From: Paludisphaera borealis
GTDB lineage: Bacteria > Planctomycetota > Planctomycetia > Isosphaerales > Isosphaeraceae
DNA length: 64,000 bases
Reading direction: 5' to 3'
Assembly (NCBI RefSeq): GCF_001956985.1
Contig: NZ_CP019082.1
Span: 1,860,001 to 1,924,000, forward strand
Position 1 is the stretch's first letter. Each line of letters starts with the position of its first letter. The notes under the pieces were generated by a model. That model searched no databases and was not told the DNA's origin. It was given only the letters and a program-made list of their open reading frames with translations. This document shows positions 1 through 64,000 of the stretch, in pieces. A program made the translations under genes and the position numbers.

Positions 1-8
1 TTGAGAGA

Positions 9-1637
9 ATGATGGAGAACGTCGCAAAGCCCGAGACCTGGGCGCCGGTCCGCCGAGCCATCCTCAGCGTTTCCGACAAGCGTGGGCTCGTTGAGCTGGC
101 CCAGGCGCTGGCCGATCAAGGGGTCGACCTGATCGCCAGCGGCGGAACGCGCACGGCCCTGGCCAAGGCCGGACTGCCGGTCGTCGAGGTCGCCGAGTAC
201 ACCGGCCAGCCCGAGATCCTCGGCGGCCGGGTCAAGACCCTTCACCCCCGGATTCACGGCGGCATCCTGGCGCGCCGCAACCTTCCTGAAGACATCGAGA
301 CCCTCGCCGCCTCCGGGATGGAGCCGATCGACCTGGTGGTCGTGAACCTCTACCCGTTCGAGGCCACGATCGCGAAGCCGGACGCCAGCTTTGAAGAGGC
401 CGTCGAGAACATCGACATCGGCGGCCCGTCGCTGATCCGGGGCGCCGCCAAGAATCACGACCACGTCGCGGTGCTGACCGACCCCGACCAGTACGAGCGG
501 TTCCTCGCCGAATTCCGATCGAACGGCGGGACGACCCTCGAAACCCGCAAGCGGCTGGCCCGCGAGGCGTTCGCCCAGACCGGCGCGTACGACAAGGCGA
601 TCGCTGGTTACTTCGAGAAGTGCGCCGCGTTGGAATCCGGTTCGGAACCGGCCGCCGAGTCGCTGCCGGCGGCGCTCAACATCCAGTTCCCGCTCCGTCA
701 GCCGCTCCGCTACGGCGAGAACCCGCACCAGCAGGCGGCGATGTACGTCGACCCTTCGGCCCACGGGCCGAACCTGGCGACGGCCCGCGTGCTCCACGGC
801 AAGGAACTGTCGTACAACAACATCCTCGACCTCGACAGCGCCTTGCGGCTGATCCGCCTGTTCGACGAGCCGGCGGCCTGCATCCTCAAGCACAACAACC
901 CGTGCGGCGCGGCGATCGCCGACGACCTCGCGACGGCCTTCGAGCGCGCCTACGAGGGCGATCCCGTGAGCGCCTTCGGCGGGATCGTGGGGCTCAACCG
1001 GCCTGTCGACCTGGCCACGGCCGAGCTGATGTGCAAGCCGGGGCGGTTCCTGGAGGCGATCCTCGCCCCGGGCTTCGAGCCCGACGCCCTCGCCTTACTG
1101 ACCACCAAGCCCACCTGGAAGAACAGCATCCGCCTGATCGACCTTCAGGCCCCGATCGGCCCGGCGACGCCCTCGCCTTCGGGCTGGGATCTGCGGCGGA
1201 TCGAGGGGGGCATGCTGGCGCAGAGCTGGGACGAGTTGGAAGCCGATCCGGCTTCGGGCGAGGTAAAGTCGAAGCGGGCGCCGACCGCGACCGAGCGGCG
1301 CGATCTCGGATTCGCCTGGAAGATCGGCTCGATGGTGAAGTCGAACGCGATCGTCGTCGTCAAGGACGGCCAGTTGCTGGGCGTCGGCGCCGGTCAGATG
1401 AGCCGGCTCGACTCGGTGCGAATCGCCGTCGAGAAGGCCGGGGCGAAGGCGCGCGGCAGCGTGCTGGCTTCGGACGCGTTCTTCCCGTTCCGCGACGGCC
1501 CCGACACGGCGGCGGCGGCGGGCGTGGCCGCGATCATCCAGCCCGGCGGCTCGAAGCGCGACGTCGAAACCATCGCAGCCTGCGACGAGCACGGCATGGC
1601 CATGATCTTCACTGGCCGCCGTCACTTCCGGCATTGA
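9..1637 (+). CDS. purH: Bifunctional AICAR formyltransferase / IMP cyclohydrolase
   Basis: This enzyme catalyses the last two steps of purine synthesis in the cytoplasm: formylation of AICAR, then ring closure to IMP. The 542-aa length fits the family. The N-terminal MGS-like cyclohydrolase domain spans about residues 14-200 (ISGGTRT-like loop near 43-48, GGRVKTLHP near 72-80). The AICARFT domain follows, with the conserved RYGENPHQ motif near residue 234 and KHNNPCG near 295. Two ATG codons lie in tandem at 9 and 12 and either could be the start. The gene ends 43 bp before the phosphofructokinase gene on the same strand, so co-transcription is possible. It is a complete, ordinary housekeeping gene. 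Confidence 0.97.
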
Positions 1638-1680
1638 GAAGGTGTTGAACCGATCGAGTCGAGTCGAAGGACGTTGAACC

Positions 1681-2973
1681 ATGCTGACCGAGAAGGACTT
1701 CGAGATCACGACGCTCGGCCCTTGCGCGATCGACTCGCCGCTCAGGCGGCTGCGCGACGTGGGGTTCATCGAGGATTCGTCGCGGGTTCGGCTCCAGCCC
1801 AAGATCGGGCCACAGTACGCCGACGGCATGGAACTCTCGGTCGAGGAGGCCGGACCGCGCGAGCGGATCCACTTCGAACCGCGCTGGTCGTGCGGCGCGG
1901 TGGTCACGTGCGGCGGCCTCTCGCCGGGGCTCAACAACGTGATCCGGTCGGTCTATTCCGAGCTCGCTTACAACTACGAGGTCCCGCGGGTTCTCGGCGT
2001 CCGCAACGGCTACATGGGGCTCAACCCGGAATCGGGGCTGAAACTGGTCGAGTTGACCCCGGCGTACGTCGATCACATCCACGACATGGGCGGCACCGTC
2101 CTGGGAAGCTCGCGAGGCCCGCAAGATCCCGCGGTGATCGTCGACGCCCTCGTCCGCGAATCGATCGACATGCTGTTCTGCGTGGGCGGCGACGGAACCC
2201 AGCGCGGGGCGGCGAAGATCGCCGCGGAAGTACAACGGCGCGGGCTCGACAAGGCGATCGTCGGCATCCCCAAGACGATCGACAACGACATCGAATTCGT
2301 TTATACGTCGTTCGGCTACTACACGGCGCTTGAGAAGGCGCAAGAGGTGTTGCGGGGGGCGCACGTGGAGGCCCGCTGCGCGCCCAACGGCATCGGCCTG
2401 GTGAAGCTGATGGGACGCGACGCCGGCTTCATCGCGGCGGGCGCGGCGCTCGCCAGCCAGGACGCCAACTTCGTCCTGATCCCTGAAGTCCCCGTCCGGC
2501 TCGACGGCGAGCACGGCTTTCTCGCGGCCCTCGAACACAGGCTGGCGACTCGTGAGCACGCGCTGGTGGTCGTCGCCGAAGGGGCCTGCCAGGATCTGCT
2601 CAACCGCGCCAGGGCCGCCGAGACCGACGCCTCCGGGAACATCCTCCACGAGGACGTCGGCCTGTTCCTCCGCGACGAGATCAAGCGCTATTTCAAGGCG
2701 AAGGGGATCGCGATCAACCTCAAGTATCTCGACCCCAGCTACTTCATCCGCTCGGTGCCGGCGAACTCGTCGGACCGCATTCTAAGCGATCAGATGGCGC
2801 GGATGGCGGTCCACGCGGGGATGGCGGGCAAGACCGGCGTGATGATCGGCTCGATCCACAACGAGCTGGTCCACGTCCCCATCACTACGTCCATCGCCCA
2901 TCGCAAGCGAGTCGATACCGCGAGCGACCTGTGGACCGCCGTGATGCGATCCACGGGACAGCCCGCCTGGTGA
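1681..2973 (+). CDS. pfkA: 6-phosphofructokinase (ATP-type, plant-like clade)
   Basis: This protein phosphorylates fructose 6-phosphate in glycolysis. It has 430 residues, longer than the roughly 320-aa E. coli PfkA and typical of the long plant-like and actinobacterial-like group. The nucleotide site shows CGGLSPGLN at 77-85 and GGDGT at 169-173, and the sugar-phosphate site shows PKTIDND at 197-203. GGDGT rather than GGDD points to ATP as donor, whereas the lysine of PKTIDND is also seen in PPi enzymes. Donor assignment is therefore an inference from motif combinations. The start ATG follows an AGGA-containing leader. The gene is convergent with the next gene, with only 8 bp between the two stops. 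Confidence 0.92.
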   Translation: MLTEKDFEITTLGPCAIDSPLRRLRDVGFIEDSSRVRLQPKIGPQYADGMELSVEEAGPRERIHFEPRWSCGAVVTCGGLSPGLNNVIRSVYSELAYNYEVPRVLGVRNGYMGLNPESGLKLVELTPAYVDHIHDMGGTVLGSSRGPQDPAVIVDALVRESIDMLFCVGGDGTQRGAAKIAAEVQRRGLDKAIVGIPKTIDNDIEFVYTSFGYYTALEKAQEVLRGAHVEARCAPNGIGLVKLMGRDAGFIAAGAALASQDANFVLIPEVPVRLDGEHGFLAALEHRLATREHALVVVAEGACQDLLNRARAAETDASGNILHEDVGLFLRDEIKRYFKAKGIAINLKYLDPSYFIRSVPANSSDRILSDQMARMAVHAGMAGKTGVMIGSIHNELVHVPITTSIAHRKRVDTASDLWTAVMRSTGQPAW

Positions 2974-2981
2974 ACCGACGC

Positions 2982-5387
2982 TCAACGATGCCCGCCGCCA
3001 CCGCTGAAACCACCGCCGCCGTGCATGCCGCCTCCGCTGAAGCCTCCGCCGCTGAAACCACCGCCGCGCATGCCGCCTCCGCTGAAGCCTCCGCCGCTGA
3101 AGCCGCTTCCAGTGAAGCCGCCTCCGCCGCTGACTCCGCTTCCGCTGAAGCCGCCCGCGCTGCGCATGCCGCCTCCGCTGAAGCCGCCTCCGCTGCTGAG
3201 GCCGTTTCCACTGAACCCGCCTCCGCTATACCCCGAACCGAGGCCGCTGCTAAATCCACCGCCCGGCGAGCCGCCGGAGTTCATGGCGCCGCCGCGCATC
3301 GCTCCGTAGCTCGGAGCGGCGAAGCTGTGCGCCTGAGGAGTGAAGCCCGACGCATACGGCGAGATTCCGGCCGAACCGAAATTTCGACCCGTTGCGCCCG
3401 GGTTCGCAAATCCGGGGGTACTAGCGTGCGCCTGGCCCGCGAAGGCCGGGGGTGCCGCCACTGCCGCCGCGCCTGCTCCCCGCATCTGCGATGAGAAGCC
3501 GCCAGCCGCGCTCTGATGCGACATCCCCTGCCCCACGCCCGGCGCGGCGATAGCGCCGCGTCCGCCGGTCATTGCGGCGGTATTGGAGTTGAAGGCGGGC
3601 CGCGCTGTAGTGTGCTGGATCGCCGGCGATCGGGTCACGCCGTTGAACGCGTGATTCCAGGTGCCCATCGACGCGGCCGCGCCGGCGGTCTGTCGACCCG
3701 CGGCGGGTCGCATGCTGCCGTGCTGGAGGGCGGGCGAAGCATGGTTCGCGGCCACCGCATTTTGCGAGGCGAGGTTCGCGAACGGACGCGACGACGGTGG
3801 CGGCTTCACGCCTTGTCGCGCGGTCAGGCCGGCGCTTCGCATGAAGCCGCGACTCGGGAGGCCCGCATTGCCCGCGACGGCTCCACGATTCACGTTCCCA
3901 GTCTGCGCGACATTCCCGCCGGTTCGACCTCCTTTCGGTCCCATTGGGTTGTTCGGGCCGTTGACCATGTGCCCGCGCCCACTGTTCTGGAACGGAAAAC
4001 GATTGCCGAACTGATTGAAGTTGCTTCCTAGAAGGAATCCGTTCAAGCCCAGGAGGGGAGATCCGAATCCTCCAAAACCGAAACCGCCGAGGCCGAAGAA
4101 CGGAAATCCGAAACCGCCGAGGCCGAATCCGTTCAAGCCGAGGATGGGAGATCCGAATCCTCCCAAACCAAGCCCACCCCAGCCCCAGCCGGGCGAGCCC
4201 CAACCAAGCCCGCTCCAACCCCAGCCGGGAAAGCCCCAGCCGAGCCCGCCCCAGCCGAGCCCGCCCCAACCAAGGCCGCCCCCGCCCCAGCCCCAGCCGG
4301 GAAAGGCCCACCCAAGCCCGCCCCAGCCGGGCGAGCCCCAACCAAGCCCGCCCCAGCCCCAGCCGGGAAAGCCCCAGCCGAACCCGCCGCCGTACGCGGC
4401 GTACGTCAAAGGCGCTGCGTAGTAGGGATATCCGTTGCCGTAAAACGGGTAATCGAGATATCCGTAATAGCCGTCGAGATTCCCGTAATTGGCATAACCG
4501 TAAAACCGGCCGTCGTCGTCGTAAGAGACCCCGGGATAGCCGTCGTAGTAGGAATTGGAACGGCCGAACGCCCCGTACAACTGGCCGTACATCTCGGGCG
4601 AGACGGTCGTGTACGGCTGATACGACAGGTCGGCAGTACCGTTTTCTCCCTGGGTGATCTCGGCCGGCGCGAACAGGGTGCCGCGATCCTCAAGCGTCCG
4701 GTCCCAGAAGCCTTCCTGAAACAACCAGCCTTCGGGCTGACGAATCCAGCTCGCGGGAACCCACGACCAGCCGGGCTGGGTGTTCGTCCAGAAGCCTTTT
4801 TTCCAGACCACGCCGTCACCGTCCGGGTAATACTGGCCGGGGACGTAGAAGCAGTCGGACGTCGCCGACGCCGGCGGTTCGCCTGGATCGTCGTCGGGAC
4901 GCGCGGCGGGAGGGCCGGTCTTGCGGTAGTTGACGCGGTCGGTCTTCCGATCGCTCCAGAAACCGGACACGCGGTACCAGCCCTTGTCGTCGCGCTTCCA
5001 GAAGCCGTTGACCCAGAACCGACCCGGAGGAGGCACCCGCCAGCTTCCCGTCACCCAGACGAAGTCTTTCCGCCCGGGGTTCCACTCCCAGTAGCCTTCG
5101 ATCCAGACTGCCTTGGAGTTCGGCGGGTCGAGCGCCGGACGTTCGATCACGTCGGGAGGCGGGGATTTCTCGATCCGCTGAGGCTCGCGATCCTTGCGGG
5201 GCGACAGGAACGACTCGTGCAACGGCCCCACGTTCAGGGCTCGCAACGAGCCGACCGCCACGCGTTCGCCTCGCCCCGCATCGACGACCAGCGGCGCGGT
5301 CGCTGCGTCCTGGAACGGACCTCCGAACGCGGGCGAAACGACAAGGATCCAGGAAAGACCCAATCCAAGTTTTTGCAGGTGATTCAT
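2982..5387 (-). CDS. Secreted YXWGXW-repeat protein with Gly/Trp-rich low-complexity C-terminus
   Basis: The predicted 801-aa protein starts at the ATG whose complement is at 5385-5387, because this gives a clean signal peptide (MNHLQKLGLGLSWILVV...). An upstream in-frame start would add 43 unlikely residues. Residues about 85-240 hold tandem aromatic repeats of the type VWIEGYW, WVTGSW, FWVNGFW, YRVSGFW and WKKGFW, which match the YXWGXW repeat family of envelope proteins. A Tyr/Gly stretch follows, then GWGFPGWGWGG repeats (4140-4400), an Ala/Ser/Gln section, and GGGFSGGG repeats to the C-terminus (2985-3300). The function is unknown. A surface or matrix protein is a reasonable guess. Nothing catalytic is visible. 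Confidence 0.85.
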   Translation of the reverse strand: MNHLQKLGLGLSWILVVSPAFGGPFQDAATAPLVVDAGRGERVAVGSLRALNVGPLHESFLSPRKDREPQRIEKSPPPDVIERPALDPPNSKAVWIEGYWEWNPGRKDFVWVTGSWRVPPPGRFWVNGFWKRDDKGWYRVSGFWSDRKTDRVNYRKTGPPAARPDDDPGEPPASATSDCFYVPGQYYPDGDGVVWKKGFWTNTQPGWSWVPASWIRQPEGWLFQEGFWDRTLEDRGTLFAPAEITQGENGTADLSYQPYTTVSPEMYGQLYGAFGRSNSYYDGYPGVSYDDDGRFYGYANYGNLDGYYGYLDYPFYGNGYPYYAAPLTYAAYGGGFGWGFPGWGWGGLGWGSPGWGGLGWAFPGWGWGGGGLGWGGLGWGGLGWGFPGWGWSGLGWGSPGWGWGGLGLGGFGSPILGLNGFGLGGFGFPFFGLGGFGFGGFGSPLLGLNGFLLGSNFNQFGNRFPFQNSGRGHMVNGPNNPMGPKGGRTGGNVAQTGNVNRGAVAGNAGLPSRGFMRSAGLTARQGVKPPPSSRPFANLASQNAVAANHASPALQHGSMRPAAGRQTAGAAASMGTWNHAFNGVTRSPAIQHTTARPAFNSNTAAMTGGRGAIAAPGVGQGMSHQSAAGGFSSQMRGAGAAAVAAPPAFAGQAHASTPGFANPGATGRNFGSAGISPYASGFTPQAHSFAAPSYGAMRGGAMNSGGSPGGGFSSGLGSGYSGGGFSGNGLSSGGGFSGGGMRSAGGFSGSGVSGGGGFTGSGFSGGGFSGGGMRGGGFSGGGFSGGGMHGGGGFSGGGGHR
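2985..3310. repeat. Tandem imperfect repeats encoding GGGFSGGG units
   Basis: On the plus strand this stretch is a run of 9- to 18-bp units built from CCGCCTCCGCTGAA-like words. On the minus strand they encode G(G)GFSGGG repeats at the end of the YXWGXW protein. Unit number could change by slippage or recombination, always in multiples of three bases. Confidence 0.8.
4140..4400. repeat. Tandem repeats encoding GWGG/FPGWGW units
   Basis: The plus strand shows repeated CCCCAGCCCCAGCCGGG / CCAAGCCCGCCCCAG words. The minus strand reads as alternating GLGWG, SPGWG and FPGWGWGG units inside the YXWGXW protein. It is a second low-complexity block, distinct from the GGFSGG block at 2985-3310. Confidence 0.8.
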
Positions 5388-5864
5388 GGTGGGAACTCCG
5401 CCGGGCGTGTCCGCCGACTGCAAGGCGTGAGGAGTCGCTGCACGTCTATACGATGCGGCCCGAAGAGCGGGTGAAAGGATTTTCGGAATCGGGCGTCGAG
5501 CGAGCGGCGCAATCACTGCGAGGCCACGCCCGACAACAACAATTGTACTCGTGCCGAGATGGCGGAGCCATGGTCGCAGCCAGTCCAGACTGTCGGATTC
5601 AGCACGATTCGCGCTTCTCGCATTTCCGAGCGCGTACTATGATTGAGTGAAGACCTATTGGCTCTCGGCTCATCTCCGGCCGGCGCGGGCGTTGGGACGC
5701 CGCCTTCAATCAAGGGCGAAGGGCTTCCGCCGCTCACCTTCCGAAATCCTAACGACGTCATGGCTTGAAACGGTGGCGGTCGAAGCCGCGGCCGTCGACG
5801 CGCTGAGCGGAAACAAGAACTCTTCGTCGTCAACTGAGCCCATCTCGACCGATACGAATATGCT
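5388..5864. other. Divergent intergenic region, no gene recognised
   Basis: This 477-bp gap lies between the divergent YXWGXW-protein gene and the FHA gene and should hold both promoters. I see no convincing conserved coding sequence or RNA gene. A 73-codon ORF (5647-5868) overlaps the FHA start but has no family resemblance and is probably chance. Confidence 0.6.
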
Positions 5865-6431
5865 ATGAAAGCTGAGCTTGTCCCCGACAATGGCGATCGT
5901 CCGATTCCGATCACGCGCGACCTGACCGTCGTGGGCCGTCGTGAGTTCGCGGACGTCGTCATCGACCATGCCAGCCTGTCCAAACGGCACTGTCTGCTGG
6001 TCAAGACGGACGGCCTGCTGGTCATCCGCGACCTCATCACGACCAACGGCACCAAGGTCAAGGGGCAGCGAATCCGGTGGGCCGCGCTCCTGCCCGACGA
6101 CCGGATCGCGCTGGGCGACTACAAGATGCGGGTCTATCTCGGCCCCGACAACGTCCCCGCCCCTTCGGAATTATACGAGACGCGCGAGAAGGCTGCGGCC
6201 GCCCGCCAGGGCCGAACCACCGCGCCTCCGGTCGACGAGTTTCCGGACGCCTACGCCGGCACGCGTGGAATGGCGCAGTTTCCAGGCTTCGCCGCCCCTT
6301 CGTCGATCGATGACCTCGTCTCGCTCCCCGGCCTGCCTCAGCCGAGCCGGCCGGACGATGCGCTGTCGCCGCCCCGAAGTTCGTTCACGTTCGTGGACGA
6401 CGACGACGACGACCTGATCGACCTCGACTGA
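5865..6431 (+). CDS. FHA-domain protein
   Basis: This is a 188-aa cytoplasmic protein with an N-terminal forkhead-associated domain over about residues 10-90. Family hallmarks are visible: GRREFADVVI (GR arginine), SLSKRHC (the Ser and the RHC variant of SxxH) and TTNGTKVKG (the NG turn). Such domains bind phosphothreonine peptides, usually downstream of Ser/Thr kinases. The C-terminal half is Pro/Ala-rich and ends in an Asp-rich tail (DDDDDDLIDLD), which looks disordered. No signal peptide is seen. The gene stands alone and is convergent with csrA. The partner kinase cannot be inferred from the neighbours. Confidence 0.85.
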   Translation: MKAELVPDNGDRPIPITRDLTVVGRREFADVVIDHASLSKRHCLLVKTDGLLVIRDLITTNGTKVKGQRIRWAALLPDDRIALGDYKMRVYLGPDNVPAPSELYETREKAAAARQGRTTAPPVDEFPDAYAGTRGMAQFPGFAAPSSIDDLVSLPGLPQPSRPDDALSPPRSSFTFVDDDDDDLIDLD

Positions 6432-6890
6432 GTCGACGCGATCAGCGAATCGGTTCGCGACGGCATGCCCGAATACGAGTCCGACGCGCCAGCGAGTGCA
6501 GGGTTCTGCGTTCGCTGATTCAGCACGCTGATCGGGAACGCGCTCGCAGTGCTCTGAAAATTCCGGTCCGTGGTCTGCCGTAGGGGCGCCCCTCGTGGGT
6601 GCCCGATCGCCGAGCGTGAGCGGTCGATCTGAAACGAACCGGGCACCCACAAGGGGCGCCCCTACGAGACCCGGTCGTGACGCCATGCGAAAAGCCCCCC
6701 GTTTTCGTGAGGTCGGGCGACCCGACGGCGTCATGATGGTTGGAAACAACAAACCGGACGCGCGACGTCCGAGAGTGGGCGTCGCCGTCCGGCTGGATGC
6801 GGGTGCGGATAGTGGGGGGCGTTGCGTCGGCCGTCGCGTCGGCCGACGCCGATCCAGGTTCAGCGAGAGAACCGGAGGGCGCTTGCGTGC
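6432..6890. other. Convergent intergenic region holding a palindromic repeat
   Basis: This 459-bp gap lies between the stops of the FHA gene and csrA. Its only clear content is the 25-bp inverted repeat at 6580-6665. The rest shows no coding or RNA features that I can support. Confidence 0.6.
6580..6665. repeat. 25-bp inverted repeat, REP-like palindrome
   Basis: The arms at 6580-6604 and 6641-6665 (beginning GTAGGGGCGCCCCT and ending GGGGCGCCCCTAC) are reverse complements with one mismatch, around a 36-base loop. The motif resembles the dispersed TAGGGGC...GGGTGCCC repeats of many large bacterial genomes. It lies between convergent stops, where it could also act as a bidirectional terminator. 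There is no transposase and no obvious target duplication. Confidence 0.8.
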
Positions 6891-7157
6891 TCAGACCTCT
6901 TCGGGGCGTGAGCGACGCACGTCGCGCCGGACCGGCGGTGTGAGGCGTTCGATCTGGCGAGCTTCTTGGGGTTCCAAGCGGCTCGCTTGCCGATTCTCGC
7001 GTTGGATCGCTTCGTACACTTCTTGGCGGTGTACGGAGATCTCGATCGGGGCCGCGATCCCCAATCGGACCTTATCGCCCCGAATATCCACCACGGTGAT
7101 GACAATGTCATCGCCAATGATGATACTCTCGTCGCGGTGTCGGGACAGGACCAGCAT
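6891..7157 (-). CDS. csrA: Carbon storage regulator / translational regulator CsrA
   Basis: This is an 88-aa RNA-binding dimer-forming protein. It starts with the diagnostic MLVLSRHRDESIIIG, followed by VRLGIAAP and EISVHRQEVYEAI. The core of about 60 residues is followed by a charged Arg/Glu-rich tail. The start is set by MLVLSR; an upstream in-frame codon is too early. A strong purine-rich leader (GGAGGAAGGAG) precedes the ATG and carries several GGA triplets, the core of CsrA binding sites, so autoregulation is plausible. It lies 132 bp downstream of fliW on the same strand. FliW is the known protein antagonist of CsrA, and this is the classic pair. Confidence 0.95.
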   Translation of the reverse strand: MLVLSRHRDESIIIGDDIVITVVDIRGDKVRLGIAAPIEISVHRQEVYEAIQRENRQASRLEPQEARQIERLTPPVRRDVRRSRPEEV

Positions 7158-7289
7158 CGTTCTCGGCTCCTTCCTCCTGCCAACGAGGCCCGTGACCATC
7201 CCCGATCACGTTGCCCGGGCTCTCGGCGACCACGACGGTGTTGGGGATGGCGTTCAGCCCACAGAAACCTAGGTGACAAACCACTCGTA

Positions 7290-7772
7290 TCACGCCGTCG
7301 CTCGCAACGGCGTCAGACCGGGCAGCAGGGTCGGCGTCGCGGATGGGGACCCTGCCATCGACTCCAGCGGGTATCGCACGGGAAACCGGCTGGAGGTCAG
7401 TACCAGCTGGCGTCCCAATCGACGAACCGGGTTGAAGACGAGCGGCCCCTGGAGGTTGACCGTCAACCCTCCCCCGCCGCGATTCAAAACCACGTAAATC
7501 ATCGCAGTGCGTTCGTCGTGCAGCTCCAGGGCCGCTCGATCGCCCGGGCGGATCTCGATCCGGTAATCGCTGACCGCCAGGGGCGGGGCGACCAGACCGA
7601 ACGCCAGGTCGGGAGCGGTGGTGCTCTGCAACCACGACAACCCCGAGACGACGGGGTCGGGCAGGTGCAGATACTGCGTATACGAACGGAACCCGAGAAG
7701 TCCTTCCGGAATCCGGTAGATTTCCGATTCGGGCGCCTGGATCAGGCCGAAGCGGGTCGTGAGAATATTCAC
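7290..7772 (-). CDS. fliW: Flagellar assembly factor FliW (CsrA antagonist)
   Basis: The 160-aa cytoplasmic protein shows family features: MNILTTRFG at the start, IYRIPEGLLGF near residues 18-28, LQSTTAPDLAF near 48-58, and a C-terminal LTVNLQGPLVFNP motif. In Bacillus and Campylobacter, FliW binds CsrA and flagellin alternately, linking flagellin level to translation. The ATG is preceded by a near-perfect Shine-Dalgarno sequence (AAGGAGGTAA). It is followed by csrA in the same direction. No flagellar structural gene occurs in the window. The C-terminal 25 residues are Pro/Thr/Ser-rich and probably unstructured. Confidence 0.92.
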   Translation of the reverse strand: MNILTTRFGLIQAPESEIYRIPEGLLGFRSYTQYLHLPDPVVSGLSWLQSTTAPDLAFGLVAPPLAVSDYRIEIRPGDRAALELHDERTAMIYVVLNRGGGGLTVNLQGPLVFNPVRRLGRQLVLTSSRFPVRYPLESMAGSPSATPTLLPGLTPLRATA

Positions 7773-8305
7773 TTCCTGGTTACCTCCTTGAACGCCGGGC
7801 GAAGCGAATGCCTGGTCGATCCTTCAGCGACGCTCGGCATCGCCGGGCTCCGTCGGTCGCACGTCATCGCGAACCGACGCCGAAGCCTGTCGTCTCGAGT
7901 CGTCCCGGACCCTCCCGCGAGGGAAAAGCCCCGGACTGCTTCGACGGTCTGGCCCGGCCCGTGTCCGTCACGGTCCGCCCAGTGCTGCCACGACGCATCC
8001 CGCGGACTCAACCTGGCTCGCTTCACCGGATTGCTCCGACTGGCCGAGTCAGGCTTAACCGACCGTAATATCGTCGCGCCGCAAGCGACTTGCTCACTAC
8101 TCGTCGCCGGAAATCCAAGTCGGCGCGCGCCCCGCGATGCCTGCGCCAGTCGATCCGTTCGTAACGACGACGACCGTCTCGCGGACCAATCGAACGAACC
8201 GCTCCAACCGGGATGGGCCCGAACGGCTGATCACCTAGCCGGAGAATCGGCGCGATCATTGCAATCGCGCCTCTGGAGCGACCGGACGGACCGCCGCTTG
8301 GCACG
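7773..8305. other. Intergenic region upstream of fliW, no gene recognised
   Basis: This 533-bp stretch lies between the small zinc-finger-like gene and fliW, both on the minus strand. It should contain the fliW promoter. ORFs present on both strands are Arg-rich, have no family resemblance, and look like high-GC noise. No hairpin or repeat stands out. Confidence 0.5.
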
Positions 8306-8593
8306 TCAGGTGCGGTAGTTGTCTTCGAGGCCCCAGAGCCGCTGAAGCTGGCGGTCGCGCTTTCCGGACTCGTAGCGGAAGATGGCGAGTTCCTCGACGA
8401 CCTCGTTGGGGGCGGGCTTGTACTGGTGCTGACGTTCCTCGGCGAGCTGGAAGACGGGGCCCAGATGGTTGGAGCAGGCGAACCCGTACGTCTTCAGCTC
8501 GGCGAAGCCGCCGTCGCTCCATCGCGCGGCGATCTTGTACGACGCGGCTTCGCCGCAGCCCTCGAACGTACATTGGACGTGATGTCTGGTCAC
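8306..8593 (-). CDS. Small conserved-looking protein with a CxxxxC...CxxH pattern
   Basis: This 95-aa protein has no recognised family. It opens with QCTFEGCGEAA (Cys 8 and 13) and continues with YGFACSNHLGP (Cys and His about residues 40-43), a spacing that could bind one zinc ion. The C-terminal half is charged and probably helical (EEERQHQYK, RDRQLQRLWGLED). The translation is much better balanced than the surrounding noise ORFs, which supports it being real. No signal peptide. Function unknown. It may be an orphan gene transcribed ahead of the fliW-csrA pair. Confidence 0.65.
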   Translation of the reverse strand: MTRHHVQCTFEGCGEAASYKIAARWSDGGFAELKTYGFACSNHLGPVFQLAEERQHQYKPAPNEVVEELAIFRYESGKRDRQLQRLWGLEDNYRT

Positions 8594-8869
8594 GGACGTG
8601 CCCCGGCCCGGTTACGAACGCTCGCCGACCGATCGGCCGACGACGGACGCTCGTAACCTGAATCATAGCGAATTCCGATTCGCGATCGCCAGCCGAGCGG
8701 CCGGATCATCGCCGACGGACGCTCACGCCCGGGGACGAATTGACCGGATCGTCGGCCCCGGTCTACCATAGAGGCCACCCATCAGCCGACTGGAACGGGT
8801 GTTTCCGCGGGCTTGGCTCGGGTCGACGGTTCTCCGGGATCGGTCCGAGAGGTTCTGAGAGGACGTTGA

Positions 8870-10210
<1,341 letters not shown>

Positions 10211-10245
10211 CCCGAGCAGGCTTCGCGAATGATCAACGAACAACA

Positions 10246-10288
10246 GGGGCCGCCGGTAAGCTTGAAGGCGAACCGACGGCCCCTTTTT
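10246..10288 (+). terminator. Rho-independent terminator after thiC
   Basis: GGGGCCGCCGGT (10246-10257) pairs with ACCGACGGCCCC (10272-10283) with one internal mismatch, around a 14-base loop, and is followed by TTTTT (10284-10288). The T tract is on the thiC side. It also separates thiC from the convergent ceramidase-like gene. Confidence 0.85.
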
Positions 10289-10309
10289 CGTGTTCCGCTT
10301 CGTCGATCC

Positions 10310-11737
10310 TTACTTCTTCATCGACGGCACGGCGCTCTCGGGGACGAGAAACAGGTCGGCGTCGGGGGCGCGTTGGGCTGTCTTGAAGGCGTCGCCGACG
10401 AGCTCCTTGACGGTCGTGACCAGGTCGTCTTCAAGGGCGGGGTGGAACTGAGAAGGCCATGCGTAATAGATCATCGAGAAATCGGACTCGTAGCCCCCTT
10501 CCGCCAGCACCCGTCGCGACGGGATGTAGCACGGAACGTCGTCGCACCAACCATTGATCCATAGCCGCTCCCAGTCCAGTTCGTGCTTGAGCCGGACCGC
10601 GTAGTCGACGGTCATTTCACCGGCGAGGAAGGCGATCGCCAAGTCGGAGTCGAACTTCCAGACGGTGATCGGAAACGGGACGCTCGTCGGCAGCTTGCCG
10701 TCGCGGTTGAGCTGCGCCAGCATCCGTTTGGCGTGCCGGCCCTCGAAGCCGTCGCGCTTCGCCTCGCTCACCCAGTGGTCGCGGCCGGGGACTTTCGAGA
10801 GCGGCAGCTCGATGACGCGACGGTCGACCTCCGGTGCCTTGTTCAAGGGCTTCAGCTCGCCGGCGGCCAATTTCGCGACCTCGGCGGCGATCGCTCGGCC
10901 GTGGCGGCGCGAGAAGTCGAGGTTCCCTGACGGTTGCGGGCCGACGTCGGCGCCGCAGCCGATGGTGATCACGGCGTTCGCGCCGGGGAAGGCGGTCTCG
11001 ATCTCCTTCGCGGCGAACCCGGCCCAGTCGCCGCCGACGCGGTTCTCGCTGCCGGCGCTCGTGCAATGGCACGCGTAGTTCGTCCAGACGGCGACGACCT
11101 TGCCGTCGCGGCGCGCGAACATCGCCGGCAGGCTGTGATCGACGGGCGCCTTCTCGACGAAGCCGAAGCCGACCCACTTGCCGTCCTTCATGACGCGGCG
11201 GTTGCCGCCGAACATCACCTTGCCCTGCCCCCACGACAGCTCGGCCGGCTTGCGGTCGCGAACGGCCGCCGTGGCGACCTCGACGATCTGATCGGTGAGC
11301 CGCTTCGTGTACTGCGCGACGTGCTCGCGCTGTTCGGTCGTGTCACGACCTTCCCACAAGACCGGCGCGTAGCCTTCGAGCTGCGGAGCGTTGTGTGTAT
11401 GCGTCGCGGCCACGATGAGCCGCTCGGGGTCGAACGCGCCCGATGCGGCGACCTTGCGTCGGACCTCGGCGACGACGCCGGCGGGAACGCCGCAGTTGTC
11501 GACGGCGACCAGCACGACCGGCCGGTCGTCGCCGATCGCGATCGCCCGCGCCCAGAGCGGGGTATCGATGGCGGTATACTCGCCGACGCGATGGCCGTAG
11601 CCGGCCAGCAAGACCGGGTGTGTCGGCGTGACGTCCAGTTTGGCCGTCCCCACGGCGACCTCGGCGCTCGTCGCCGACGACACGGCGCTGAATCCTGATA
11701 TAACGACGGCAAGAAGCGTTCGGGTTGATCGGTCCAT
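10310..11737 (-). CDS. Neutral/alkaline ceramidase N-terminal-domain-like secreted protein
   Basis: The 475-aa protein has a signal peptide (about residues 1-25, ending near SSATSA) and then a domain like the N-terminal part of neutral/alkaline non-lysosomal ceramidases. Likely metal-site signatures are AATHTHNAPQ near residue 110, YACHCTS near 215 and GCGADVGPQ near 255. True ceramidases are about 650-780 aa, so this is the short form common in planctomycetes, and its substrate is unknown. It may act as a secreted amidase or hydrolase on lipids or glycoconjugates. It is convergent with thiC and lies upstream of nothing obviously related; the ABC exporter genes end just beyond its start. Confidence 0.8.
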   Translation of the reverse strand: MDRSTRTLLAVVISGFSAVSSATSAEVAVGTAKLDVTPTHPVLLAGYGHRVGEYTAIDTPLWARAIAIGDDRPVVLVAVDNCGVPAGVVAEVRRKVAASGAFDPERLIVAATHTHNAPQLEGYAPVLWEGRDTTEQREHVAQYTKRLTDQIVEVATAAVRDRKPAELSWGQGKVMFGGNRRVMKDGKWVGFGFVEKAPVDHSLPAMFARRDGKVVAVWTNYACHCTSAGSENRVGGDWAGFAAKEIETAFPGANAVITIGCGADVGPQPSGNLDFSRRHGRAIAAEVAKLAAGELKPLNKAPEVDRRVIELPLSKVPGRDHWVSEAKRDGFEGRHAKRMLAQLNRDGKLPTSVPFPITVWKFDSDLAIAFLAGEMTVDYAVRLKHELDWERLWINGWCDDVPCYIPSRRVLAEGGYESDFSMIYYAWPSQFHPALEDDLVTTVKELVGDAFKTAQRAPDADLFLVPESAVPSMKK

Positions 11738-11778
11738 CAGCTCTCTCCAGCGGAGTGGGTTGCGGTGGCGGGGGGGCG

Positions 11779-12945
11779 TCAGTCGATCGTGGGGGCGGTC
11801 GCCGCGGCGGTGTTGGAGCCGGCGAGCAGGCCGCGGATTCGGGTCTCGAAACTCTGGTCCTCGGCCAGGGCGTGGAGGAAATCGTCCTTCGAGAGGACGT
11901 AAAGCTCCATCTCGGTGCGCGCAACGACGGTGGTGGGGACGGTCCGCTTGAAGTACGAGCTGATCATCCCGAAGGCTTCACCGTAGCACTTCTCTTCGTC
12001 GTAGTTGCCGTCGCGGTAGGAATCGGCGACGCCCGTGCCGACGATGTAGAACCGGTCGCCCTCCTCGCCCTCGGTCACGATCGTGTCGCCAGGTTCACAC
12101 GTTTCGACGGTCATGTAATTGGCGATTCGTGAGAGGGTCGCCTCGCTGAGCCCGTTGAGCGACTCGGTCGCCGCGAGCGCCCGGCAGATCCGCACGGCGA
12201 CCCGCGTGAGCGAATTGGTCACGATCCGGCCGCCGACCATGTTGACGATCCGGTCGGCCTTGTCGATCACCCGCTGATCGTGGGTCACCAGCAGCACCGT
12301 CGTCTTGTCCTGACCGTCGGCCAGGTCGCGAAGGAGGTCGAGCACGGTCTGGCTCGACTCGGCGTCGAGCGAGGCCGTCGGCTCGTCGGCCAGGACCATG
12401 AGCGGCCGATTGACGAGTGCCCGGGCGATCGCCACCCGCTGCTTCTGGCCGCCCGACAACTCGGCCGGCAGGTGGTGAATCCGATCGCCGAGACCCAGCT
12501 TGGTGAGCATCTCAATCGCTCGCGCGTTCATCTCCTTGACGGAGCCCGGCATGAGCGCCGTGGCCATGCGGACGTTCTCGATCGCCGTGAGCGAGCTGAA
12601 CAGGTTGTGCTGCTGAAAGATGAACCCGATGTGCTTGCGAAGCTCGACCTGGCCGCTGCCGTCGGCGTGGGTCAGGTCGTGGCCGAGGACGTCGAGACTT
12701 CCGTCCTGCGTCCTCCGCAGTGCGCCGATCAGTGTAAGCAGCGTCGATTTGCCCGACCCCGACGGGCCGGTCATGATGACGACTTCGCCCCGGCTGATCT
12801 CCAGGTTGTTGTCGAACAGGACCTGGGTCCGCGTCTCCCCGCTCCCGTAAGCGTAGTTTACGCCCTGGGCCCGGATCACGACGTCGGCGCCCGAAGGTAG
12901 GCTGACGGCGCGGTGCATGCCGGTCGAACTTAAAGCCGTGCTCAT
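11779..12945 (-). CDS. DevA-type ABC exporter ATPase fused to a cyclic-nucleotide-binding-like domain
   Basis: This 388-aa protein is the last gene of a four-gene exporter operon. Residues about 22-245 form an ABC ATPase of the MacB/LolD/DevA group: Walker A GPSGSGKS near 60, Q-loop FIFQQHN, signature [15 protein letters not shown] near 165, Walker [13 protein letters not shown] and the H-loop LLVTHD. Residues about 270-375 look like a cNMP-binding (CAP-type) beta-barrel: [20 protein letters not shown] and then GEAFGMISS with a following Arg where the phosphate-binding cassette sits. The fusion suggests ligand-gated or regulated transport, but whether a nucleotide binds is unknown. An imperfect inverted repeat separates it from the upstream permease gene. 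Confidence 0.88.
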
Positions 12946-13016
12946 GGGGATCGTTCCTCTCGAAAACCGGCGCTTGGGCGCCTTCCACGAACATCGTCCA
13001 ACTTTCGAAGAAATTC

Positions 13017-13097
13017 ACCACGGGGGACGCGGAGGACACGGAGAGGGAAGGGCAAGAATTTTCATCTAAGGTTTTTCCTCTCCGCGTCCTCCGTGGT
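13017..13097. repeat. Inverted repeat of ACCACGGxGGACGCGGAG type inside the exporter operon
   Basis: ACCACGGGGGACGCGGAG at 13017-13034 (extending as GACACGGAGAGG) faces CTCCGCGTCCTCCGTGGT at 13080-13097, with one mismatch in the core. It is a dispersed-repeat style sequence. It sits between the second permease gene and the ATPase gene, so the operon transcript would carry a hairpin there. It might stabilise or attenuate the mRNA. Confidence 0.7.
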
Positions 13098-13155
13098 AAG
13101 TCCTCCCGACCTGCAAGTTATGTGACATAGTTGGAAGCGATTCTTGGACGAGCCC

Positions 13156-14325
13156 TTACGCGAAGAGTTGTGCGGGATCCGCCGAGATCAACCGACGCGC
13201 CGCGTACGCTCCCGAGGCGACGCACATGGCCACCGAGAGCGCCAGGATCGTCAAGGGGTTGTTGCGGGTCAGATCGAGCGGCAGGCCGGTCGACCGGTGG
13301 ACCCAATCGAACAGAATGAGGCTCACCGCGAGGCCGGCGACGTAACCCATCAGCCCCAGGTAAACGGCCTGCATCAGCACCACGCGATACAAGCTCATGT
13401 TTGTGTAACCCATCGCCTTGAGCGTGGCGAACTCGCCGAGCCGATTGCTCACGTCGGCGTACAACACCTGGTAGCAGATCACCGAGCCGACGATGAAGCC
13501 CATCACCACGCCGATGTAAAAGACTGTCCCCACGGGCGCAACCTTGTCCCAGAAATCGCGCTCACGGGCGATGAACTCGTCCTTCGTGAGCACGCGGACG
13601 TCAGGCGGAAGCTCGGCCTGGAGCTTGCCGCGAAGCTGTTCGAGGTCAGCTCCGGGACGAACGCGCAAGACGCCGACGGTCACGTTGCGGTCGCCGACTG
13701 ACGCGCCGCCGAGCTGCGGGAAATACTTCATCATGTTGCGGTCGCTCATGACGAGGTTGCCGTTCGACTGGACGTTGACGCCCAGCTCGAACGTCCCCGC
13801 GATCTCGATCCGACGGCCGGAAAGCTCCGAGATCTGGCCCTTGTGGAACTCCCCGAACTGGTCCGATCGCGAGAGCGCATCGGCCATCGCGGTGTCGGGC
13901 CGGCTCCAGGCCTCGCGGTTGCGCTTCAGCTCGGGAACGTCGAGGACGTCGTCCTCGGGAGGATAGCCGACGACGCAGATCCGCTCCAGCTTCGTCGTGT
14001 CGGCGTTGCGCCAGTACCCCGTCCGCGCGACGACGTAGACCGGGCTCGTCGCGACGACCTCGGGGAAGTTCCGCGCCTGGACGATCCGCCGCAATGGGAA
14101 CGAATAAGGGACCGACAGCGTGTAAAGCGTCCGGCTGACGAGGACGACCTGGCCGTCGAACCGCTCGATCACGTTGACCATGCTGTCGAGCATGGCCGAC
14201 CGGAAGCCGTTCTCCATGAACATGAGCGTCACGGCGAACGCGGTCCCAGCGACCGACGCAAGCAAGCGCAGCTTGCTCTCGGTCAAGTTTCTCCAGGCCA
14301 GGGGGATCGTTCTTCCGGGAACCAT
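13156..14325 (-). CDS. DevC-like FtsX-family ABC exporter permease (second)
   Basis: This 389-aa inner-membrane permease has one transmembrane helix near the N-terminus (LLASVAGTAFAVTLMFM), a periplasmic domain over about residues 45-260, and three C-terminal helices, the FtsX/MacB topology. The cytoplasmic motif before the third helix, GEFATLKAMGYTNMSLYRVV, is typical of DevC. It follows the first permease by 45 bp. Two different DevC paralogues in one operon suggest a heterodimeric channel. Cyanobacterial DevBCA exports glycolipids through TolC. The cargo here is unknown. Confidence 0.88.
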   Translation of the reverse strand: MVPGRTIPLAWRNLTESKLRLLASVAGTAFAVTLMFMENGFRSAMLDSMVNVIERFDGQVVLVSRTLYTLSVPYSFPLRRIVQARNFPEVVATSPVYVVARTGYWRNADTTKLERICVVGYPPEDDVLDVPELKRNREAWSRPDTAMADALSRSDQFGEFHKGQISELSGRRIEIAGTFELGVNVQSNGNLVMSDRNMMKYFPQLGGASVGDRNVTVGVLRVRPGADLEQLRGKLQAELPPDVRVLTKDEFIARERDFWDKVAPVGTVFYIGVVMGFIVGSVICYQVLYADVSNRLGEFATLKAMGYTNMSLYRVVLMQAVYLGLMGYVAGLAVSLILFDWVHRSTGLPLDLTRNNPLTILALSVAMCVASGAYAARRLISADPAQLFA

Positions 14326-14370
14326 GTGTCGAGTCCGTGGGCCGCGATCGTGCTAGGGTCGAGACGTTTT

Positions 14371-15633
14371 TCAGAACAGTTCGGCCGGGTCCGCCCGGCG
14401 GAGTCTGCCGATGGTCAACAAACCCGTCGACACGCCGACGACGACCGCCAGCAAGAGGGTGACGCCGAGGTTCTCCATCGTCATCCTCATGGGAATCCCC
14501 GCCAGCTCTTGCGTCGCCTTGTAGACGATGATCGCGATCAGCACGCCGACGAAGAAGGAGATCACCATGTAAATCAACGACTGAGCGACGACGATCGACG
14601 CCAGCCGCGACGTCGAATAGCCCATCGCCTTCAAGGTCGCGTATTCGGGGAGGTGCTCGCGGACGTCGTTCGACAGCACCTGGTAGACGACGACCGCCGC
14701 CACGACCATCGCCACGAGCACCCCGAAGGCGAACAGCTTGCCGGTCGACGTCTGGTTGACCCAGTGGTCGTCCTCGCGCGCAAGAATGTCCTGCCGGGAG
14801 AGCGCCTGGACGTCGTCGGGGAGGATCGACCGGAGTTCGCGCACGGTCGCGTCGACGGCGCCGGGACGGACCTTGAGGAGCCCGAAGTTGGTCGTCTCGG
14901 TCGAGCCGTAGTCGCAGAGCCGGACGAAATTCAGGTCCGAGCAAAGGACCGTCGCGTCGGCCGCGAAGCCTCGAAGCATGCGGAATCCGCCCACGATCGT
15001 CACGGCCTTCGCGCCAAGCTCCCAATCCTTGTACTGGTCGCGGAGCGGCCAGCCGAAATCGGGGTGGGACAGCTCGTTCATCAAAACCCGGTCGCGGAGC
15101 CGGAGCAATGGCCTGGCCGACTCGATCGACCCCAGGATCGGCGGCCGGAACGGCGGATGGTCGAGACCGAAGCCCATCACGAACAGCTCCCGGCGCTGGA
15201 GCGGGCGGTGGATGCGCGCGCCGGCCAGCCAGCGACTCACCGGGCCCGGCCGTGACTCGGAATCGGCCGCACTAGAGGAGGGGTCGAGCGGATAGGGTGG
15301 ACACCGCCAGAGGCCGAACGACGCGTAAAGCGGAGTCGCCGAGACGACCGAATCGACGTTCCGAGCCTGCCGCAGTCGTTCGAGCGGCAGAAACCCCGGC
15401 GCGTAGAATTGCTCATATCGGGAAGAGAGCAGCACGACGTCGAAATCGAGCTGGTCGAAGTTGTTGGTCGCCGTGATCCGGACCGCCTGGAGGAATCCAA
15501 GCTGGAGCAGCACCATCGTCAACGAGAACGCCGCGCCCGAGATGGCCGCCAGCGATTTGCGGCCCCCCTGGCTCACGTTCCGCAACGCGAGCGGCGGGTG
15601 TCTCAGTCCCAGCGACGACGAAACCACGCTCAA
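14371..15633 (-). CDS. DevC-like FtsX-family ABC exporter permease (first)
   Basis: The 420-aa permease has the FtsX plan: an N-terminal helix (about residues 29-50), a large periplasmic domain, and three C-terminal helices with PEYATLKAMGYSTSRLASIV before them. It is about 30 residues longer than its partner because of an insert near residues 108-145 (Pro/Ser/Arg-rich, PLDPSSSAADSESRPGP). The start is a TTG that overlaps the adaptor stop (TTGA), which implies translational coupling; a GTG two codons later is an alternative. It pairs with the second permease. Confidence 0.86.
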   Translation of the reverse strand: MSVVSSSLGLRHPPLALRNVSQGGRKSLAAISGAAFSLTMVLLQLGFLQAVRITATNNFDQLDFDVVLLSSRYEQFYAPGFLPLERLRQARNVDSVVSATPLYASFGLWRCPPYPLDPSSSAADSESRPGPVSRWLAGARIHRPLQRRELFVMGFGLDHPPFRPPILGSIESARPLLRLRDRVLMNELSHPDFGWPLRDQYKDWELGAKAVTIVGGFRMLRGFAADATVLCSDLNFVRLCDYGSTETTNFGLLKVRPGAVDATVRELRSILPDDVQALSRQDILAREDDHWVNQTSTGKLFAFGVLVAMVVAAVVVYQVLSNDVREHLPEYATLKAMGYSTSRLASIVVAQSLIYMVISFFVGVLIAIIVYKATQELAGIPMRMTMENLGVTLLLAVVVGVSTGLLTIGRLRRADPAELF

Positions 15634-16706
15634 CCGCCTCCTCCGGGCGTGATCGCGACTTCGGCTTCGAGGTTGACGAGCCGCGCGGCGGGTTCCGCCT
15701 CGTCGAGCGCGATCGTCACGTTGACCACGCGAAGGTCTTGCAGCGATCGAGGGTCGATGTTCATCATCTGGTTCCGGCCGACGATCGACCCGATCCGCGT
15801 CACCTTGCCGGCGATCGGCTTGTCGAGGATGGCGACCGTCGCCCGATCGCCGATCCGCAATTGGGTGACGTCGGTCTGGTAGACCTCGGCCACGGCGACC
15901 ATCGCCGACAGGTCGCCCATCCGCAAGAGCGGCCCGCTGCCGACCTCGCCGGCGTGGGCCAGCACATCAAGCACCGTACCCGCGCGCGGGGCGACGACCT
16001 CGGTCTGGTCGAGGCTCGCTTTCGCGAGTTCAATCTGACGGTCGACGAGCTGAAATTCGGGGTTCGACGGGTCGAGCTGCTTGTCTTCCAGCGCGCGTTG
16101 CTTGGCGAGCTCGCTGTACTCGATGTCGAGCGACGTCTTGTCGAGTTCGGCCTTGAGCGATTGGACCTGAAGCTCGATGTACTTCGATTCCCCTTCGAGC
16201 TTGTCACGTCCCGTGAGGGTTGCGCCGAGCATCAAGTTGCCTGGATCGGTGAGCTTCTTCTTTAGGATCTGAGCGACCTGCGTGGCCGTCGTGAGCCGGG
16301 CCGCGTGGAGGGCGTCGAGCTGCGTGCGTTCGAGCGCCAGTTTCTCCTTGCGCGTTGCTCGCTGATGTTCAACCTGCGCCTTCCGCGCTTCCGCCAGCGC
16401 GATTTGCGCTTTGGCTTCCTCACGACCCTCCAGGACCGCCAGGAGCTGGCCCGCCTTGACCGTGTCGCCGGGGCCGACGCGGATCTCAAGGATGCGCGCT
16501 CCGGGACGCGAGCCGACGACGATCAGGCCAGTCGCGGGTTCGACCCGGCCCAGCGCGTGGACCTCGGATCGGGACGTCGGACCGCCCGTCCTGGAAGCGG
16601 ATTGCGCACGGGCTGGAGAGCCCGACGTCGTGAGAATCCAGGCCGAGGCCGTCACGACCGCGAGCGACGTTCCGAGCCAGAGGACCGATGATCGACCGAT
16701 GGGCAT
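15630..16706 (-). CDS. HlyD/DevB-like periplasmic adaptor of the ABC exporter
   Basis: The chosen start (ATG complement at 16704-16706) gives a 358-aa protein with a signal anchor (VLWLGTSLAVVTASAWIL). Residues about 50-110 carry a biotinyl-lipoyl-like half (ALGRVEPATGLIVVGSRPGARI, GDTVKAGQLLAVLEG). An alpha-helical hairpin follows (about 110-235, rich in EARKAQVEHQRATRKEKLALE-like heptads), then the second lipoyl half (VVAPRAGTVLDVLAHAGEVG) and a beta-barrel (QLRIGDRATVAILD). It should bridge the permeases to a TolC-like outer membrane protein, which is not in the window. It is the first gene of the operon. Confidence 0.88.
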   Translation of the reverse strand: MPIGRSSVLWLGTSLAVVTASAWILTTSGSPARAQSASRTGGPTSRSEVHALGRVEPATGLIVVGSRPGARILEIRVGPGDTVKAGQLLAVLEGREEAKAQIALAEARKAQVEHQRATRKEKLALERTQLDALHAARLTTATQVAQILKKKLTDPGNLMLGATLTGRDKLEGESKYIELQVQSLKAELDKTSLDIEYSELAKQRALEDKQLDPSNPEFQLVDRQIELAKASLDQTEVVAPRAGTVLDVLAHAGEVGSGPLLRMGDLSAMVAVAEVYQTDVTQLRIGDRATVAILDKPIAGKVTRIGSIVGRNQMMNIDPRSLQDLRVVNVTIALDEAEPAARLVNLEAEVAITPGGGG

Positions 16707-16952
16707 GAAGGCGGCTCCGCAAGGGAGGGCTCGTGGCGGCGAGCTCGTTCCCGATTCGGGTCCAGCCGCCAAGGAGTCCGATTCTATGTCAGCCGCGGGC
16801 CGATCTCCAGGCCCCCGATTCGACGCATCGGGTCGATTCTCGCAACGGGCGTGCCTTCGAAACGCAAAACGAGCGACCGCCGCCCCGGATTCAGGAGGGG
16901 GCGGGATCGCTCGCAATCGACGAGACGAACGTGTGCGGTGCGCGAGGAGCGG

Positions 16953-17705
16953 TCAGCCGACCTTGGCGAGAGCGGGCACGTTGCGACGGGCGCCGGCGGC
17001 TTCGACGAACGCTTCGATGAGCTGCATATCGAGGGAGATGTTGCCCTCGTTCTCGGGGTGCCACTGTACGCCGACGACCCACCAGCCCGGCTCTCTGCCT
17101 TCATAAGCTTCGATCAGGCCGTCGGGGGCGAGGGCGCTGATCCGGAAATTGGGGGCCAGCTTGCGGATGCCCATGTGGTGGTAGCTGTTGACGCGGATCT
17201 CGCCCGGTCCGTAGATCTCGGCGAGCCGGGTCTTGGGTTGCATGACGACCGTGTGGCGATGCGCGCCGCCGTGCGGGTCGTAGTGGGGGATGCTCTTGGG
17301 CAGGTCTTCAGGAATGTGGACGAAGAGGCCGCCGCCGGCCACCACGTTCAGCTCCTGCATGCCCAGGCCGATGCCCAGCGTGGGAATCCGTTCCTGCTGG
17401 ACGAGTTTGCAAAGGATGCGGTCGGAGATCTCCCGGCGCTCGCACATAGCGTTGACCGACGGGTGGGGCGAGAGGCCCATCTTGCGAGGATCGAGATCGT
17501 CGCCGCCGGTCAGGACGACGCCGTCGAGCTTCTCGAGGATCGGCACGAGGTCGCTCTCTCGCATCAGCGGGGGGATCATGATGGGCAGGGCGCCCGCGGT
17601 GACGAGGCAGTCGTAGTAGCCGGTCGGCGTGAGGCTGTGGGGAGTGCGGCTCTTGACCGAAGCCCGGAGATCCATGTTGATGCCGATGAGGGGTCGGTGA
17701 TTCAT
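16953..17705 (-). CDS. Class I glutamine amidotransferase-like protein (peptidase C26 type) lacking the nucleophile Cys
   Basis: The 250-aa protein has the fold of gamma-glutamyl-GABA hydrolase/PuuD: PLIGIN at the start, VVLTGGDDLDP near residues 63-73, and VGVQWHPENEG near 212-222, which keeps the His216/Glu218 pair. The nucleophile elbow reads LGIGLGMQELN, so residue 113 is Gly (codon complement of 17367-17369) where active enzymes have Cys (GICRGMQ). It cannot work by the usual thiol mechanism, unless another residue substitutes. It may be a binding or regulatory protein, or a divergent subfamily. The rest of the protein is intact, which argues against recent decay. Confidence 0.82.
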   Translation of the reverse strand: MNHRPLIGINMDLRASVKSRTPHSLTPTGYYDCLVTAGALPIMIPPLMRESDLVPILEKLDGVVLTGGDDLDPRKMGLSPHPSVNAMCERREISDRILCKLVQQERIPTLGIGLGMQELNVVAGGGLFVHIPEDLPKSIPHYDPHGGAHRHTVVMQPKTRLAEIYGPGEIRVNSYHHMGIRKLAPNFRISALAPDGLIEAYEGREPGWWVVGVQWHPENEGNISLDMQLIEAFVEAAGARRNVPALAKVG

Positions 17706-18295
17706 GGTCGGAGTCCCTTCCGTGGTTTAAGGCTTGGCAGAATCCGTCCTGGATGTTCGCGACGCGCCGGTCCAATCAACGAGGCGACGGAAGCCGCACC
17801 GCGAATGACGCTGGATACACGAGATCAACGAATCGTCGGAGCCGATACCCGCTCGACGACTCAGGTCGCAGTGGACTGCGAGGAACTCGATGACCGCGGT
17901 TGGAGGTTGGCGGTCGCGGATTGTAGCCGGTGGCCCGAAAGGGAAGGGATTCGCTTCGTGCGAGCTCTGCGTCTCCCAATCCTTGGGCCGAGCGTTCAAG
18001 GCACGTGAAGTCTATCGATGGAAGGAGCACGACTTCAAGCAAAATCCGCCCGAATCGAGTGGTTTTGCCGATTATTCCGGCCCCGCCGCGAGACGGGAAG
18101 CCGCGTGCTCGGAATCGCCGCGCAACCTCTGTTCAAAAGCGCCCGAGTGCTCGATCGCCGATGCCGGCGACCAAGCGACTCGGGCGGATTTTGGGAAGCC
18201 CGACGCCCGCTCGTGGATTCACGAGCGGGTCGACCTGAAGGGAATCACCGGTCCGAATCCGGCTCGGACCTGGATTTCTTCCGTGACGGGCGTCG
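17706..18295. other. Intergenic region with hairpins, no gene recognised
   Basis: This 590-bp gap lies between the cytochrome gene end and the amidotransferase-like gene start, both on the minus strand. It contains two clear hairpins near the cytochrome end (18206-18229 and 18251-18269) and otherwise only low-quality ORFs. The promoter of the amidotransferase-like gene should lie in its left part. Confidence 0.5.
18206..18269 (-). terminator. Two hairpins downstream of the cytochrome b gene
   Basis: CCCGCTCGTG (18206-18215) pairs perfectly with CACGAGCGGG (18220-18229) around a four-base loop. GTCCGA (18251-18256) pairs with TCGGAC (18264-18269). They lie 27-90 bases past the stop of the minus-strand cytochrome gene. 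There is no T tract, so they are terminator-like or mRNA-stabilising structures. Confidence 0.55.
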
Positions 18296-20104
18296 TCAGG
18301 GTTTGGCCGGCGGCGAAGTCGCCACGGCCGTGGGGGTCTGCTCCGGCGACAGGTAATCATTCGCCAGGTAGCGGACGATCATCTTCAGGTCGTTGTCGGT
18401 CAGCGCATCGGAGCCGAGGGCCGGCATCCGCTGCTTCTCGGCCAGGTAGCCGTAGCGGTCGTCGGCGTGGGGCTTGCGGATCATCCGGCTGGTCCACTGC
18501 GGCGAGCCCCAGGCGAACAGGTTGGGGGAATCGCGAACGCCCCCTTCGGTGTAGCCGTCGATCGCGTGGCACTTGCCGCAATCTTTCTGGAACAGCTCAT
18601 TGCCGGGATGCTCGGCCACGCCCGGCGAGTTCAGCCATTCGTCGACGTTCATGTCGGCGGGAATCTTCGCGAAGGAGGCGACGAAATCGGACACGTCGTC
18701 GAGCTGTTTCGCGTCGAGCTTCGTCGTGCGCTTCCAGTCGACCATGCCGTCGCATTCGGGAGTCTTGCCGTAGTAGGCGTCGGCGTCCGGCTTTTCGAGC
18801 AGGCCGCGAACCCACGCGCGGGTGCCGAAATCCTTCAAATCCGGGGCGCTCACCTCGCCGGCCCCCTGCCCGCCCATCTGGTGACAGCCGAGGCACTTGG
18901 CTTCGAGCACCGCCCTGCCCCGCGTGAGCGGGTCGAGCCGCATCAGGTAACTGGCTCCCTCGGGAGGGACGCCGTACGCCGGATGCGCGGCTAGGAACAA
19001 CGCGCGGTCGCGAGACGCGTCGGCCTTCACCCGAGCCTCATGGAACGACGGGGTCCGGGCGTCTTCGACGAACGACTCCAGGGTCAAATATCCCGCGCCG
19101 CCGGCCAGGCCGAAGATCAGCGAGCAGGCGAAGAAGTGCAGCACCCGCGACGGCAAGACCTTGTCGAGCAGCGGCAGCAGGGCCATCGTCAGCATGATCG
19201 CGCCGGGGATCGCGATCGAGCCGACCCACTCGTACTTGCCGGGGAAGTGCTTGAGCATCTGGAACAGGAACCGGAAGAACCACTCGGGACGCGCCGGGTA
19301 GTCGGAGCTGGATGGATCGGCGGGCGCGTCGAGCGGAGCGCCGCCTTCATAGAGGATCAGAGCGACCATCACGCCCAAAACCACCGTCGTCGCCATCAGG
19401 TTGAGGAACGTCTGATCGGGCCAGTACGTCGCTTTCGGAGCGTTCGCGTCGAAACGCCTCGGCGGTTTCAGCCCGTGCCGCCGGCAGAGCGCGACGTGGG
19501 CGAAGAGGCAGATGAACATCAAGACCGGCAGCACGCCGACGTGAAGCCCATAGAACCGGGTCACCGTCTGGTTGCCGTACTCCGAGCCGCCGACCACGGC
19601 CGTCTTGATGTACGGGCCGAGGATCGGAGCGCCTCCCATTATGTTGGTCACGACTTTCGTGGCCCAGTAGCCCTTCTGGTCCCACGGAAGCTGATAGCCC
19701 GTGTGGCTGAAGGCCAACACGATCGCCATGAGCGCGAGGCCCAGCCACCAGTTGACCTCGCGAGGGGCCCGGTAGGCGGCGGCGAACAGGACCTGGAGAA
19801 AGTGGAACAACAGCAGGACCATCACCGTCTGGGCGCCGAAGTGGTGGAGCCCGCGGATGAACCAACCCATCCACATCACTTTTTCGATGTAGTAGACGCT
19901 TCCCCAGGCGGTCGAGGACGACGCGCTGTACGCGGTCATCATCATCAGGCCGCTGAACGCCTGGATCATGAAGATCGAGGCGAGCACCGATCCGAACACG
20001 TACCGCCACCGCGCGCCGGCGGGAAGGGCTTCTTCTTCGAGCGATCGGAGCGAGGTCCGAAGCCCGGTGCGATCGTCGAGCCAGTCGGCGATGAAGTTAC
20101 TCAA
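18296..20104 (-). CDS. Cytochrome b6/subunit IV fused to a di-heme cytochrome c domain
   Basis: This 602-aa protein joins the subunits of a quinol:cytochrome c oxidoreductase. Residues about 30-215 are cytochrome b6-like. The heme ligands His87/His101 are spaced by 13 residues and His188/His203 by 14, the b6-type spacing. Residues 230-345 match subunit IV, with PEWF at 273-276 in place of the usual PEWY of the quinol-oxidation site. After a last helix near 320-340, two c-type heme sites follow: CLGCH (404-408) and CGKCH (509-513). It overlaps the Rieske gene by 8 bp, so the two form one complex. The acceptor beyond the c domain is not in the window. Confidence 0.92.
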   Translation of the reverse strand: MSNFIADWLDDRTGLRTSLRSLEEEALPAGARWRYVFGSVLASIFMIQAFSGLMMMTAYSASSSTAWGSVYYIEKVMWMGWFIRGLHHFGAQTVMVLLLFHFLQVLFAAAYRAPREVNWWLGLALMAIVLAFSHTGYQLPWDQKGYWATKVVTNIMGGAPILGPYIKTAVVGGSEYGNQTVTRFYGLHVGVLPVLMFICLFAHVALCRRHGLKPPRRFDANAPKATYWPDQTFLNLMATTVVLGVMVALILYEGGAPLDAPADPSSSDYPARPEWFFRFLFQMLKHFPGKYEWVGSIAIPGAIMLTMALLPLLDKVLPSRVLHFFACSLIFGLAGGAGYLTLESFVEDARTPSFHEARVKADASRDRALFLAAHPAYGVPPEGASYLMRLDPLTRGRAVLEAKCLGCHQMGGQGAGEVSAPDLKDFGTRAWVRGLLEKPDADAYYGKTPECDGMVDWKRTTKLDAKQLDDVSDFVASFAKIPADMNVDEWLNSPGVAEHPGNELFQKDCGKCHAIDGYTEGGVRDSPNLFAWGSPQWTSRMIRKPHADDRYGYLAEKQRMPALGSDALTDNDLKMIVRYLANDYLSPEQTPTAVATSPPAKP

Positions 20105-20630
20105 GGGTGATCTTCTCCTCGGCGAGGCACCGGAACCGTTGGAACTTCACGCGGACCTGGGGGTCGGGGTCCTTGGAGAGCTCGACGTCGAGCCGATCCA
20201 TCGGGCGCGGCGGAATCGGGTTCAGCGGCTTGCCTTCCATGTCGAAGGCGCTGGTGTGGCATGGGCAGAGGAAGCCCTTGCCTTCGGCGGCGAGGTTGAT
20301 GGCGCAGCCGAGGTGCGGGCACTCCGCGGTAAAGGCGATCACCGGGGGCTCGACCCCGTCGGGCTGGCGGATCAGCCAGACCGAGCCCGCGGGCTCCTGG
20401 GGGTACTTCACCCAGGCGTCGACCTGGTCGTGGATGATCCCGAAGGATTGCGGAACGCCGACCTTCAACTGGTTGAGGCTGGTCACGTTCTCGAAGCTGT
20501 CGGCCTCGGCCGCATTGCCCGTCTTACGAAGCGGGCTGAGCAGGAAGGCCGCGGCCGGGATGGCGACCACCAGCTTGATCAGGCCGCCGAGGGCCAGAGA
20601 GCCGAGGCGATGAAAATCGCGGCGTGTCAT
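20097..20630 (-). CDS. Rieske [2Fe-2S] protein of the bc/b6-type complex
   Basis: The start (ATG complement at 20628-20630) gives a 177-aa protein with a twin-arginine-like N-terminus (MTRRDFHRLG) and one transmembrane anchor at about residues 13-34. The cluster motifs are both present: CPHLGC at 104-109 and CPCH at 122-125. It passes electrons from quinol to cytochrome c in the complex encoded together with the downstream cytochrome b/c fusion, whose start overlaps it by 8 bp. The much longer upstream reading frame has no signal character and was rejected. Confidence 0.94.
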   Translation of the reverse strand: MTRRDFHRLGSLALGGLIKLVVAIPAAAFLLSPLRKTGNAAEADSFENVTSLNQLKVGVPQSFGIIHDQVDAWVKYPQEPAGSVWLIRQPDGVEPPVIAFTAECPHLGCAINLAAEGKGFLCPCHTSAFDMEGKPLNPIPPRPMDRLDVELSKDPDPQVRVKFQRFRCLAEEKITLE

Positions 20631-20757
20631 TCGGTTTGCCTTTTCGAATGATGCGGGGCGGGCGTGGCAGTGGGTAAATCGCGGGCGGGAGGGATTCGCG
20701 CTGGGGCGACGTCGGGTTGGCTGGATGCGGGCCGTCAGGCGGTCGGAACTTCGGCTC

Positions 20758-21768
20758 CTATGATTGTGCGCCGGCGGTCGCCGGATCAAGAGCGCTCCGG
20801 ACGATCGCGAGCACGCGCTCGATCGACGTCGGCAGATCGTCGGCCAGGGTGAGACCCGCCGCCGCGCGATGGCCGCCGCCGCCAAGCAGGCCGGCGAGCT
20901 TGGCGCAGTCGAGGCCCGTCCGCGACCGCAGCGAGGCTTTCACGCCGCCCCGCGCCTGCTCGATGAACAGCACGCCGACCTCGACCCCGCGCAGGCTCAC
21001 GGTGTAATCGACGAGGTCTTCCGAGTCCGCCGCGATGGCGCCGGTGCGTTCGAGGTCCTCGCGCGAGATCGCCGTGTAAGCGATCCGGCCGTCCATCTCG
21101 GTCTGGAGCGACGCCAGCGTCTCGCCCATCAGCTTGACCCGGCCCAGCGTGTTCCGCTCGAACAGGTCGCGATGGATGCCGTTGATATCAGCGCCCGCCT
21201 CGATCAGCTCGGCCACCGACCGCAGCGTGCTCGGCTTGGTGTTGGGGTGGGCGAACCAGCCGGTGTCCATGGCGATCGCCGTCAGCAGCCCCGTCGAGAC
21301 TTCCTTCGTGAACGTACCGCCCAGGGCCTTCACGGCCTGCATCACGAGCGTGCCCGTGGCCTCGGCCGTCGTGTCCTTGAGGAAGATCGCGCCCAGGTCG
21401 TCCTGGCTCACGTGGTGGTCGACGACCACCTTCGGGCCTTTGAAAGCGCGAATCACGTCGGCCACGTCGCCGAGCTGCTTCCAGGCCGACAGGTCGAGGA
21501 TGATGGCGACCTGGCGATCGGCCAGGTCCGCCGCGTTCACCTGATCGGGATAGATCGTGAAGAGGTCGCCGTCGGGATCGAGGTAGTCGTAGCGGGGAGG
21601 CGTGCGGCTGGCGTTGACGACCTTGACGTCCTTGCCCTTCTGACGGAGCAAGCCGGCCATCCCGACCTCGGATCCGAGGGCGTCGCCGTCGGGCCGGATG
21701 TGGGTGGTGAGCAAGAAGCGGTCGTACTTTTCAACGAGGTCGGCCAGCGGGGTCCAGTCGATCATCAA
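20758..21768 (-). CDS. nrnA: DHH/DHHA1 phosphoesterase, NrnA-type oligoribonuclease / pAp phosphatase
   Basis: The 336-aa cytoplasmic enzyme shows the DHH-family metal motifs: THIRPDGDALGSE near residues 21-33, IILDLSAW near 89, VVDHHVSQDD near 114-123, and MDTGWF. The C-terminal DHHA1 domain has LLGGGGHRAAAG near 298-309. NrnA enzymes degrade nanoRNAs and dephosphorylate 3'-phosphoadenosine 5'-phosphate. All key residues are present. It lies 128 bp upstream of the Rieske gene on the same strand and may be transcribed with it, although the functions are unrelated. The start is the ATG at the first of two Met codons. Confidence 0.9.
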   Translation of the reverse strand: MMIDWTPLADLVEKYDRFLLTTHIRPDGDALGSEVGMAGLLRQKGKDVKVVNASRTPPRYDYLDPDGDLFTIYPDQVNAADLADRQVAIILDLSAWKQLGDVADVIRAFKGPKVVVDHHVSQDDLGAIFLKDTTAEATGTLVMQAVKALGGTFTKEVSTGLLTAIAMDTGWFAHPNTKPSTLRSVAELIEAGADINGIHRDLFERNTLGRVKLMGETLASLQTEMDGRIAYTAISREDLERTGAIAADSEDLVDYTVSLRGVEVGVLFIEQARGGVKASLRSRTGLDCAKLAGLLGGGGHRAAAGLTLADDLPTSIERVLAIVRSALDPATAGAQS

Positions 21769-21890
21769 ACTTCTTCCCTATCATTCGGGAGCGGCGAGTC
21801 ATCCATCATTCATCCGGTTCGACGCGTCTCGTCGTTCTCCAACAGTAACGACCAGGCGTCGATCCCCGCAATCCTGGGTTCGAGGTCCGT

Positions 21891-22874
21891 TCAAGTCGTA
21901 TAAACGTCGGGGCGGAACCGATCGATGTGATCGCGAATCCAGGCGACCGTCTCGGCCAGCCCTTCATCGAGTGTGTAGCGCGGCGCCCATCCCCAGAGGC
22001 TCTGCGCCAGGGCGGTTCCCGCGAGTAATCTTTCAACCTCGCTGGCCGCCGGCCGGACGCGATCCGACTCGGTCTCGACCTCGATCGACTTGCCGAGGAT
22101 CACGCCGATTTTCCCGACCAGCTCGCCGATGGTCACGTCGTCGCCCCGGCCGATGTTCACCACCTTGCCGACCGCCGCGTTGCACGAGGCGATCGAGACG
22201 AAGCCCTCGGCCGTGTCTTTCACGTACGTCAGGTCGCGGCGGGGGTCGAGGCGGCCGAGCTTCACGACCGGCCGGGTGAGCGCCTGGCTGATGATCGTCG
22301 GGATGATCGCCCGGGCCGACTGCCGGGGGCCGAACGTGTTGAACGGCCTGAGAATCGCGACCGGCAGGCCGAACGCGCGGTGATAGCTCTCGCCCAGGGC
22401 GTCGGCCCCGATCTTGGTCGCGGCGTAGGGCGATTGACCTCGAAGCGGGTGCTTCTCGTCGATCGGCACGTACTGCGCGGTGCCGTAAACCTCGGAAGTC
22501 GACGTCAGCACGACCTTTTCGATGGTCGGCGACCGGCGGCAGGCGTCGAGCACGTGGGCGGTTCCGACCATGTTGGTCTGAACCACGTCGTGGGGATGCT
22601 GATAGGAATACGGAATCGCGATCAACGCCCCCAAGTGGTAGACCACCTCGCGGCCCTCGACGGCGCCGGCGACCGCCTGCGGGTCCTTGAGATCGCCCCG
22701 AACGACTTCAAGTTCCGCCTGAACGTCCTTCGGGAGATCGTCGAGATGGCCCCGATCGTCGCGCGCGTTGTAGCGGACGAGCACGCGCACCTGATGGCCG
22801 AGACGGACCAAGCGCTCGGTCAGATGGCTGCCGATGAACCCCCCCGCCCCCGTCACGAGCACGGCCTTACCCAT
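21891..22874 (-). CDS. NAD-dependent sugar-nucleotide epimerase/dehydratase (extended SDR)
   Basis: The start (ATG complement at 22872-22874) places the Rossmann motif GAGGFIGSH at residues 9-17, as usual; a longer in-frame ORF is rejected. The 327-aa protein shows TSTSEVYGTAQYV near residue 125, the catalytic YAATK near 150, and RPFNTFGPRQSARAIIP near 180. The pattern is closest to LegB/GDP-mannose 4,6-dehydratase-like enzymes used in cell-surface sugar synthesis. The exact substrate cannot be set from sequence alone. No glycosyltransferase genes adjoin it. A palindromic repeat lies just upstream of the start. Confidence 0.88.
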   Translation of the reverse strand: MGKAVLVTGAGGFIGSHLTERLVRLGHQVRVLVRYNARDDRGHLDDLPKDVQAELEVVRGDLKDPQAVAGAVEGREVVYHLGALIAIPYSYQHPHDVVQTNMVGTAHVLDACRRSPTIEKVVLTSTSEVYGTAQYVPIDEKHPLRGQSPYAATKIGADALGESYHRAFGLPVAILRPFNTFGPRQSARAIIPTIISQALTRPVVKLGRLDPRRDLTYVKDTAEGFVSIASCNAAVGKVVNIGRGDDVTIGELVGKIGVILGKSIEVETESDRVRPAASEVERLLAGTALAQSLWGWAPRYTLDEGLAETVAWIRDHIDRFRPDVYTT

Positions 22875-23261
22875 CGCTTCTGGACTCCAATTCCCTGGCT
22901 GCGAGCGATTTTGTAGCCGGCCTCTCTGAGGCCGGTCCCCCGGCCAGCGTCCCGGGGTCACAGACCCCGGCTACAATCCGGCCGTCCTTCAAACAAACCG
23001 GGGCGATACTAGGAGTTTTTCCCTATTTTGACCATGCGAAAGATTTCGCGACCGTCACAACCCGCACAATCACTGCCCCTACAGCTTCGCGAGGCGATTC
23101 TTTTTCGCCATCAACCCCTTGTGGAAAATACCACCTCAATCACTCGTTTTATCTGAACGCCTTAAAGCGCCAGAGTTCCTCAGTCGATAACTCTTCACTA
23201 GGAGAATCCATCGAAGGAGAACATGCTCGCTTCCAGCATTGGATTGTGAAAGCAGCAACCG
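22875..23261. other. Divergent intergenic region
   Basis: This 387-bp gap between the divergent epimerase gene and a hypothetical secreted-protein gene holds the palindromic repeat at 22911-22976 and a relatively A/T-rich part (22980-23230) that probably contains promoters. No RNA gene is recognised. Confidence 0.5.
22911..22976. repeat. TTGTAGCCGG palindromic repeat upstream of the epimerase gene
   Basis: TTGTAGCCGG at 22911-22920 faces CCGGCTACAA at 22967-22976. Each arm contains its own small palindrome (GGCCTCTCTGAGGCC on the left, GGGGTCACAGACCCC on the right). The GTAGCCGGxxTCTxTGAxxCCGG form is a known style of dispersed repeat in large bacterial genomes. It is within 40 bp of the epimerase start and would lie in its leader or promoter. 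Confidence 0.7.
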
Positions 23262-24527
23262 ATGAAATCGACACGACCCGGAGATCGACCGATGACGCTA
23301 CGGCTGGTCTTGGTCAGTTTGGTGGCTGGTCTCGGAATTACTGTTCCTGGCTGGCCGACGCTTGAAGGCTGGGTCGCCTCCACACAAAAATGGATGAACG
23401 CCCGCCTCGCAGAGATGGACGACCGTCAGTCGGGTAACACGCACTACGTCGTTATTCACGACCTACTGAAAGTCGAGATGGAGCGCGCCCACCTGGCGCG
23501 TCAGGAGAATCGCGTCGCGAAGGCCCTGGTCCTGCCCGTCATCGCCCAAGAAGCGACCTCCGGAGCCGCCGGACTCGCGGACGCCCGAACAATCTCCCTC
23601 GAACGGTCGGCCCATGCGGTTCGCAACGCCGTCGCCTTGCTCCCCCTGCCGCTCGACGTTTCCGCGATCCCCTCCGATCGTCGCGTCGATGCCGAAGTCG
23701 TCACCACCCGTCGGGTCGAAGTCCCCAGCCTCGCCCCGCCCGTATTTGAACCCCTCGTCGTCGGCGACCGGCTCTACGTCGGGACGGCCTTCGACCTGAA
23801 CTACCGCAACGAGGGCCTCGGCATCCTCCCCAGGACCGTCGTCCTTCCCCTCGCGACGCCCGCCGCCCAGCCGGCCGATCTCATCCAGCTCGTCGCCGCC
23901 CGATATGGATCGCGAGGCGTCCAGATGGCCCGAGCTTTCGGCCGAGACCTGCGGGAAGTCGCCGCTCGTGAACTGGCCGCTCGCGAAGCCGCCGCCCGCG
24001 AACTGGCTTCTCGCGAATTCGCAGCGATGGAAAACTCGGCGAACCTCTATTTTGACGACGCGCCGGTCGTCGCCGTCACCGTCGCGGCCGCTCCGGCGCT
24101 CGTTGCCGAGCTTCCGAGCTTCGACGTGATGGAGAAAAGCGATAACCTCTACTTCGCCGACAGCCTGATCGTCGACTCTCCGGAGCCGATCGCCGCCGAG
24201 GCGATCGTCGAGACGCCGTCGGCCGAACCGATCGCGACCGCCGCGCTGGACACGCTCCCGGACGACCCGTTCGCCCCGGCCGACTCGATCAAGACGGTCG
24301 AGGACAACGACTCGGACCTGGCTGGCGTCGCCGAGCCGAGCGATGTGAGCGGAAAGTCGATGGAGCCGTCGGTCGTCGCGACTCAAACGGTTCACAAGTC
24401 CGACGCGCCTCGTCCGGAAGTGAACCGCGCCGTGCGGCTGACGCGCGATGCTCTCTACGCGTGGGTCAACGTGCTGACCGGCCCCGCCCTGGTGACGGTC
24501 GCGCCCTCATCGTCCGCGAGCCGCTGA
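23262..24527 (+). CDS. Hypothetical membrane-anchored or secreted protein with a duplicated ME(N/K)SxNLYF motif
   Basis: This 421-aa protein matches no family I know. A hydrophobic N-terminal segment (LRLVLVSLVAGLGITVPGW) suggests a signal anchor; a second ATG at 23292 is an equally good start. Residues about 225-250 are an Ala/Arg/Glu helix built of repeated REL/REAAARELA units. Two copies of a short motif follow: MENSANLYFDDAPVV and MEKSDNLYFADSLIV, about 33 residues apart. The C-terminal third is Asp/Glu/Pro/Ala-rich and probably disordered. A hairpin terminator follows the gene. It is flanked by non-coding DNA on both sides. Confidence 0.75.
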   Translation: MKSTRPGDRPMTLRLVLVSLVAGLGITVPGWPTLEGWVASTQKWMNARLAEMDDRQSGNTHYVVIHDLLKVEMERAHLARQENRVAKALVLPVIAQEATSGAAGLADARTISLERSAHAVRNAVALLPLPLDVSAIPSDRRVDAEVVTTRRVEVPSLAPPVFEPLVVGDRLYVGTAFDLNYRNEGLGILPRTVVLPLATPAAQPADLIQLVAARYGSRGVQMARAFGRDLREVAARELAAREAAARELASREFAAMENSANLYFDDAPVVAVTVAAAPALVAELPSFDVMEKSDNLYFADSLIVDSPEPIAAEAIVETPSAEPIATAALDTLPDDPFAPADSIKTVEDNDSDLAGVAEPSDVSGKSMEPSVVATQTVHKSDAPRPEVNRAVRLTRDALYAWVNVLTGPALVTVAPSSSASR

Positions 24528-24567
24528 CGACCAGCGGCCGAGCAATCACCCCGAACCGAGTTTTATA

Positions 24568-24608
24568 AACGAAGCGCGCCAGGCCCAGCCAGCCTGACGC
24601 GCTTCGTT
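24568..24608 (+). terminator. Terminator-like hairpin after the hypothetical gene
   Basis: AACGAAGCGCG (24568-24578) pairs perfectly with CGCGCTTCGTT (24598-24608). An inner CAGG/CCTG pair extends the stem. No T run follows. It begins 41 bases after the stop. Confidence 0.7.
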
Positions 24609-24811
24609 GCGCTATTGGTGACCGGACTGTTCGCTATAGCTGGCCGAGAAGGGGAAAAGAATTCTTTCGAAAAGCCGTCGGCATGATCCACACTCTAGAT
24701 GGACGACTCTGTTCATCGGGTCTTTGTCAATTCGATTGAAGGGGTTGCGACGATTCGCCTCATCAGTCGGAATCCGCGGAATCTGTCGAGACGGGCAGCG
24801 AACGGCCCGGC

Positions 24812-24978
24812 GAACGCGGCGAAAAGTCAGCAATCGAACCCAATCCGTCGGGCGATCGCCCCATTACTCAAATCGAAACACCAGGCCCCGACTCCAGCCC
24901 TGGGCTGTGTCCTCGCTCGCTGGGAGAACGGAAGAACGCGGCGAAAAGTGAGCAATCGAACTCAATCCGCCGGGCGAT
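24812..24978. repeat. 45-bp imperfect direct repeat pair
   Basis: Copies at 24812-24856 and 24934-24978 both start GAACGCGGCGAAAAGT and end CGGGCGAT, and differ at about three positions. They are spaced 122 bp apart, start to start. The shared core AATCGAACYCAATCCG is related to the GAACCCAATC words at 25124 and 25200, which suggests one repeat family. Confidence 0.75.
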
Positions 24979-25123
24979 GGTTTCAGAGCCGATACCAGCA
25001 GACGAGGCAAGGACGCGAGGGGGTAGCGAGGCCGTTTCGGCCGAAACAAAGCCAAATTTGGATTGAGAATTAAGATGCTGCCCAATAGCGATTTACGGCG
25101 AATCAAGCCGCCCATGGCCCGGC

Positions 25124-25222
25124 GCGAACGAACCCAATTCGCGGCGGCCGGCACCGGGCCAGGAGGCGGTTCGTCGACGAGGTGACGGGGTTTTCGAGGG
25201 CGAACGAACCCAATCGCGGCGG
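25124..25222. repeat. GCGAACGAACCCAAT(T)CGCGGCGG repeat, two copies
   Basis: Near-identical copies of about 23 bp lie at 25124-25147 and 25200-25222 in the same orientation and differ by one T. They share GAACCCAAT with the 45-bp repeats upstream. Confidence 0.7.
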
Positions 25223-25432
25223 GGCGGCGGCTGGGCTCGGCATCGCGTCGATTTGGGGAGACAGGCCCCGAAGGGCTCAGAGGGAGACGAGTCATTGGGT
25301 GCGGACCTTCATCGCCGCATGAACAACTGCTCCGCCGATTTCTTCATGACGCATTCTTGATATTCCTCTCCACGTCACTTCCGAGACCTCCGTGGTGAAA
25401 TTCTGCGTATGGGGCGTCGTTCGTGGCCGGCG

Positions 25433-25876
25433 CTAGGCGTCGTGTTCCACCTTGGGGAATAGCATCAAGCTGGCGTCTTGGTCGAAGACGGCGGGGGAGG
25501 CGTCGTCGACGAGCTTGCGGTATCCCAGCGCGACGGCGACCTTGATGACCTCGCCATGGGAAGGGAACGGCCGGCCCGTGCGTTCCTTGAAGCGCTGCAT
25601 GGCGTTCATGAACTCCAGTTCGTCGTCCGTATATTGCTTTTCGAAGGTCGTCGGATCGATCCGCTTCCGGCGTTCCTTGCGGGCCCGTCGCTCGGGGGGC
25701 TTGGCGCCGGTTTGATCCCTCGGCGCCTCGACGCGTGGAGCGATCGGCGGAGTGATGAAGTCGCGACGGTCGCGCCCGGTCCGGCGCTCGTGGAAGACCG
25801 TGTTCTTCGGGAACGCCGAGAAATCGAACGAGCCGGGAGTCGACTTCGGCTTGGGATCATCGGGAGAGTCGTTCAT
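25433..25876 (-). CDS. Hypothetical charged protein
   Basis: This 147-aa protein has no recognised family. The N-terminal half is rich in Arg and Pro (ERRTGRDRRDF, PPERRARKERRKR). The C-terminal half reads like a small folded region (DDELEFMNAMQRFKERTGRPFPSHGEVIKVAVALGY split over about residues 85-120), with a pattern reminiscent of short helix-turn-helix-like segments in planctomycete hypothetical proteins. No signal peptide. The balanced composition of that part supports a real gene. Function unknown. Confidence 0.65.
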   Translation of the reverse strand: MNDSPDDPKPKSTPGSFDFSAFPKNTVFHERRTGRDRRDFITPPIAPRVEAPRDQTGAKPPERRARKERRKRIDPTTFEKQYTDDELEFMNAMQRFKERTGRPFPSHGEVIKVAVALGYRKLVDDASPAVFDQDASLMLFPKVEHDA

Positions 25877-26531
25877 GGGAATTCGTTCTCGGACTGACGG
25901 GACATGTGAGTCGGTGTTTTCAAGACGAGTCGAGTTCGATCCATCGCGGCGATCCGGCCCGGTCGTCGAGGTCCGGCAAGCCCAACCGCTTAGGGCGGCC
26001 GCGGGTCAGATGTAAAGTCTTTAGAACACCGGACTTCGCCTGTCAAAAAGCGAGGTCGCCCCGGCGACCGCCAGGAATCGGTTCGTGTAGCGAAGAAAAC
26101 ACACGCGAGCTTCGTCTTATCAGGAAGACGACGGAAATCGGACTTGCGGAAACGTTCTTCGAGGGGCGCGCCGGGGCTCGCGACGGCTTCGAGCTGCATT
26201 CACGGTCCGCCCTTTTGGCCGCGGGCGAAACCGTGTGGCATAATGGATGACGACGAGCTGAAGCCAGCATCGAACGGCCCAATGGTTTTTGAGTGAGCGA
26301 CACAGAAACGCACCTCCGTGGGATCGTGCTCGGCCGATCGGTCGAGACGAGCGGAACACCGTCGTGGTTGGTCCAGGTTGATAGGTCTTTCTCCCAGGTG
26401 AACAACCCGACCGCGCCGATCGTCCGCCGGCTTGCTGTGCATCAGGCTTTTCCGTAAATTGCGATGAGAGAACATCTAGCGCCCAAACCGGCCGTGGCGC
26501 CGGTGATCCCTTCTGGTGGAGAGCATCGATC
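25877..26531. other. Divergent intergenic region, no gene recognised
   Basis: This 655-bp gap lies between the hypothetical minus-strand gene and the plus-strand TPR/STN-like gene. ORFs in it are short, Arg-rich and lack family resemblance. It probably carries promoters for both flanking genes. No repeat longer than about 12 bp was noticed. Confidence 0.5.
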
Positions 26532-28253
26532 ATGTCCCGAACCGCGAGACTGTGGAAAGGCGCCGGGCTGCTGACGCTGGGTGGCGTGCTGCTATCCAGC
26601 TCCGCAACGCGCGGCGACGACAAGCCGCCGCTGGCCGATCAACTGACCGACCTCGGACGTCAGGCGTTGGCCCAAGGGGCCGGCGGGATGGCTCGCTCCT
26701 TCTTCCAGAAGGCGCTTCAGCTCGATCCCGCCAACTCCGACGCGACCAAGGGGCTTGAGCAGGCGAAAGCCGCTCAGGACCACCTCCTGAGAGTGGCCTT
26801 GCAGGAGCCCGCCGCCGCGCCGGCTCCCGCCGCTGCGACTCCCGCGCCACCGGCGGCGGGCGACGCGGGCCAGACGCCCCCTCCCGCTCCGGCCGCCGAC
26901 CTGGCCCCGGACAATCGGGCGACGCTCGAAGAGTCGGACCGCGCCGACGCGATCGCTCGCCAGCAACTGACCAACGACATCGAGCAGCGGCTGCAAGCCG
27001 CTCGCAACCTGGTCAACACCGGTCAGCCGGAAGCGGCCCTCGACGCCCTTCGCCTGGCGCTGAACGTGGTCCGGTCGGCGTCGAACGTGCCCGAAAGCGA
27101 GCGGAACTCGCTCGACCGCCGCATCCAGGCTCAAATCGCCTCCACGGTCACCACCGAGGAGCGGATCATCAATGAGCGGATCGAACGTCAGCGGACCGCG
27201 GCCTCGGCCGAGCAGCGCAACCGGGGCATCTCGCAGTTGCTCGCCAACCAGCAGACCATCAAGGCGATGATGGGCCAGTTCGATACGTTGATGAACGAAG
27301 GCGTTTACAATACCCTTTACAACGGCGGCCTCGGCAACATCGGCCTGTCGACGGCGCCCTTCTACGAGGCTCGCCTGCTGTCGCAGCACGCTCGCTCCCT
27401 CATGCACAAGGGAACCCTGCCGTACAGCGACGAAGACCCCGCCCCGTATGCGGGCGTGTTCGTCTCGACGACCATGGGCTTCCTCTCGCAGGAGATGCAG
27501 TTCGAGCTGCTCAAAGAGTATCGTTACATGTTGACGATGCAGGACGTGGCTCGCGCCGCGGTCCCGTTCCCTGACGACAAGGTCATCGAATACCCCGACG
27601 CCGAACTCTGGCGAACGCTGTCCGAGCGCCGGATCGCCCGCTACGGCAAGTCCGTCGACGTCTTCGATCGCGATCCCAAGACCAAGCAGATCCTCGCCAA
27701 GCTCGACGAACCCCTGGCGATGAACTTTCCCAATGAACAGCCGCTGGAAGACGTCCTCAAGTACGTCAAGCAGGCCACCCAGGGCCCCAACGACAACGGC
27801 ATCCCGATCTACGTCGACCCGATCGGCCTCAGCGAAGCCGAGAAGACCATGACCTCGCCGGTCTCGATCGACCTCGACGGCGTGCCCCTGAAGACGACGC
27901 TTCGCCTCATGCTCAAGCAAATCGGCCTGACCTACACGGTCAAGGACGGATTCTTGATGATCACGTCTCGGGAAGCGGAAGACATGCAGACCGAGATCCG
28001 CGTGTATCCGGTCGCTGACCTCGCCCTGATCCCCAGGTCCTTGATGGGCATGGGCGGCGGCGGCGGCATGGGCGGCGGTATGGGCGGTGGTATGGGCGGC
28101 GGCATGGGCGGCGGTATGGGCGGCGGTATGGGCGGCGGCATGGGCGGCGGCATGGGCGGCATGGGCGGCGGCATGGGCATGATGTCCATCCCGGTCACCT
28201 CTCCGACCCAGGACGACGCCGCCGGCGCGCTCTCGCAAAAAAAAAGCAACTGA
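26532..28253 (+). CDS. Secreted TPR-like protein with STN/secretin-N-like domain and GMGGG tail (5' part of a possible frameshifted gene)
   Basis: The 573-aa frame has a signal peptide (about residues 1-28, ending SSSATRGDD), a TPR-like segment (ALAQGAGGMARSFFQKALQLDP), a Pro/Ala linker, and a helical region (about 135-240). An STN-like fold lies near residues 388-480 (QPLEDVLKYVKQATQ, then VSIDLDGVPLKTTLRLMLKQIGLTY), as in secretin N-terminal domains. From residue 505 on there is a GMGGG repeat. The frame ends just after an A9 run at 28237-28245. The -1 frame is open across that run and continues into the next ORF, so the true product may be about 1,000 aa. The function is unknown; an envelope location is likely. 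Confidence 0.8.
   Translation: MSRTARLWKGAGLLTLGGVLLSSSATRGDDKPPLADQLTDLGRQALAQGAGGMARSFFQKALQLDPANSDATKGLEQAKAAQDHLLRVALQEPAAAPAPAAATPAPPAAGDAGQTPPPAPAADLAPDNRATLEESDRADAIARQQLTNDIEQRLQAARNLVNTGQPEAALDALRLALNVVRSASNVPESERNSLDRRIQAQIASTVTTEERIINERIERQRTAASAEQRNRGISQLLANQQTIKAMMGQFDTLMNEGVYNTLYNGGLGNIGLSTAPFYEARLLSQHARSLMHKGTLPYSDEDPAPYAGVFVSTTMGFLSQEMQFELLKEYRYMLTMQDVARAAVPFPDDKVIEYPDAELWRTLSERRIARYGKSVDVFDRDPKTKQILAKLDEPLAMNFPNEQPLEDVLKYVKQATQGPNDNGIPIYVDPIGLSEAEKTMTSPVSIDLDGVPLKTTLRLMLKQIGLTYTVKDGFLMITSREAEDMQTEIRVYPVADLALIPRSLMGMGGGGGMGGGMGGGMGGGMGGGMGGGMGGGMGGGMGGMGGGMGMMSIPVTSPTQDDAAGALSQKKSN
28066..28180. repeat. GGCGGYATG tandem repeat encoding GMGGG units
   Basis: About a dozen 9- to 12-bp units of the form GGCGGYATGGGC encode a flexible Gly/Met linker in the TPR/STN-like protein. 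A similar shorter run encodes the C-terminus of the BamD-like lipoprotein at 57522-57590. Confidence 0.8.
28237..28245 (+). other. A9 homopolymer, candidate slippery site joining two ORFs
   Basis: Nine consecutive A residues in a high-GC coding region read CAA AAA AAA AGC in the upstream frame, which stops at 28251-28253. A -1 shift on A AAA AAA G, or loss of one A, continues as K/Q-L-N-Q-L-D-S-N-R into the 28292-29569 frame without interruption. That -1 frame is open from about 28017. A perfect 8-bp hairpin (GGGATCAG 28299-28306 with CTGATCCC 28323-28330) lies 54 nt downstream, farther than is usual for a ribosomal stimulator. Confidence 0.7.
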
Positions 28254-28291
28254 ACCAGCTCGACTCCAACCGTAGTCGTCCCTCAGGTTCG

Positions 28292-29569
28292 ATGGAGCGG
28301 GATCAGTCCGGTCGCAAGGCCGCTGATCCCGGCTCCGTTCTAGATAAACCCAAGAACGGCGGCCGGCCGACGCCCGACGCGGCGGCCCCAGCGGCCGGTC
28401 GCTCCTCCAAGGAGGGACTGATCCCGATTCCGGACGGCCCGGCGACCATCAAACCCTCGACGTCGACCGACCCCTACGCCTACTGGTCGGAGTATTTCCG
28501 GAAGCACGACGAGACCGCCGATCAGCTCCACGAGACCGTCCGCCTCCTGAACCGCAACAACAAGCCTCGCGACGTCCACGCGGCCGTTCTCGGCTATCTC
28601 CAGCACCGCCGCAAGAACGTCGAGCCGTGGATGTACGAGGCGCTCGCCCTGGCGATCGAGATGAACGGCGGCCGCCCCGAGGACGTCAAGAAGTCGCTCG
28701 ACTTCGCCGCCGATCTCGCGCTCCGCACTCACAATCCCAACCACCTGATCAGCGCGGCCGACAAGCTGATGCTCAAGGGCTATTACGAGCGCGTCGGTCC
28801 CCTGATCGACGAGGCCGCCTCCAAGATCCCGCACCGGGCCGAGCCGATCCTGATGTCGATCAACCTCGCCCAGCAGACGAAAGATCCCAAGCGAATGGCC
28901 GACGCGGTCAAGCGATTGCTCTCCGTCGGCTGGCCTGGCCAGGACGAGTATTTCCGCCGCGAATCGCGCAAGCAGGTCGAGACCCTGGCCAAGACCCTGA
29001 CCGAGGAAGGCCGGGCCGACGACGCCAAGTCGCTTCTCGCCATCCTGCCCGACGCCGAGGCCCGCGACCTCTACATCCGCCTGACCTGGGACGGAAACGC
29101 AGACTACGACCTCGTCGTCCACGAACCGCTCGACGCGACCGTCACCTACCTGATGCCCCGCTCGGTCTTCGGTGGATCGCTGATTCAGAACGGCTACGGC
29201 AGTCACCCCGACGAGGTCTACGTCTGCCCCCGCGGCTTCGACGGCGACTACACGGTGCGGATCTCGATGATCTACAACGATCCCAAGAAGCCGACCACCC
29301 GCCTCAGCCTCGAAACCATCACCCACGAGGGAACCCCCGAGGAGCGCAAGGAGACCATCAGCCTCGTCCCCGACGACTCCCAGGCCAAGCCCGTGGTGAT
29401 CCACCTGAAGGGGGGCCGTCGCACGACCGTCCTACCGTTCGTCAGCCCCATGGCCGTCCGTCAGTCGGTCGATGACGCACTCGGAAAGAAGGCCGACACC
29501 GCGAAAAGCACGACCCCCAAAGCACCCCAAGCAGCCGAATCGAAGCCTCGCCCCATCCCGGTCAAGTGA
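28292..29569 (+). CDS. Helical-repeat protein with DUF2135/YfaP-like domain (possible 3' part of a frameshifted gene)
   Basis: The frame is open well upstream of the ATG at 28292, back through the A9 run. The 425-aa ORF alone has no signal peptide and a weak ribosome site. Residues about 60-255 are helical repeats of TPR character (DETADQLHETVRLLNRNN, VEPWMYEALALAIEMNGG). A beta-rich domain follows near 265-350: LYIRLTWDGNADYDLVV, EVYVCPRGFDGDYTVRI. This is similar in style to DUF2135 domains, often found with VWA proteins. The C-terminal tail is Lys/Ala/Pro-rich. I infer that it is the distal part of the preceding gene, expressed by slippage or separated by a sequencing indel. A separate gene is less likely. 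Confidence 0.75.
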   Translation: MERDQSGRKAADPGSVLDKPKNGGRPTPDAAAPAAGRSSKEGLIPIPDGPATIKPSTSTDPYAYWSEYFRKHDETADQLHETVRLLNRNNKPRDVHAAVLGYLQHRRKNVEPWMYEALALAIEMNGGRPEDVKKSLDFAADLALRTHNPNHLISAADKLMLKGYYERVGPLIDEAASKIPHRAEPILMSINLAQQTKDPKRMADAVKRLLSVGWPGQDEYFRRESRKQVETLAKTLTEEGRADDAKSLLAILPDAEARDLYIRLTWDGNADYDLVVHEPLDATVTYLMPRSVFGGSLIQNGYGSHPDEVYVCPRGFDGDYTVRISMIYNDPKKPTTRLSLETITHEGTPEERKETISLVPDDSQAKPVVIHLKGGRRTTVLPFVSPMAVRQSVDDALGKKADTAKSTTPKAPQAAESKPRPIPVK

Positions 29570-29584
29570 CCACGGAACCGGATA

Positions 29585-29625
29585 GCCGGCAAGCTCGCCC
29601 CGCGCCCCGCCCGGGGCGAGCCGGC
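29585..29625 (+). terminator. Terminator-like hairpin
   Basis: CTCGCCCCG (29594-29602) pairs with CGGGGCGAG (29612-29620), and GCCGG (29585-29589) with CCGGC (29621-29625). It starts 15 bases after the stop of the DUF2135-like gene. No T run follows. Confidence 0.7.
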
Positions 29626-29730
29626 CTGTCAGTATTGACCGATGGTTGCTATCAGATACATTCTTGCCAGCCTGGATTGATCCGTCGTGAGACGGACGCA
29701 CGGACGCAAAACAACTGGAGGCAAGACGTC

Positions 29731-30600
29731 ATGCCGCTTTCCTTGAGAGCTTCTCGCGCGACTCTGATCCTCTGGCTTACGATCGTTGCGGCGTTCTCGG
29801 CCCACCACGCCAAGGCCTCCCCGACCCTGTCGTACAATATTGTGAATCTCGGGCCCATGACTTCGGATGCGCCGATCTACGGGGAGGACCCGGACGGCGG
29901 ACTTGTGTTCGCCGTGAATGGAGCAGCGTGGCGGTTCAATCCGTCGAGCTACAGCCCCATTGACACGACCGGCTTGCCCACGACGCTCCCGACGTACAGC
30001 GGGTTCATGGATTATGGTAATCCTGACAATGATTATCATTACCTATCAAAAGGATATCAGAACGCCAGCGGGTTCACCGTGTATACCGAGTCGTCTGGAG
30101 TCTACGGCCACTCGGTCGGGCAAACGGTCCTCAACGCCGGTCAGGCGCCCTTTTCCGTGGATTCGCTGGCGAAGACAATCGGCGGGACGGCGTCGATCCC
30201 GCCGGGCGGAGGCTCGTACTACCGGAATGGCCCGGGATTCGTCGTAGCCGGAATCAACAGCCTGAATCAGGTCCTTTTCAGTAATCCGGGTTACTATTGG
30301 CCGACAGGGGCGACGGTCAATCTTTACGACTCCCGCTCAGGATCGGTCGTCGATCTCGCGCAGACCATCGGGTATGCGTATTCGCCGTCCCTGACCATTC
30401 CGCTGGCGCTCGACGAACAGGGACGAATCCTGCTCAGCTTACCGAGGTCGGACGGTTCGGGGACCGACCTGCTCTTGCTCTCGCCGACCGATCTCCCCAT
30501 CGGCCCGGTCGCAATCCCCGAGCCGAGCCTGATCGCCTTCGCTGCGTGCGTCGCGGCTGGCGCGGTACTTCGAACGGCCAAACGGTCGAAGCTCCGTTAA
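29731..30600 (+). CDS. PEP-CTERM sorting-domain secreted protein
   Basis: The start at 29731 gives 289 aa with a signal peptide (MPLSLRASRATLILWLTIV..., cleavage near HHAKA). The body is Tyr/Ser/Gly-rich beta-type sequence without recognised domains. The C-terminus is a PEP-CTERM signal: IPEPSLIAFAACVAAGAV followed by RTAKRSKLR. Such proteins are recognised by an exosortase in the inner membrane, cleaved and sent to the surface or matrix. The exosortase is not in the window. An upstream in-frame start (29566) lies in the terminator and was rejected. Confidence 0.85.
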   Translation: MPLSLRASRATLILWLTIVAAFSAHHAKASPTLSYNIVNLGPMTSDAPIYGEDPDGGLVFAVNGAAWRFNPSSYSPIDTTGLPTTLPTYSGFMDYGNPDNDYHYLSKGYQNASGFTVYTESSGVYGHSVGQTVLNAGQAPFSVDSLAKTIGGTASIPPGGGSYYRNGPGFVVAGINSLNQVLFSNPGYYWPTGATVNLYDSRSGSVVDLAQTIGYAYSPSLTIPLALDEQGRILLSLPRSDGSGTDLLLLSPTDLPIGPVAIPEPSLIAFAACVAAGAVLRTAKRSKLR

Positions 30601-30757
30601 CGAGTCCACCCCCCGCATCGCCCGGCCGAAGAACACCGCTTTGAACTTCATCACGAGCGAAACACGTTGCGAAACCTCCGCTCTCCTCGCTATCCTTTCC
30701 AGTTGGGTCTCGGGCCGCCGCGACGGGAAGGGCCGAGTTCCGAGGAGGGTCGATCGC

Positions 30758-31957
30758 ATGAGGCGCATCGGGATTGCCGCGTTGCTGGTTTTGATCGTCG
30801 CCCCCGCTCACGCCCAGCGCGAGGCCGAGGGGCTTTCGGCGAGCATTCGCAAGGCGACGGCTCGGGTCGCGCCGGCGGTCGTCTCGATCCGGCCGCTGGG
30901 CATCATCGCGCCTCAGGTGGTGGTTCCACCGTTCGTCCGCATGGGGCGGCTGCCGATCCCCAGGGCGCGCGTCGAGCGGATGCCGTCGGGCTCGGGAGTG
31001 GTCGTCGACGCCAAGCGAGGGCTGGTGGCCACCAGCGGCCAGGTGCTTCGCGGGTCGATGCAGGCGGAAGTCGTCCTGGCCGACGGCTCGATCCGGCCGG
31101 CGCTGCGGATCAACGCCGCCGCCCCCCCCACCGACCTCGTCCTCATCGAGATCGACCCCAAGGGGACGGAAGTCTCCCAGGTCGAGTGGGCCGATTCGCG
31201 GACGCTTCAGCTCGGTGACTGGGTCGTGGCCGTTGGCCGCTCGGCGATGGGTAAGTCGATCGCCTCGGCGGGGATCGTTAGCGCAACGGTCGACCAGGCC
31301 GAGGCCGGTTCGGAACTCGAACCGATTCAGACCGACGCCCTCGTGACGGCCGAAACCGCCGGCGGCCCGCTGGTGAACCTCGACGGCCAGGTGGTCGGGA
31401 TCAGCCAGGCGCGCGGCGACTTCGTGGGCGGCGACCCCCGTGACGGCTTCCGGACCGCCATCCCGGAGACGCTGGTGCGGAAGCTCGCCGGTGAGTTCCA
31501 CGGCGACGGCAAGGTGCGTCACGGTTACCTCGGCGTGACGCTCAACCCCGACGGCCGACGATCGCAGGGGACCATCGTGACGAGCGTTTCGCCCGGCAGT
31601 CCGGCGGCGGAAGCCGGCCTCGCGCCGGGCGATCGAATCGTGTCGGTCGACGGCCGCGCCGTGCGCGACGCCCAGGCGCTTTCGAGGGCCGTCGAGATGA
31701 CCCCGGTCGGCCAGGAGCTGACCCTGGTGATCGAACGCCAGGGGAAGAAGTTCGAAGCCAAGGTTCGCACCCAGCCCCGGCCCGACGCATTCGACCCGAC
31801 GACGATCGAATCCGTTCCCTCGTCCGAGCCTTCCCTCGATCCCCTGGACGAACCCGAACCCAAGGCGGCTCCCGCTCCCCCGGAGCCCGAGAAGTCGAAG
31901 TCGGATCTTCCCCCGGCGATTCTCGAAGGACCGAAGGCCAAGACGAACAAGCCGTGA
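30758..31957 (+). CDS. HtrA/DegP-like protein with degenerate catalytic triad and PDZ domain
   Basis: The start at 30758 follows a good Shine-Dalgarno (GAGGAGGG) and gives a signal peptide (MRRIGIAALLVLIVAPAHA). The 399-aa protein has a trypsin-like domain (about residues 25-235) and one PDZ domain (about 250-335), then a Pro/Glu/Lys tail. The triad is broken. The His position is Gln95 (LVATSGQVL), Asp126 is kept (PPTDLVL), and the Ser position is Ala201 (ETAGGPLVN, codon 31358-31360). It should therefore be a pseudoprotease, perhaps a chaperone, a sensor or a PDZ scaffold in the periplasm. It is followed by the NtrC-type regulator gene, 64 bp from stop to the chosen start. Confidence 0.88.
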   Translation: MRRIGIAALLVLIVAPAHAQREAEGLSASIRKATARVAPAVVSIRPLGIIAPQVVVPPFVRMGRLPIPRARVERMPSGSGVVVDAKRGLVATSGQVLRGSMQAEVVLADGSIRPALRINAAAPPTDLVLIEIDPKGTEVSQVEWADSRTLQLGDWVVAVGRSAMGKSIASAGIVSATVDQAEAGSELEPIQTDALVTAETAGGPLVNLDGQVVGISQARGDFVGGDPRDGFRTAIPETLVRKLAGEFHGDGKVRHGYLGVTLNPDGRRSQGTIVTSVSPGSPAAEAGLAPGDRIVSVDGRAVRDAQALSRAVEMTPVGQELTLVIERQGKKFEAKVRTQPRPDAFDPTTIESVPSSEPSLDPLDEPEPKAAPAPPEPEKSKSDLPPAILEGPKAKTNKP

Positions 31958-32021
31958 TCGAGCCGCGACCGCCCTTCAAGGAATGAGCACCAAGCCGAGC
32001 GACCCGCGAAAGGATGGAGCC

Positions 32022-33431
32022 ATGACGCGCCGGATCTTGACGGTCGACGACCAGAAAATCACCCGCGACCACCTGCGACAGATTCTCGAAACCGAGGGCT
32101 ACGAGGTCGAGGCCGCGGCCGACGGCGTCACGGCCCTGGAGATGCTTCGCGAGAAGACGTTCCAACTGGTCATCACCGACCTGCGGATGCCCGACATGAG
32201 CGGCTTCGAGCTGCTCTCGACCCTTCGCAAGGAACGCGTGCCGGTCGGCGTGATCGTCCTCACGGCCTATGGCGACACCTCCGAGGCGCTCCGGACGATG
32301 AAGGCGGGCGCCGACGACTTCTTGAGCAAGCCCTGCGACGCCGACCACCTCCGCCTGGTGGTCGCGCGCACGATCGAGCGGCGTCGACTGTTCGACGAGC
32401 TGTCGCAGCTTCGCAACCAGCTTCGAGGCAGCTACAGCTTCCACACGATGGTTTCGCAGAGCGCCAAGATGCGGAAGGTCTTCGACCTGATCCAGCACGT
32501 CGGGCCGCTCGATTCGACGATCCTGATCCACGGCGAGACCGGCACGGGCAAAGAGCTGGTCGCCCAGGCCTTGCACGCGGTCAACACGCGGCGGAAGGGC
32601 TCGTTCGTCGCCCTCAATTGCGCGGTGCTCAATGACTCTTTGCTCGAAAGCGAGCTGTTCGGCCACGAGCGCGGGTCGTTCACCGGCGCCGAGAAACGGA
32701 AGATCGGACGGTTCGAGAAGGCCGACGGCGGCACGTTGCTCCTCGACGAGATCGGCGACATCTCCCCCGCCATGCAGGCCAAGCTGCTGCGGGTCTTGCA
32801 GAGCGGGACGATCGAGCGCGTCGGCGGGACCGACCCGATCAAGGTGGACGTCCGGATCATCGCCGCGACCCACAAGCGTCTCGAAGACGAGGTCCGCGCG
32901 GGCCGGTTCCGGGCCGATCTGTATTACCGCCTCAAGGTGATCCTCATCGACCTTCCGCCGCTCCGCGACCGCAAGGAGGACATCCCGCTGCTGGCCTTGA
33001 ATTTCGTCGAGAAGCACAATTCGGCCGCCGCCACGCCGGTCGCCGAGTTCGATTGGGCGGCGATGCAGGCGCTGCTTCAGCATCAGTGGCCTGGCAACGT
33101 CCGCGAGCTGGAGAACGCCGTGAAGTCGGCCGTCGCGCTGGCGGAAGGCTCGGTGATCCACCGCGACGACCTGCCCGAGACCGTCGCGCCTCGGTCGACG
33201 AGCCGGCTGCCGGGCCCGAGCCTCATCGACATCGAGACCCATCTCCCCGAACTGACCGAGGACCTGATCGGGCAGGTCGAACGCGAGTACTTCCAACGGG
33301 TGCTCGCCGAGTACGGCGGCAACGTCGCTCGGTGCGCCCGCCACAGCGGCCTCTCGCGGCGGAGCGTCACCCAGAAGCTTCAGAAATACAGCCTCGAACG
33401 CGCGACGTTCAAGAAGCCGCGCGTCGGTTGA
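32022..33431 (+). CDS. Sigma-54-dependent NtrC-family response regulator
   Basis: The start at 32022 (MTRRILTVDDQ) is preferred over 31983 because the receiver domain begins there. The 469-aa protein has a receiver domain (phospho-acceptor Asp in VITDLRMPDMSG, Lys in LSKPCD). An AAA+ domain follows, with Walker A GETGTGKE, the sigma-54 loop GSFTGA (a GAFTGA variant), Walker B TLLLDEIGD and the R-finger region GRFRADLYYRL. It ends in a Fis-type HTH (VARCARHSGLSRRSVTQKL). It activates sigma-54 promoters on phosphorylation. No histidine kinase is adjacent. It follows the HtrA-like gene closely and may share its transcript. Confidence 0.95.
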   Translation: MTRRILTVDDQKITRDHLRQILETEGYEVEAAADGVTALEMLREKTFQLVITDLRMPDMSGFELLSTLRKERVPVGVIVLTAYGDTSEALRTMKAGADDFLSKPCDADHLRLVVARTIERRRLFDELSQLRNQLRGSYSFHTMVSQSAKMRKVFDLIQHVGPLDSTILIHGETGTGKELVAQALHAVNTRRKGSFVALNCAVLNDSLLESELFGHERGSFTGAEKRKIGRFEKADGGTLLLDEIGDISPAMQAKLLRVLQSGTIERVGGTDPIKVDVRIIAATHKRLEDEVRAGRFRADLYYRLKVILIDLPPLRDRKEDIPLLALNFVEKHNSAAATPVAEFDWAAMQALLQHQWPGNVRELENAVKSAVALAEGSVIHRDDLPETVAPRSTSRLPGPSLIDIETHLPELTEDLIGQVEREYFQRVLAEYGGNVARCARHSGLSRRSVTQKLQKYSLERATFKKPRVG

Positions 33432-33455
33432 TCGGACGGCGAGCCGCGGCCGGAA

Positions 33456-34772
33456 TCAAGGCAACGGCACGTCCTTGAACGTGAATTCGAGGGGGGTCGT
33501 GATCACCCGGCTGGGGGTCTCGTAGACGAACTTGTAGTCGGCCGGCTTGCCGGGGACGTCGACGAACAGGTATTCGAAGCCGAGCTTGCCGCCGTCGTTG
33601 CCGGTGTTCGAGAATCCGCCGTTGTGCTCGAACCGCGATCCGTCGGCCGTTTCGAGCCACAACCGGTTGTTGAACAGGCCCTGGCGATAGCTCTCGAACG
33701 CCGGCCCCTCTCCCGGATAGCTCAACACGACGCCGACCTTCCAGACCTGCTCGTCGATCTCGGTCTTCAAGAGCGTGACAGCCACGTCGTCTTGCTTGAT
33801 GACCACGTCCTCCTGCGCCAGGCTGGGGAACCGGAAGATCTTCACGCCCGCCGGCAGCGTCAAGTCGGCCTTCACCGTGAACTGGGCGAGCTTCACGGCC
33901 GAGCGCTCGGGAGCGTCGAGGTTGACGTTGATCTCGGCGACCGGATTCTCGGGCCGCAAAACGACGTCGGTCGCCTCGGTCATGACCTGCGCCTTGACGA
34001 CGCGTCCCTGATCGTCCTTGACGACGAGCTGATCGGCCTTGAGCGCCAGCAGCATGGGACGCAGCCGAGGCTCCCACGCGACCTCGAACGCGGCGTTGGC
34101 CGTCGCCATCCCGGTCTGATAGTCGCGCCGTTCGGAGAATTCCCTGAGCCCGACGCGGAACGCCCCGACGTACTGGATCAGCGCCTTTTCCGGTGGCTTG
34201 CCCGTGGTGATCCCGACCGAGCCGTCGCCGGTGAACGCCGAGATCGTCACATCGGCGCGCCGCGCGACCTCGTCAAGAGCCTCGTAGAACGTGACGTCCT
34301 TCAGGTCGAGGTCGAACGACGGGTTCGTCGCCTCGGCCCCCTGCTGTTCGCGCAAGTCGCTGATCGGGTTGCCGGTCTGCTTCTGAAGCTGCTGGAGGGC
34401 GTCGCTCAGGCGGATTCCCTTGGCTTGCAAGGTGACGCGCGAGGGCTTTGCGTCGTTGTCGTCGGGCTTCGCGGCGGCGAGGGTCGCGCGGATGCGATCG
34501 AGGCGGTCCTTCCGCTCCTTGTTCGTCGCGCCGGCCGTCTCGGGTAGGAGCGACAGGATCTTGGGGCCGAGCTTCACGAGCGCGGCTTCGGCGGCGTCGC
34601 GCGCCTCGGGCTTGTCGCCGTCCAGACGCTCGACGAGCTGAAGCACGCGGTCGCGGAGCGCGGCGTCCGACGCCTGTTGCGCCCCGACCTCGCCCCGGCC
34701 GACGAGCGCGATCGCCACCCCGAACCAGACCCATCCGAAACCAATCCGACGACGCCGATGCGTGGCCCTCAT
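33456..34772 (-). CDS. Secreted protein with STN/secretin-N-like domain
   Basis: The start (ATG complement at 34770-34772) gives 438 aa with a signal peptide (GFGWVWFGVAIALVGRGEVGA). A helical segment spans residues about 35-100. It is followed by a secretin N-like beta-alpha fold: VTLQAKGIRLSDALQQLQ, then FDLDLKDVTFYEALDEVARR. The C-terminal two thirds is beta-rich and unrecognised (LPAGVKIFRFPSLAQEDVV, EYLFVDVPGKPADYKF). It has the same type of domain as the 26532 protein but a different context. It is convergent with the NtrC-type gene and divergent from the M28 peptidase gene. Function unknown, envelope location likely. Confidence 0.75.
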   Translation of the reverse strand: MRATHRRRRIGFGWVWFGVAIALVGRGEVGAQQASDAALRDRVLQLVERLDGDKPEARDAAEAALVKLGPKILSLLPETAGATNKERKDRLDRIRATLAAAKPDDNDAKPSRVTLQAKGIRLSDALQQLQKQTGNPISDLREQQGAEATNPSFDLDLKDVTFYEALDEVARRADVTISAFTGDGSVGITTGKPPEKALIQYVGAFRVGLREFSERRDYQTGMATANAAFEVAWEPRLRPMLLALKADQLVVKDDQGRVVKAQVMTEATDVVLRPENPVAEINVNLDAPERSAVKLAQFTVKADLTLPAGVKIFRFPSLAQEDVVIKQDDVAVTLLKTEIDEQVWKVGVVLSYPGEGPAFESYRQGLFNNRLWLETADGSRFEHNGGFSNTGNDGGKLGFEYLFVDVPGKPADYKFVYETPSRVITTPLEFTFKDVPLP

Positions 34773-35018
34773 GATCGATCTCCCCCCGGTGCGTTGCAAC
34801 TCGATCCCTGTTCTGGACAATTGTCATAGAGCGGCTTCGTCGAGTCTAGCCGACGAAGCGGGCGCCTGCAATGCGCCCTCCGGCGCGACGGCCGTCGGAA
34901 GTCTGCTTGACCCTGGCCAGCCCACCACAGAGAATCATTGATTGCTGTAGAACCAGGACGTGTTCGACCGCGCCGGCTCTGGCGGCTTCCGGTCGGCCTT
35001 GAGAAAGGAACGAGCCGG

Positions 35019-37001
35019 ATGCGGTATCGCGAATGGAGACTGGGGAGGGAAACCCGAGGAGTCTTGATCGCTTCCGGACTGCTTGCGATCGGCGCTCTCG
35101 CCCCGTGTCTCGGGACAGGTGAAGCGGCGGCCCAGGTTCCGGTGGCGAGGGCCTCCGACTCGCCGACGGCGGCGCCCGCCGCGACCGCGACCTACGTGAG
35201 CCCGGCCGAGGCCCGGCTGCGTGGCGACGTCGCGTTTCTGGCGGCCGACGAGCAAGAAGGCCGCGCGCCCGGCACCAAGGGCATCGAAGCCTCGGCCGAC
35301 CACATCGCCGCGGTCTTCAAGGAGCTGGGGCTCAAGACCGCGCCCGGCGCGGACGGCTATTTCCAGACGTTCACGCTCACCGGCCAGCCGAGACTCGGCG
35401 AGCCCCTCGATCTGGCGGTCAAATCGTCGGACGGTCAAACCCTGAAGGCGGTCTCTCGAACCGATTTCAGCGCCCTGGCGATCGGCGTCAACGGCGTCGC
35501 CGACGCGGTCCCGATCGTCTTCGCGGGCTACGGCATCACGGCCAAGCAGGACGATCTGAAGCTCGACTACGACGACTACGCCGGCTTCGACGTCAAGGAC
35601 AAAGCCGTCCTCATCCTCCGTCGCGAGCCCCAGCAGAACGACGAGCGCAGCTCGTTCGACGGCAAGAAGACCACCGAGTTCTCGGCGCTCCGGCACAAGG
35701 CCACCAACGCGTTCCAGCACGGCGCGAAGATCGTCCTCCTCGTCAACGACTTCGCCTCCCTCGGCACCGACAACGACACGCTTCTCAGCCTCGGTTCGGC
35801 CGGGTCGGAAGTGAACTCGAAGCTGCCGTTCGTCCAGCTCACCCGCGAGTTCGCCGACAAGATCCTCAAGGCCGCCGGCGAGCCGTCGCTGACCGAGCTG
35901 GAACATCAGATCGACAAGGATCTCAAGCCCCGGACGCGCGAGCTGAAGAACGTGACGCTCTCGGCGCACGTCACGATCGAACGACCCTCGGTCGACACCA
36001 AGAACGTGATCGGCGTCCTCGAAGGCTCGGGCCCGCACGCGAACGAAACGATCGTCGTCGGCGGCCACTACGACCACCTGGGACGCGGCGGCCTGATGTC
36101 GGGCTCGCTGGCTTTCCTGTCGCGGGACATCCACAACGGCGCCGACGACAACGCGTCGGGAACCGCCATGGTGCTGGAAGTCGCGCGGCGGCTGGCCGCC
36201 CGGCGCGACCCCCTGCCCCGTCGCGTGGTCTTCATCGCCTTTTCGGGCGAAGAGCGCGGGCTGCTGGGATCGCAATACTATGTCGAACACCCGCTCTATA
36301 AGCTCGCCTCGACCGTGATGATGATCAACTTCGACATGGTCGGCCGCCTCAACGACAAAAACGAGCTAACCATGATCGGCACCGGCACCTCGCCGAACTC
36401 GCAGGGGCTGGTGGAGACGCTCGGCAAGAACGCCGGCCTGACGATCAAGACCGTCAGCGGCATGACCGACGGCTTCGGCGGCAGCGACCATCAGTCGTTC
36501 TACGGCAAGAGCATCCCCGTCCTGTTCGCGTTCACCGGCATCCATTCCGACTACCACCGGCCGAGCGACGACTCCGATCGGATCAACTACGCGGGTATGG
36601 CCAAGATCGCCGACTACATGGAGCTGATCCTCCTCGACGTCGCCCGGCGTCCCGAGCGTCCGGAGTTCGCCCGGCTGACCGCGCCGAAGCGGACGGCCCA
36701 GTCGGCGTCCACCAGTATGAGCGTGACGATGGGGGTGATGCCCGACTACGCCGATGAGTCGAAGGCCGGCATGAAGCTCTCCGACGTCCGCGAGGGGGGA
36801 CCCGCCGCCAAGGCCGGCATCAAGGGGGGCGACACCATCACCAGCATCGGCGGAAAGCCGATCAGCACGATCTACGATTACATGGAAAGCCTCGGCCGCT
36901 ACAAGCCGGGTGACCACGTCGACGTCGTCGTCAAGCGAGACGGCAAGGACGTCACGATCAAGGTGGACCTCGGCAAGCCGAACGTCGCGCCGAATCATTA
37001 A
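35019..37001 (+). CDS. Secreted M28-family zinc aminopeptidase with PA-like insert and PDZ domain
   Basis: The start at 35019, after a GAAAGGAACGAG leader, gives 660 aa with a signal peptide (GVLIASGLLAIGALAPC). Residues about 60-330 include a PA-like lid (VPIVFAGYGI). The M28 core shows all co-catalytic zinc residues: GGHYDHLG near 350, NGADDNASG near 376, the GEE pair of FSGEERGLLG near 409, NFDMVGRL, and the last His in IHSDYHRPSDD near 510. A PDZ domain closes the protein (about residues 575-655, VREGGPAAKAGIKGGD). It probably trims peptides outside the cytoplasm. It is complete, with no sign of degeneration. Confidence 0.93.
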   Translation: MRYREWRLGRETRGVLIASGLLAIGALAPCLGTGEAAAQVPVARASDSPTAAPAATATYVSPAEARLRGDVAFLAADEQEGRAPGTKGIEASADHIAAVFKELGLKTAPGADGYFQTFTLTGQPRLGEPLDLAVKSSDGQTLKAVSRTDFSALAIGVNGVADAVPIVFAGYGITAKQDDLKLDYDDYAGFDVKDKAVLILRREPQQNDERSSFDGKKTTEFSALRHKATNAFQHGAKIVLLVNDFASLGTDNDTLLSLGSAGSEVNSKLPFVQLTREFADKILKAAGEPSLTELEHQIDKDLKPRTRELKNVTLSAHVTIERPSVDTKNVIGVLEGSGPHANETIVVGGHYDHLGRGGLMSGSLAFLSRDIHNGADDNASGTAMVLEVARRLAARRDPLPRRVVFIAFSGEERGLLGSQYYVEHPLYKLASTVMMINFDMVGRLNDKNELTMIGTGTSPNSQGLVETLGKNAGLTIKTVSGMTDGFGGSDHQSFYGKSIPVLFAFTGIHSDYHRPSDDSDRINYAGMAKIADYMELILLDVARRPERPEFARLTAPKRTAQSASTSMSVTMGVMPDYADESKAGMKLSDVREGGPAAKAGIKGGDTITSIGGKPISTIYDYMESLGRYKPGDHVDVVVKRDGKDVTIKVDLGKPNVAPNH

Positions 37002-37040
37002 GGCGGATGGAATGATATCGGCATGTGCTTATTGAAACCG

Positions 37041-37168
37041 AATACAAGCCCGAAGCGCAAGCGAGTGAATCTCATCGAGGCCGTCGTCGATCGTCTGAAT
37101 CATTCCCTCGCTTGCGATTCAGGCTTGTATCGGGGGGAATTCACTCGCTTGCGCTTCGGGCTTGTATT
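37041..37168. repeat. Perfect 30-bp inverted repeat with a third diverged copy
   Basis: Copies: 37041-37070 (AATACAAGCCCGAAGCGCAA...), its exact reverse complement at 37139-37168, and a diverged reverse copy at 37101-37130. The core ACAAGCCCGAAGCGCAAGCG is a repeat style I associate with planctomycete genomes, where its translations read YKPEAQASE or NTSPKRKRV. The element overlaps the 5' end of the next gene. No transposase is present, so it resembles a REP/MITE-type element. Confidence 0.85.
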
Positions 37169-38405
37169 CCGAGGGATCGAAATAAGCCGGAATACTTGCA
37201 TCGGCTTTTCGTTCGTCGCGCTCCTTGCCGCCCTGCTGAGCGGGTGCGGGCCTCGATCGACGAACAGCGACCCTCGAGCGCTGCGGGTCGCCACGGACTG
37301 GACGAAGTCGGATCGTGACGAGATCGCCCGCGAGTTTGCGACCTGGGCTCGCGAGCGGCCCGACGGCACCCCGGCCTTGGGCTCTTCGATCGTCTGGATC
37401 GCGAAGCCGGGCGACGCCAATCCGCCCGACGTCTTTCTCGGCGGCCCGATCTCGTTCTTTGTGGACCTCGCGTCGAAGGACCAGCTCGAAAGCCTGGGGA
37501 GCGGCCCCGATCGGCCCTTCTGGTCGACGGCCCGTCGATCGGTCGTCGGGATGGTCGAGCGCGCCCCGTCGCCGACCTCCCGAACCGTTCTGGCCGATCC
37601 CCGCGTCGATCCCTTGACCCTCGCCTGGGGACTGGGCCGGCTCCGCGACGACGGTTGGCCGACCGCTTATGCGAAGCTGATCGACCTGTACGGCCGGGCG
37701 CAGACCGCGGGATGGCGCGAGGGATCGGCGCGGGCGGCCGTCGAGCGCGGCGACGCCGATGCGACGATCGCCAGGCTTGACGAAGGCGCGGCGAGCGCGC
37801 CCGACTCGGTGGTCTTCGAGGAAGGGGCGGCGATCCGTCGCGGCGCCCGACGGATGACGGCGGCGCGGACGTTCCTCCAATTCCTCGACGAACGTACCGA
37901 CGCGTCGGCCGAAAAGGTGGGAATCGGACTCTCCCCGAACGCCGAGAGCCTGGCCGCCGACCTTCTTGGCGCGACGTTGGTGGACGCTCAGGACGAGCTG
38001 AGGAAGGCGATCGATGAAATCCGCAAGGCCGGCTCGCCGCCCGGCGCCGTGCCGCTTCTGACGCAGCTCCCCCCCTGGCCTCCGGCCTCGGTGGAGAAGT
38101 TGTTGAAACGAGGCGGCGAGGGGGCGGCGACGCTCGTGGAGACGTTGGCCGGTCAGGTCGCCCCTGAACCGGGGCCGCGACTCTGGCTGTCGCAGAGCTG
38201 GCTTCGGCATCGAAAGCCGATCGACGGCGCGCTCCTGTCGGAGCTGGCCGGCGTCGATCAGGGTCGGCTGGCGCGCGAGCCTCGGTTCCGCGCCTGGCTC
38301 CGCGCCGAGTGGACGCAGTGGGCGCGGCAGCGGTATCGTTGGGTGGCTCGGCTCGCCGCCGCGCGTTCTCCTCTCCTCACGTCCATCCGATCGAGCGAGC
38401 CATGA
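37149..38405 (+). CDS. ABC importer substrate-binding lipoprotein (iron/thiamine-type)
   Basis: The body is a periplasmic binding protein of the Fe(3+)/thiamine type: LRVATDWTKSDRDEI near the mature N-terminus and PDVFLGGP later. A lipobox LLSGC precedes it. The start is uncertain. The only in-frame start codon giving a short signal peptide is a TTG at 37149, inside the inverted repeat; the ATG at 37023 would add 42 residues encoded almost wholly by repeat DNA. The element may have replaced the native start. The stop overlaps the ATPase start by 4 bp (ATGA), so the two are coupled. The ligand is unknown. Confidence 0.75.
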   Translation: MRFGLVFRGIEISRNTCIGFSFVALLAALLSGCGPRSTNSDPRALRVATDWTKSDRDEIAREFATWARERPDGTPALGSSIVWIAKPGDANPPDVFLGGPISFFVDLASKDQLESLGSGPDRPFWSTARRSVVGMVERAPSPTSRTVLADPRVDPLTLAWGLGRLRDDGWPTAYAKLIDLYGRAQTAGWREGSARAAVERGDADATIARLDEGAASAPDSVVFEEGAAIRRGARRMTAARTFLQFLDERTDASAEKVGIGLSPNAESLAADLLGATLVDAQDELRKAIDEIRKAGSPPGAVPLLTQLPPWPPASVEKLLKRGGEGAATLVETLAGQVAPEPGPRLWLSQSWLRHRKPIDGALLSELAGVDQGRLAREPRFRAWLRAEWTQWARQRYRWVARLAAARSPLLTSIRSSEP

Positions 38406-39523
38406 TCCGCGTCATCGCCGAAGGTCTGGTCAAGAGATACGGCCCGCTGGCGGCCGTCGATCATGCGTCGCTCGAACTTCCGCCGGGCGAGCTGACGTGC
38501 CTGCTCGGTCCCCCGGGCGCGGGCAAGTCGACGCTCGCGCGGTTGCTCGCCGGTCTCGAATCGCTCGACGACGGCGAGATCTACTTCGGCGAGCGGATGG
38601 TTCATGGCATTGCGCCGGGTGATCGCGGGGTCGGCATGGTGTTTCAGGACCATGCGCTCTGGCCCGCTCTTGCGGTTCGAGACAACGTCGGCTATCCGCT
38701 CAAGCTCCAGGGGATCGCCTCGCGCGAACGTCGACGCCGCGTCGAGGAAATCCTCACCACGCTGCGGATCGACAGCCTCGCCGACTCGCGTCCCGACGCG
38801 CTCTCGCCCGCTCAATCGCTGCGCGTGGCGCTGGCTCGCGCGATCGTGACCCAGCCCGACGTGCTGATCCTCGACGAGCCGCTCGCGGGCGTCGAGCCCC
38901 GGCACCGCGATGAAGCCTGGGACGAGATCCGCCGCCTCCGCGCCGAGCTGGGCCTGACGACGCTCTTTTTGACTTCGAACGTCGCCGAGGCGCTCGCCCA
39001 TTCCGAGCGACTGGCCGTGATGGATCTGGGGCGCATCCTCCAGTCGGGCGAACCTCAAGAGCTCTACAACCAGCCGATCGACGTCTTCGTCGCGCGGCTG
39101 CTGGGGCCGACGAATCTGCTGCAAGGTCAGGTCGACGGCAATGGCAATGGCAACGGCAACGGCGGCGAGCCGCGCCGGGAGGTCGTGGTCCGCACCCCGG
39201 TCGGCCGCCTTGTCGCCCGCGCGAACTTTCCAGGGCTCTCGCCGGCGACTCCCGTGACGATCTCGATCCGCCCCGAGACGTTGACCCTCGGCCCCGCGGT
39301 TCCGATCGACTCCAACCGTTTCCCCGCGACGATCGAGCGGATCGTCTTCCACGGCGGCTCGCGCGAGATCCTGCTCCGCGGCCCCGGCGATTGGCCGGTG
39401 ACCGCGGTCGCGCCGCAGTGCCATTCGGCCAACGTTCGCGAGGGCCAGACCGTGACGCTGTCCGTCGCCCCCGAGCACGTCACGCTGCTCATGGGCAAGT
39501 TCGCGGTGGCCGGCGGCCACTGA
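38402..39523 (+). CDS. ABC importer ATPase (FbpC/PotA-like) with degenerate signature, D-loop and H-loop
   Basis: This 373-aa ATPase has Walker A GPPGAGKS (36-43), Q-loop Gln82 and Walker B LILDEP (155-160). A C-terminal TOBE-like regulatory domain (about 245-365) follows a GNGNGNGNGG linker encoded by a 6-bp repeat. Three catalytic features differ from active enzymes: the signature is LSPAQ (134-138) instead of LSGGQ, the D-loop is AGVE rather than SALD, and the H-loop His is Ser192 (LTSNVAEAL). These changes predict weak or altered ATP hydrolysis. It overlaps the binding-protein stop by ATGA. The permease gene lies about 1.2 kb downstream, beyond an opposite-strand gene. Confidence 0.85.
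   Translation: MIRVIAEGLVKRYGPLAAVDHASLELPPGELTCLLGPPGAGKSTLARLLAGLESLDDGEIYFGERMVHGIAPGDRGVGMVFQDHALWPALAVRDNVGYPLKLQGIASRERRRRVEEILTTLRIDSLADSRPDALSPAQSLRVALARAIVTQPDVLILDEPLAGVEPRHRDEAWDEIRRLRAELGLTTLFLTSNVAEALAHSERLAVMDLGRILQSGEPQELYNQPIDVFVARLLGPTNLLQGQVDGNGNGNGNGGEPRREVVVRTPVGRLVARANFPGLSPATPVTISIRPETLTLGPAVPIDSNRFPATIERIVFHGGSREILLRGPGDWPVTAVAPQCHSANVREGQTVTLSVAPEHVTLLMGKFAVAGGH
39136..39165 (+). repeat. GGCAAY hexanucleotide repeat encoding GNGNGNGN
   Basis: About four copies of GGCAAT/GGCAAC lie in frame in the linker between the ATPase domain and the TOBE-like domain. Six-base units change linker length without frameshift. Confidence 0.7.
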
Positions 39524-39548
39524 GGGCCGCGGATCGTCGATCGATCGC

Positions 39549-40556
39549 TCAGACGTGGATCACGATCTTGCCGAAGTGCGACCCACTTTCCATGAGGCGC
39601 AGGGCGTCGGCGGCGTTCTCGAACGGGAACACGCGGTCGATGACCGGCTTGATCCCGCCGACGTCGATCGCGCGGTTCATCGCTTCGAACATCGCGACCG
39701 AGCCGACGTAGATCCCTTGCACCTTCACGGATCGCATCAGGATCGAGGTCGGGTCGATCTGTCCCTGGCCTGTCAGGACGCCGATCAAGGCGATGGTTCC
39801 GCCCGACCTCACGGCGCGGAGCGATCGCGGGAACGTCCCCGCGCCGCCGACCTCGACGACGACGTCGACGCCGACCCCGCCGGTGAGCTTGCGCACGGTC
39901 TTCTCCCAGTCGGGCTGGGTCTTGTAATTGATGAGGTCGGTCGCGCCGAGTTGGTGCACCCGGCTGAGCTTGGCGTCGCTGCTGGAGGTCGCGATCACGC
40001 GGGCGCCCGCGAGGCGGGCGAACTGGACGGCGAAGACCGAAACGCCGCCGGTGCCGAGCGTCAGCACGGTGTCGCCGGGCTTGATCGCGCCGGCGAGGAA
40101 CAGGCTGTGCCAGGCGGTGACGCCCGCGCAGGGGAGCGTCGCCGCTTCCTCGAAGCTGAGACGGTCGGAAACGCGAACGAGGCCGGTTTCGGGAAGTACG
40201 ACCTCCTCGGCGAGCACGCCCTCCGCCGCGCCGCCGAGGGCCGATTGCCCCTTGTGCTCATTGATCGCGCCGTCGACCCAGCCGGGCATGAAGTTGGCGG
40301 CCACGCGGTCGCCGGGCTGGAACCTCGAAACTCCCCGACCGCACGCGACGACCTCGCCGGCGGCGTCGGAGACGGGAATGCGCGGCAGCTTGAGCGTCGG
40401 GTTGTAGATCCCCTTGGCGACCAGCAGGTCCCGGAAGTTGATCGAAGCGGCACGGACCCGAATCAAGACCTCGCCAACGCCTGGCGTGGGGGACGGCAGG
40501 TCGTCCAGTTTCCAGCCGTCGGGGCCGGAAAATTCGTGCAGTCGGTAGGCTCTCAT
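39549..40556 (-). CDS. MDR-family NAD(P)-dependent oxidoreductase (quinone-oxidoreductase-like)
   Basis: The start (ATG complement at 40554-40556) gives the 335-aa medium-chain dehydrogenase plan: a GroES-like N-domain (INFRDLLVAKGIYN, RFQPGDRVAANF) and a Rossmann domain (VLTLGTGGVSVFAVQFARLAG, GATDLINYK). The structural and catalytic Cys/His cluster of zinc alcohol dehydrogenases is not evident, so it is closer to the zinc-free QOR group. The substrate is unknown. It sits on the minus strand between the ATPase and permease genes of the importer. This splits the importer into two transcription units and looks like a later insertion. Confidence 0.87.
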   Translation of the reverse strand: MRAYRLHEFSGPDGWKLDDLPSPTPGVGEVLIRVRAASINFRDLLVAKGIYNPTLKLPRIPVSDAAGEVVACGRGVSRFQPGDRVAANFMPGWVDGAINEHKGQSALGGAAEGVLAEEVVLPETGLVRVSDRLSFEEAATLPCAGVTAWHSLFLAGAIKPGDTVLTLGTGGVSVFAVQFARLAGARVIATSSSDAKLSRVHQLGATDLINYKTQPDWEKTVRKLTGGVGVDVVVEVGGAGTFPRSLRAVRSGGTIALIGVLTGQGQIDPTSILMRSVKVQGIYVGSVAMFEAMNRAIDVGGIKPVIDRVFPFENAADALRLMESGSHFGKIVIHV

Positions 40557-40729
40557 GGCGTCGTCCTCCACGCGGGGCGTCGTTCCGGACATGTCGTTCG
40601 TGACCGCCTCCAACGTACCGTCTCGGGCTCCGGCCCCGCCACTGCCGACTGGCTGTACGCGAACGCGGGCTGCTAGGATGTCCGTTTCGACGCGACCTTT
40701 CACGACTTCCCTTCATTGGCTGATTCTTG

Positions 40730-42502
40730 ATGCCGGTGCTTCGCATCCTCGGAAACTTGACATCGAGCGCCCTTCTGGGCCTGGTCGTCGTCGGCCCGAT
40801 CGTGGCGCTCTGCGCGGCGGCCGTCCTCGATCGCGGGCCGGGGGGCGAGCCACGCGTCTCGATCTTTTCGGTGGCGATCACCGCTCTCGACCCGTTCGTC
40901 TGGACCTGTGTTCGCAACAGCATGATCGCGGCCGGGGCGGTGGCGGCCGGTTCGATGGCCGTCGGCGTCTTCGTCGGCCGGCTCGTCGGCGACTGGCGAT
41001 TCCCGGCCCGGCCGATCCTGGTCGCCGCGATGAGCGCCTCGGCGGTCGCGCCCCCCGCGATCGTCGCGCTGGGCCTCTCGGTGTTGTTCGGGGCTGGTTC
41101 GGGCTCGCCGACGGCCTGGGGCGGCCGCCTCGGCCCGGTGAGTCGATTCGTGCCGGCCGACTGGGGATGGTACGCCTGGTTCTGGGCCGCGATCGTTCAG
41201 GGGGGATCGATCTCAGCCCTCGCCTGCCTGTCGGCCCAACAGCGTCTCGACCCCGCCTGGCGCGACGCCGCCCGGCTGGCGGGCGGAACGCGAAGCCGTG
41301 TCTGGCGGAAGCTGAACTGGCCGCTCCTGCGCCCCGCGCTCGCCCGGGCCGCCGGCCTCGTGTTCATCCTCACCGTCGCCGACCCCGGCGCGCCGATGAT
41401 TCTCGGGCTGCGGCGGACGCTCGGTTACCAGATTCTCAGCGTCGGCCTCGGCGACGACCCGTTTCCGTCGATCGCCGTCCTCGGGCTGATCGCTCTGTTC
41501 GTCTGCGTCGTCGTCCGCGTGATCTTGAACGGATGGGCCGGGCCGGAGCCGTCGACGTGGCCGGCCGCCGCGGCCGAGGGCCGACCGTTGCGCGCGGGGT
41601 CGTGGCGACGGAGCGCGACCGCCGCCGCGTTCGTCGGCGTCTGGGGAGTGATCGCGGGCGTGCCATTGGTCGCCGTGCTGATCGAATCGACCTGTCGCCA
41701 GCCGCTGGACGGTGCCAGCCTCGGGACGGCGGGCCACAGCCTCGGCGCTCTGGCGGGGCGTCTCCTCGATCCGACCCTCGGCGCGATCGTCGTTCATTCC
41801 GTCTGGCTCGGCTTGGGCGTCTGCGCGCTGTTCGTCGTCTCGGGCTGGCTGGCGCGATCGGCTTCGTCGGCCTCGACGGTCGGGCCGTCGGGGACGTTGC
41901 TCGCGCTGGTTCACGCCGGGGTCGCGCCTCCGCTCGTGATGGGCGTCGCCGCGCTGAGTCTGCCCTGGCTGGCCGGTCTGGCGGCCGATGCGATCGACGG
42001 CACGTCGCCGACGGGTCTGGCCTTGCTGTTCCGCCACGCGGCGGCCGCAATCGCATCGGACCCGTTCTTTTTCTTAATTCCGACCGTGGGCGTCTGGTTG
42101 GCGATGACGCCGACGCTGCTCGCCGTGTGGGAGGGCGGGTACGGGGCGGACCGCGCGCGGGAGGACCGGATCGCGGCGGCGGTCCTGGCCGGAGCGAGCT
42201 GGACCAGGGCGCACCGGCTGGCGAGCGCGTGGAGCCGGCCGGACTCGATCCGGCGGTTCGCGCTCACGACCTGTCTGGCCGCGACCAACATCGCCCCGGC
42301 CCTCTTGCTCGCGAACCGGGTCGAGAACCGGACGCTCGGGCCGGGAATCCTGCTGCTCCGCGAAGACCCGGAATTCGGCCTCGGCGCGGCGTCGGCGCTT
42401 GCGGTCGCGGTCCTGGCGGTCAATGTCGCGGTCGTGTTTCTCTGTTCGCCAGCGCGGCTCGCCGCTCGAATCGGTCCGGCCGACCACCGGAAATCGGCCT
42501 GA
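40730..42502 (+). CDS. ABC importer permease (FbpB/ThiP-like, duplicated)
   Basis: This 590-aa inner-membrane protein has two permease halves, each of about six helices, as in FbpB and ThiP. The first half has an EAA-like cytoplasmic loop (DAARLAGGTRSRVWRKLNWPLL near residues 180-200). The equivalent loop in the second half (LAGASWTRAHRLASAW) is weaker. A hydrophilic linker lies near residue 270. The start ATG at 40730 directly follows a TTG at 40727. It very probably works with the binding lipoprotein and ATPase at 37.1-39.5 kb. The ligand is unknown, with ferric iron or thiamine as family-based candidates. Confidence 0.85.
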   Translation: MPVLRILGNLTSSALLGLVVVGPIVALCAAAVLDRGPGGEPRVSIFSVAITALDPFVWTCVRNSMIAAGAVAAGSMAVGVFVGRLVGDWRFPARPILVAAMSASAVAPPAIVALGLSVLFGAGSGSPTAWGGRLGPVSRFVPADWGWYAWFWAAIVQGGSISALACLSAQQRLDPAWRDAARLAGGTRSRVWRKLNWPLLRPALARAAGLVFILTVADPGAPMILGLRRTLGYQILSVGLGDDPFPSIAVLGLIALFVCVVVRVILNGWAGPEPSTWPAAAAEGRPLRAGSWRRSATAAAFVGVWGVIAGVPLVAVLIESTCRQPLDGASLGTAGHSLGALAGRLLDPTLGAIVVHSVWLGLGVCALFVVSGWLARSASSASTVGPSGTLLALVHAGVAPPLVMGVAALSLPWLAGLAADAIDGTSPTGLALLFRHAAAAIASDPFFFLIPTVGVWLAMTPTLLAVWEGGYGADRAREDRIAAAVLAGASWTRAHRLASAWSRPDSIRRFALTTCLAATNIAPALLLANRVENRTLGPGILLLREDPEFGLGAASALAVAVLAVNVAVVFLCSPARLAARIGPADHRKSA

Positions 42503-42623
42503 ACCGCAGCGCGGCGGATAGTCCACTCGACGCATGAGCATCTGGGCGCGTAAAATCGAGGGAATCGACACGACAACCTTGCCTTTGGGGGGAGAGGGCC
42601 GCGCCAAGGCCCGGTAAACGACG

Positions 42624-43781
42624 ATGGATACGGCGAAACTGGCGCTCGAAGACGGCTCGGTGTTCACGGGTCGAGCTTTCGGTGCGCGCGGCGAGATCGA
42701 CGGCGAGGTCGTCTTCAACACCAGCATGACCGGCTACCAGGAGATCCTGACCGACCCGTCGTACCACGGTCAGATCGTCGCCATGACCTACCCCGAGATC
42801 GGCAACTACGGCGTCAACGCCGAGGACGCCGAGAGCGGCAAGCCCTGGGTGCGTGGTTTCATCGTCCGCGAGCTGAGCAGCCGCGTCAGCAACTTCCGAG
42901 CGGACGAATCGCTGGAATCCTACCTGGAAAAGCACGGGATCATCGGGCTCGCCGGCATCGACACCCGGGCTCTCGTCCGCCTGACCCGGGTCCAGGGGGC
43001 GCTCAAGGGGATTCTGTCGACGACCGACCTGGACGACGCCAGCCTCGTCGACAAGGCCCGCAAGAGCCCCGGCATGCTCGGCCGCGACCTGGCCCGCGAG
43101 GTGATGCCGCGCGAGGCGACAGTCTGGGAGCCGGGGTTGATGCAGGATTTCCTCTTTGATTCGTCGGGGAAGGACCAGACTGCGAAGTCGGAAAAGTCGT
43201 CGGCCAAGCGTCCGCATGTGGTGGCCCTCGACTACGGCATGAAGTGGAACATCCCGCGCCACCTGGTCGAAATCGGCTGCCGGGTCACCGTGGTCCCCGG
43301 CTCGGCCTCGGCCGAGGCGATCCTGGAGCACAAGCCGGACGGCCTTTTCCTCTCCAACGGCCCCGGCGACCCACGGCCGCTGGCCGCGGAGACCGAGACG
43401 ATCAAGACGCTGATCCGCAAGGCCGCCGACGCGCGCGGGGTGCCGATCTTCGGCATTTGTCTCGGGCACCAGTTGCTCGGCCAGGCGTTCGGCGCCGACA
43501 CGTTCAAGCTCAAGTTCGGCCACCGAGGCGCGAACCACCCGGTCCGCAATGAAGCCTCGGGCAAGGTTGAGATCACGACCCAGAACCACGGCTTCGCCGT
43601 CGACCCCAGCACTCTCCCCGCCGACGTGGTCCCCAGCCACGTCAACCTGAACGATCAGACCCTCGAAGGCTTGCGCCACACGCGCCTGCCGGTCTTCGGC
43701 GTCCAGTACCATCCCGAAGCCTCCGCCGGCCCGCACGACAGCCAGTACCTGTTCGCCGAATTCCGCGCGGCGATGAGCTGA
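42624..43781 (+). CDS. carA: Carbamoyl-phosphate synthase small (glutaminase) subunit
   Basis: CarA supplies ammonia from glutamine to CarB for pyrimidine and arginine synthesis. The 385-aa length is normal. The N-terminal domain begins AKLALEDGSVFTGRAFG and has NTSMTGYQEILTDPSY near residue 33. The class I amidotransferase domain shows LSNGPGDP, the nucleophile elbow FGICLGHQ (Cys intact, in contrast with the protein at 16953-17705), and the VQYHPEA His/Glu pair. carB is not in the window, so the two subunit genes are unlinked here. Confidence 0.97.
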   Translation: MDTAKLALEDGSVFTGRAFGARGEIDGEVVFNTSMTGYQEILTDPSYHGQIVAMTYPEIGNYGVNAEDAESGKPWVRGFIVRELSSRVSNFRADESLESYLEKHGIIGLAGIDTRALVRLTRVQGALKGILSTTDLDDASLVDKARKSPGMLGRDLAREVMPREATVWEPGLMQDFLFDSSGKDQTAKSEKSSAKRPHVVALDYGMKWNIPRHLVEIGCRVTVVPGSASAEAILEHKPDGLFLSNGPGDPRPLAAETETIKTLIRKAADARGVPIFGICLGHQLLGQAFGADTFKLKFGHRGANHPVRNEASGKVEITTQNHGFAVDPSTLPADVVPSHVNLNDQTLEGLRHTRLPVFGVQYHPEASAGPHDSQYLFAEFRAAMS

Positions 43782-43874
43782 ACTGGTCCGATTCACGGAA
43801 AATAAGCCCGACGCGCCAACGAAATCCTCCCTCGCGTTATTCTCTCATCGGAGAACGCGAGGAGGACGGCGCAG

Positions 43875-44450
43875 GTGGACGACCAACGAGCGGACGAGCG
43901 AACCGACGCGACGGAGAACGGGCAAGCCTCTCGTGAGGCGTTCGTGCGCTCAACGTACGTCGAGCTTTACCGCTGGTTTCATCGCCTGGCCGGATGCCCG
44001 GCGCGGGCGGCCGACCTGACCCAGGAGAGCTTCGCCGCTTTCTGGGCTTCCGGCGCTCGCCAGCCGACGGAGGTCTCGTCCCGGACCTGGCTGTATGCGA
44101 TCGGCCGAAACCTCTGGCGGAATCAGCTTCGCGGTCGTCGCGAATTCGTGCCCCTGGAGTTCGACCAGGCGTTCTCGTCCGATCCAGGACCGGAACACCG
44201 CGTCGAGGCCGGCGAGTTCGAGAGCGCTGCGCGAGACGCGGTCGATCAACTTCCTATCGACCTGCGCGAGGCGTTTACGCTCCGATTCTGGAACGAGTTC
44301 TCCTACGAGGAGATCGCCGCGATCCAGGGGATCTCGGCCGATCTGGCGAGGTGGCGGTATTTCGCCGCCCGGAAGCGGCTGCACGCGCGTCTCGCCCCCT
44401 GGAATCCAGGTCCCGAACACTCCGAGAAGGAGGATCGTCATGCTCGATGA
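43875..44450 (+). CDS. ECF sigma factor
   Basis: This 191-aa protein starts at a GTG preceded by GAGGAGGACGG. Region 2 is visible as CPARAADLTQESFAAFWAS and TWLYAIGRNLWRNQLR. Region 4 is LREAFTLRFWNEFSYEEIAAIQGIS followed by a helix ending AARKRLHARL. It should direct RNA polymerase to a small regulon in response to an envelope signal. The next gene starts 11 bp before its stop and encodes a single-span membrane protein likely to be its anti-sigma factor. The three genes 43875-46514 form one operon by overlap. Confidence 0.93.
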   Translation: MDDQRADERTDATENGQASREAFVRSTYVELYRWFHRLAGCPARAADLTQESFAAFWASGARQPTEVSSRTWLYAIGRNLWRNQLRGRREFVPLEFDQAFSSDPGPEHRVEAGEFESAARDAVDQLPIDLREAFTLRFWNEFSYEEIAAIQGISADLARWRYFAARKRLHARLAPWNPGPEHSEKEDRHAR

Positions 44451-45366
44451 ACACGTCGAACGGGAGCCCGATCTTCCGGGCTCCGGAATTTGGAGCCGCC
44501 TGCGCGGAATCCCGGTCGAGCCGGTCCCGCACGGCCTCCTCGACCGTTGCCTGGAAACGACGGCGACCGAACCAATTTACAAGCGTCCCGCGGTGGCACG
44601 TCGGCGCTGGCTCCGGTCGATCGGCGTCGCGGCAGCGGCGTTGCTGATGGTCGGGGTCGCCGGCCTGGTGGTCCGCCCGGGAAGCGCCGCGGCGTCCCAG
44701 TTCCTCAAGGCGGCCGGCGTCACCTGGTCAGAGGTCCCCGCGTGCCACATCACGTCCACGATGAAGCGAGCCGGCGAGGTTCGCACCGAGGAAGTCTGGT
44801 ACGTCCGCGACAAGGGAGGACGACATGAGACGCGGCGAGGCGACAAGTTGATCGGCGTCGTCGTCGCCAACAGCCGCTGGGAGTTCCGGTGGGACGTCGA
44901 GGGGGGCATGGTGGCCGCCTGGTCGCGCAAACTGCTCGGGAATCGAAGTGCGTTCGAGTCGGCAAGTCGCGTCCTGCCGTGCGAATCGATGCTGGCCTGG
45001 GCCGAGAAGCATCGGGCCGAGATCAAGATCGAGGCCGATTCCCTCGACGGCGTGGCCGTTCGCAAGGTCACGTTGCGTTGGCCAAGCGTGCCGGGCGCTC
45101 GTCCGCAGGTCGACACTTTCTGGTTCGAGCCCGACTCGCTCCGACCCGTGCAACAGCGATCGCAACTCCCGGACGGGTCCGAGGCCGAGTCGCGGCTCGA
45201 CTATCCCGCCCCCGAAAACGTCCCCGCCGATTTGCTCGCCTTCCGCCCCCCCGCCGACGCGATCCTTGAAGTCAACGACCCGGACCTCGGGCGGCAGGTG
45301 TATTCCGAAGGTCGTTCCGAAGTCACTGGCGTCGAATCGAAACCCACTAACGGAGAGAAGCGATGA
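44440..45366 (+). CDS. Single-span anti-sigma-like protein with LolA/RseB-like periplasmic domain
   Basis: The ATG at 44440 lies inside the end of the sigma gene. The 308-aa protein has a cytoplasmic N-terminus of about 60 residues, one transmembrane helix (about 63-82, IGVAAAALLMVGVAGLVV), and a periplasmic domain of beta strands (EEVWYVRDKGGRHETRRGD, WEFRWDVEGG, VDTFWFEPDSLRPV) resembling LolA/RseB folds. No HxxxCxxC zinc-anti-sigma motif is present in the N-terminus. Anti-sigma function is inferred from position and topology. It is followed by a second LolA-like gene with ATGA overlap. Confidence 0.75.
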   Translation: MLDEHVEREPDLPGSGIWSRLRGIPVEPVPHGLLDRCLETTATEPIYKRPAVARRRWLRSIGVAAAALLMVGVAGLVVRPGSAAASQFLKAAGVTWSEVPACHITSTMKRAGEVRTEEVWYVRDKGGRHETRRGDKLIGVVVANSRWEFRWDVEGGMVAAWSRKLLGNRSAFESASRVLPCESMLAWAEKHRAEIKIEADSLDGVAVRKVTLRWPSVPGARPQVDTFWFEPDSLRPVQQRSQLPDGSEAESRLDYPAPENVPADLLAFRPPADAILEVNDPDLGRQVYSEGRSEVTGVESKPTNGEKR

Positions 45367-46514
45367 CGAGCCGATGGCGAATGCGCGGTCTGAGCGTGGG
45401 GATTGTGGGCCTTCTTGCTTGCGGCCTGGCGACGGCCGCGTGGCTGAACGGCGCCGAGTCGGAGGAGGCGCGAGCGGTCAAGGACGCGTTCCGCCGCAAC
45501 GTCGAGAAGATCAAGAGCCTGGACGTTTCGTACCAGCTCGACACGACGACGGAGCTTACGCCCAAACAGTTGCGATCGATGCCCGAGTACCGTAACAAGA
45601 TGTTCCTCCCCAAGGATGAGTGGCGCCAGGCGTTCCTGGGCGAGAAGAGGTATCGGCGGCAGATTCAGCCCGAGGAGGTCAAGCTGCTGGTGGAACTCGA
45701 CGAGTACGGCCTATTCGCGCCTCCTGAGGCCGGGCCGAACGACCCGCCCGCGATTCGAGAAAACCAGAAGAAACTCCGCGAGGGCTACGACCGCACGATC
45801 GCCGAGCTCAAGGCGAACCAGGCTCGCGGCATCCCCGTTCAGAAGCGCAAGGCAAAGGACGTGCTCGCGCTGGAGAAGGATGTGACGTTCGGATTCAACG
45901 GCAAGACGATCTGGCGGAAGAAGCCGACCGCTCCGAAAGGCGACGAATACATGATCTGGCCGACCAAGTCGCCGGCCGACTGGTTCCAGGGGACCGGCTA
46001 TCTCGCCGCTGTGGGCCTTCACGTGCCCGACCCTACAGGCCGCCCCGAGGTGAAGAAGTCCCAAGGCATATTCCAACTTTCCGAATGGATCAACCACGGC
46101 GACTACGATCTGGAACCGAAAACCGAGGTCGTCGACGGATCGACGTGCGTGATTCTGGCCGGGAGCCTCAATTCGCTGCTTCAGCCGGGCTTCATCCTCG
46201 GGAGGCTGACCGATCGGATCTGGCTCGACCGCGATCACGGCTTCGTGCTTCGCAAACGCGAGATGGCGACTGACGGCAAGGTCGGCTGGCGGTTCACGAC
46301 CACCGACCTGAAGGAAGTCGAGCCCGGGATCTGGCTCCCCTTTGCGACCCGCGGCGAGGAATTCCCCAAGGATGCGCCCGACCTCGGCGGCAAGCCGACG
46401 ATGGTCGAGACGCTCAAGGTCAAGAACCTCTCGGTCAACCACGTCGCCGACAGCCTGTTCGACATGACGCCCCAGCAGGGCGACAGAATCGACGACCTGC
46501 GCGGGCAGTTCTGA
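45363..46514 (+). CDS. Secreted LolA-fold-like protein of the sigma-factor operon
   Basis: This 383-aa protein overlaps the previous gene by ATGA. It has a signal peptide (MRGLSVGIVGLLACGLATA). The body is beta-rich with an outer-membrane-lipoprotein-sorting flavour: VEKIKSLDVSYQLDTTTEL near the N-terminus, VTFGFNGKTIWRKKPT, VVDGSTCVILAG, RIWLDRDHGFVLRKREM and MVETLKVKNLSVN at the end. The same style of beta strands occurs in the membrane protein encoded just before. It may be a soluble partner that senses or buffers a ligand for the anti-sigma protein. This is an inference from gene order. Confidence 0.72.
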   Translation: MTSRWRMRGLSVGIVGLLACGLATAAWLNGAESEEARAVKDAFRRNVEKIKSLDVSYQLDTTTELTPKQLRSMPEYRNKMFLPKDEWRQAFLGEKRYRRQIQPEEVKLLVELDEYGLFAPPEAGPNDPPAIRENQKKLREGYDRTIAELKANQARGIPVQKRKAKDVLALEKDVTFGFNGKTIWRKKPTAPKGDEYMIWPTKSPADWFQGTGYLAAVGLHVPDPTGRPEVKKSQGIFQLSEWINHGDYDLEPKTEVVDGSTCVILAGSLNSLLQPGFILGRLTDRIWLDRDHGFVLRKREMATDGKVGWRFTTTDLKEVEPGIWLPFATRGEEFPKDAPDLGGKPTMVETLKVKNLSVNHVADSLFDMTPQQGDRIDDLRGQF

Positions 46515-46529
46515 AATCGCGAATCGACG

Positions 46530-46558
46530 CCCCCGCCCGGGACTTCTTCGGGCGGGGG
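46530..46558 (+). terminator. Terminator-like hairpin after the sigma operon
   Basis: CCCCCGCCCG (46530-46539) pairs perfectly with CGGGCGGGGG (46549-46558) around a nine-base loop. It begins 15 bases after the stop. No T run follows. Confidence 0.75.
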
Positions 46559-46658
46559 ATCGGGTGTCATTGACGACGCGCATCGGCATCGTTATCGTGT
46601 AACTTTACGATGCCAAGCGATCGTTCCGGTCGCTGTTCGCTACTCGGAGTGCGTCGCC

Positions 46659-47954
46659 GTGGGCTCGACTTGCGTGGTGGGTCTCCAGTGGGGAGACGAG
46701 GCCAAAGGGAAGATTGTGGATTTGCTGTGCGACCACCACGACGTGGTTGTGCGCTATCAAGGTGGAGCCAACGCGGGGCATACGGTCGTCCATGAAGGGG
46801 TGACGTACAAGCTCTCGCTGGTTCCGACGGGCGTCCTCCGCGAGGGGGTCGAGGCCGTGATCGGCAACGGGGTGGTCGTCCATCCCCCCGCGCTGCTCAA
46901 GGAGGTCGCCAGCCTGACGGCCCAGGGGGTCGACTTCACGGGCCGGCTGCACGTCAGCGACCGCGCCCACGTGATTCTCCCCTATCACCTGGCCGAGGAG
47001 CGGCTGACCGAAGAGTCGACGTCGGCTGCCGACCATCTGGGGACGACGCGGCGGGGCATCGGCCCCTGCTATAAAGATAAGGTCGGCCGCGTTCACGGCG
47101 TTCGGATCGCCGACCTGTACCATACGGCCGAATTTCGCGAGCGGCTGGCCCGAATCGTCGACTACAAGAACCGGCTGCTGAACGCGATGCTGCCCGACTT
47201 CGAGCCGTTCGACGACAAGCAGATCGCCGACGAATACCTCGGATACGCCGAGCAGCTTCGTCCGTACGTCACCGACGCGACGAGCTGGCTGCACGCGGCC
47301 GTCGCGCAGGGGCGGAAGCTGATGTTCGAGGGGGCGCAAGGGTCGCTGCTCGACATCGACCACGGCAGCTATCCGTACGTCACCAGCTCCAGCAGCAGCG
47401 CGGTCGGCGTGGCGGCGGGCTCGGGCGTGCCGTCGCGGTACATCGACCGCTGGATCGGCGTCGTCAAGGCGTACACGACGCGCGTCGGCGGTGGGCCGTT
47501 CCCGACCGAGCAGGACAACCCCACCGGCGAGCGCATCCGCCAGATCGGCCGCGAGTACGGCACCGTCACCGGCCGGCCTCGGCGGTGCGGCTGGTTCGAC
47601 GCCGTCGCCGTTCGTTATTCGACCCGCGTGAGCGGCACGACCGAGCTGGCCGTGATGCTGCTCGACGTCCTCAGCGGCTTCGACGAGTTGAAGGTCGCGG
47701 TCGCTTACGAGACCGACGGCAAGAAGGTCGAAGCCATGCCGGCCTCGCTGGCCGATTTCGAGCTTTGCAAGCCGGTTTACGAGACCGTGCCGGGATGGTC
47801 GGAGGATCTGACCGCCGCCCGGACCTGGGACGATCTGCCGCGCCAGGCTCGCGAGTACGTCGGATTTTTGAGCCGTCAGATCGGAGTTCCGGTTTCGATC
47901 GTCTCGGTCGGCCCGGACCGTAAGCAGACGATCATGGTTCCCAAGGATCGATGA
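46659..47954 (+). CDS. purA: Adenylosuccinate synthetase
   Basis: PurA couples GTP hydrolysis to joining IMP and aspartate, the first step from IMP to AMP. The 431-aa protein is full length. The GTP site appears as LQWGDEAKGKIVDLL near residues 9-23, followed by YQGGANAGHTV. The IMP and switch motifs include TTRRGIGPCYKDK near 130 and EGAQGSLLDIDHG near 228. The distal motif GGGPFPTEQ is near 280 and TTGRPRRCGWFDA-like sequence follows. The start is a GTG at 46659 (MGSTCVVGLQWG). It leads a long plus-strand run of housekeeping genes. purH at the window start serves the same pathway. Confidence 0.97.
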   Translation: MGSTCVVGLQWGDEAKGKIVDLLCDHHDVVVRYQGGANAGHTVVHEGVTYKLSLVPTGVLREGVEAVIGNGVVVHPPALLKEVASLTAQGVDFTGRLHVSDRAHVILPYHLAEERLTEESTSAADHLGTTRRGIGPCYKDKVGRVHGVRIADLYHTAEFRERLARIVDYKNRLLNAMLPDFEPFDDKQIADEYLGYAEQLRPYVTDATSWLHAAVAQGRKLMFEGAQGSLLDIDHGSYPYVTSSSSSAVGVAAGSGVPSRYIDRWIGVVKAYTTRVGGGPFPTEQDNPTGERIRQIGREYGTVTGRPRRCGWFDAVAVRYSTRVSGTTELAVMLLDVLSGFDELKVAVAYETDGKKVEAMPASLADFELCKPVYETVPGWSEDLTAARTWDDLPRQAREYVGFLSRQIGVPVSIVSVGPDRKQTIMVPKDR

Positions 47955-48027
47955 GACCCCGGTCGACAGTCGCCGCACGGGCGAACGGCCTCGCCTCGCT
48001 TGCCACGTGGATTTCCACTAGGACGGA

Positions 48028-48858
48028 ATGGGCTCAGAGACTCTCATGCGAGCAGAAACGCGACCTCCACTGAAAACCACCGAAGAAGGCATGGCTCGGC
48101 TGGACGCCTGGGGGCTGAAGCCCGAGCAGCTTCCTCGCCACGTGGCGATCATCATGGACGGCAACGGCCGGTGGGCTCAGCATCGCGGGTTCCCGCGGAT
48201 CGTCGGCCACCGGCGCGGCATCCAGAGCGTCCGTGCCGTGGTCGAGGAAGGGTGCCGCCTCGGGCTCGAACAGCTCACGCTCTACTGCCTCTCCGTCGAG
48301 AACTGGAAGCGCCCGCCTCGCGAACTTCGGTTCCTGATGCGGCTTCTGCGGCATTTCCTCTCGGTCGAGCGCGCGGAGCTGATGGACCAGAACGTCCAGC
48401 TCCGCATGATCGGCCGCCGCGAGGGGCTTCCCGACGAGGTTCTCGCCGAGTTCGACCGAACCGCCGCGGCGACGGCCGGCAACACCGGGATGACGCTCCG
48501 CCTGGCCGTCAACTACGGCGGCCGGACCGAGATCGCCGACGCGGCGAAGCGCCTGGCCGAGGACGTCCGCGACGGCAAGGTTGATCCGTCGCGGGTCGAC
48601 GAGGCCCTGTTCGCCGGCTACCTCGACACCGCCGGGGCGAGCGACCCCGACCTCTTGATCCGCACGGCCGGAGAGATGCGGATCAGCAACTTCTTGCTCT
48701 GGCAAATCTCCTATACGGAACTCTGGGTGACGCCGACGCTCTGGCCCGATTTCCGGGGGGCCGACCTGCTGCAAGCCTGCACCGATTATGCGGCCCGCGA
48801 GCGGAAGTTCGGCGGACTGCCGGCCTCGGCACTGGCTGCGGGCACGCCGGCCGGCTAG
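48028..48858 (+). CDS. uppS: Isoprenyl (undecaprenyl) diphosphate synthase
   Basis: This cis-prenyltransferase makes the C55 lipid carrier for cell-wall and surface-polysaccharide synthesis. The 276-aa protein has IIMDGNGRWAQHRG near residues 41-54 (catalytic Asp and Arg), GHRRGIQSVR near 61, the YCLSVENWKRP segment near 88, and the C-terminal LLIRTAGEMRISNFLLWQ and YTELWVTPTLWPDF motifs. The start at 48028 has AGGA eight bases upstream; later Met codons at 48046 and 48091 are alternatives. cdsA follows within 100 bp, the usual lipid-synthesis order. Confidence 0.96.
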   Translation: MGSETLMRAETRPPLKTTEEGMARLDAWGLKPEQLPRHVAIIMDGNGRWAQHRGFPRIVGHRRGIQSVRAVVEEGCRLGLEQLTLYCLSVENWKRPPRELRFLMRLLRHFLSVERAELMDQNVQLRMIGRREGLPDEVLAEFDRTAAATAGNTGMTLRLAVNYGGRTEIADAAKRLAEDVRDGKVDPSRVDEALFAGYLDTAGASDPDLLIRTAGEMRISNFLLWQISYTELWVTPTLWPDFRGADLLQACTDYAARERKFGGLPASALAAGTPAG

Positions 48859-48953
48859 AGTGGAACGAGTCGGACACTGGCGGAACCGAGACTCGGGACG
48901 ATCCCCCTCCTCGCTCCTCATCCCCACACTCCTCTTCGTCTTTTTTGGCGGTC

Positions 48954-49865
48954 ATGCTCGGAACCCGTGTCGTCAGCGGCATTCTCATCGTCACCGCTCT
49001 GGTCTTGATCTTGCTCGTCGACCAGTGGCTCGCGCCCTGGTTCCCGCTCTGGTTCGGCCTGGCCGCCGCCGCGATGGGGATGGGCGCGTTCGAGTTCAGC
49101 GGGCTCCTGGAAGAGACGGTCTCGCGCCCCTCGACCCGTTCGGTGCTCGGCGGCGTGGCGGCCGTGCTGGTCGCGAACTGGATTCCCCACGTCTTGGGGG
49201 TGCTTGGCGATTCGAACCGGCTCTCGGGCCTGGTTCATGAGCCGAACGCCGCCGTCGCCGTACTCGCGTGGCCGCTCTTGAGCTTCGTCGGCGTGCTCAT
49301 GGTGACGTTCGTGGTCCAGAGCCTCCAGTTCGAGGTGCCGGGCCGAGCCGTCGCGGCGATCGCCGGCACGATTCTAGTGGTCGCCTACATCGGCCTTCTG
49401 GGAAGCTTCATCGTTCAGCTTCGCTGGCTCGACGGCTGCAAACATGGGCTGCTTCCTCTCGCCTTCCTGATCGCGACCGCGAAGGGCGCCGACATCGGCG
49501 CCTACACCGTGGGCAGGATCGCCGGCAGGCACAAATTGTGGCCTGCCGTGAGTCCGAACAAGACGATCGAGGGTGCATTCGGCGGCCTGGTCTTCGCGAC
49601 ACTCGCCGCGCTGGCCGTCGAGACGGTCGCTTTTTACTCCGACAGCCTGACCGGCGTCGGCTGGGCTGGGGCGGTGGCTTTCGGGGTGGTGGTCGGCATC
49701 GTGGCCCAGGTCGGCGACTTGATGGAGTCGATGGTCAAGCGCGACTGTCGGCGGAAAGACGCCTCGGCGGCAGTCCCGGGTTTCGGGGGAGTCCTCGACG
49801 TTCTGGATTCGTTGCTTTTCTCCGCTCCAGTCGCCTACGGCCTCTGGCTTTGCCTCGGTCCGTAA
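48954..49865 (+). CDS. cdsA: Phosphatidate cytidylyltransferase
   Basis: CdsA makes CDP-diacylglycerol from phosphatidate and CTP in the inner membrane. The 303-aa protein has about seven hydrophobic segments. The signature is present toward the end: SPNKTIEGAFGG near residue 200, then VKRDCRRKDASAAVPGFGG and LDVLDSLLF near 260-285. The ATG at 48954 is preferred to an in-frame TTG nine bases earlier. It follows uppS, as in many bacteria. A candidate promoter for phoH begins about 30 bp after its stop. Confidence 0.94.
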   Translation: MLGTRVVSGILIVTALVLILLVDQWLAPWFPLWFGLAAAAMGMGAFEFSGLLEETVSRPSTRSVLGGVAAVLVANWIPHVLGVLGDSNRLSGLVHEPNAAVAVLAWPLLSFVGVLMVTFVVQSLQFEVPGRAVAAIAGTILVVAYIGLLGSFIVQLRWLDGCKHGLLPLAFLIATAKGADIGAYTVGRIAGRHKLWPAVSPNKTIEGAFGGLVFATLAALAVETVAFYSDSLTGVGWAGAVAFGVVVGIVAQVGDLMESMVKRDCRRKDASAAVPGFGGVLDVLDSLLFSAPVAYGLWLCLGP

Positions 49866-49893
49866 GCCTGAGCCGATCGCAATTTCGGCGATC

Positions 49894-49923
49894 TTGAATT
49901 CGGCGTGGATCTGGTAGCATAAT
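49894..49923 (+). promoter_or_regulatory. Candidate sigma-70-type promoter upstream of phoH
   Basis: TTGAAT (49894-49899), an 18-base spacer and CATAAT (49918-49923) fit a housekeeping promoter. They lie between cdsA and phoH, 90 bp before the preferred phoH start. This is pattern-based only. Confidence 0.35.
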
Positions 49924-50012
49924 AGTGTGTAATGAGCGAAGACGGCCAGGCCGGGCGCGAGGTGTGTGGACTTCTCGTCGAAGTACGGGGTTGGGCCGTT
50001 GAAAGGGGAGGT

Positions 50013-51014
50013 ATGCCGGAAATCACCATCGCGCTCGACGGGCACGACGAGGAGCTTGCGGTCTTCGGCAGCCGAGACCAGCACCTTCGCCAGATTCGAG
50101 ACGCTCTCGGTGTGAAGGTTCTGGCCAGGCACGGCGAAGTCCGCATCGAGGGCGACGGCGACCGCGTCGAGCAGGCTCGCGAGATCTTCGAAGGCCTGCG
50201 CTCGCTCTACCGCGTTCGTCGCACGGTTCTTTCGGCCGACGTCGCCGAGACGATCGATCGGATCATCCGGGTCGACTCCTCCCTCCCGGCCGGTACGGTG
50301 GAGATCCGCGAGGGCAACCGCGTCGTTCGGCCCCGGACCGATGGCCAGAACCGCTACCTCCAGGCGCTGCGCGACAGCGCGTTGGTTTTTTGCATCGGGC
50401 CGGCGGGGACGGGCAAAACCTACCTGGCCGTATCGATGGCCGTGGCGGCACTCCGCCAGGGTCGGACCAAGAAGATCGTCCTGGTCCGACCGGCGGTCGA
50501 GGCCGGCGAGCATCTCGGCTTCCTGCCCGGCGATCTCGAAGCCAAGATCAACCCGTACTTGCGCCCACTTCTCGACGCGCTCCACGACCTCATCCCATAC
50601 GACCAGATCCGGCGCTACATCGACAACGACATCATCGAGATCGCTCCCCTGGCGTACATGCGCGGCCGGACGTTGAACGACGCCGTCATCATTCTCGACG
50701 AGGGCCAAAACGCAACGGTGCCGCAAATGAAGATGTTCTTGACCCGGATGGGTATGAACGCCCGGATCGTGGTCACGGGCGACGTGACCCAGGTGGATTT
50801 GCCGACCGCAACCAAGAGCGGCCTGGCCGACGCCGTCGAACGTCTTTCCAATGTGCCTGGCGTCGCCGCCGTGCAGCTCGACCGCTCCGACATCGTCCGC
50901 CACCCTCTCGTGCAGGCGATCGTCGACGCGTACGAGGCCGACGATGCGACGCGCGACCGTGAACCCCGAACCGCCGAAGCCGGCGCCGGCCTCGGCGCGA
51001 CGGCCGCGGAGTAA
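50013..51014 (+). CDS. phoH: PhoH-family ATPase
   Basis: This 333-aa protein starts at 50013 (MPEITIALDG), preceded by GGGGAGG; an ATG at 49932 is possible but lacks such a site. An N-terminal KH-like segment (about residues 1-90) is followed by the PhoH P-loop domain: Walker A GPAGTGKT near 130, LVRPAVEAGEHLGFLPGDLE near 158, Walker B VIILDEGQNA near 225 and VVTGDVTQVDLP near 252. PhoH proteins are linked to RNA metabolism and are regularly found beside ybeY, as here two genes downstream. Confidence 0.94.
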   Translation: MPEITIALDGHDEELAVFGSRDQHLRQIRDALGVKVLARHGEVRIEGDGDRVEQAREIFEGLRSLYRVRRTVLSADVAETIDRIIRVDSSLPAGTVEIREGNRVVRPRTDGQNRYLQALRDSALVFCIGPAGTGKTYLAVSMAVAALRQGRTKKIVLVRPAVEAGEHLGFLPGDLEAKINPYLRPLLDALHDLIPYDQIRRYIDNDIIEIAPLAYMRGRTLNDAVIILDEGQNATVPQMKMFLTRMGMNARIVVTGDVTQVDLPTATKSGLADAVERLSNVPGVAAVQLDRSDIVRHPLVQAIVDAYEADDATRDREPRTAEAGAGLGATAAE

Positions 51015-51176
51015 AGCGGCGTGAACATTCTCCTCCTATTCCCGGATCGGTGGATCGTCGGCCGCGCCGACGACCCTCCTCCGGCGTCGACGGCGCGCAT
51101 CGGGGGCCGAGTGGCCCCGGCGCAGTTCAGCGTGGCTCGCCCCCCGGCGTTCGCCACGGCGCTTTGAGTCGCATCC

Positions 51177-53417
51177 ATGAGCATTGGTAAACGTCGCCCC
51201 AAACCGAGTCGAGCCCAGCTCCGCTCGTTCCCCAGCGTCTCGCTCCAACAAAGTCGCCTGGCGCGTCAGCGCGCCCGACTCGTGAGCCTGTCGCTGGTCG
51301 CACTGACCGTTCTGGCGACCTCGGCGATCGTGCACGGATCGGGCCCGGCCTTCACCTACCGGCTGGGCCAGCGCCCCGACCGCGAGATCCGGGTCAACGT
51401 CAAGGAATTCCGGATCCGCAACCAGACCAAGACCAGCAACGAGCGCCAGGCCGCCGCCGACCAGGTGCCGCCGTCGATGGTCAACGATCCCGCGCCGATC
51501 AAGGATCTCGCCGAACGGCTCGACGACCTGACGGTGACCATCGCCAAATCGCAGCGCTATGAGGAACTCGCCAAGACGCTGATCTCGACCTGGAAGCTCA
51601 AGCCGGAGACGTACCTCGACATCAAGGCGGCGACCGACACGCCCCAGCGTCGCGACAACCTCCACATCCAGATCGCCAAGGCGTTCGTCCCGCTGCTCGA
51701 CGCCGGCGTTCTCGGGCCGGGCGCCCTGCCCCGGAACGAAGAGACCAGCCGCACCCTCTCGATCCGCAACCTCGATCAGCCAGTCTCCGAGGCGCGCGTC
51801 TTCCCCCGCGAACGGGTCGTCCCCGAACGGATCGTGAAACCCGACGGCGCGGTCGCCCGCGAGTTCATCGCCGCATTCACCACGCCTCGCGTCGGCGAGA
51901 CCTTGTTTCAGCTCGTCGCCGACCGGCTCGACGGCCGTCCGACCCTGACCTACGAGCAGGAGGAGACGGCCCTGCTTCGCGAGATCGCCCGCAACCAGGT
52001 GACCGAGCATTATGACCCGTTCACCCGCGGCGAGGTGCTCGTCGAGCAAGGCCAGACGATCGGCGAGGAGCAACTGATCCTGCTGCGCATGGAACACGAC
52101 GAGGCGATCAATTCGCTGACGCTCGGCGAACGGGCGCGGCGGGCGCTCGGAATTCTCGTCATGGTCTCGGCGCTCTTCATCCTGACAGGCTACTACGTCG
52201 CGCGTCACGAGCGGCTGATTGCCGCCGACTTCGGCCGCACGGCGACTATCTGCGCGCTCGTCGTGATCAGCCTCGGGATCGTGCGGCTGCTCGCCAACCA
52301 GTCGTGGAACGCCGACCTGATCCCTGTCGCCAGCGCCGCGATGATCCTGGCGATCGCCTACAACCCCGGCTTCGGCCTGGTGGCGACCTTCGGCCTGTCG
52401 CTTCTGACCTGCATGGCGCTCGGGACGGGCATCGGCCATTTCCTGGTGCTGATGGGAGGGACCGCCGCCGGCGTGCTGGGCCTGAACGACGTCCGGACGC
52501 GCACCAAGCTCATCAAGGTCGGCGCCACCGCCGCCCTGGGGTATCTGATCATGACCTGGGCGACCGGTCTGTGGGAGCATCAGCCGATCGAGCTGATCCG
52601 CAGCGACGGCCTCTGGCGCGCGGGCTGGGGCCTGATGGCCGGCTTCTTCATGGGCGGCAGCCTGCCGTTCCTCGAGAATGCGTTCGGCATCGTCACCGGG
52701 ATCAGCCTGCTCGAACTCGGCGACAACACTCACCCGCTGCTGCAAGAGCTGGTACGACGCGCGCCCGGCACCCACAACCACTCGATCACCGTGGGAGCCA
52801 TCGCCGAGGCCGCCGCCGAACGGATCGGTGCCAATGGGCTCTTGGTCCGCATCGGCGCCTACTTCCACGACATAGGCAAGATGCTCAAGCCTCACTATTT
52901 CGTCGAGAACCAGACCGGTTCCACCAACCGGCACGCGAACCTCGCGCCGGCGATGAGCACCCTGATCATCATCGGCCACGTGAAGGACGGCGTCGACCTG
53001 GGACGCCAGCATCACCTTCCCGAGCGGATCATCGATCTGATCGAGCAACATCACGGCACGACGCTCGTCGAGTATTTCTTTCACGAGGCCAATCGCCGCA
53101 ACGGCTGCAATCCCGACGGAGCGACGATTCAGGAGAGCGCGTTCCGCTATCCCGGGCCGAAGCCGCAAAGCAAAGAGGCCGGCATCCTGATGATGTCGGA
53201 CTGCGTCGAGAGCGCGAGCCGGACGTTGTCGGAACCGACCCCGTCGCGGATCGAAGGGCTCGTCAGCGAGCTGATCGACAAGCGGCTTCGCGACGGCCAG
53301 TTCGACGAGTGCGGCTTGACGCTCCGCGAGATCGCAGAGATTCGCGACAGTTTGATCAAGTCGCTGATCGGCATCTACCACGGCCGCGTCAAGTATCCCG
53401 AACAGAGGACGGCCTGA
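51177..53417 (+). CDS. 7TM-HD phosphohydrolase (PgpH-type cyclic-di-AMP phosphodiesterase family)
   Basis: The 746-aa membrane protein has one N-terminal helix (about residues 42-62), a large extracytoplasmic 7TMR-HDED domain (about 65-305), then about seven helices (315-495) and a cytoplasmic HD domain. HD motifs are HNHS near 540, YFHDIGKMLKPHYFVENQ near 562, and LIEQHHGTTLVEYF near 620. Members such as PgpH hydrolyse c-di-AMP. Activity here is inferred from intact metal residues. The phoH-HD protein-ybeY order is a conserved bacterial arrangement. It ends 2 bp before the ybeY GTG. Confidence 0.93.
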   Translation: MSIGKRRPKPSRAQLRSFPSVSLQQSRLARQRARLVSLSLVALTVLATSAIVHGSGPAFTYRLGQRPDREIRVNVKEFRIRNQTKTSNERQAAADQVPPSMVNDPAPIKDLAERLDDLTVTIAKSQRYEELAKTLISTWKLKPETYLDIKAATDTPQRRDNLHIQIAKAFVPLLDAGVLGPGALPRNEETSRTLSIRNLDQPVSEARVFPRERVVPERIVKPDGAVAREFIAAFTTPRVGETLFQLVADRLDGRPTLTYEQEETALLREIARNQVTEHYDPFTRGEVLVEQGQTIGEEQLILLRMEHDEAINSLTLGERARRALGILVMVSALFILTGYYVARHERLIAADFGRTATICALVVISLGIVRLLANQSWNADLIPVASAAMILAIAYNPGFGLVATFGLSLLTCMALGTGIGHFLVLMGGTAAGVLGLNDVRTRTKLIKVGATAALGYLIMTWATGLWEHQPIELIRSDGLWRAGWGLMAGFFMGGSLPFLENAFGIVTGISLLELGDNTHPLLQELVRRAPGTHNHSITVGAIAEAAAERIGANGLLVRIGAYFHDIGKMLKPHYFVENQTGSTNRHANLAPAMSTLIIIGHVKDGVDLGRQHHLPERIIDLIEQHHGTTLVEYFFHEANRRNGCNPDGATIQESAFRYPGPKPQSKEAGILMMSDCVESASRTLSEPTPSRIEGLVSELIDKRLRDGQFDECGLTLREIAEIRDSLIKSLIGIYHGRVKYPEQRTA

Positions 53418-53419
53418 CC

Positions 53420-53896
53420 GTGGAGAATCCCCCACGCGGCTTCCTCGTGGAAGTCAGCGACACCCAGAACCACGTTCCAGTCGATTCCGACGTCCTCCGC
53501 AGACTCGTCGAGAGCGTGCTGCTCGCCGAGGGTGTCGATGCGGCGACAATCTCGGTGGCCCTCGTCGACGACGCCGCGATCCACCGCGTCAACCGCGACT
53601 ACCTCGCCCATGACTGCCCGACTGACGTCGTCTCGTTCGTCCTTTCCGACGATGACGAGCCGCTGGCCGGCGAGTTAGTGGTGTCGACCGAAACCGCCGC
53701 GCGGGTCGCTTCGGAGATCGGCGCCGAGCCCTGGAACGAACTCGCGCTCTATGTGGTCCACGGATTGCTACATTTGTGCGGCTACGACGATCTTGACGAC
53801 GGTTCGGCGGCTGTGATGCGAGCCGGCGAGGACGCCGCGCTCAGTCGTGAAGGACTGATCAATCCATTCCGCCTTCGCCGACCGACGTCGGCCTGA
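53420..53896 (+). CDS. ybeY: Endoribonuclease YbeY with a His-to-Asp change at the third metal ligand
   Basis: This 158-aa protein starts at a GTG 3 bases after the HD-protein stop. YbeY acts in 16S rRNA maturation and ribosome quality control. The conserved VNRDYLAHDCPTDVVSF segment is present (about residues 57-73), as is the metal motif HGLLHLCGYDD at 114-124. E. coli has His at 114, 118 and 124; here position 124 is Asp, which can also bind metal. The protein is otherwise complete. The neighbouring phoH, HD and CBS-protein genes support the identification. Confidence 0.92.
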   Translation: MENPPRGFLVEVSDTQNHVPVDSDVLRRLVESVLLAEGVDAATISVALVDDAAIHRVNRDYLAHDCPTDVVSFVLSDDDEPLAGELVVSTETAARVASEIGAEPWNELALYVVHGLLHLCGYDDLDDGSAAVMRAGEDAALSREGLINPFRLRRPTSA

Positions 53897-53921
53897 ATTC
53901 GAGCAGGGGGGACTTCGGCGC

Positions 53922-55229
53922 GTGTTCGGGCTGAGCTGGACGTGGATGTCTTTGGTGTGTGCGCCGATCTTTCTGGTGCATCTGGTCTCGATCGCGCTGA
54001 CCAAGGCGCTTCAGTCGTACTCGAGGAGTCGCCTCGAAGAACGGACCGAAGCTCTCAACAGGCCGCATCGGGCCGACGAGATCGCGCACCTCGACCACCG
54101 CACGGAACGCGCCTCGGAGTCGATCGCGGTCCTCAGCGGCCTGTTCCTGGCGTCGGCGATCGGGATTGGGACCGCCCATCTTCAAACTCCGGCGGCCATC
54201 GTGGTGTTGATCTTCCTGATCTGCGTCCTCGGCGTGGTCGGCTACGTGGTCGCGGGCGTCATCGGCGAGGTCTTCGCGGAGCCGATCATCGACTCGCTCT
54301 GGCCGGCGACGACCGTCATCCGCGCCGTGGCCTTCCCGCTCACGATGGGGGCCGAGGCGATCGAGCGAATCGTCGAGTGGTCGTCGGGCTCGGACAAAAA
54401 CGGACCGCGGCCGGCGAGCCTGGAGGTCGAGGTTCCCAACGAGTCGGAAGACGACGAAGACCAGGAGCCCGAGATCCCCGAGAAAGCGCGTGACCTGCTC
54501 AGCAGCGTCGTCGAACTGACCCGCACGAACGTCTCGGAGATCATGCAGCCGCGGTCGGCGATCGTGGCGCTGCCGGCGACGGTCACCGCCGAGGCGGCGG
54601 CCGAGTCGTTCCGCAAGTCCGGTCGGAGCCGCATCCCCCTTTACGGCAGCAACCGCGACGACATCGTCGGCATGCTGCTGGCCAAGGACCTGCTCAACCG
54701 GATGCTCTTCGAGAACGATTCCTCGAAGGTCGTCCCCGCCGCGATCGCCCGCCCGGTTTACCGCGTTCCGGAAACCAAGAACGCGTTCAACCTTCTGGAA
54801 GAGATGCGGTTCCGGCGCGCGCCGATGGCGATCGTGCTCGACGAGTACGGCGGGGTCGCCGGACTGGTCACGATCGAGGACCTGCTCGAACAGCTCGTCG
54901 GCCCGATCCACGACGAGTACGACGCCCCCGCCCCCGCCGACCCGATCGTCCCTCTGGGCGGGTCCAAGTTCGAGCTCGACGCGTCGGTGGACCTGGAAGA
55001 CCTCAACGACCGGTTCGGCGTCCACCTGCCGACTGACGACGAGTACCAGACGATCGGCGGCCTGGCGCTCCACGTCCTCGGCCGCCTTCCCGAGCCAGGA
55101 GCAACGTTCTCCTACGAGGGCCTCGACTTCACCGTCCTCGAAGTCGCCGACCGCTCGATCCGCCGCCTCAAAATGGATCTCCAGCCTGGCTCGCAAGGTG
55201 CCGACGGCCGCACCGGTCGATCCGCCTGA
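53922..55229 (+). CDS. CNNM/CorC-like protein: membrane segment, paired CBS domains, CorC/HlyC C-terminal domain
   Basis: The 435-aa protein starts at a GTG. The N-terminal 130 residues have about three hydrophobic segments, fewer and more divergent than a full CNNM/DUF21 domain. Two CBS domains follow: VSEIMQPRSAIVALPATV (near residues 205-222) to LLAKDLLNRM, and ETKNAFNLLEEMRFRRAPMAIVLDEYGGVAGLVTIEDL split over about 285-325. The C-terminal transporter-associated domain (about 345-420, DEYQTIGGLALHVLGRLPEPG) is the CorC type. Such proteins are linked to Mg2+/Co2+ efflux. The position after ybeY matches the ybeY-corC order in many bacteria. Confidence 0.9.
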   Translation: MFGLSWTWMSLVCAPIFLVHLVSIALTKALQSYSRSRLEERTEALNRPHRADEIAHLDHRTERASESIAVLSGLFLASAIGIGTAHLQTPAAIVVLIFLICVLGVVGYVVAGVIGEVFAEPIIDSLWPATTVIRAVAFPLTMGAEAIERIVEWSSGSDKNGPRPASLEVEVPNESEDDEDQEPEIPEKARDLLSSVVELTRTNVSEIMQPRSAIVALPATVTAEAAAESFRKSGRSRIPLYGSNRDDIVGMLLAKDLLNRMLFENDSSKVVPAAIARPVYRVPETKNAFNLLEEMRFRRAPMAIVLDEYGGVAGLVTIEDLLEQLVGPIHDEYDAPAPADPIVPLGGSKFELDASVDLEDLNDRFGVHLPTDDEYQTIGGLALHVLGRLPEPGATFSYEGLDFTVLEVADRSIRRLKMDLQPGSQGADGRTGRSA

Positions 55230-55376
55230 TGCCTCGTCGCACCGTCCGACGTCCTCCGATCCAAAGGGGCGGCCGTCCCATCGGCGCGTCCGGGCGTGGG
55301 AACGATTGGACGTTACGATACAATTCTCCGGGCGGAAGTGCATCGGCTTGTCGAGGCTGCGAAGGAGGGTTCTACC

Positions 55377-56120
55377 TTGCCTGCGAATCGGTCGCTGGCG
55401 ATCGTCGTACGAACGGTAGACGTCTTCGAGACGAGCCTGGTGGCGACCTTGTTCACGCGCGAGCTGGGCAAGGTTTCGGCGCTGGCCAAGGGGGGGCGTC
55501 GGCTCAAGTCGCCGTTCCAGGGTGGCCTTGACCTGCTGGGCGTTTCGGATATCGTGCTGCTTCCCAAGGCGTCGGAGGCGTTGGACCTCTTGACGGAGGC
55601 CGCGCCTCTGGAGCGTTTCGCATGTCTGCGCCGCGATCTTGCGGCCCTGTATGCCGGCTACTACATCGCCGAACTGCTGACCGACCTGACGGACTATCAC
55701 GACCCACACCCCAAGCTGTTCGACGCGGCGAGGATCACCTTGCGGCATCTGGGCGACGCGAGCTTGCGGACGCGGCGGGTCCTTCGGTTCGAGCTGGCTT
55801 GCCTGCGTGAACTGGGACACATGCCGACGCTCGACCGGTGCGCTCATTGCGGCGAGCCGGTGGACGTGAGGGAAGCCGTGGCGTTCGGCCTGGCGACCGG
55901 GGGCGTTCTGTGCCCGGTCTGCCGTCCCGGACAGCCGCACGTCGTCACCCTGCCGGCTCGAACCATCGAGGCCGTTCGCGTCCTGGCGAGTCCCGGAAGC
56001 GATTGGCGCGAGATCGAGCTGGCCGGTTCCAGCCTGGCGTCGATTCGACAGACGGTCGGCGCCGTCATCAGTCATGTTCTGGGCCATCGACCTCGGGTCT
56101 GGCCGTTGCTGGGAGTATGA
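55377..56120 (+). CDS. recO: DNA repair protein RecO
   Basis: RecO loads RecA onto SSB-coated DNA together with RecR in gap repair. The start is taken as TTG at 55377, because an excellent Shine-Dalgarno (AAGGAGGG) lies 7 bases upstream and the protein then begins directly with the OB-fold. A longer frame from 55296 adds 27 unlikely residues. The 247-aa protein has the OB-fold segment VVRTVDVFETSLVATLFTRE, the GGRRLKSPFQGGLDLL loop and a zinc module CAHC...CPVC in the C-terminal part. It overlaps the raw 56074 frame of the next gene, but that gene's chosen start lies after it. Confidence 0.9.
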   Translation: MPANRSLAIVVRTVDVFETSLVATLFTRELGKVSALAKGGRRLKSPFQGGLDLLGVSDIVLLPKASEALDLLTEAAPLERFACLRRDLAALYAGYYIAELLTDLTDYHDPHPKLFDAARITLRHLGDASLRTRRVLRFELACLRELGHMPTLDRCAHCGEPVDVREAVAFGLATGGVLCPVCRPGQPHVVTLPARTIEAVRVLASPGSDWREIELAGSSLASIRQTVGAVISHVLGHRPRVWPLLGV

Positions 56121-56193
56121 GCCGATGAACCCGGTTTCCTGGATCGTCGGCCGCGAACCGAGTCGTCCTCTCGTGATTCGAAAACGAGGAACC

Positions 56194-57594
56194 ATGAGAA
56201 CCACGCCTCGGAATCTTGCTCCGCGTCGCGATTCGTCGCCGTCGAATGCGAGGCGGTTCGTGCTCCGAGCCGCCGCGCTGCGGTCGCTCGGCGCCCTGGC
56301 GGTCGTCGGCGGATTGAGCGGCTGCCAGAGCTTCAGCGTCCCCCTCGCCCAGTGGCGGTCGAGCTACGATTCGGGATTGGCCAAGAAGCTGACCAAGGAC
56401 GAGCTCGCCGGCGCCAAGTCCGAGAAAATCGCCGACAGCAACTCGCTGCTCGAACGCTGGCTGCGGCCGATCGGGGCGCGGAGCTTGAAGAGCGATTCGT
56501 CGGGCGACGACGCCAAGCGCAACCCGTCGACCCTGGTCCTCGGGTCCGACGGCTGGAAGCCGTTCGCCAAGCCGGCGACGAATCCCGACGCCCAGAAAGA
56601 ACTCGACGACGCGATCCAGCTCTTCCAGCAAGGCAAGCTGCCCGAGGCCGAGAAGGCCTTCGCGGGGATCGCCAAGAACCGCAAAGAAACCCCCTGGGGC
56701 GAGAAGGCCCAGTTCTACCTGGCCGAGACTCAGTACCAGCGCAAGAGCTACGTCGCCTCGCACGAGAGCTTCGAGCGCCTGATCGCCGATTACCCGGGCA
56801 CCCAGTACCTCGACAAGCTGGTCAGCCGCGAGTACGCCATCGCCCAGATCTGGCTGTCGCAGAGCGATCCGAAAGCAAAGCCCGAGACGAAGATGCCCTG
56901 GTACTCGCACTTCAACGGCCAGCAACCGCTGATCGACACGCGAGGAACCGGCCTCAAGGCGCTCGAGCACGTCCGCCATCACGACCCGACCGGAGCCCTC
57001 GCCGACGACTCGGTCATGCAGATCGCCGATTACCATATGGCGAGCGAAGACTACGAGTCGGCGGCCGTCTATTACGACCAGTTGATAAGCGACCATCCCA
57101 AGAGCCCCTTCCTACAGAAGGCGCAGCTCGCCGCGATCGACTCGCGCATGAAGGGCTACATCGGACCCGAATACGACGGCGAAGGGCTCGAAAAAGCCCG
57201 CGAGCTGGTCAAGCAGACCATGGCGTCGTTCCCCGACCGCCAGGCCGACACCGAACACCTCTACCACACGCTCGACCTCATCAACGACCAGGAAGCCGAG
57301 CGGACCTACAAGGTCGGCGCGTACTACAAGAAGATCGGCAAGGTCGCATCCGCCGAGTTCTACTTCGGCAAGATCCCCCAGCGATGGCCCAACAGCCCCT
57401 GGACCGTCAAAGCCAAGGTCGAGCTGGCCCAGCTCGCCAAGATGCCTCGCAAGGCCACGCTCCCGAGCAAGATCCTGACTCAACCCGGTGCCAACGACCC
57501 CTACTACAGCGCCGGAGGCGGCCAGATGGGTGGCATGGGCGGAATGGGTGGCATGGGCGGCGGCATGGGCGGATCGCCTGGCGGCATGATGTAA
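56194..57594 (+). CDS. BamD-like TPR outer-membrane lipoprotein with GMGG tail
   Basis: The start at 56194 (MRTTPRNLAP) gives 466 aa with a lipobox signal (LAVVVGGLSGC region; VVGGLSGCQSF). Residues about 130-410 hold TPR units in the BamD/YfiO and YbgF style: DDAIQLFQQGKLPEAEKAFAGI, LAETQYQRKSYVASHESFERL and DYESAAVYYDQLISDHPKSP. The last 30 residues are a MGGMGGMGGGMGG tail like that of the 26532 protein. BamD-type lipoproteins act in outer-membrane protein assembly. The adjacent lptE-like gene supports an envelope-assembly role. The extra length and the tail are not typical of BamD. Confidence 0.82.
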   Translation: MRTTPRNLAPRRDSSPSNARRFVLRAAALRSLGALAVVGGLSGCQSFSVPLAQWRSSYDSGLAKKLTKDELAGAKSEKIADSNSLLERWLRPIGARSLKSDSSGDDAKRNPSTLVLGSDGWKPFAKPATNPDAQKELDDAIQLFQQGKLPEAEKAFAGIAKNRKETPWGEKAQFYLAETQYQRKSYVASHESFERLIADYPGTQYLDKLVSREYAIAQIWLSQSDPKAKPETKMPWYSHFNGQQPLIDTRGTGLKALEHVRHHDPTGALADDSVMQIADYHMASEDYESAAVYYDQLISDHPKSPFLQKAQLAAIDSRMKGYIGPEYDGEGLEKARELVKQTMASFPDRQADTEHLYHTLDLINDQEAERTYKVGAYYKKIGKVASAEFYFGKIPQRWPNSPWTVKAKVELAQLAKMPRKATLPSKILTQPGANDPYYSAGGGQMGGMGGMGGMGGGMGGSPGGMM

Positions 57595-57682
57595 CGCGTG
57601 ATTCCCGGAGTATACGGCCGCCGCGCCCCGAGGCGGGTGTGATGGCGAAGCGGATTTCGAGGCCCAGGACGAGGCTTCCCTC

Positions 57683-58246
57683 ATGTTCGGTCGATTTCCC
57701 CGATCCTTAATAGCACGACGCGGCCGATGGGCCGTTCTCAGGGCTTGCCTGGTGCTCGCCTTGGCGGCGTCGGGCGGCTGCGGCTACTCGTTCCGTGCGC
57801 CGTTCGACAAGAGTGTCCGGACGGTGTTCGTGCCGATGTTCAAGACGCAGGCGTTCATCCGCGACGTCGAGAAGGACCTGACCCGGCAGGTGCAGCAGGA
57901 GATCACCCGGCGCACGCCCTACAAGCTGGTGCACCGCATTGAAGAAGCCGACACCGTGCTGACCGGCACGATCAACTTCGTGGACAAGAACATCATCGTC
58001 GAAGCTCCGACGAACCTGCCTCGGCAGCTCACCCGGACGATCAACGTCAGCGTCAACTGGGTGCACAACCCGCCGACCGACCTCGAAAAGAAGCGGCAGC
58101 CGACGATCGTCTCGGAAACGCTGAATTTCGTCCCTGAAGTCGGCGAGACGTCGCTCACGGCGACGACCAAGGTGAATGCGAGCCTCGCCGCTCAGATTGT
58201 CGATATGATGGAACAACCGTGGTTCATCGAGGAAGACCTCAAGTAG
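57683..58246 (+). CDS. lptE: LptE-like LPS-assembly lipoprotein
   Basis: The 187-aa protein has a lipobox signal (LVLALAASGGCGYSF, lipid Cys near residue 34). The mature part begins GYSFRAPFDKSVRTVFVPMFK and continues with DLTRQVQQEITRRTPYKLV and EEADTVLTGTINFV, the conserved layout of LptE/YbbE-like lipoproteins that plug the LptD channel in the outer membrane. LptD is not in the window. It follows the BamD-like gene by 88 bp and precedes folP by 54 bp on the same strand. Assignment is at family level. Confidence 0.85.
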   Translation: MFGRFPRSLIARRGRWAVLRACLVLALAASGGCGYSFRAPFDKSVRTVFVPMFKTQAFIRDVEKDLTRQVQQEITRRTPYKLVHRIEEADTVLTGTINFVDKNIIVEAPTNLPRQLTRTINVSVNWVHNPPTDLEKKRQPTIVSETLNFVPEVGETSLTATTKVNASLAAQIVDMMEQPWFIEEDLK

Positions 58247-58300
58247 GTCGTCGCCTCGCGCCCACCGCTCTGGATTCCGCAACTCCAAGGACATCGCACC

Positions 58301-59152
58301 ATGTTTCGCCGCTGGGAGGCCCGTGGCCGACTGATCGCGGACGGCTCCGTCCCGAAGGTCATGGGGATCGTCAACGTCACGCCCGACAGCTTTTCCGACG
58401 GTGGTCGGTGGTTCTCGACCGATGCCGCCGTGGCCCATGGGCTGAAGCTCGTCGAGGACGGTGCCGACCTGCTCGACGTCGGGGGTGAATCGACCCGCCC
58501 GGGCGCCGAGATCGTCTCGATCGACGACGAGCTGGAGCGCGTCGTCCCCGTGATCGAGCGATTGGCCCGGGAGACGGGCGTACCGATCTCGATCGACACG
58601 ACCAAGCCCGAAGTCGCGCGCCAGGCCGTGCTCGCGGGGGCGTCGATCGTCAACGACGTCTCGGCCTTGCGCGAACCCGGCATGGTCGAGGTTGTGTCCA
58701 GCACCGGCGCGGCGGTTGTGCTGATGCACATGCAAGGGACGCCCCAGACCATGCAAGACGATCCTCGGTACGACGACGTCGTCGCCGAGGTCCGCGCCTA
58801 CCTGGTCGAGCGGATCGCCTGGTGCGAGGCCCGGGGGATTCCCCGGTCGCGGATCGCCGTCGACCCGGGGATCGGCTTCGGCAAGAGCTTCGAGCACAAC
58901 ATGGCGCTCTTGCGGAACCTCGATCAGTTTGCCAACCTGAATTCGATCCTGTTGATCGGGATCTCACGCAAGGGGTTGCTCAAGAAGATCACCGGACGCG
59001 GCATGGCCCAGCGCAGCACCAGCTCGGTCGTCTGCTCACTGGCCGGCTGCCGGCAAGGGGCGCGCGTGGTCCGGGTTCACGACGTCGGCCCCATGGTCGA
59101 CGCGATCCGCGTCTGGAACGACGTTATCGGTTGGGAGTCGAATGATGGCTGA
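58301..59152 (+). CDS. folP: Dihydropteroate synthase
   Basis: FolP joins p-aminobenzoate to the pterin diphosphate in folate synthesis. The 283-aa protein has the TIM-barrel signatures [14 protein letters not shown] near residues 23-36, [14 protein letters not shown] near 62-75, [11 protein letters not shown] near 98, IVNDVSAL near 119, and [14 protein letters not shown] near 190-203. All substrate-binding segments look intact. The stop overlaps the proA start by 11 bp, so the two are translated from one message. Confidence 0.96.
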
Positions 59153-60458
59153 GCTGGACGTGGCGACGCAACCCAAGACCCGCGAGAATGATCCGGCCGC
59201 CGCCGAGCTTGAGGCCGGCTGCCGCGATCTGGCCGCCCGGGTCAAAAAGGCGTCGCGAGCGATGGCCCTGGCCGGCGGCGCGGCCAAGAACGCCTGGCTC
59301 GCCGCGTCGGCCTCGGCCCTCGTCGCGCGGGCCTCTGAGATTCTCGAAGCCAACGCCCGCGACGTCGCGGCGGCCCCTTCACTGGGGCTCAACGCAGCGG
59401 CCGTCGATCGTCTGACGCTCAACACCAAGCGGATTGGCGAGATGGCCCGGAGCCTGACCGAGATCGCCGCTCAGGCCGACCCGATCGGCGAGGTGGTAAG
59501 GTCGGGCCGACGCCCCAACGGGCTCGAAGTCACCCAGGTCCGCGTTCCGCTCGGCGTGATCTTCATGATCTACGAGAGCCGGCCGAACGTGACCGTCGAC
59601 GCCGCCGCGATCTGCGTCAAGAGCGGCAACGCCGCGATCCTCCGGGGCGGCAAGGAAGCGCTCCATTCCAACCGCGCGTTGCACCGGATTCTCGCCGATG
59701 AGCTGGCTCGGTGCGGCCTTCCCGAGCACGCGGTCGAACTCGTAACCACGACGGATCGCGCGGCGGTCGGCCATCTTCTGGCCCTCCCCGAGTTCATCGA
59801 CCTGGCGATTCCGCGAGGCGGCGAGAGCCTCATCCGCCGCGTGGTCGCCGAGGCCAAGATGCCGGTCATGAAGCATTATCAGGGCATCTGCGCCGTGTAC
59901 GTCGACCAGGCGGCCGATCCCGAGATCGCCACGCGGATCATCGTCAACGCCAAGGCCCAGCGCCCGGGCGTCTGCAACGCCGCCGAGACCCTGCTCGTCC
60001 ACCGCGCGATCGCCCCGACCTGGCTTCCCAAGGCCGCCGAGGCGCTGGCGGCGGCCGGCGTCGAACTGCGGGGCGACGCTGAAGCGAAAGCCATCGTGCC
60101 GAGCATGACGGCGGCGACCGCCGAGGATTGGGACACCGAATTCCTCGACAAGATCCTCGCGGTCAAGGTCGTCGATTCGATCGACGACGCGATCGCGCAC
60201 ATCGGCCGTCACGGGTCGTCGCACACCGAGACGATCGTCACCCGCGACCTCGCCGCGGCCCGCAAGTTCGTCGCCGAGATCGACAGCTCGGCGGTGATCG
60301 TCAACGCCAGCACCCGGTTCAACGACGGCGGCCAGCTCGGCCTCGGCGCCGAGATCGGCATCAGCACCGACAAGTACCACGCCCGAGGCCCCTGCGGCCT
60401 CAACGAGCTGACCAGCACCAAGTGGATCGTCTACGGCGACGGCCAGATCCGCGAGTAA
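59142..60458 (+). CDS. proA: Glutamate-5-semialdehyde dehydrogenase (gamma-glutamyl phosphate reductase)
   Basis: ProA reduces gamma-glutamyl phosphate with NADPH in proline synthesis. The 438-aa protein is slightly longer than E. coli ProA (417). Family segments are [25 protein letters not shown] split near 145-170, [12 protein letters not shown], and the catalytic-Cys region [16 protein letters not shown] near residue 285. [12 protein letters not shown] and [11 protein letters not shown] are also present. Tandem ATGs at 59142 and 59145 overlap the folP end. A short T-rich tract follows the gene. proB is not in the window. Confidence 0.96.
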
Positions 60459-60496
60459 TCTCGACTTCTTTTTAAATGCTTGCATGATTGTTTTTG

Positions 60497-60582
60497 GTGC
60501 GTCAGAATTTCCTTGGTTCGACAACCTGCAATTGCGCGGTAAGACTCTCAGCAGGTTGCGCGATCGACGAATTCTGACACAC
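60497..60582. repeat. Nested inverted repeat upstream of the small secreted-protein gene
   Basis: GTGCGTCAGAATT (60497-60509) faces AATTCTGACACAC (60570-60582) with one mismatch. Inside it, AACCTGC (60523-60529) pairs with GCAGGTT (60551-60557). The element ends 15 bases before the preferred start codon of the next gene. It could be a 5'-UTR structure, a small MITE-like remnant, or a protein-binding site. Confidence 0.7.
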
Positions 60583-60596
60583 CGAGGATGAGACAC

Positions 60597-61175
60597 ATGA
60601 GCAAGCGCGCGTCGCAAGCGTTCCGGCCTCTCTTGGAGATGTCGGAGGAGAGGCTGTTGACGACGGTGCTGGCCGGCGTGGGGCCGGCGGCTCGCGAGGC
60701 CGCCGCCCAATTTCGGCTGACCGTGAATCGGGACCTTCACCAGAGAGTCGCCCCGCAGAGAGGCGATACGAGGGCGGTCGTGGCGTTTGGGCGTCCGCGC
60801 GGAGGCCCCGGGACGGGTGGAACGGGAGGATCGGCCGCCGGCTACATCAACTGGGGCGTGATCACGATCATCAACACGACCTCGGACACGGTGACGTTCA
60901 GCGCCGCCGCGTCGACGTACAATCGCGGCCAGTTCCAGAATTTCACGCTCCGTCCGGGTGGTCGCCAGGCGTATTATGCGGCTTTCAGCGGCCCGTTCGG
61001 CGAGCCGACGTTCTATGTGAGCTTCGACACGATCCGGCATTACAACACATTGCAGGTGCCGGAGATCAACATCATCAACGAGAGCCCCCGATGGGTGCCG
61101 CGCGTCGGCACCGAGGGCCGTCCGTACGCGATCGTCAGCACGGTTGGCAATTACAACCTCGTGCCGATGGCGTGA
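60597..61175 (+). CDS. Small protein with LEPR-XLL-like N-terminus
   Basis: The 192-aa protein (ATG at 60597; an ATG at 60588 is an alternative) begins with basic residues and then FRPLLEMSEERLLTTVLAG. This resembles the planctomycete LEPR-XLL N-terminal signal (R-P-x-LE-x-LE-x-R-x-LL). A Gly-rich linker (GRPRGGPGTGGTGGS) leads to a beta-rich domain (WGVITIINTTSDTVTFSAA, GRQAYYAAFSGPFGEPTFYVSF) without a recognised family. It is probably an exported surface protein. It is preceded by the nested inverted repeat and convergent with the VWA gene. Confidence 0.75.
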   Translation: MSKRASQAFRPLLEMSEERLLTTVLAGVGPAAREAAAQFRLTVNRDLHQRVAPQRGDTRAVVAFGRPRGGPGTGGTGGSAAGYINWGVITIINTTSDTVTFSAAASTYNRGQFQNFTLRPGGRQAYYAAFSGPFGEPTFYVSFDTIRHYNTLQVPEINIINESPRWVPRVGTEGRPYAIVSTVGNYNLVPMA

Positions 61176-61204
61176 TTCGATCGGATCGAACCAGCGAACG
61201 CAAC

Positions 61205-61237
61205 GGGCCGGGTACGTCTGGTAAGACGGCCCGGCCC
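61205..61237. terminator. GC-rich hairpin between convergent genes
   Basis: GGGCCGGG (61205-61212) pairs with CCCGGCCC (61230-61237), with GTC/GAC pairing nearer the loop and a small internal bulge. It lies between the stops of the small secreted protein and the VWA gene and may end both transcripts. Confidence 0.6.
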
Positions 61238-61274
61238 GGCGTGATCGTTGATTCCGGCCGATTCTCGACGACCG

Positions 61275-63896
61275 TCAGGGGGCGAGAAGCTCCTGGGCCT
61301 TCTTGACAAGACCCACGAACTCCTTGCGATAGCCCGAGGGGTCGCGGGCCAGCGAGGGCGTGGCCAGCTCCACGACGCCGGGGAACGTCAGCGTGCCGGC
61401 GGACGGCGAGCGACGGAGCAGCATTCCGAAGCCGGCGACGGCGCTGGAGAATTTGAAGTCGTCCGAGGCCTCACGGTAGTCGAGCCCTCGGTCGACGACC
61501 GGGCGCTGGATCAGGGTGCTCTTGTCCTCGGTCGGCTTCTTGTAGCGGAAGTTGACGACGAACGATTCGGCGTCAGCCCGCGCCGACTGCGCGGCGTTGT
61601 TCAGGTTCTTGGCGTTGAGAGCCGCCTCGGGCAACAGAGGGGCGGCCGGGACGATCTCGTAAAGGGCCGTCACGTGGCTCCCCGCGCCGATCTCCCCGGC
61701 GTCCTTGCGGTCGTCGGCGAAGTCTTCATTGGGCATCACGCGGTTCTCGTAGCCAATCAGCCGGTACGCCTTGACCTTGGTCGGCTTGAACTCGACCTGG
61801 ATCTTGACATCCTTGGCGATCGTTTCGAGCGTCGAGCCCATCTCGCGGACCAGAACCTTGAACGCTTCGTCCGGGGTGTCGATGAAGGCGTAATTGCCGT
61901 TCCCCTTGTCGGCCAGCTTCTCCAACGTGCCGTCCTTGAGGTTGTCCATGCCGAAGCCGAGCACAGTCAGGAAGACTTGCTTCGGCCCCTGCGCCTTGGC
62001 CTGGATCAACTTGACCAGCTCGGCCTGGTCGGTCATGACCTGATTGAAATCGCCGTCCGTCGCCAGTACCACGCGGTTGAGGCCGTTGTTGATGAAGTTC
62101 TGGGCGGCGACGTCATACGCGAGCTGGATGCCCGCACCGCCGTTGGTCGAGCCGCCGGCGCGGAGCTGTTCGATCCGCGACATGATCTCGGCCTTGTTGA
62201 GGCACGAAGTCGAGGGAAGAACCAGACCGGCGGCCCCGGCGAAGACCACGATGGCGATCCGGTCGTTCTCGCCGAGCTGTTCGACGAGCCGTTGCAGACC
62301 CCACTGAACCAGAGGCAGCTTGTTCGGCTGATCCATCGAACCGGAGACGTCGATCAGGAACACGAGGTTGGTCGGCTTGCGGGCCGACTGGTCGATCGGC
62401 CTGCCCATGATCCCGATTCGGGCGAGCCGGTTCGAAGCGTTCCAGGGGCAGCGGGCGACCTCGACGTGGACCGCGAACGGGTCGGGGCTGTCGGCGGCCG
62501 GCGGCGCGTCCTGATAGGGGAAGTAGTTGATCATCTCCTCGATCCGAACCGCGTCGGGCGGAGGAAGCTGGTTCGACTGGGTCAGGAAGCGGCGGACGAT
62601 CGAATAGCTCGCCGTATCGACGTCGATCGAGAAGGTCGAAACGGCCTCCTGACCGACCAGCACGAACGGGTTCTCCGGGACGGCGTCGAACCTCGGATTC
62701 GCGAACATCACGTTGCGGTCCTGCAGCTCCGCGAATTCGGCTACCGGCTGGCCTGCCGCCTCGCGGGCGGAATCGCCGGCAGAATCATGAAGGGCCGAGA
62801 ACTTCGATTCGTTCTCAACACGAGCGGCGGCCGGCGCCATCGCCTGGTTGAGCGGTGCCAGACCGGGAAGCGACGACTGGGGCTCGGCGGCAGCCAGAGC
62901 CGTGACGCTCTCCTTCATCGATTGCTTGGCATACTGGTGTTTCATGTCCAAGGCGACCGGGCCGACATTCCCGTTCTGTACAGACAGTTGAACGGATTGG
63001 CCTTGGCTCTCCTCGCCGATCTTGCCCCTCTGACCCTGGCCATCCCCCTTCTGGGCCAAGCCTTCTGCCTTTTCGGCCTGGCCTTGCTGTTGGCCCCGGC
63101 CCTGGCCGTTCGGATTTCCGTCACCTTGAGCTTTGGCTCCTCCAAAGCCAACCTGCTGGCCTGGCTCATCTTTCTGTCCTGGGGCCGGCGTGCTGGAAAG
63201 TGTGATGGCTTCCCTCTCGGGCGTGACAAAGGCGTAGTAGTCGCTGGGGCCTTGATCGGCGAGTTTCCGGCCGAGGGCTTGCCGCTGATCGATGGGCGGC
63301 TTAGCAGCATCGGCTTGTCTGCCGGCCATCATCCCGCCCATCGTTGCTCCGGGAGGCGCGACGGGCGTGGCGGACTTCGTTCCACCACGCATCGCCAGCA
63401 TGGGCTCGGCTGCAATCGGGCTCTTGTCAGAGTTGCTCTTGTGCTTCCGAAGGACGAAGCCCTCGGCCGAGTCGGCCTGGGCCCGCCGGGCTATAGCCAG
63501 TCCCTCAGCCCTTCTCGCCGCTTCGCGGGCGGATTGCGTGGCGGGCAGGAGGAGCGCGCCGCCGACCATTGCGAACAGGAAGAGTGCGGCGATCGAAGTG
63601 AGGAATTCACGCGACGGCCACTGAAAGAGGGCGGCCCGGGGCGGCGTGGCTGGAGTCTGCACGGAAGGAAGCGTCGCCGCGACCGCCTGGAGACCGTCGG
63701 TGTGAGCGGCGAGTTCGTGCATCTGCTCGTCGTGGAGTCGTTCCGACAGCAGGCTGGCGGTGAGGGCGATTTCGTCGATGGCTTTGCGCAGGTCCGGCCG
63801 GTCCGCGAGCAGGCGTTCGAAGTCTTGTTTCTCGGACTCTTCGAGTTCGCCTAAGGCGTAGGCGGTGAGCCGGGGGTCGTCGATGTCGAAGTTCAT
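61275..63896 (-). CDS. VWA-domain protein (YfbK-like) with anti-sigma-like N-terminus
   Basis: The start (ATG complement at 63894-63896) has AAGGAG upstream and gives 873 aa. Residues 1-60 ([21 protein letters not shown]) look like the cytoplasmic part of planctomycete anti-sigma/VWA proteins. A transmembrane helix follows near 95-118 ([19 protein letters not shown]), then a Gln/Gly/Lys-rich linker. The YfbK-type N-domain ([21 protein letters not shown]) and a VWA domain with the MIDAS motif DVSGSM near residue 515 come next. A C-terminal DUF3520-like region ends near [13 protein letters not shown]. Extracytoplasmic ligand or protein binding is expected. It appears to lie just downstream of a sigma-like gene. 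Confidence 0.88.
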
Positions 63897-63921
63897 TTCA
63901 GGTTCTCCTTGATCGAAGATT

Positions 63922-64000
63922 TCAGGCTCTGGCCTCGGCCGGCTGACCGTCGAAGAGACGGCCACGAAGCGTTTTGATCCCGGCGTGAATCAGGTAGCCG
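63922..64000 (-). CDS. C-terminal end of an ORF cut by the window end, possibly an ECF sigma factor
   Basis: Only the last 25 codons are visible, ending at a stop (complement of 63922-63924), 25 bases before the VWA start. The tail reads [16 protein letters not shown]... and has the basic helix style of a sigma region 4 end. VWA proteins of this kind with an anti-sigma-like N-terminus are often preceded by an ECF sigma gene. Assignment is an inference from position plus very little sequence. Confidence 0.4.

Follow-up and report, generated by a model that had tools for sequence, protein, structure and literature searches.

Features of the locus and of the predicted protein

The window, i.e. 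the whole stretch of 64,000 nucleotides of Paludisphaera borealis DNA that was analyzed, carries on its minus strand a gene for a Cys-less homolog of the C26/class I amidotransferase (GATase-I) proteins (Table 1). Its open frame was uninterrupted from ATG to TGA, as the preliminary description had stated. The predicted protein matched the Pfam family Peptidase_C26 (PF07722) with E = 1e-57 over the full length of the profile (positions 1-219 of 219) and the Pfam family GATase with E = 4.9e-11. With the PuuD equivalog model NF008471 it scored 87.6 bits, which is below the curated cut-off of 266. An AlphaFold2 model calculated from 33 sequences (the window protein and 32 of 40 loci) reached a pLDDT of 88.1 and a pTM of 0.89 and displayed the alpha/beta fold of class I amidotransferases including the nucleophile elbow.

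Table 1. Positions of features within the window
Feature	Position	Strand	Remarks
Cys-less C26/GATase-I homolog gene	16953..17705	minus	250 aa; ATG 17705-17703, TGA 16955-16953
Putative Shine-Dalgarno-like AAGGGA	17714..17719	minus	8 nt 5' of ATG; read from the sequence
Elbow motif GIGLGMQ, residues 111-117	17355..17375	minus	turn between model strand 109-112 and helix 114-122
Gly113 codon replacing the catalytic Cys codon	17367..17369	minus	GGC; from alignment with Cys homologs
GGDDLDP loop, residues 67-73	17487..17507	minus	present in the window protein
NSYHH motif, residues 173-177	17175..17189	minus	Gly members: H176 100%, H177 99%
His216-Pro-Glu218, remainder of the catalytic triad	17052..17060	minus	retained
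Asp143	17277..17279	minus	100% of Gly members, 17% of Cys homologs
Arg150	17256..17258	minus	99% of Gly members, 19% of Cys homologs; also in Asp paralog, 19/19
Glu169	17199..17201	minus	100% of Gly members, 22% of Cys homologs; also in Asp paralog, 19/19
Trp208	17082..17084	minus	100% of Gly members, 3% of Cys homologs; also in Asp paralog, 19/19
Asp226	17028..17030	minus	100% of Gly members, 2% of Cys homologs; also in Asp paralog, 19/19
Cytochrome b fused to two cytochrome c domains	18296..20104	minus	upstream neighbor of the Cys-less gene; 590 nt intergenic gap

The elbow of the window protein reads T-L-G-I-G-L-G-M-Q. Gly113 aligned to the cysteine of Lin1909 and SpuA, so that the catalytic Cys expected at the elbow of C26/PuuD-type proteins is replaced by Gly, and residue 114 is Leu where both of these proteins have Arg. 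His216 aligned to the residue changed in the SpuA H221N structures. The preliminary description had claimed that Gly takes the place of the nucleophile while the His216/Glu218 pair and the GGDDLDP loop are kept. Both of these elements are present, and the first part of the claim was confirmed; all 64 homologs outside the clade described below have Cys at this site.

The genome of P. borealis (7.65 Mb, 99.9% complete) contains a single copy of the Cys-less gene. A search of this genome for a second PuuD-type C26 protein yielded none beyond five other class I amidotransferases. All five carry the elbow cysteine, implying that Gly113 reflects neither a general assembly fault nor a deviation of the genetic code. 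Two glutamine-synthetase-type genes (frames of 480 and 732 aa) are the only ones found in the genome.

Gene neighborhoods were clustered for 52 loci (the window, L031-L061, and L188-L207), and no class-wide gene partner was seen among them. In 25 of the 52 loci, all of them near relatives of the window, a cytochrome b gene is located no more than about 5 kb upstream (in L054 and L055 on the opposite strand). In the window, the length of the gap between the two genes suggests that the cytochrome b gene is probably a separate transcript; the cytochrome fusion adjoins a gene for a Rieske protein (18296-20885, minus strand). A gene for AnmK is located downstream in four loci from two families: L192 and L193 of one and, as a separate matching showed, L196 and L206 of the other. 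A FabH-like gene is divergently oriented upstream in L058 (piece only), L059, L192, L193, L197, and L207. None of these neighbors is general, and no role in the Puu pathway, in respiration, or in wall recycling is proposed on their account. Elsewhere in the window, an ATPase of the ABC-transporter type (PF00005), whose C-terminus bears a cyclic-nucleotide-binding domain (PF00027), is encoded at 11779-12945 (minus strand), near an FtsX-type permease (14371-15627) and an HlyD protein (15630-16706); this set is read as an exporter with a possibly nucleotide-gated ATPase.

Occurrence and phylogeny of the Cys-less clade

To the 234 homologous loci taken for a census, merging of 34 identical proteins was applied (30 in an earlier set), leaving 200 distinct homologs. 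Site 113 was occupied by Gly in 111 (including one partial protein and one with an in-frame stop), Ala in 5, Ser in 1, Asp in 19, and Cys in 64. Cys was found in none of the 136 members read of what we term the Cys-less clade and in all 64 other homologs. Locus L236, which holds two copies, was left out of the census; its Gly copy was counted as L167 and its Cys copy stayed uncounted. L070, with an elbow Cys, was left out of all trees and counts.

The closest named loci to the window gene came from Paludisphaera soli, Aquisphaera insulae, Singulisphaera, and Tautonia sociabilis; Singulisphaera acidiphila belongs to the family Isosphaeraceae of the class Planctomycetia. All five other searched genomes of the genus (L071-L075) have Gly at site 113. 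A homolog with Cys from the same genus, which according to the preliminary description would, together with read evidence of a wrong codon, speak against its reading, was thus looked for and not encountered. The same description had asked whether Gly is fixed in a clade: Cys is absent from all 136 clade members and Gly is present in 111 of them.

In the class Planctomycetia, a match at E <= 1e-25 was obtained in 382 of 397 genomes, and in 367 of these it reached E <= 1e-60, the latter number being a tally of genome matches in which the elbows were read in part. The best-scoring Cys homolog among those read gave 3.2e-46. Two matches fell between 1e-60 and 1e-43, a partial copy with an elbow Gly (G669) and one with its elbow not read (G692). 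Matches weaker than 1e-43 were confined to 13 genomes, all of family f101; 12 of them have a paralog with Asp at site 113 (in G601 a Cys copy is present as well), and G589 has a Cys copy only. Eight of the 15 genomes without a match were searched again at 1e-8, which returned the Asp paralog in one, a Cys homolog in one, and nothing in six. Ordinary Cys homologs do occur inside Planctomycetia: they were read at 13 loci (L118, L175, L176, L182, L185-L187, L233-L235, and L237-L239), in addition to the second copy of L236, and those retained in the tree fell on its Cys side. In the other classes of the phylum, 154 genomes had a match, and all 38 that were read (best score 3.2e-46) have Cys, as do the nine loci that are not titled planctomycete (L062-L070).

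Trees were calculated after identity thinning to 95 rows (quick) and 84 rows (careful, with the long-branch sequences L066 and L182 left out). In the 84-row tree, from which the elbow and His-Pro-Glu (HPE) columns had been removed, a single branch split 51 Cys-less from 33 Cys rows, with bootstrap/SH-aLRT support of 100/99 and presence in 100% of 200 bootstrap trees. The same split was obtained in the quick tree with an SH-aLRT of 99. Within the Cys-less side, rows mostly clustered by family, and descent thus looks vertical. Two loci on contigs titled Candidatus Kuenenia stuttgartiensis (L054 and L055) have a copy near those of Isosphaeraceae, with a cytochrome b gene nearby on the opposite strand. 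L054, which was kept after thinning, fell into the five-row group of the window gene (100/95), and both contigs are probably misbinned.

The Asp rows formed a single group (100/100), all from family f101 (L173, L174, L177-L181, L183, L227-L232, L240, and L260-L263). An Asp copy occurs alongside a Gly copy in six genomes (G619, G441, G423, G513, G666, and G702), indicating that the Asp group is a paralog. The 95-row tree nested it among the Gly rows with a support of 81, and in the 84-row tree it formed one arm of a basal trifurcation. Judged from these sequences, a single loss of Cys likely accounts for the clade with its Asp paralog; the loss in the Asp paralog may also have been separate. 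For the Gly line, we infer one loss by parsimony. In a genome of family f101 (G392; L236, 3013-4778), a Gly copy lies about 320 bases from an ordinary Cys copy, in divergent orientation. A like arrangement in a genome of the same genus (G406) is known from match coordinates, with the elbows unread.

Ala or Ser at site 113 was read in family f104 only (L220, L223, L247, L249, L250, and L252), and in all six proteins Glu218 is changed to His, giving HPH. Another f104 protein (L141) combines Gly with HPH and was placed among the Ala/Ser rows, from which it follows that Gly and Ala were exchanged at least once.

Conserved residues and selection

Conservation was compared among 110 Gly members, 64 Cys homologs, and 19 rows of the Asp paralog. 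Among 34 positions conserved to at least 90% in Cys homologs, the number that reached this level was 25 in Gly members, against 18 in the Asp paralog. Residues retained in Gly members include Asp70, Gln117, His141, His151, Ser174, His176, His177, Asp195, Glu199, Gln214, His216, and Glu218; those below 90%, besides site 113, are Gly38, Gly68, Leu127, Gln129, Gln178, Val213, Trp215, and Phe230. In the GGDDLDP loop, Gly67 is found in 95%, Gly68 in 79%, and Asp70 in 100% across the clade. The HPE motif was present in 103 of 110 Gly members (partial L172 left out) and 62 of 64 Cys homologs. It was present in 0 of 19 Asp paralog rows, where the site reads QPA (11), HPA (3), NPT (2), RPA (1), NPA (1), or HPG (1). 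In all 19 rows of the Asp paralog, Gln117, His177, and Glu218 have been lost as well, and most rows also lack Asp70.

Eleven positions are conserved to at least 97% in Gly members and to less than 35% in Cys homologs: Gly29, Arg90, Arg96, Gly113, His130, Asp143, Arg150, Glu169, Trp208, Leu225, and Asp226. Gly29, Arg150, Glu169, Trp208, Leu225, and Asp226 are also found in 100% of the Asp paralog rows. Because this paralog keeps Arg150, Glu169, Trp208, and Asp226 without the catalytic pair, a conserved function appears to outlive the catalytic residues. The clade-specific residues could also be structural. No new Cys, Ser, or Thr able to act as a nucleophile was found among the conserved columns of an alignment from which L002 (with the stop) and L172 (partial) had been left out. 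Residue 114 was considered as the site of a substitute nucleophile and dismissed, since the residues there are mixed (Leu 40, Val 25, Ala 14, Ser 12, Thr 3, and Tyr 1 in 95 relatives).

Nei-Gojobori dN/dS ratios ranged from 0.008 to 0.40 in all 24 pairs, some dS values being near saturation; comparisons of the window gene with 12 family members gave 0.145-0.397, and 12 closer pairs gave 0.008-0.140. For the Asp paralog, which supplied two of these closer pairs, the ratio was 0.042 in both, with dS near saturation. Gly113 is encoded in 95 relatives by GGC (62), GGG (17), GGT (11), and GGA (5). This use of four codons implies that the residue and not the bases is maintained. The clade thus combines the loss of an essential residue throughout with purifying selection, as is typical of pseudoenzymes. 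The preliminary description had left open whether the loss was tolerated or selected. The absence of Cys from every clade member read, across many families of the class, the low dN/dS ratios in 24 of 24 pairs, and the near-invariant residues of its own speak for selected and against merely tolerated.

Possible roles and comparison with known systems

In the C26 family, the thioester mechanism needs the nucleophilic cysteine, and its loss removes the known catalytic route. Cys-thioester hydrolysis would accordingly be absent from the clade, as judged from the missing nucleophile. Wide retention, low dN/dS ratios, and new near-invariant residues together indicate that the protein has a function. 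We consider it moderately probable that it is a neofunctionalized pseudo-hydrolase that binds a ligand or a partner. The ancestor would have been a PuuD/SpuA-like gamma-glutamyl hydrolase that lost its nucleophile, in the main line through a change to Gly, and with it the thioester route of hydrolysis. Its fold would have been retained together with most of the substrate pocket (GG loop, Asp70, NS-HH, Asp195, Glu199, Gln214, His216, and Glu218), and new residues would have become fixed: Gly29, Arg150, Glu169, Trp208, Leu225, and Asp226, to which Gly members would have added Arg90, Arg96, His130, and Asp143. In the most likely working mode, a gamma-glutamyl or glutamine-like small molecule would then stay bound and uncut in the old pocket, and a partner would receive the binding state via the new conserved residues, the protein acting as a sensor, a carrier, or a regulatory subunit. 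The persistence of the new residues in the Asp paralog, which lacks the catalytic pair, favors such a binding or interface role, and the strong retention of HPE in Gly members suggests that the old pocket still matters, be it for ligand binding or for other chemistry. The step from sensor to partner is without genomic support, given that no partner gene recurred class-wide in the 52 loci. The role proposed in the preliminary description, binding of a glutamine derivative or regulation, would fit the retained pocket.

An active enzyme with another mechanism appears rather unlikely. It would use His216/Glu218, perhaps with Asp143 or another His, to activate water, to bind a metal, or for acid/base chemistry, Gly113 making room for the substrate. 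Presence of HPE in 103 of 110 Gly members exceeds what a pure scaffold would need and makes residual or changed chemistry possible. The uniform Gly at site 113 likewise agrees with such an enzyme, since there is no mixture of small residues and Ala/Ser is confined to f104, where Glu218 is His; so does Asp143, which reaches 100% in Gly members only. However, the conserved columns hold no new Cys, Ser, or Thr, and His141, His151, and His176 are just as conserved in Cys enzymes and do not constitute a new site. Moreover, the Asp paralog is still under selection without the pair (ratio 0.042 in both pairs, dS near saturation). That the protein is an ordinary gamma-glutamyl hydrolase employing another nucleophilic residue or a weak attack by water is very improbable: retention of pocket residues and HPE is in its favor, but 64 of 64 homologs outside the clade have Cys at site 113, and the two glutamine-synthetase-type genes, both untyped, leave no clear spare PuuA-like enzyme for supplying gamma-glutamyl-polyamine, the latter being a weak argument.

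Class I amidotransferase domains commonly pair with a synthetase, and the protein might serve a larger amidotransferase or ligase complex as a non-catalytic subunit, in the manner of the inactive glutaminase-like domain of human CPS1; it would dock on the synthetase and stabilize or regulate this enzyme, and its old pocket would be a relic or a path for ammonia. We regard this as improbable. PuuD and SpuA, the nearest families, are stand-alone hydrolases, no adjacent synthetase gene recurred in the 52 loci, and the P. borealis genome offers no other PuuD-type C26 protein as a mate. In favor of a subunit, the clade-specific residues outlive the catalytic pair, and the glutaminase-like domain of human CPS1 has Ser in place of Cys, according to PMC4655335. 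A sequencing error or a decaying pseudogene has a negligible probability and is refuted by the homologs: 111 distinct Gly sequences, four Gly codons, dN/dS ratios that all stay below 0.4 (24 pairs), and the intact frame in the window stand against a single protein with an in-frame TAG. This codon directly follows GIGLGMQ in a metagenome-assembled genome (L043, 6001-6747) and may be an error, a strain variant, or a genuine loss. The identical protein L002 presumably stems from the same assembly, present in two collections.

A further reading is tentative. The clade might be a class-defining Planctomycetia protein, in which loss of Cys turned a gamma-glutamyl hydrolase into a His/Glu-based non-cysteine enzyme or a sensor of gamma-glutamyl metabolites; one family additionally has the even more degenerate Asp paralog, in which just the new conserved residues are left. 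Annotation of the Cys-less clade, which occurs in most of the searched genomes of the class, by family profiles as gamma-glutamyl hydrolase, peptidase, or amidotransferase is probably wrong, and the first of these labels is unwarranted without an assay. Together with the reduced Asp paralog and the Ala/Ser-HPH family, the pocket-bearing clade offers a natural series on the amidotransferase fold after loss of the nucleophile, and it signals conserved, uncharacterized planctomycete biology. Among the matches listed from open-licence full texts, no relevant paper on C26 proteins of Planctomycetes or on Cys-less amidotransferases was present; PMC10945688 deals with the amidotransferase of a phage.

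The folds nearest to the model among solved structures were those of PuuD (6vtv, Z 32.2), SpuA (Z 31.9), and Lin1909 (Z 29.8), followed by CTP synthases (about 22-23), and Foldseek concurred. SpuA and PuuD are gamma-glutamyl-polyamine/GABA hydrolases. With SpuA (7d4r/7d50/7d53, from Pseudomonas aeruginosa) and PuuD from Escherichia coli, the window protein shares the fold over its whole length (Z 30.9-32.2, 227-239 residues aligned, 28-34% identity), and the NS-HH and HPE regions of SpuA align with its own. In contrast to both, it lacks the nucleophilic Cys, has Gly113 and Leu114, and carries the clade-specific Gly29, Arg150, Glu169, Trp208, Leu225, and Asp226. Of the solved structures, the one that matched best by sequence was Lin1909 (3fij, E = 5.8e-30), an uncharacterized C26 protein with an elbow Cys where the window protein has Gly. 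Gamma-glutamyl hydrolase (GGH) from zebrafish (4l7q) shows the same fold at a Z of about 21 and about 20% identity. Natural GGH carries the cysteine, whereas its C108A form (4l8f) is an engineered Cys-less C26 protein. The structure is titled as a methotrexate complex and thus provides a precedent for a C26 pocket that can still hold a ligand without Cys; in the window protein the loss is natural.

Class I amidotransferase domains lacking Cys are already known, an example being human CPS1, and the planctomycete clade fits C26 by fold and profile and fails on the defining cysteine. As described in PMC4655335, the glutaminase-like domain of CPS1 is naturally Cys-less and retained for another purpose. 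It is part of a large synthetase and has Cys changed to Ser, whereas the window protein is free-standing, PuuD-like, and has Cys changed to Gly.
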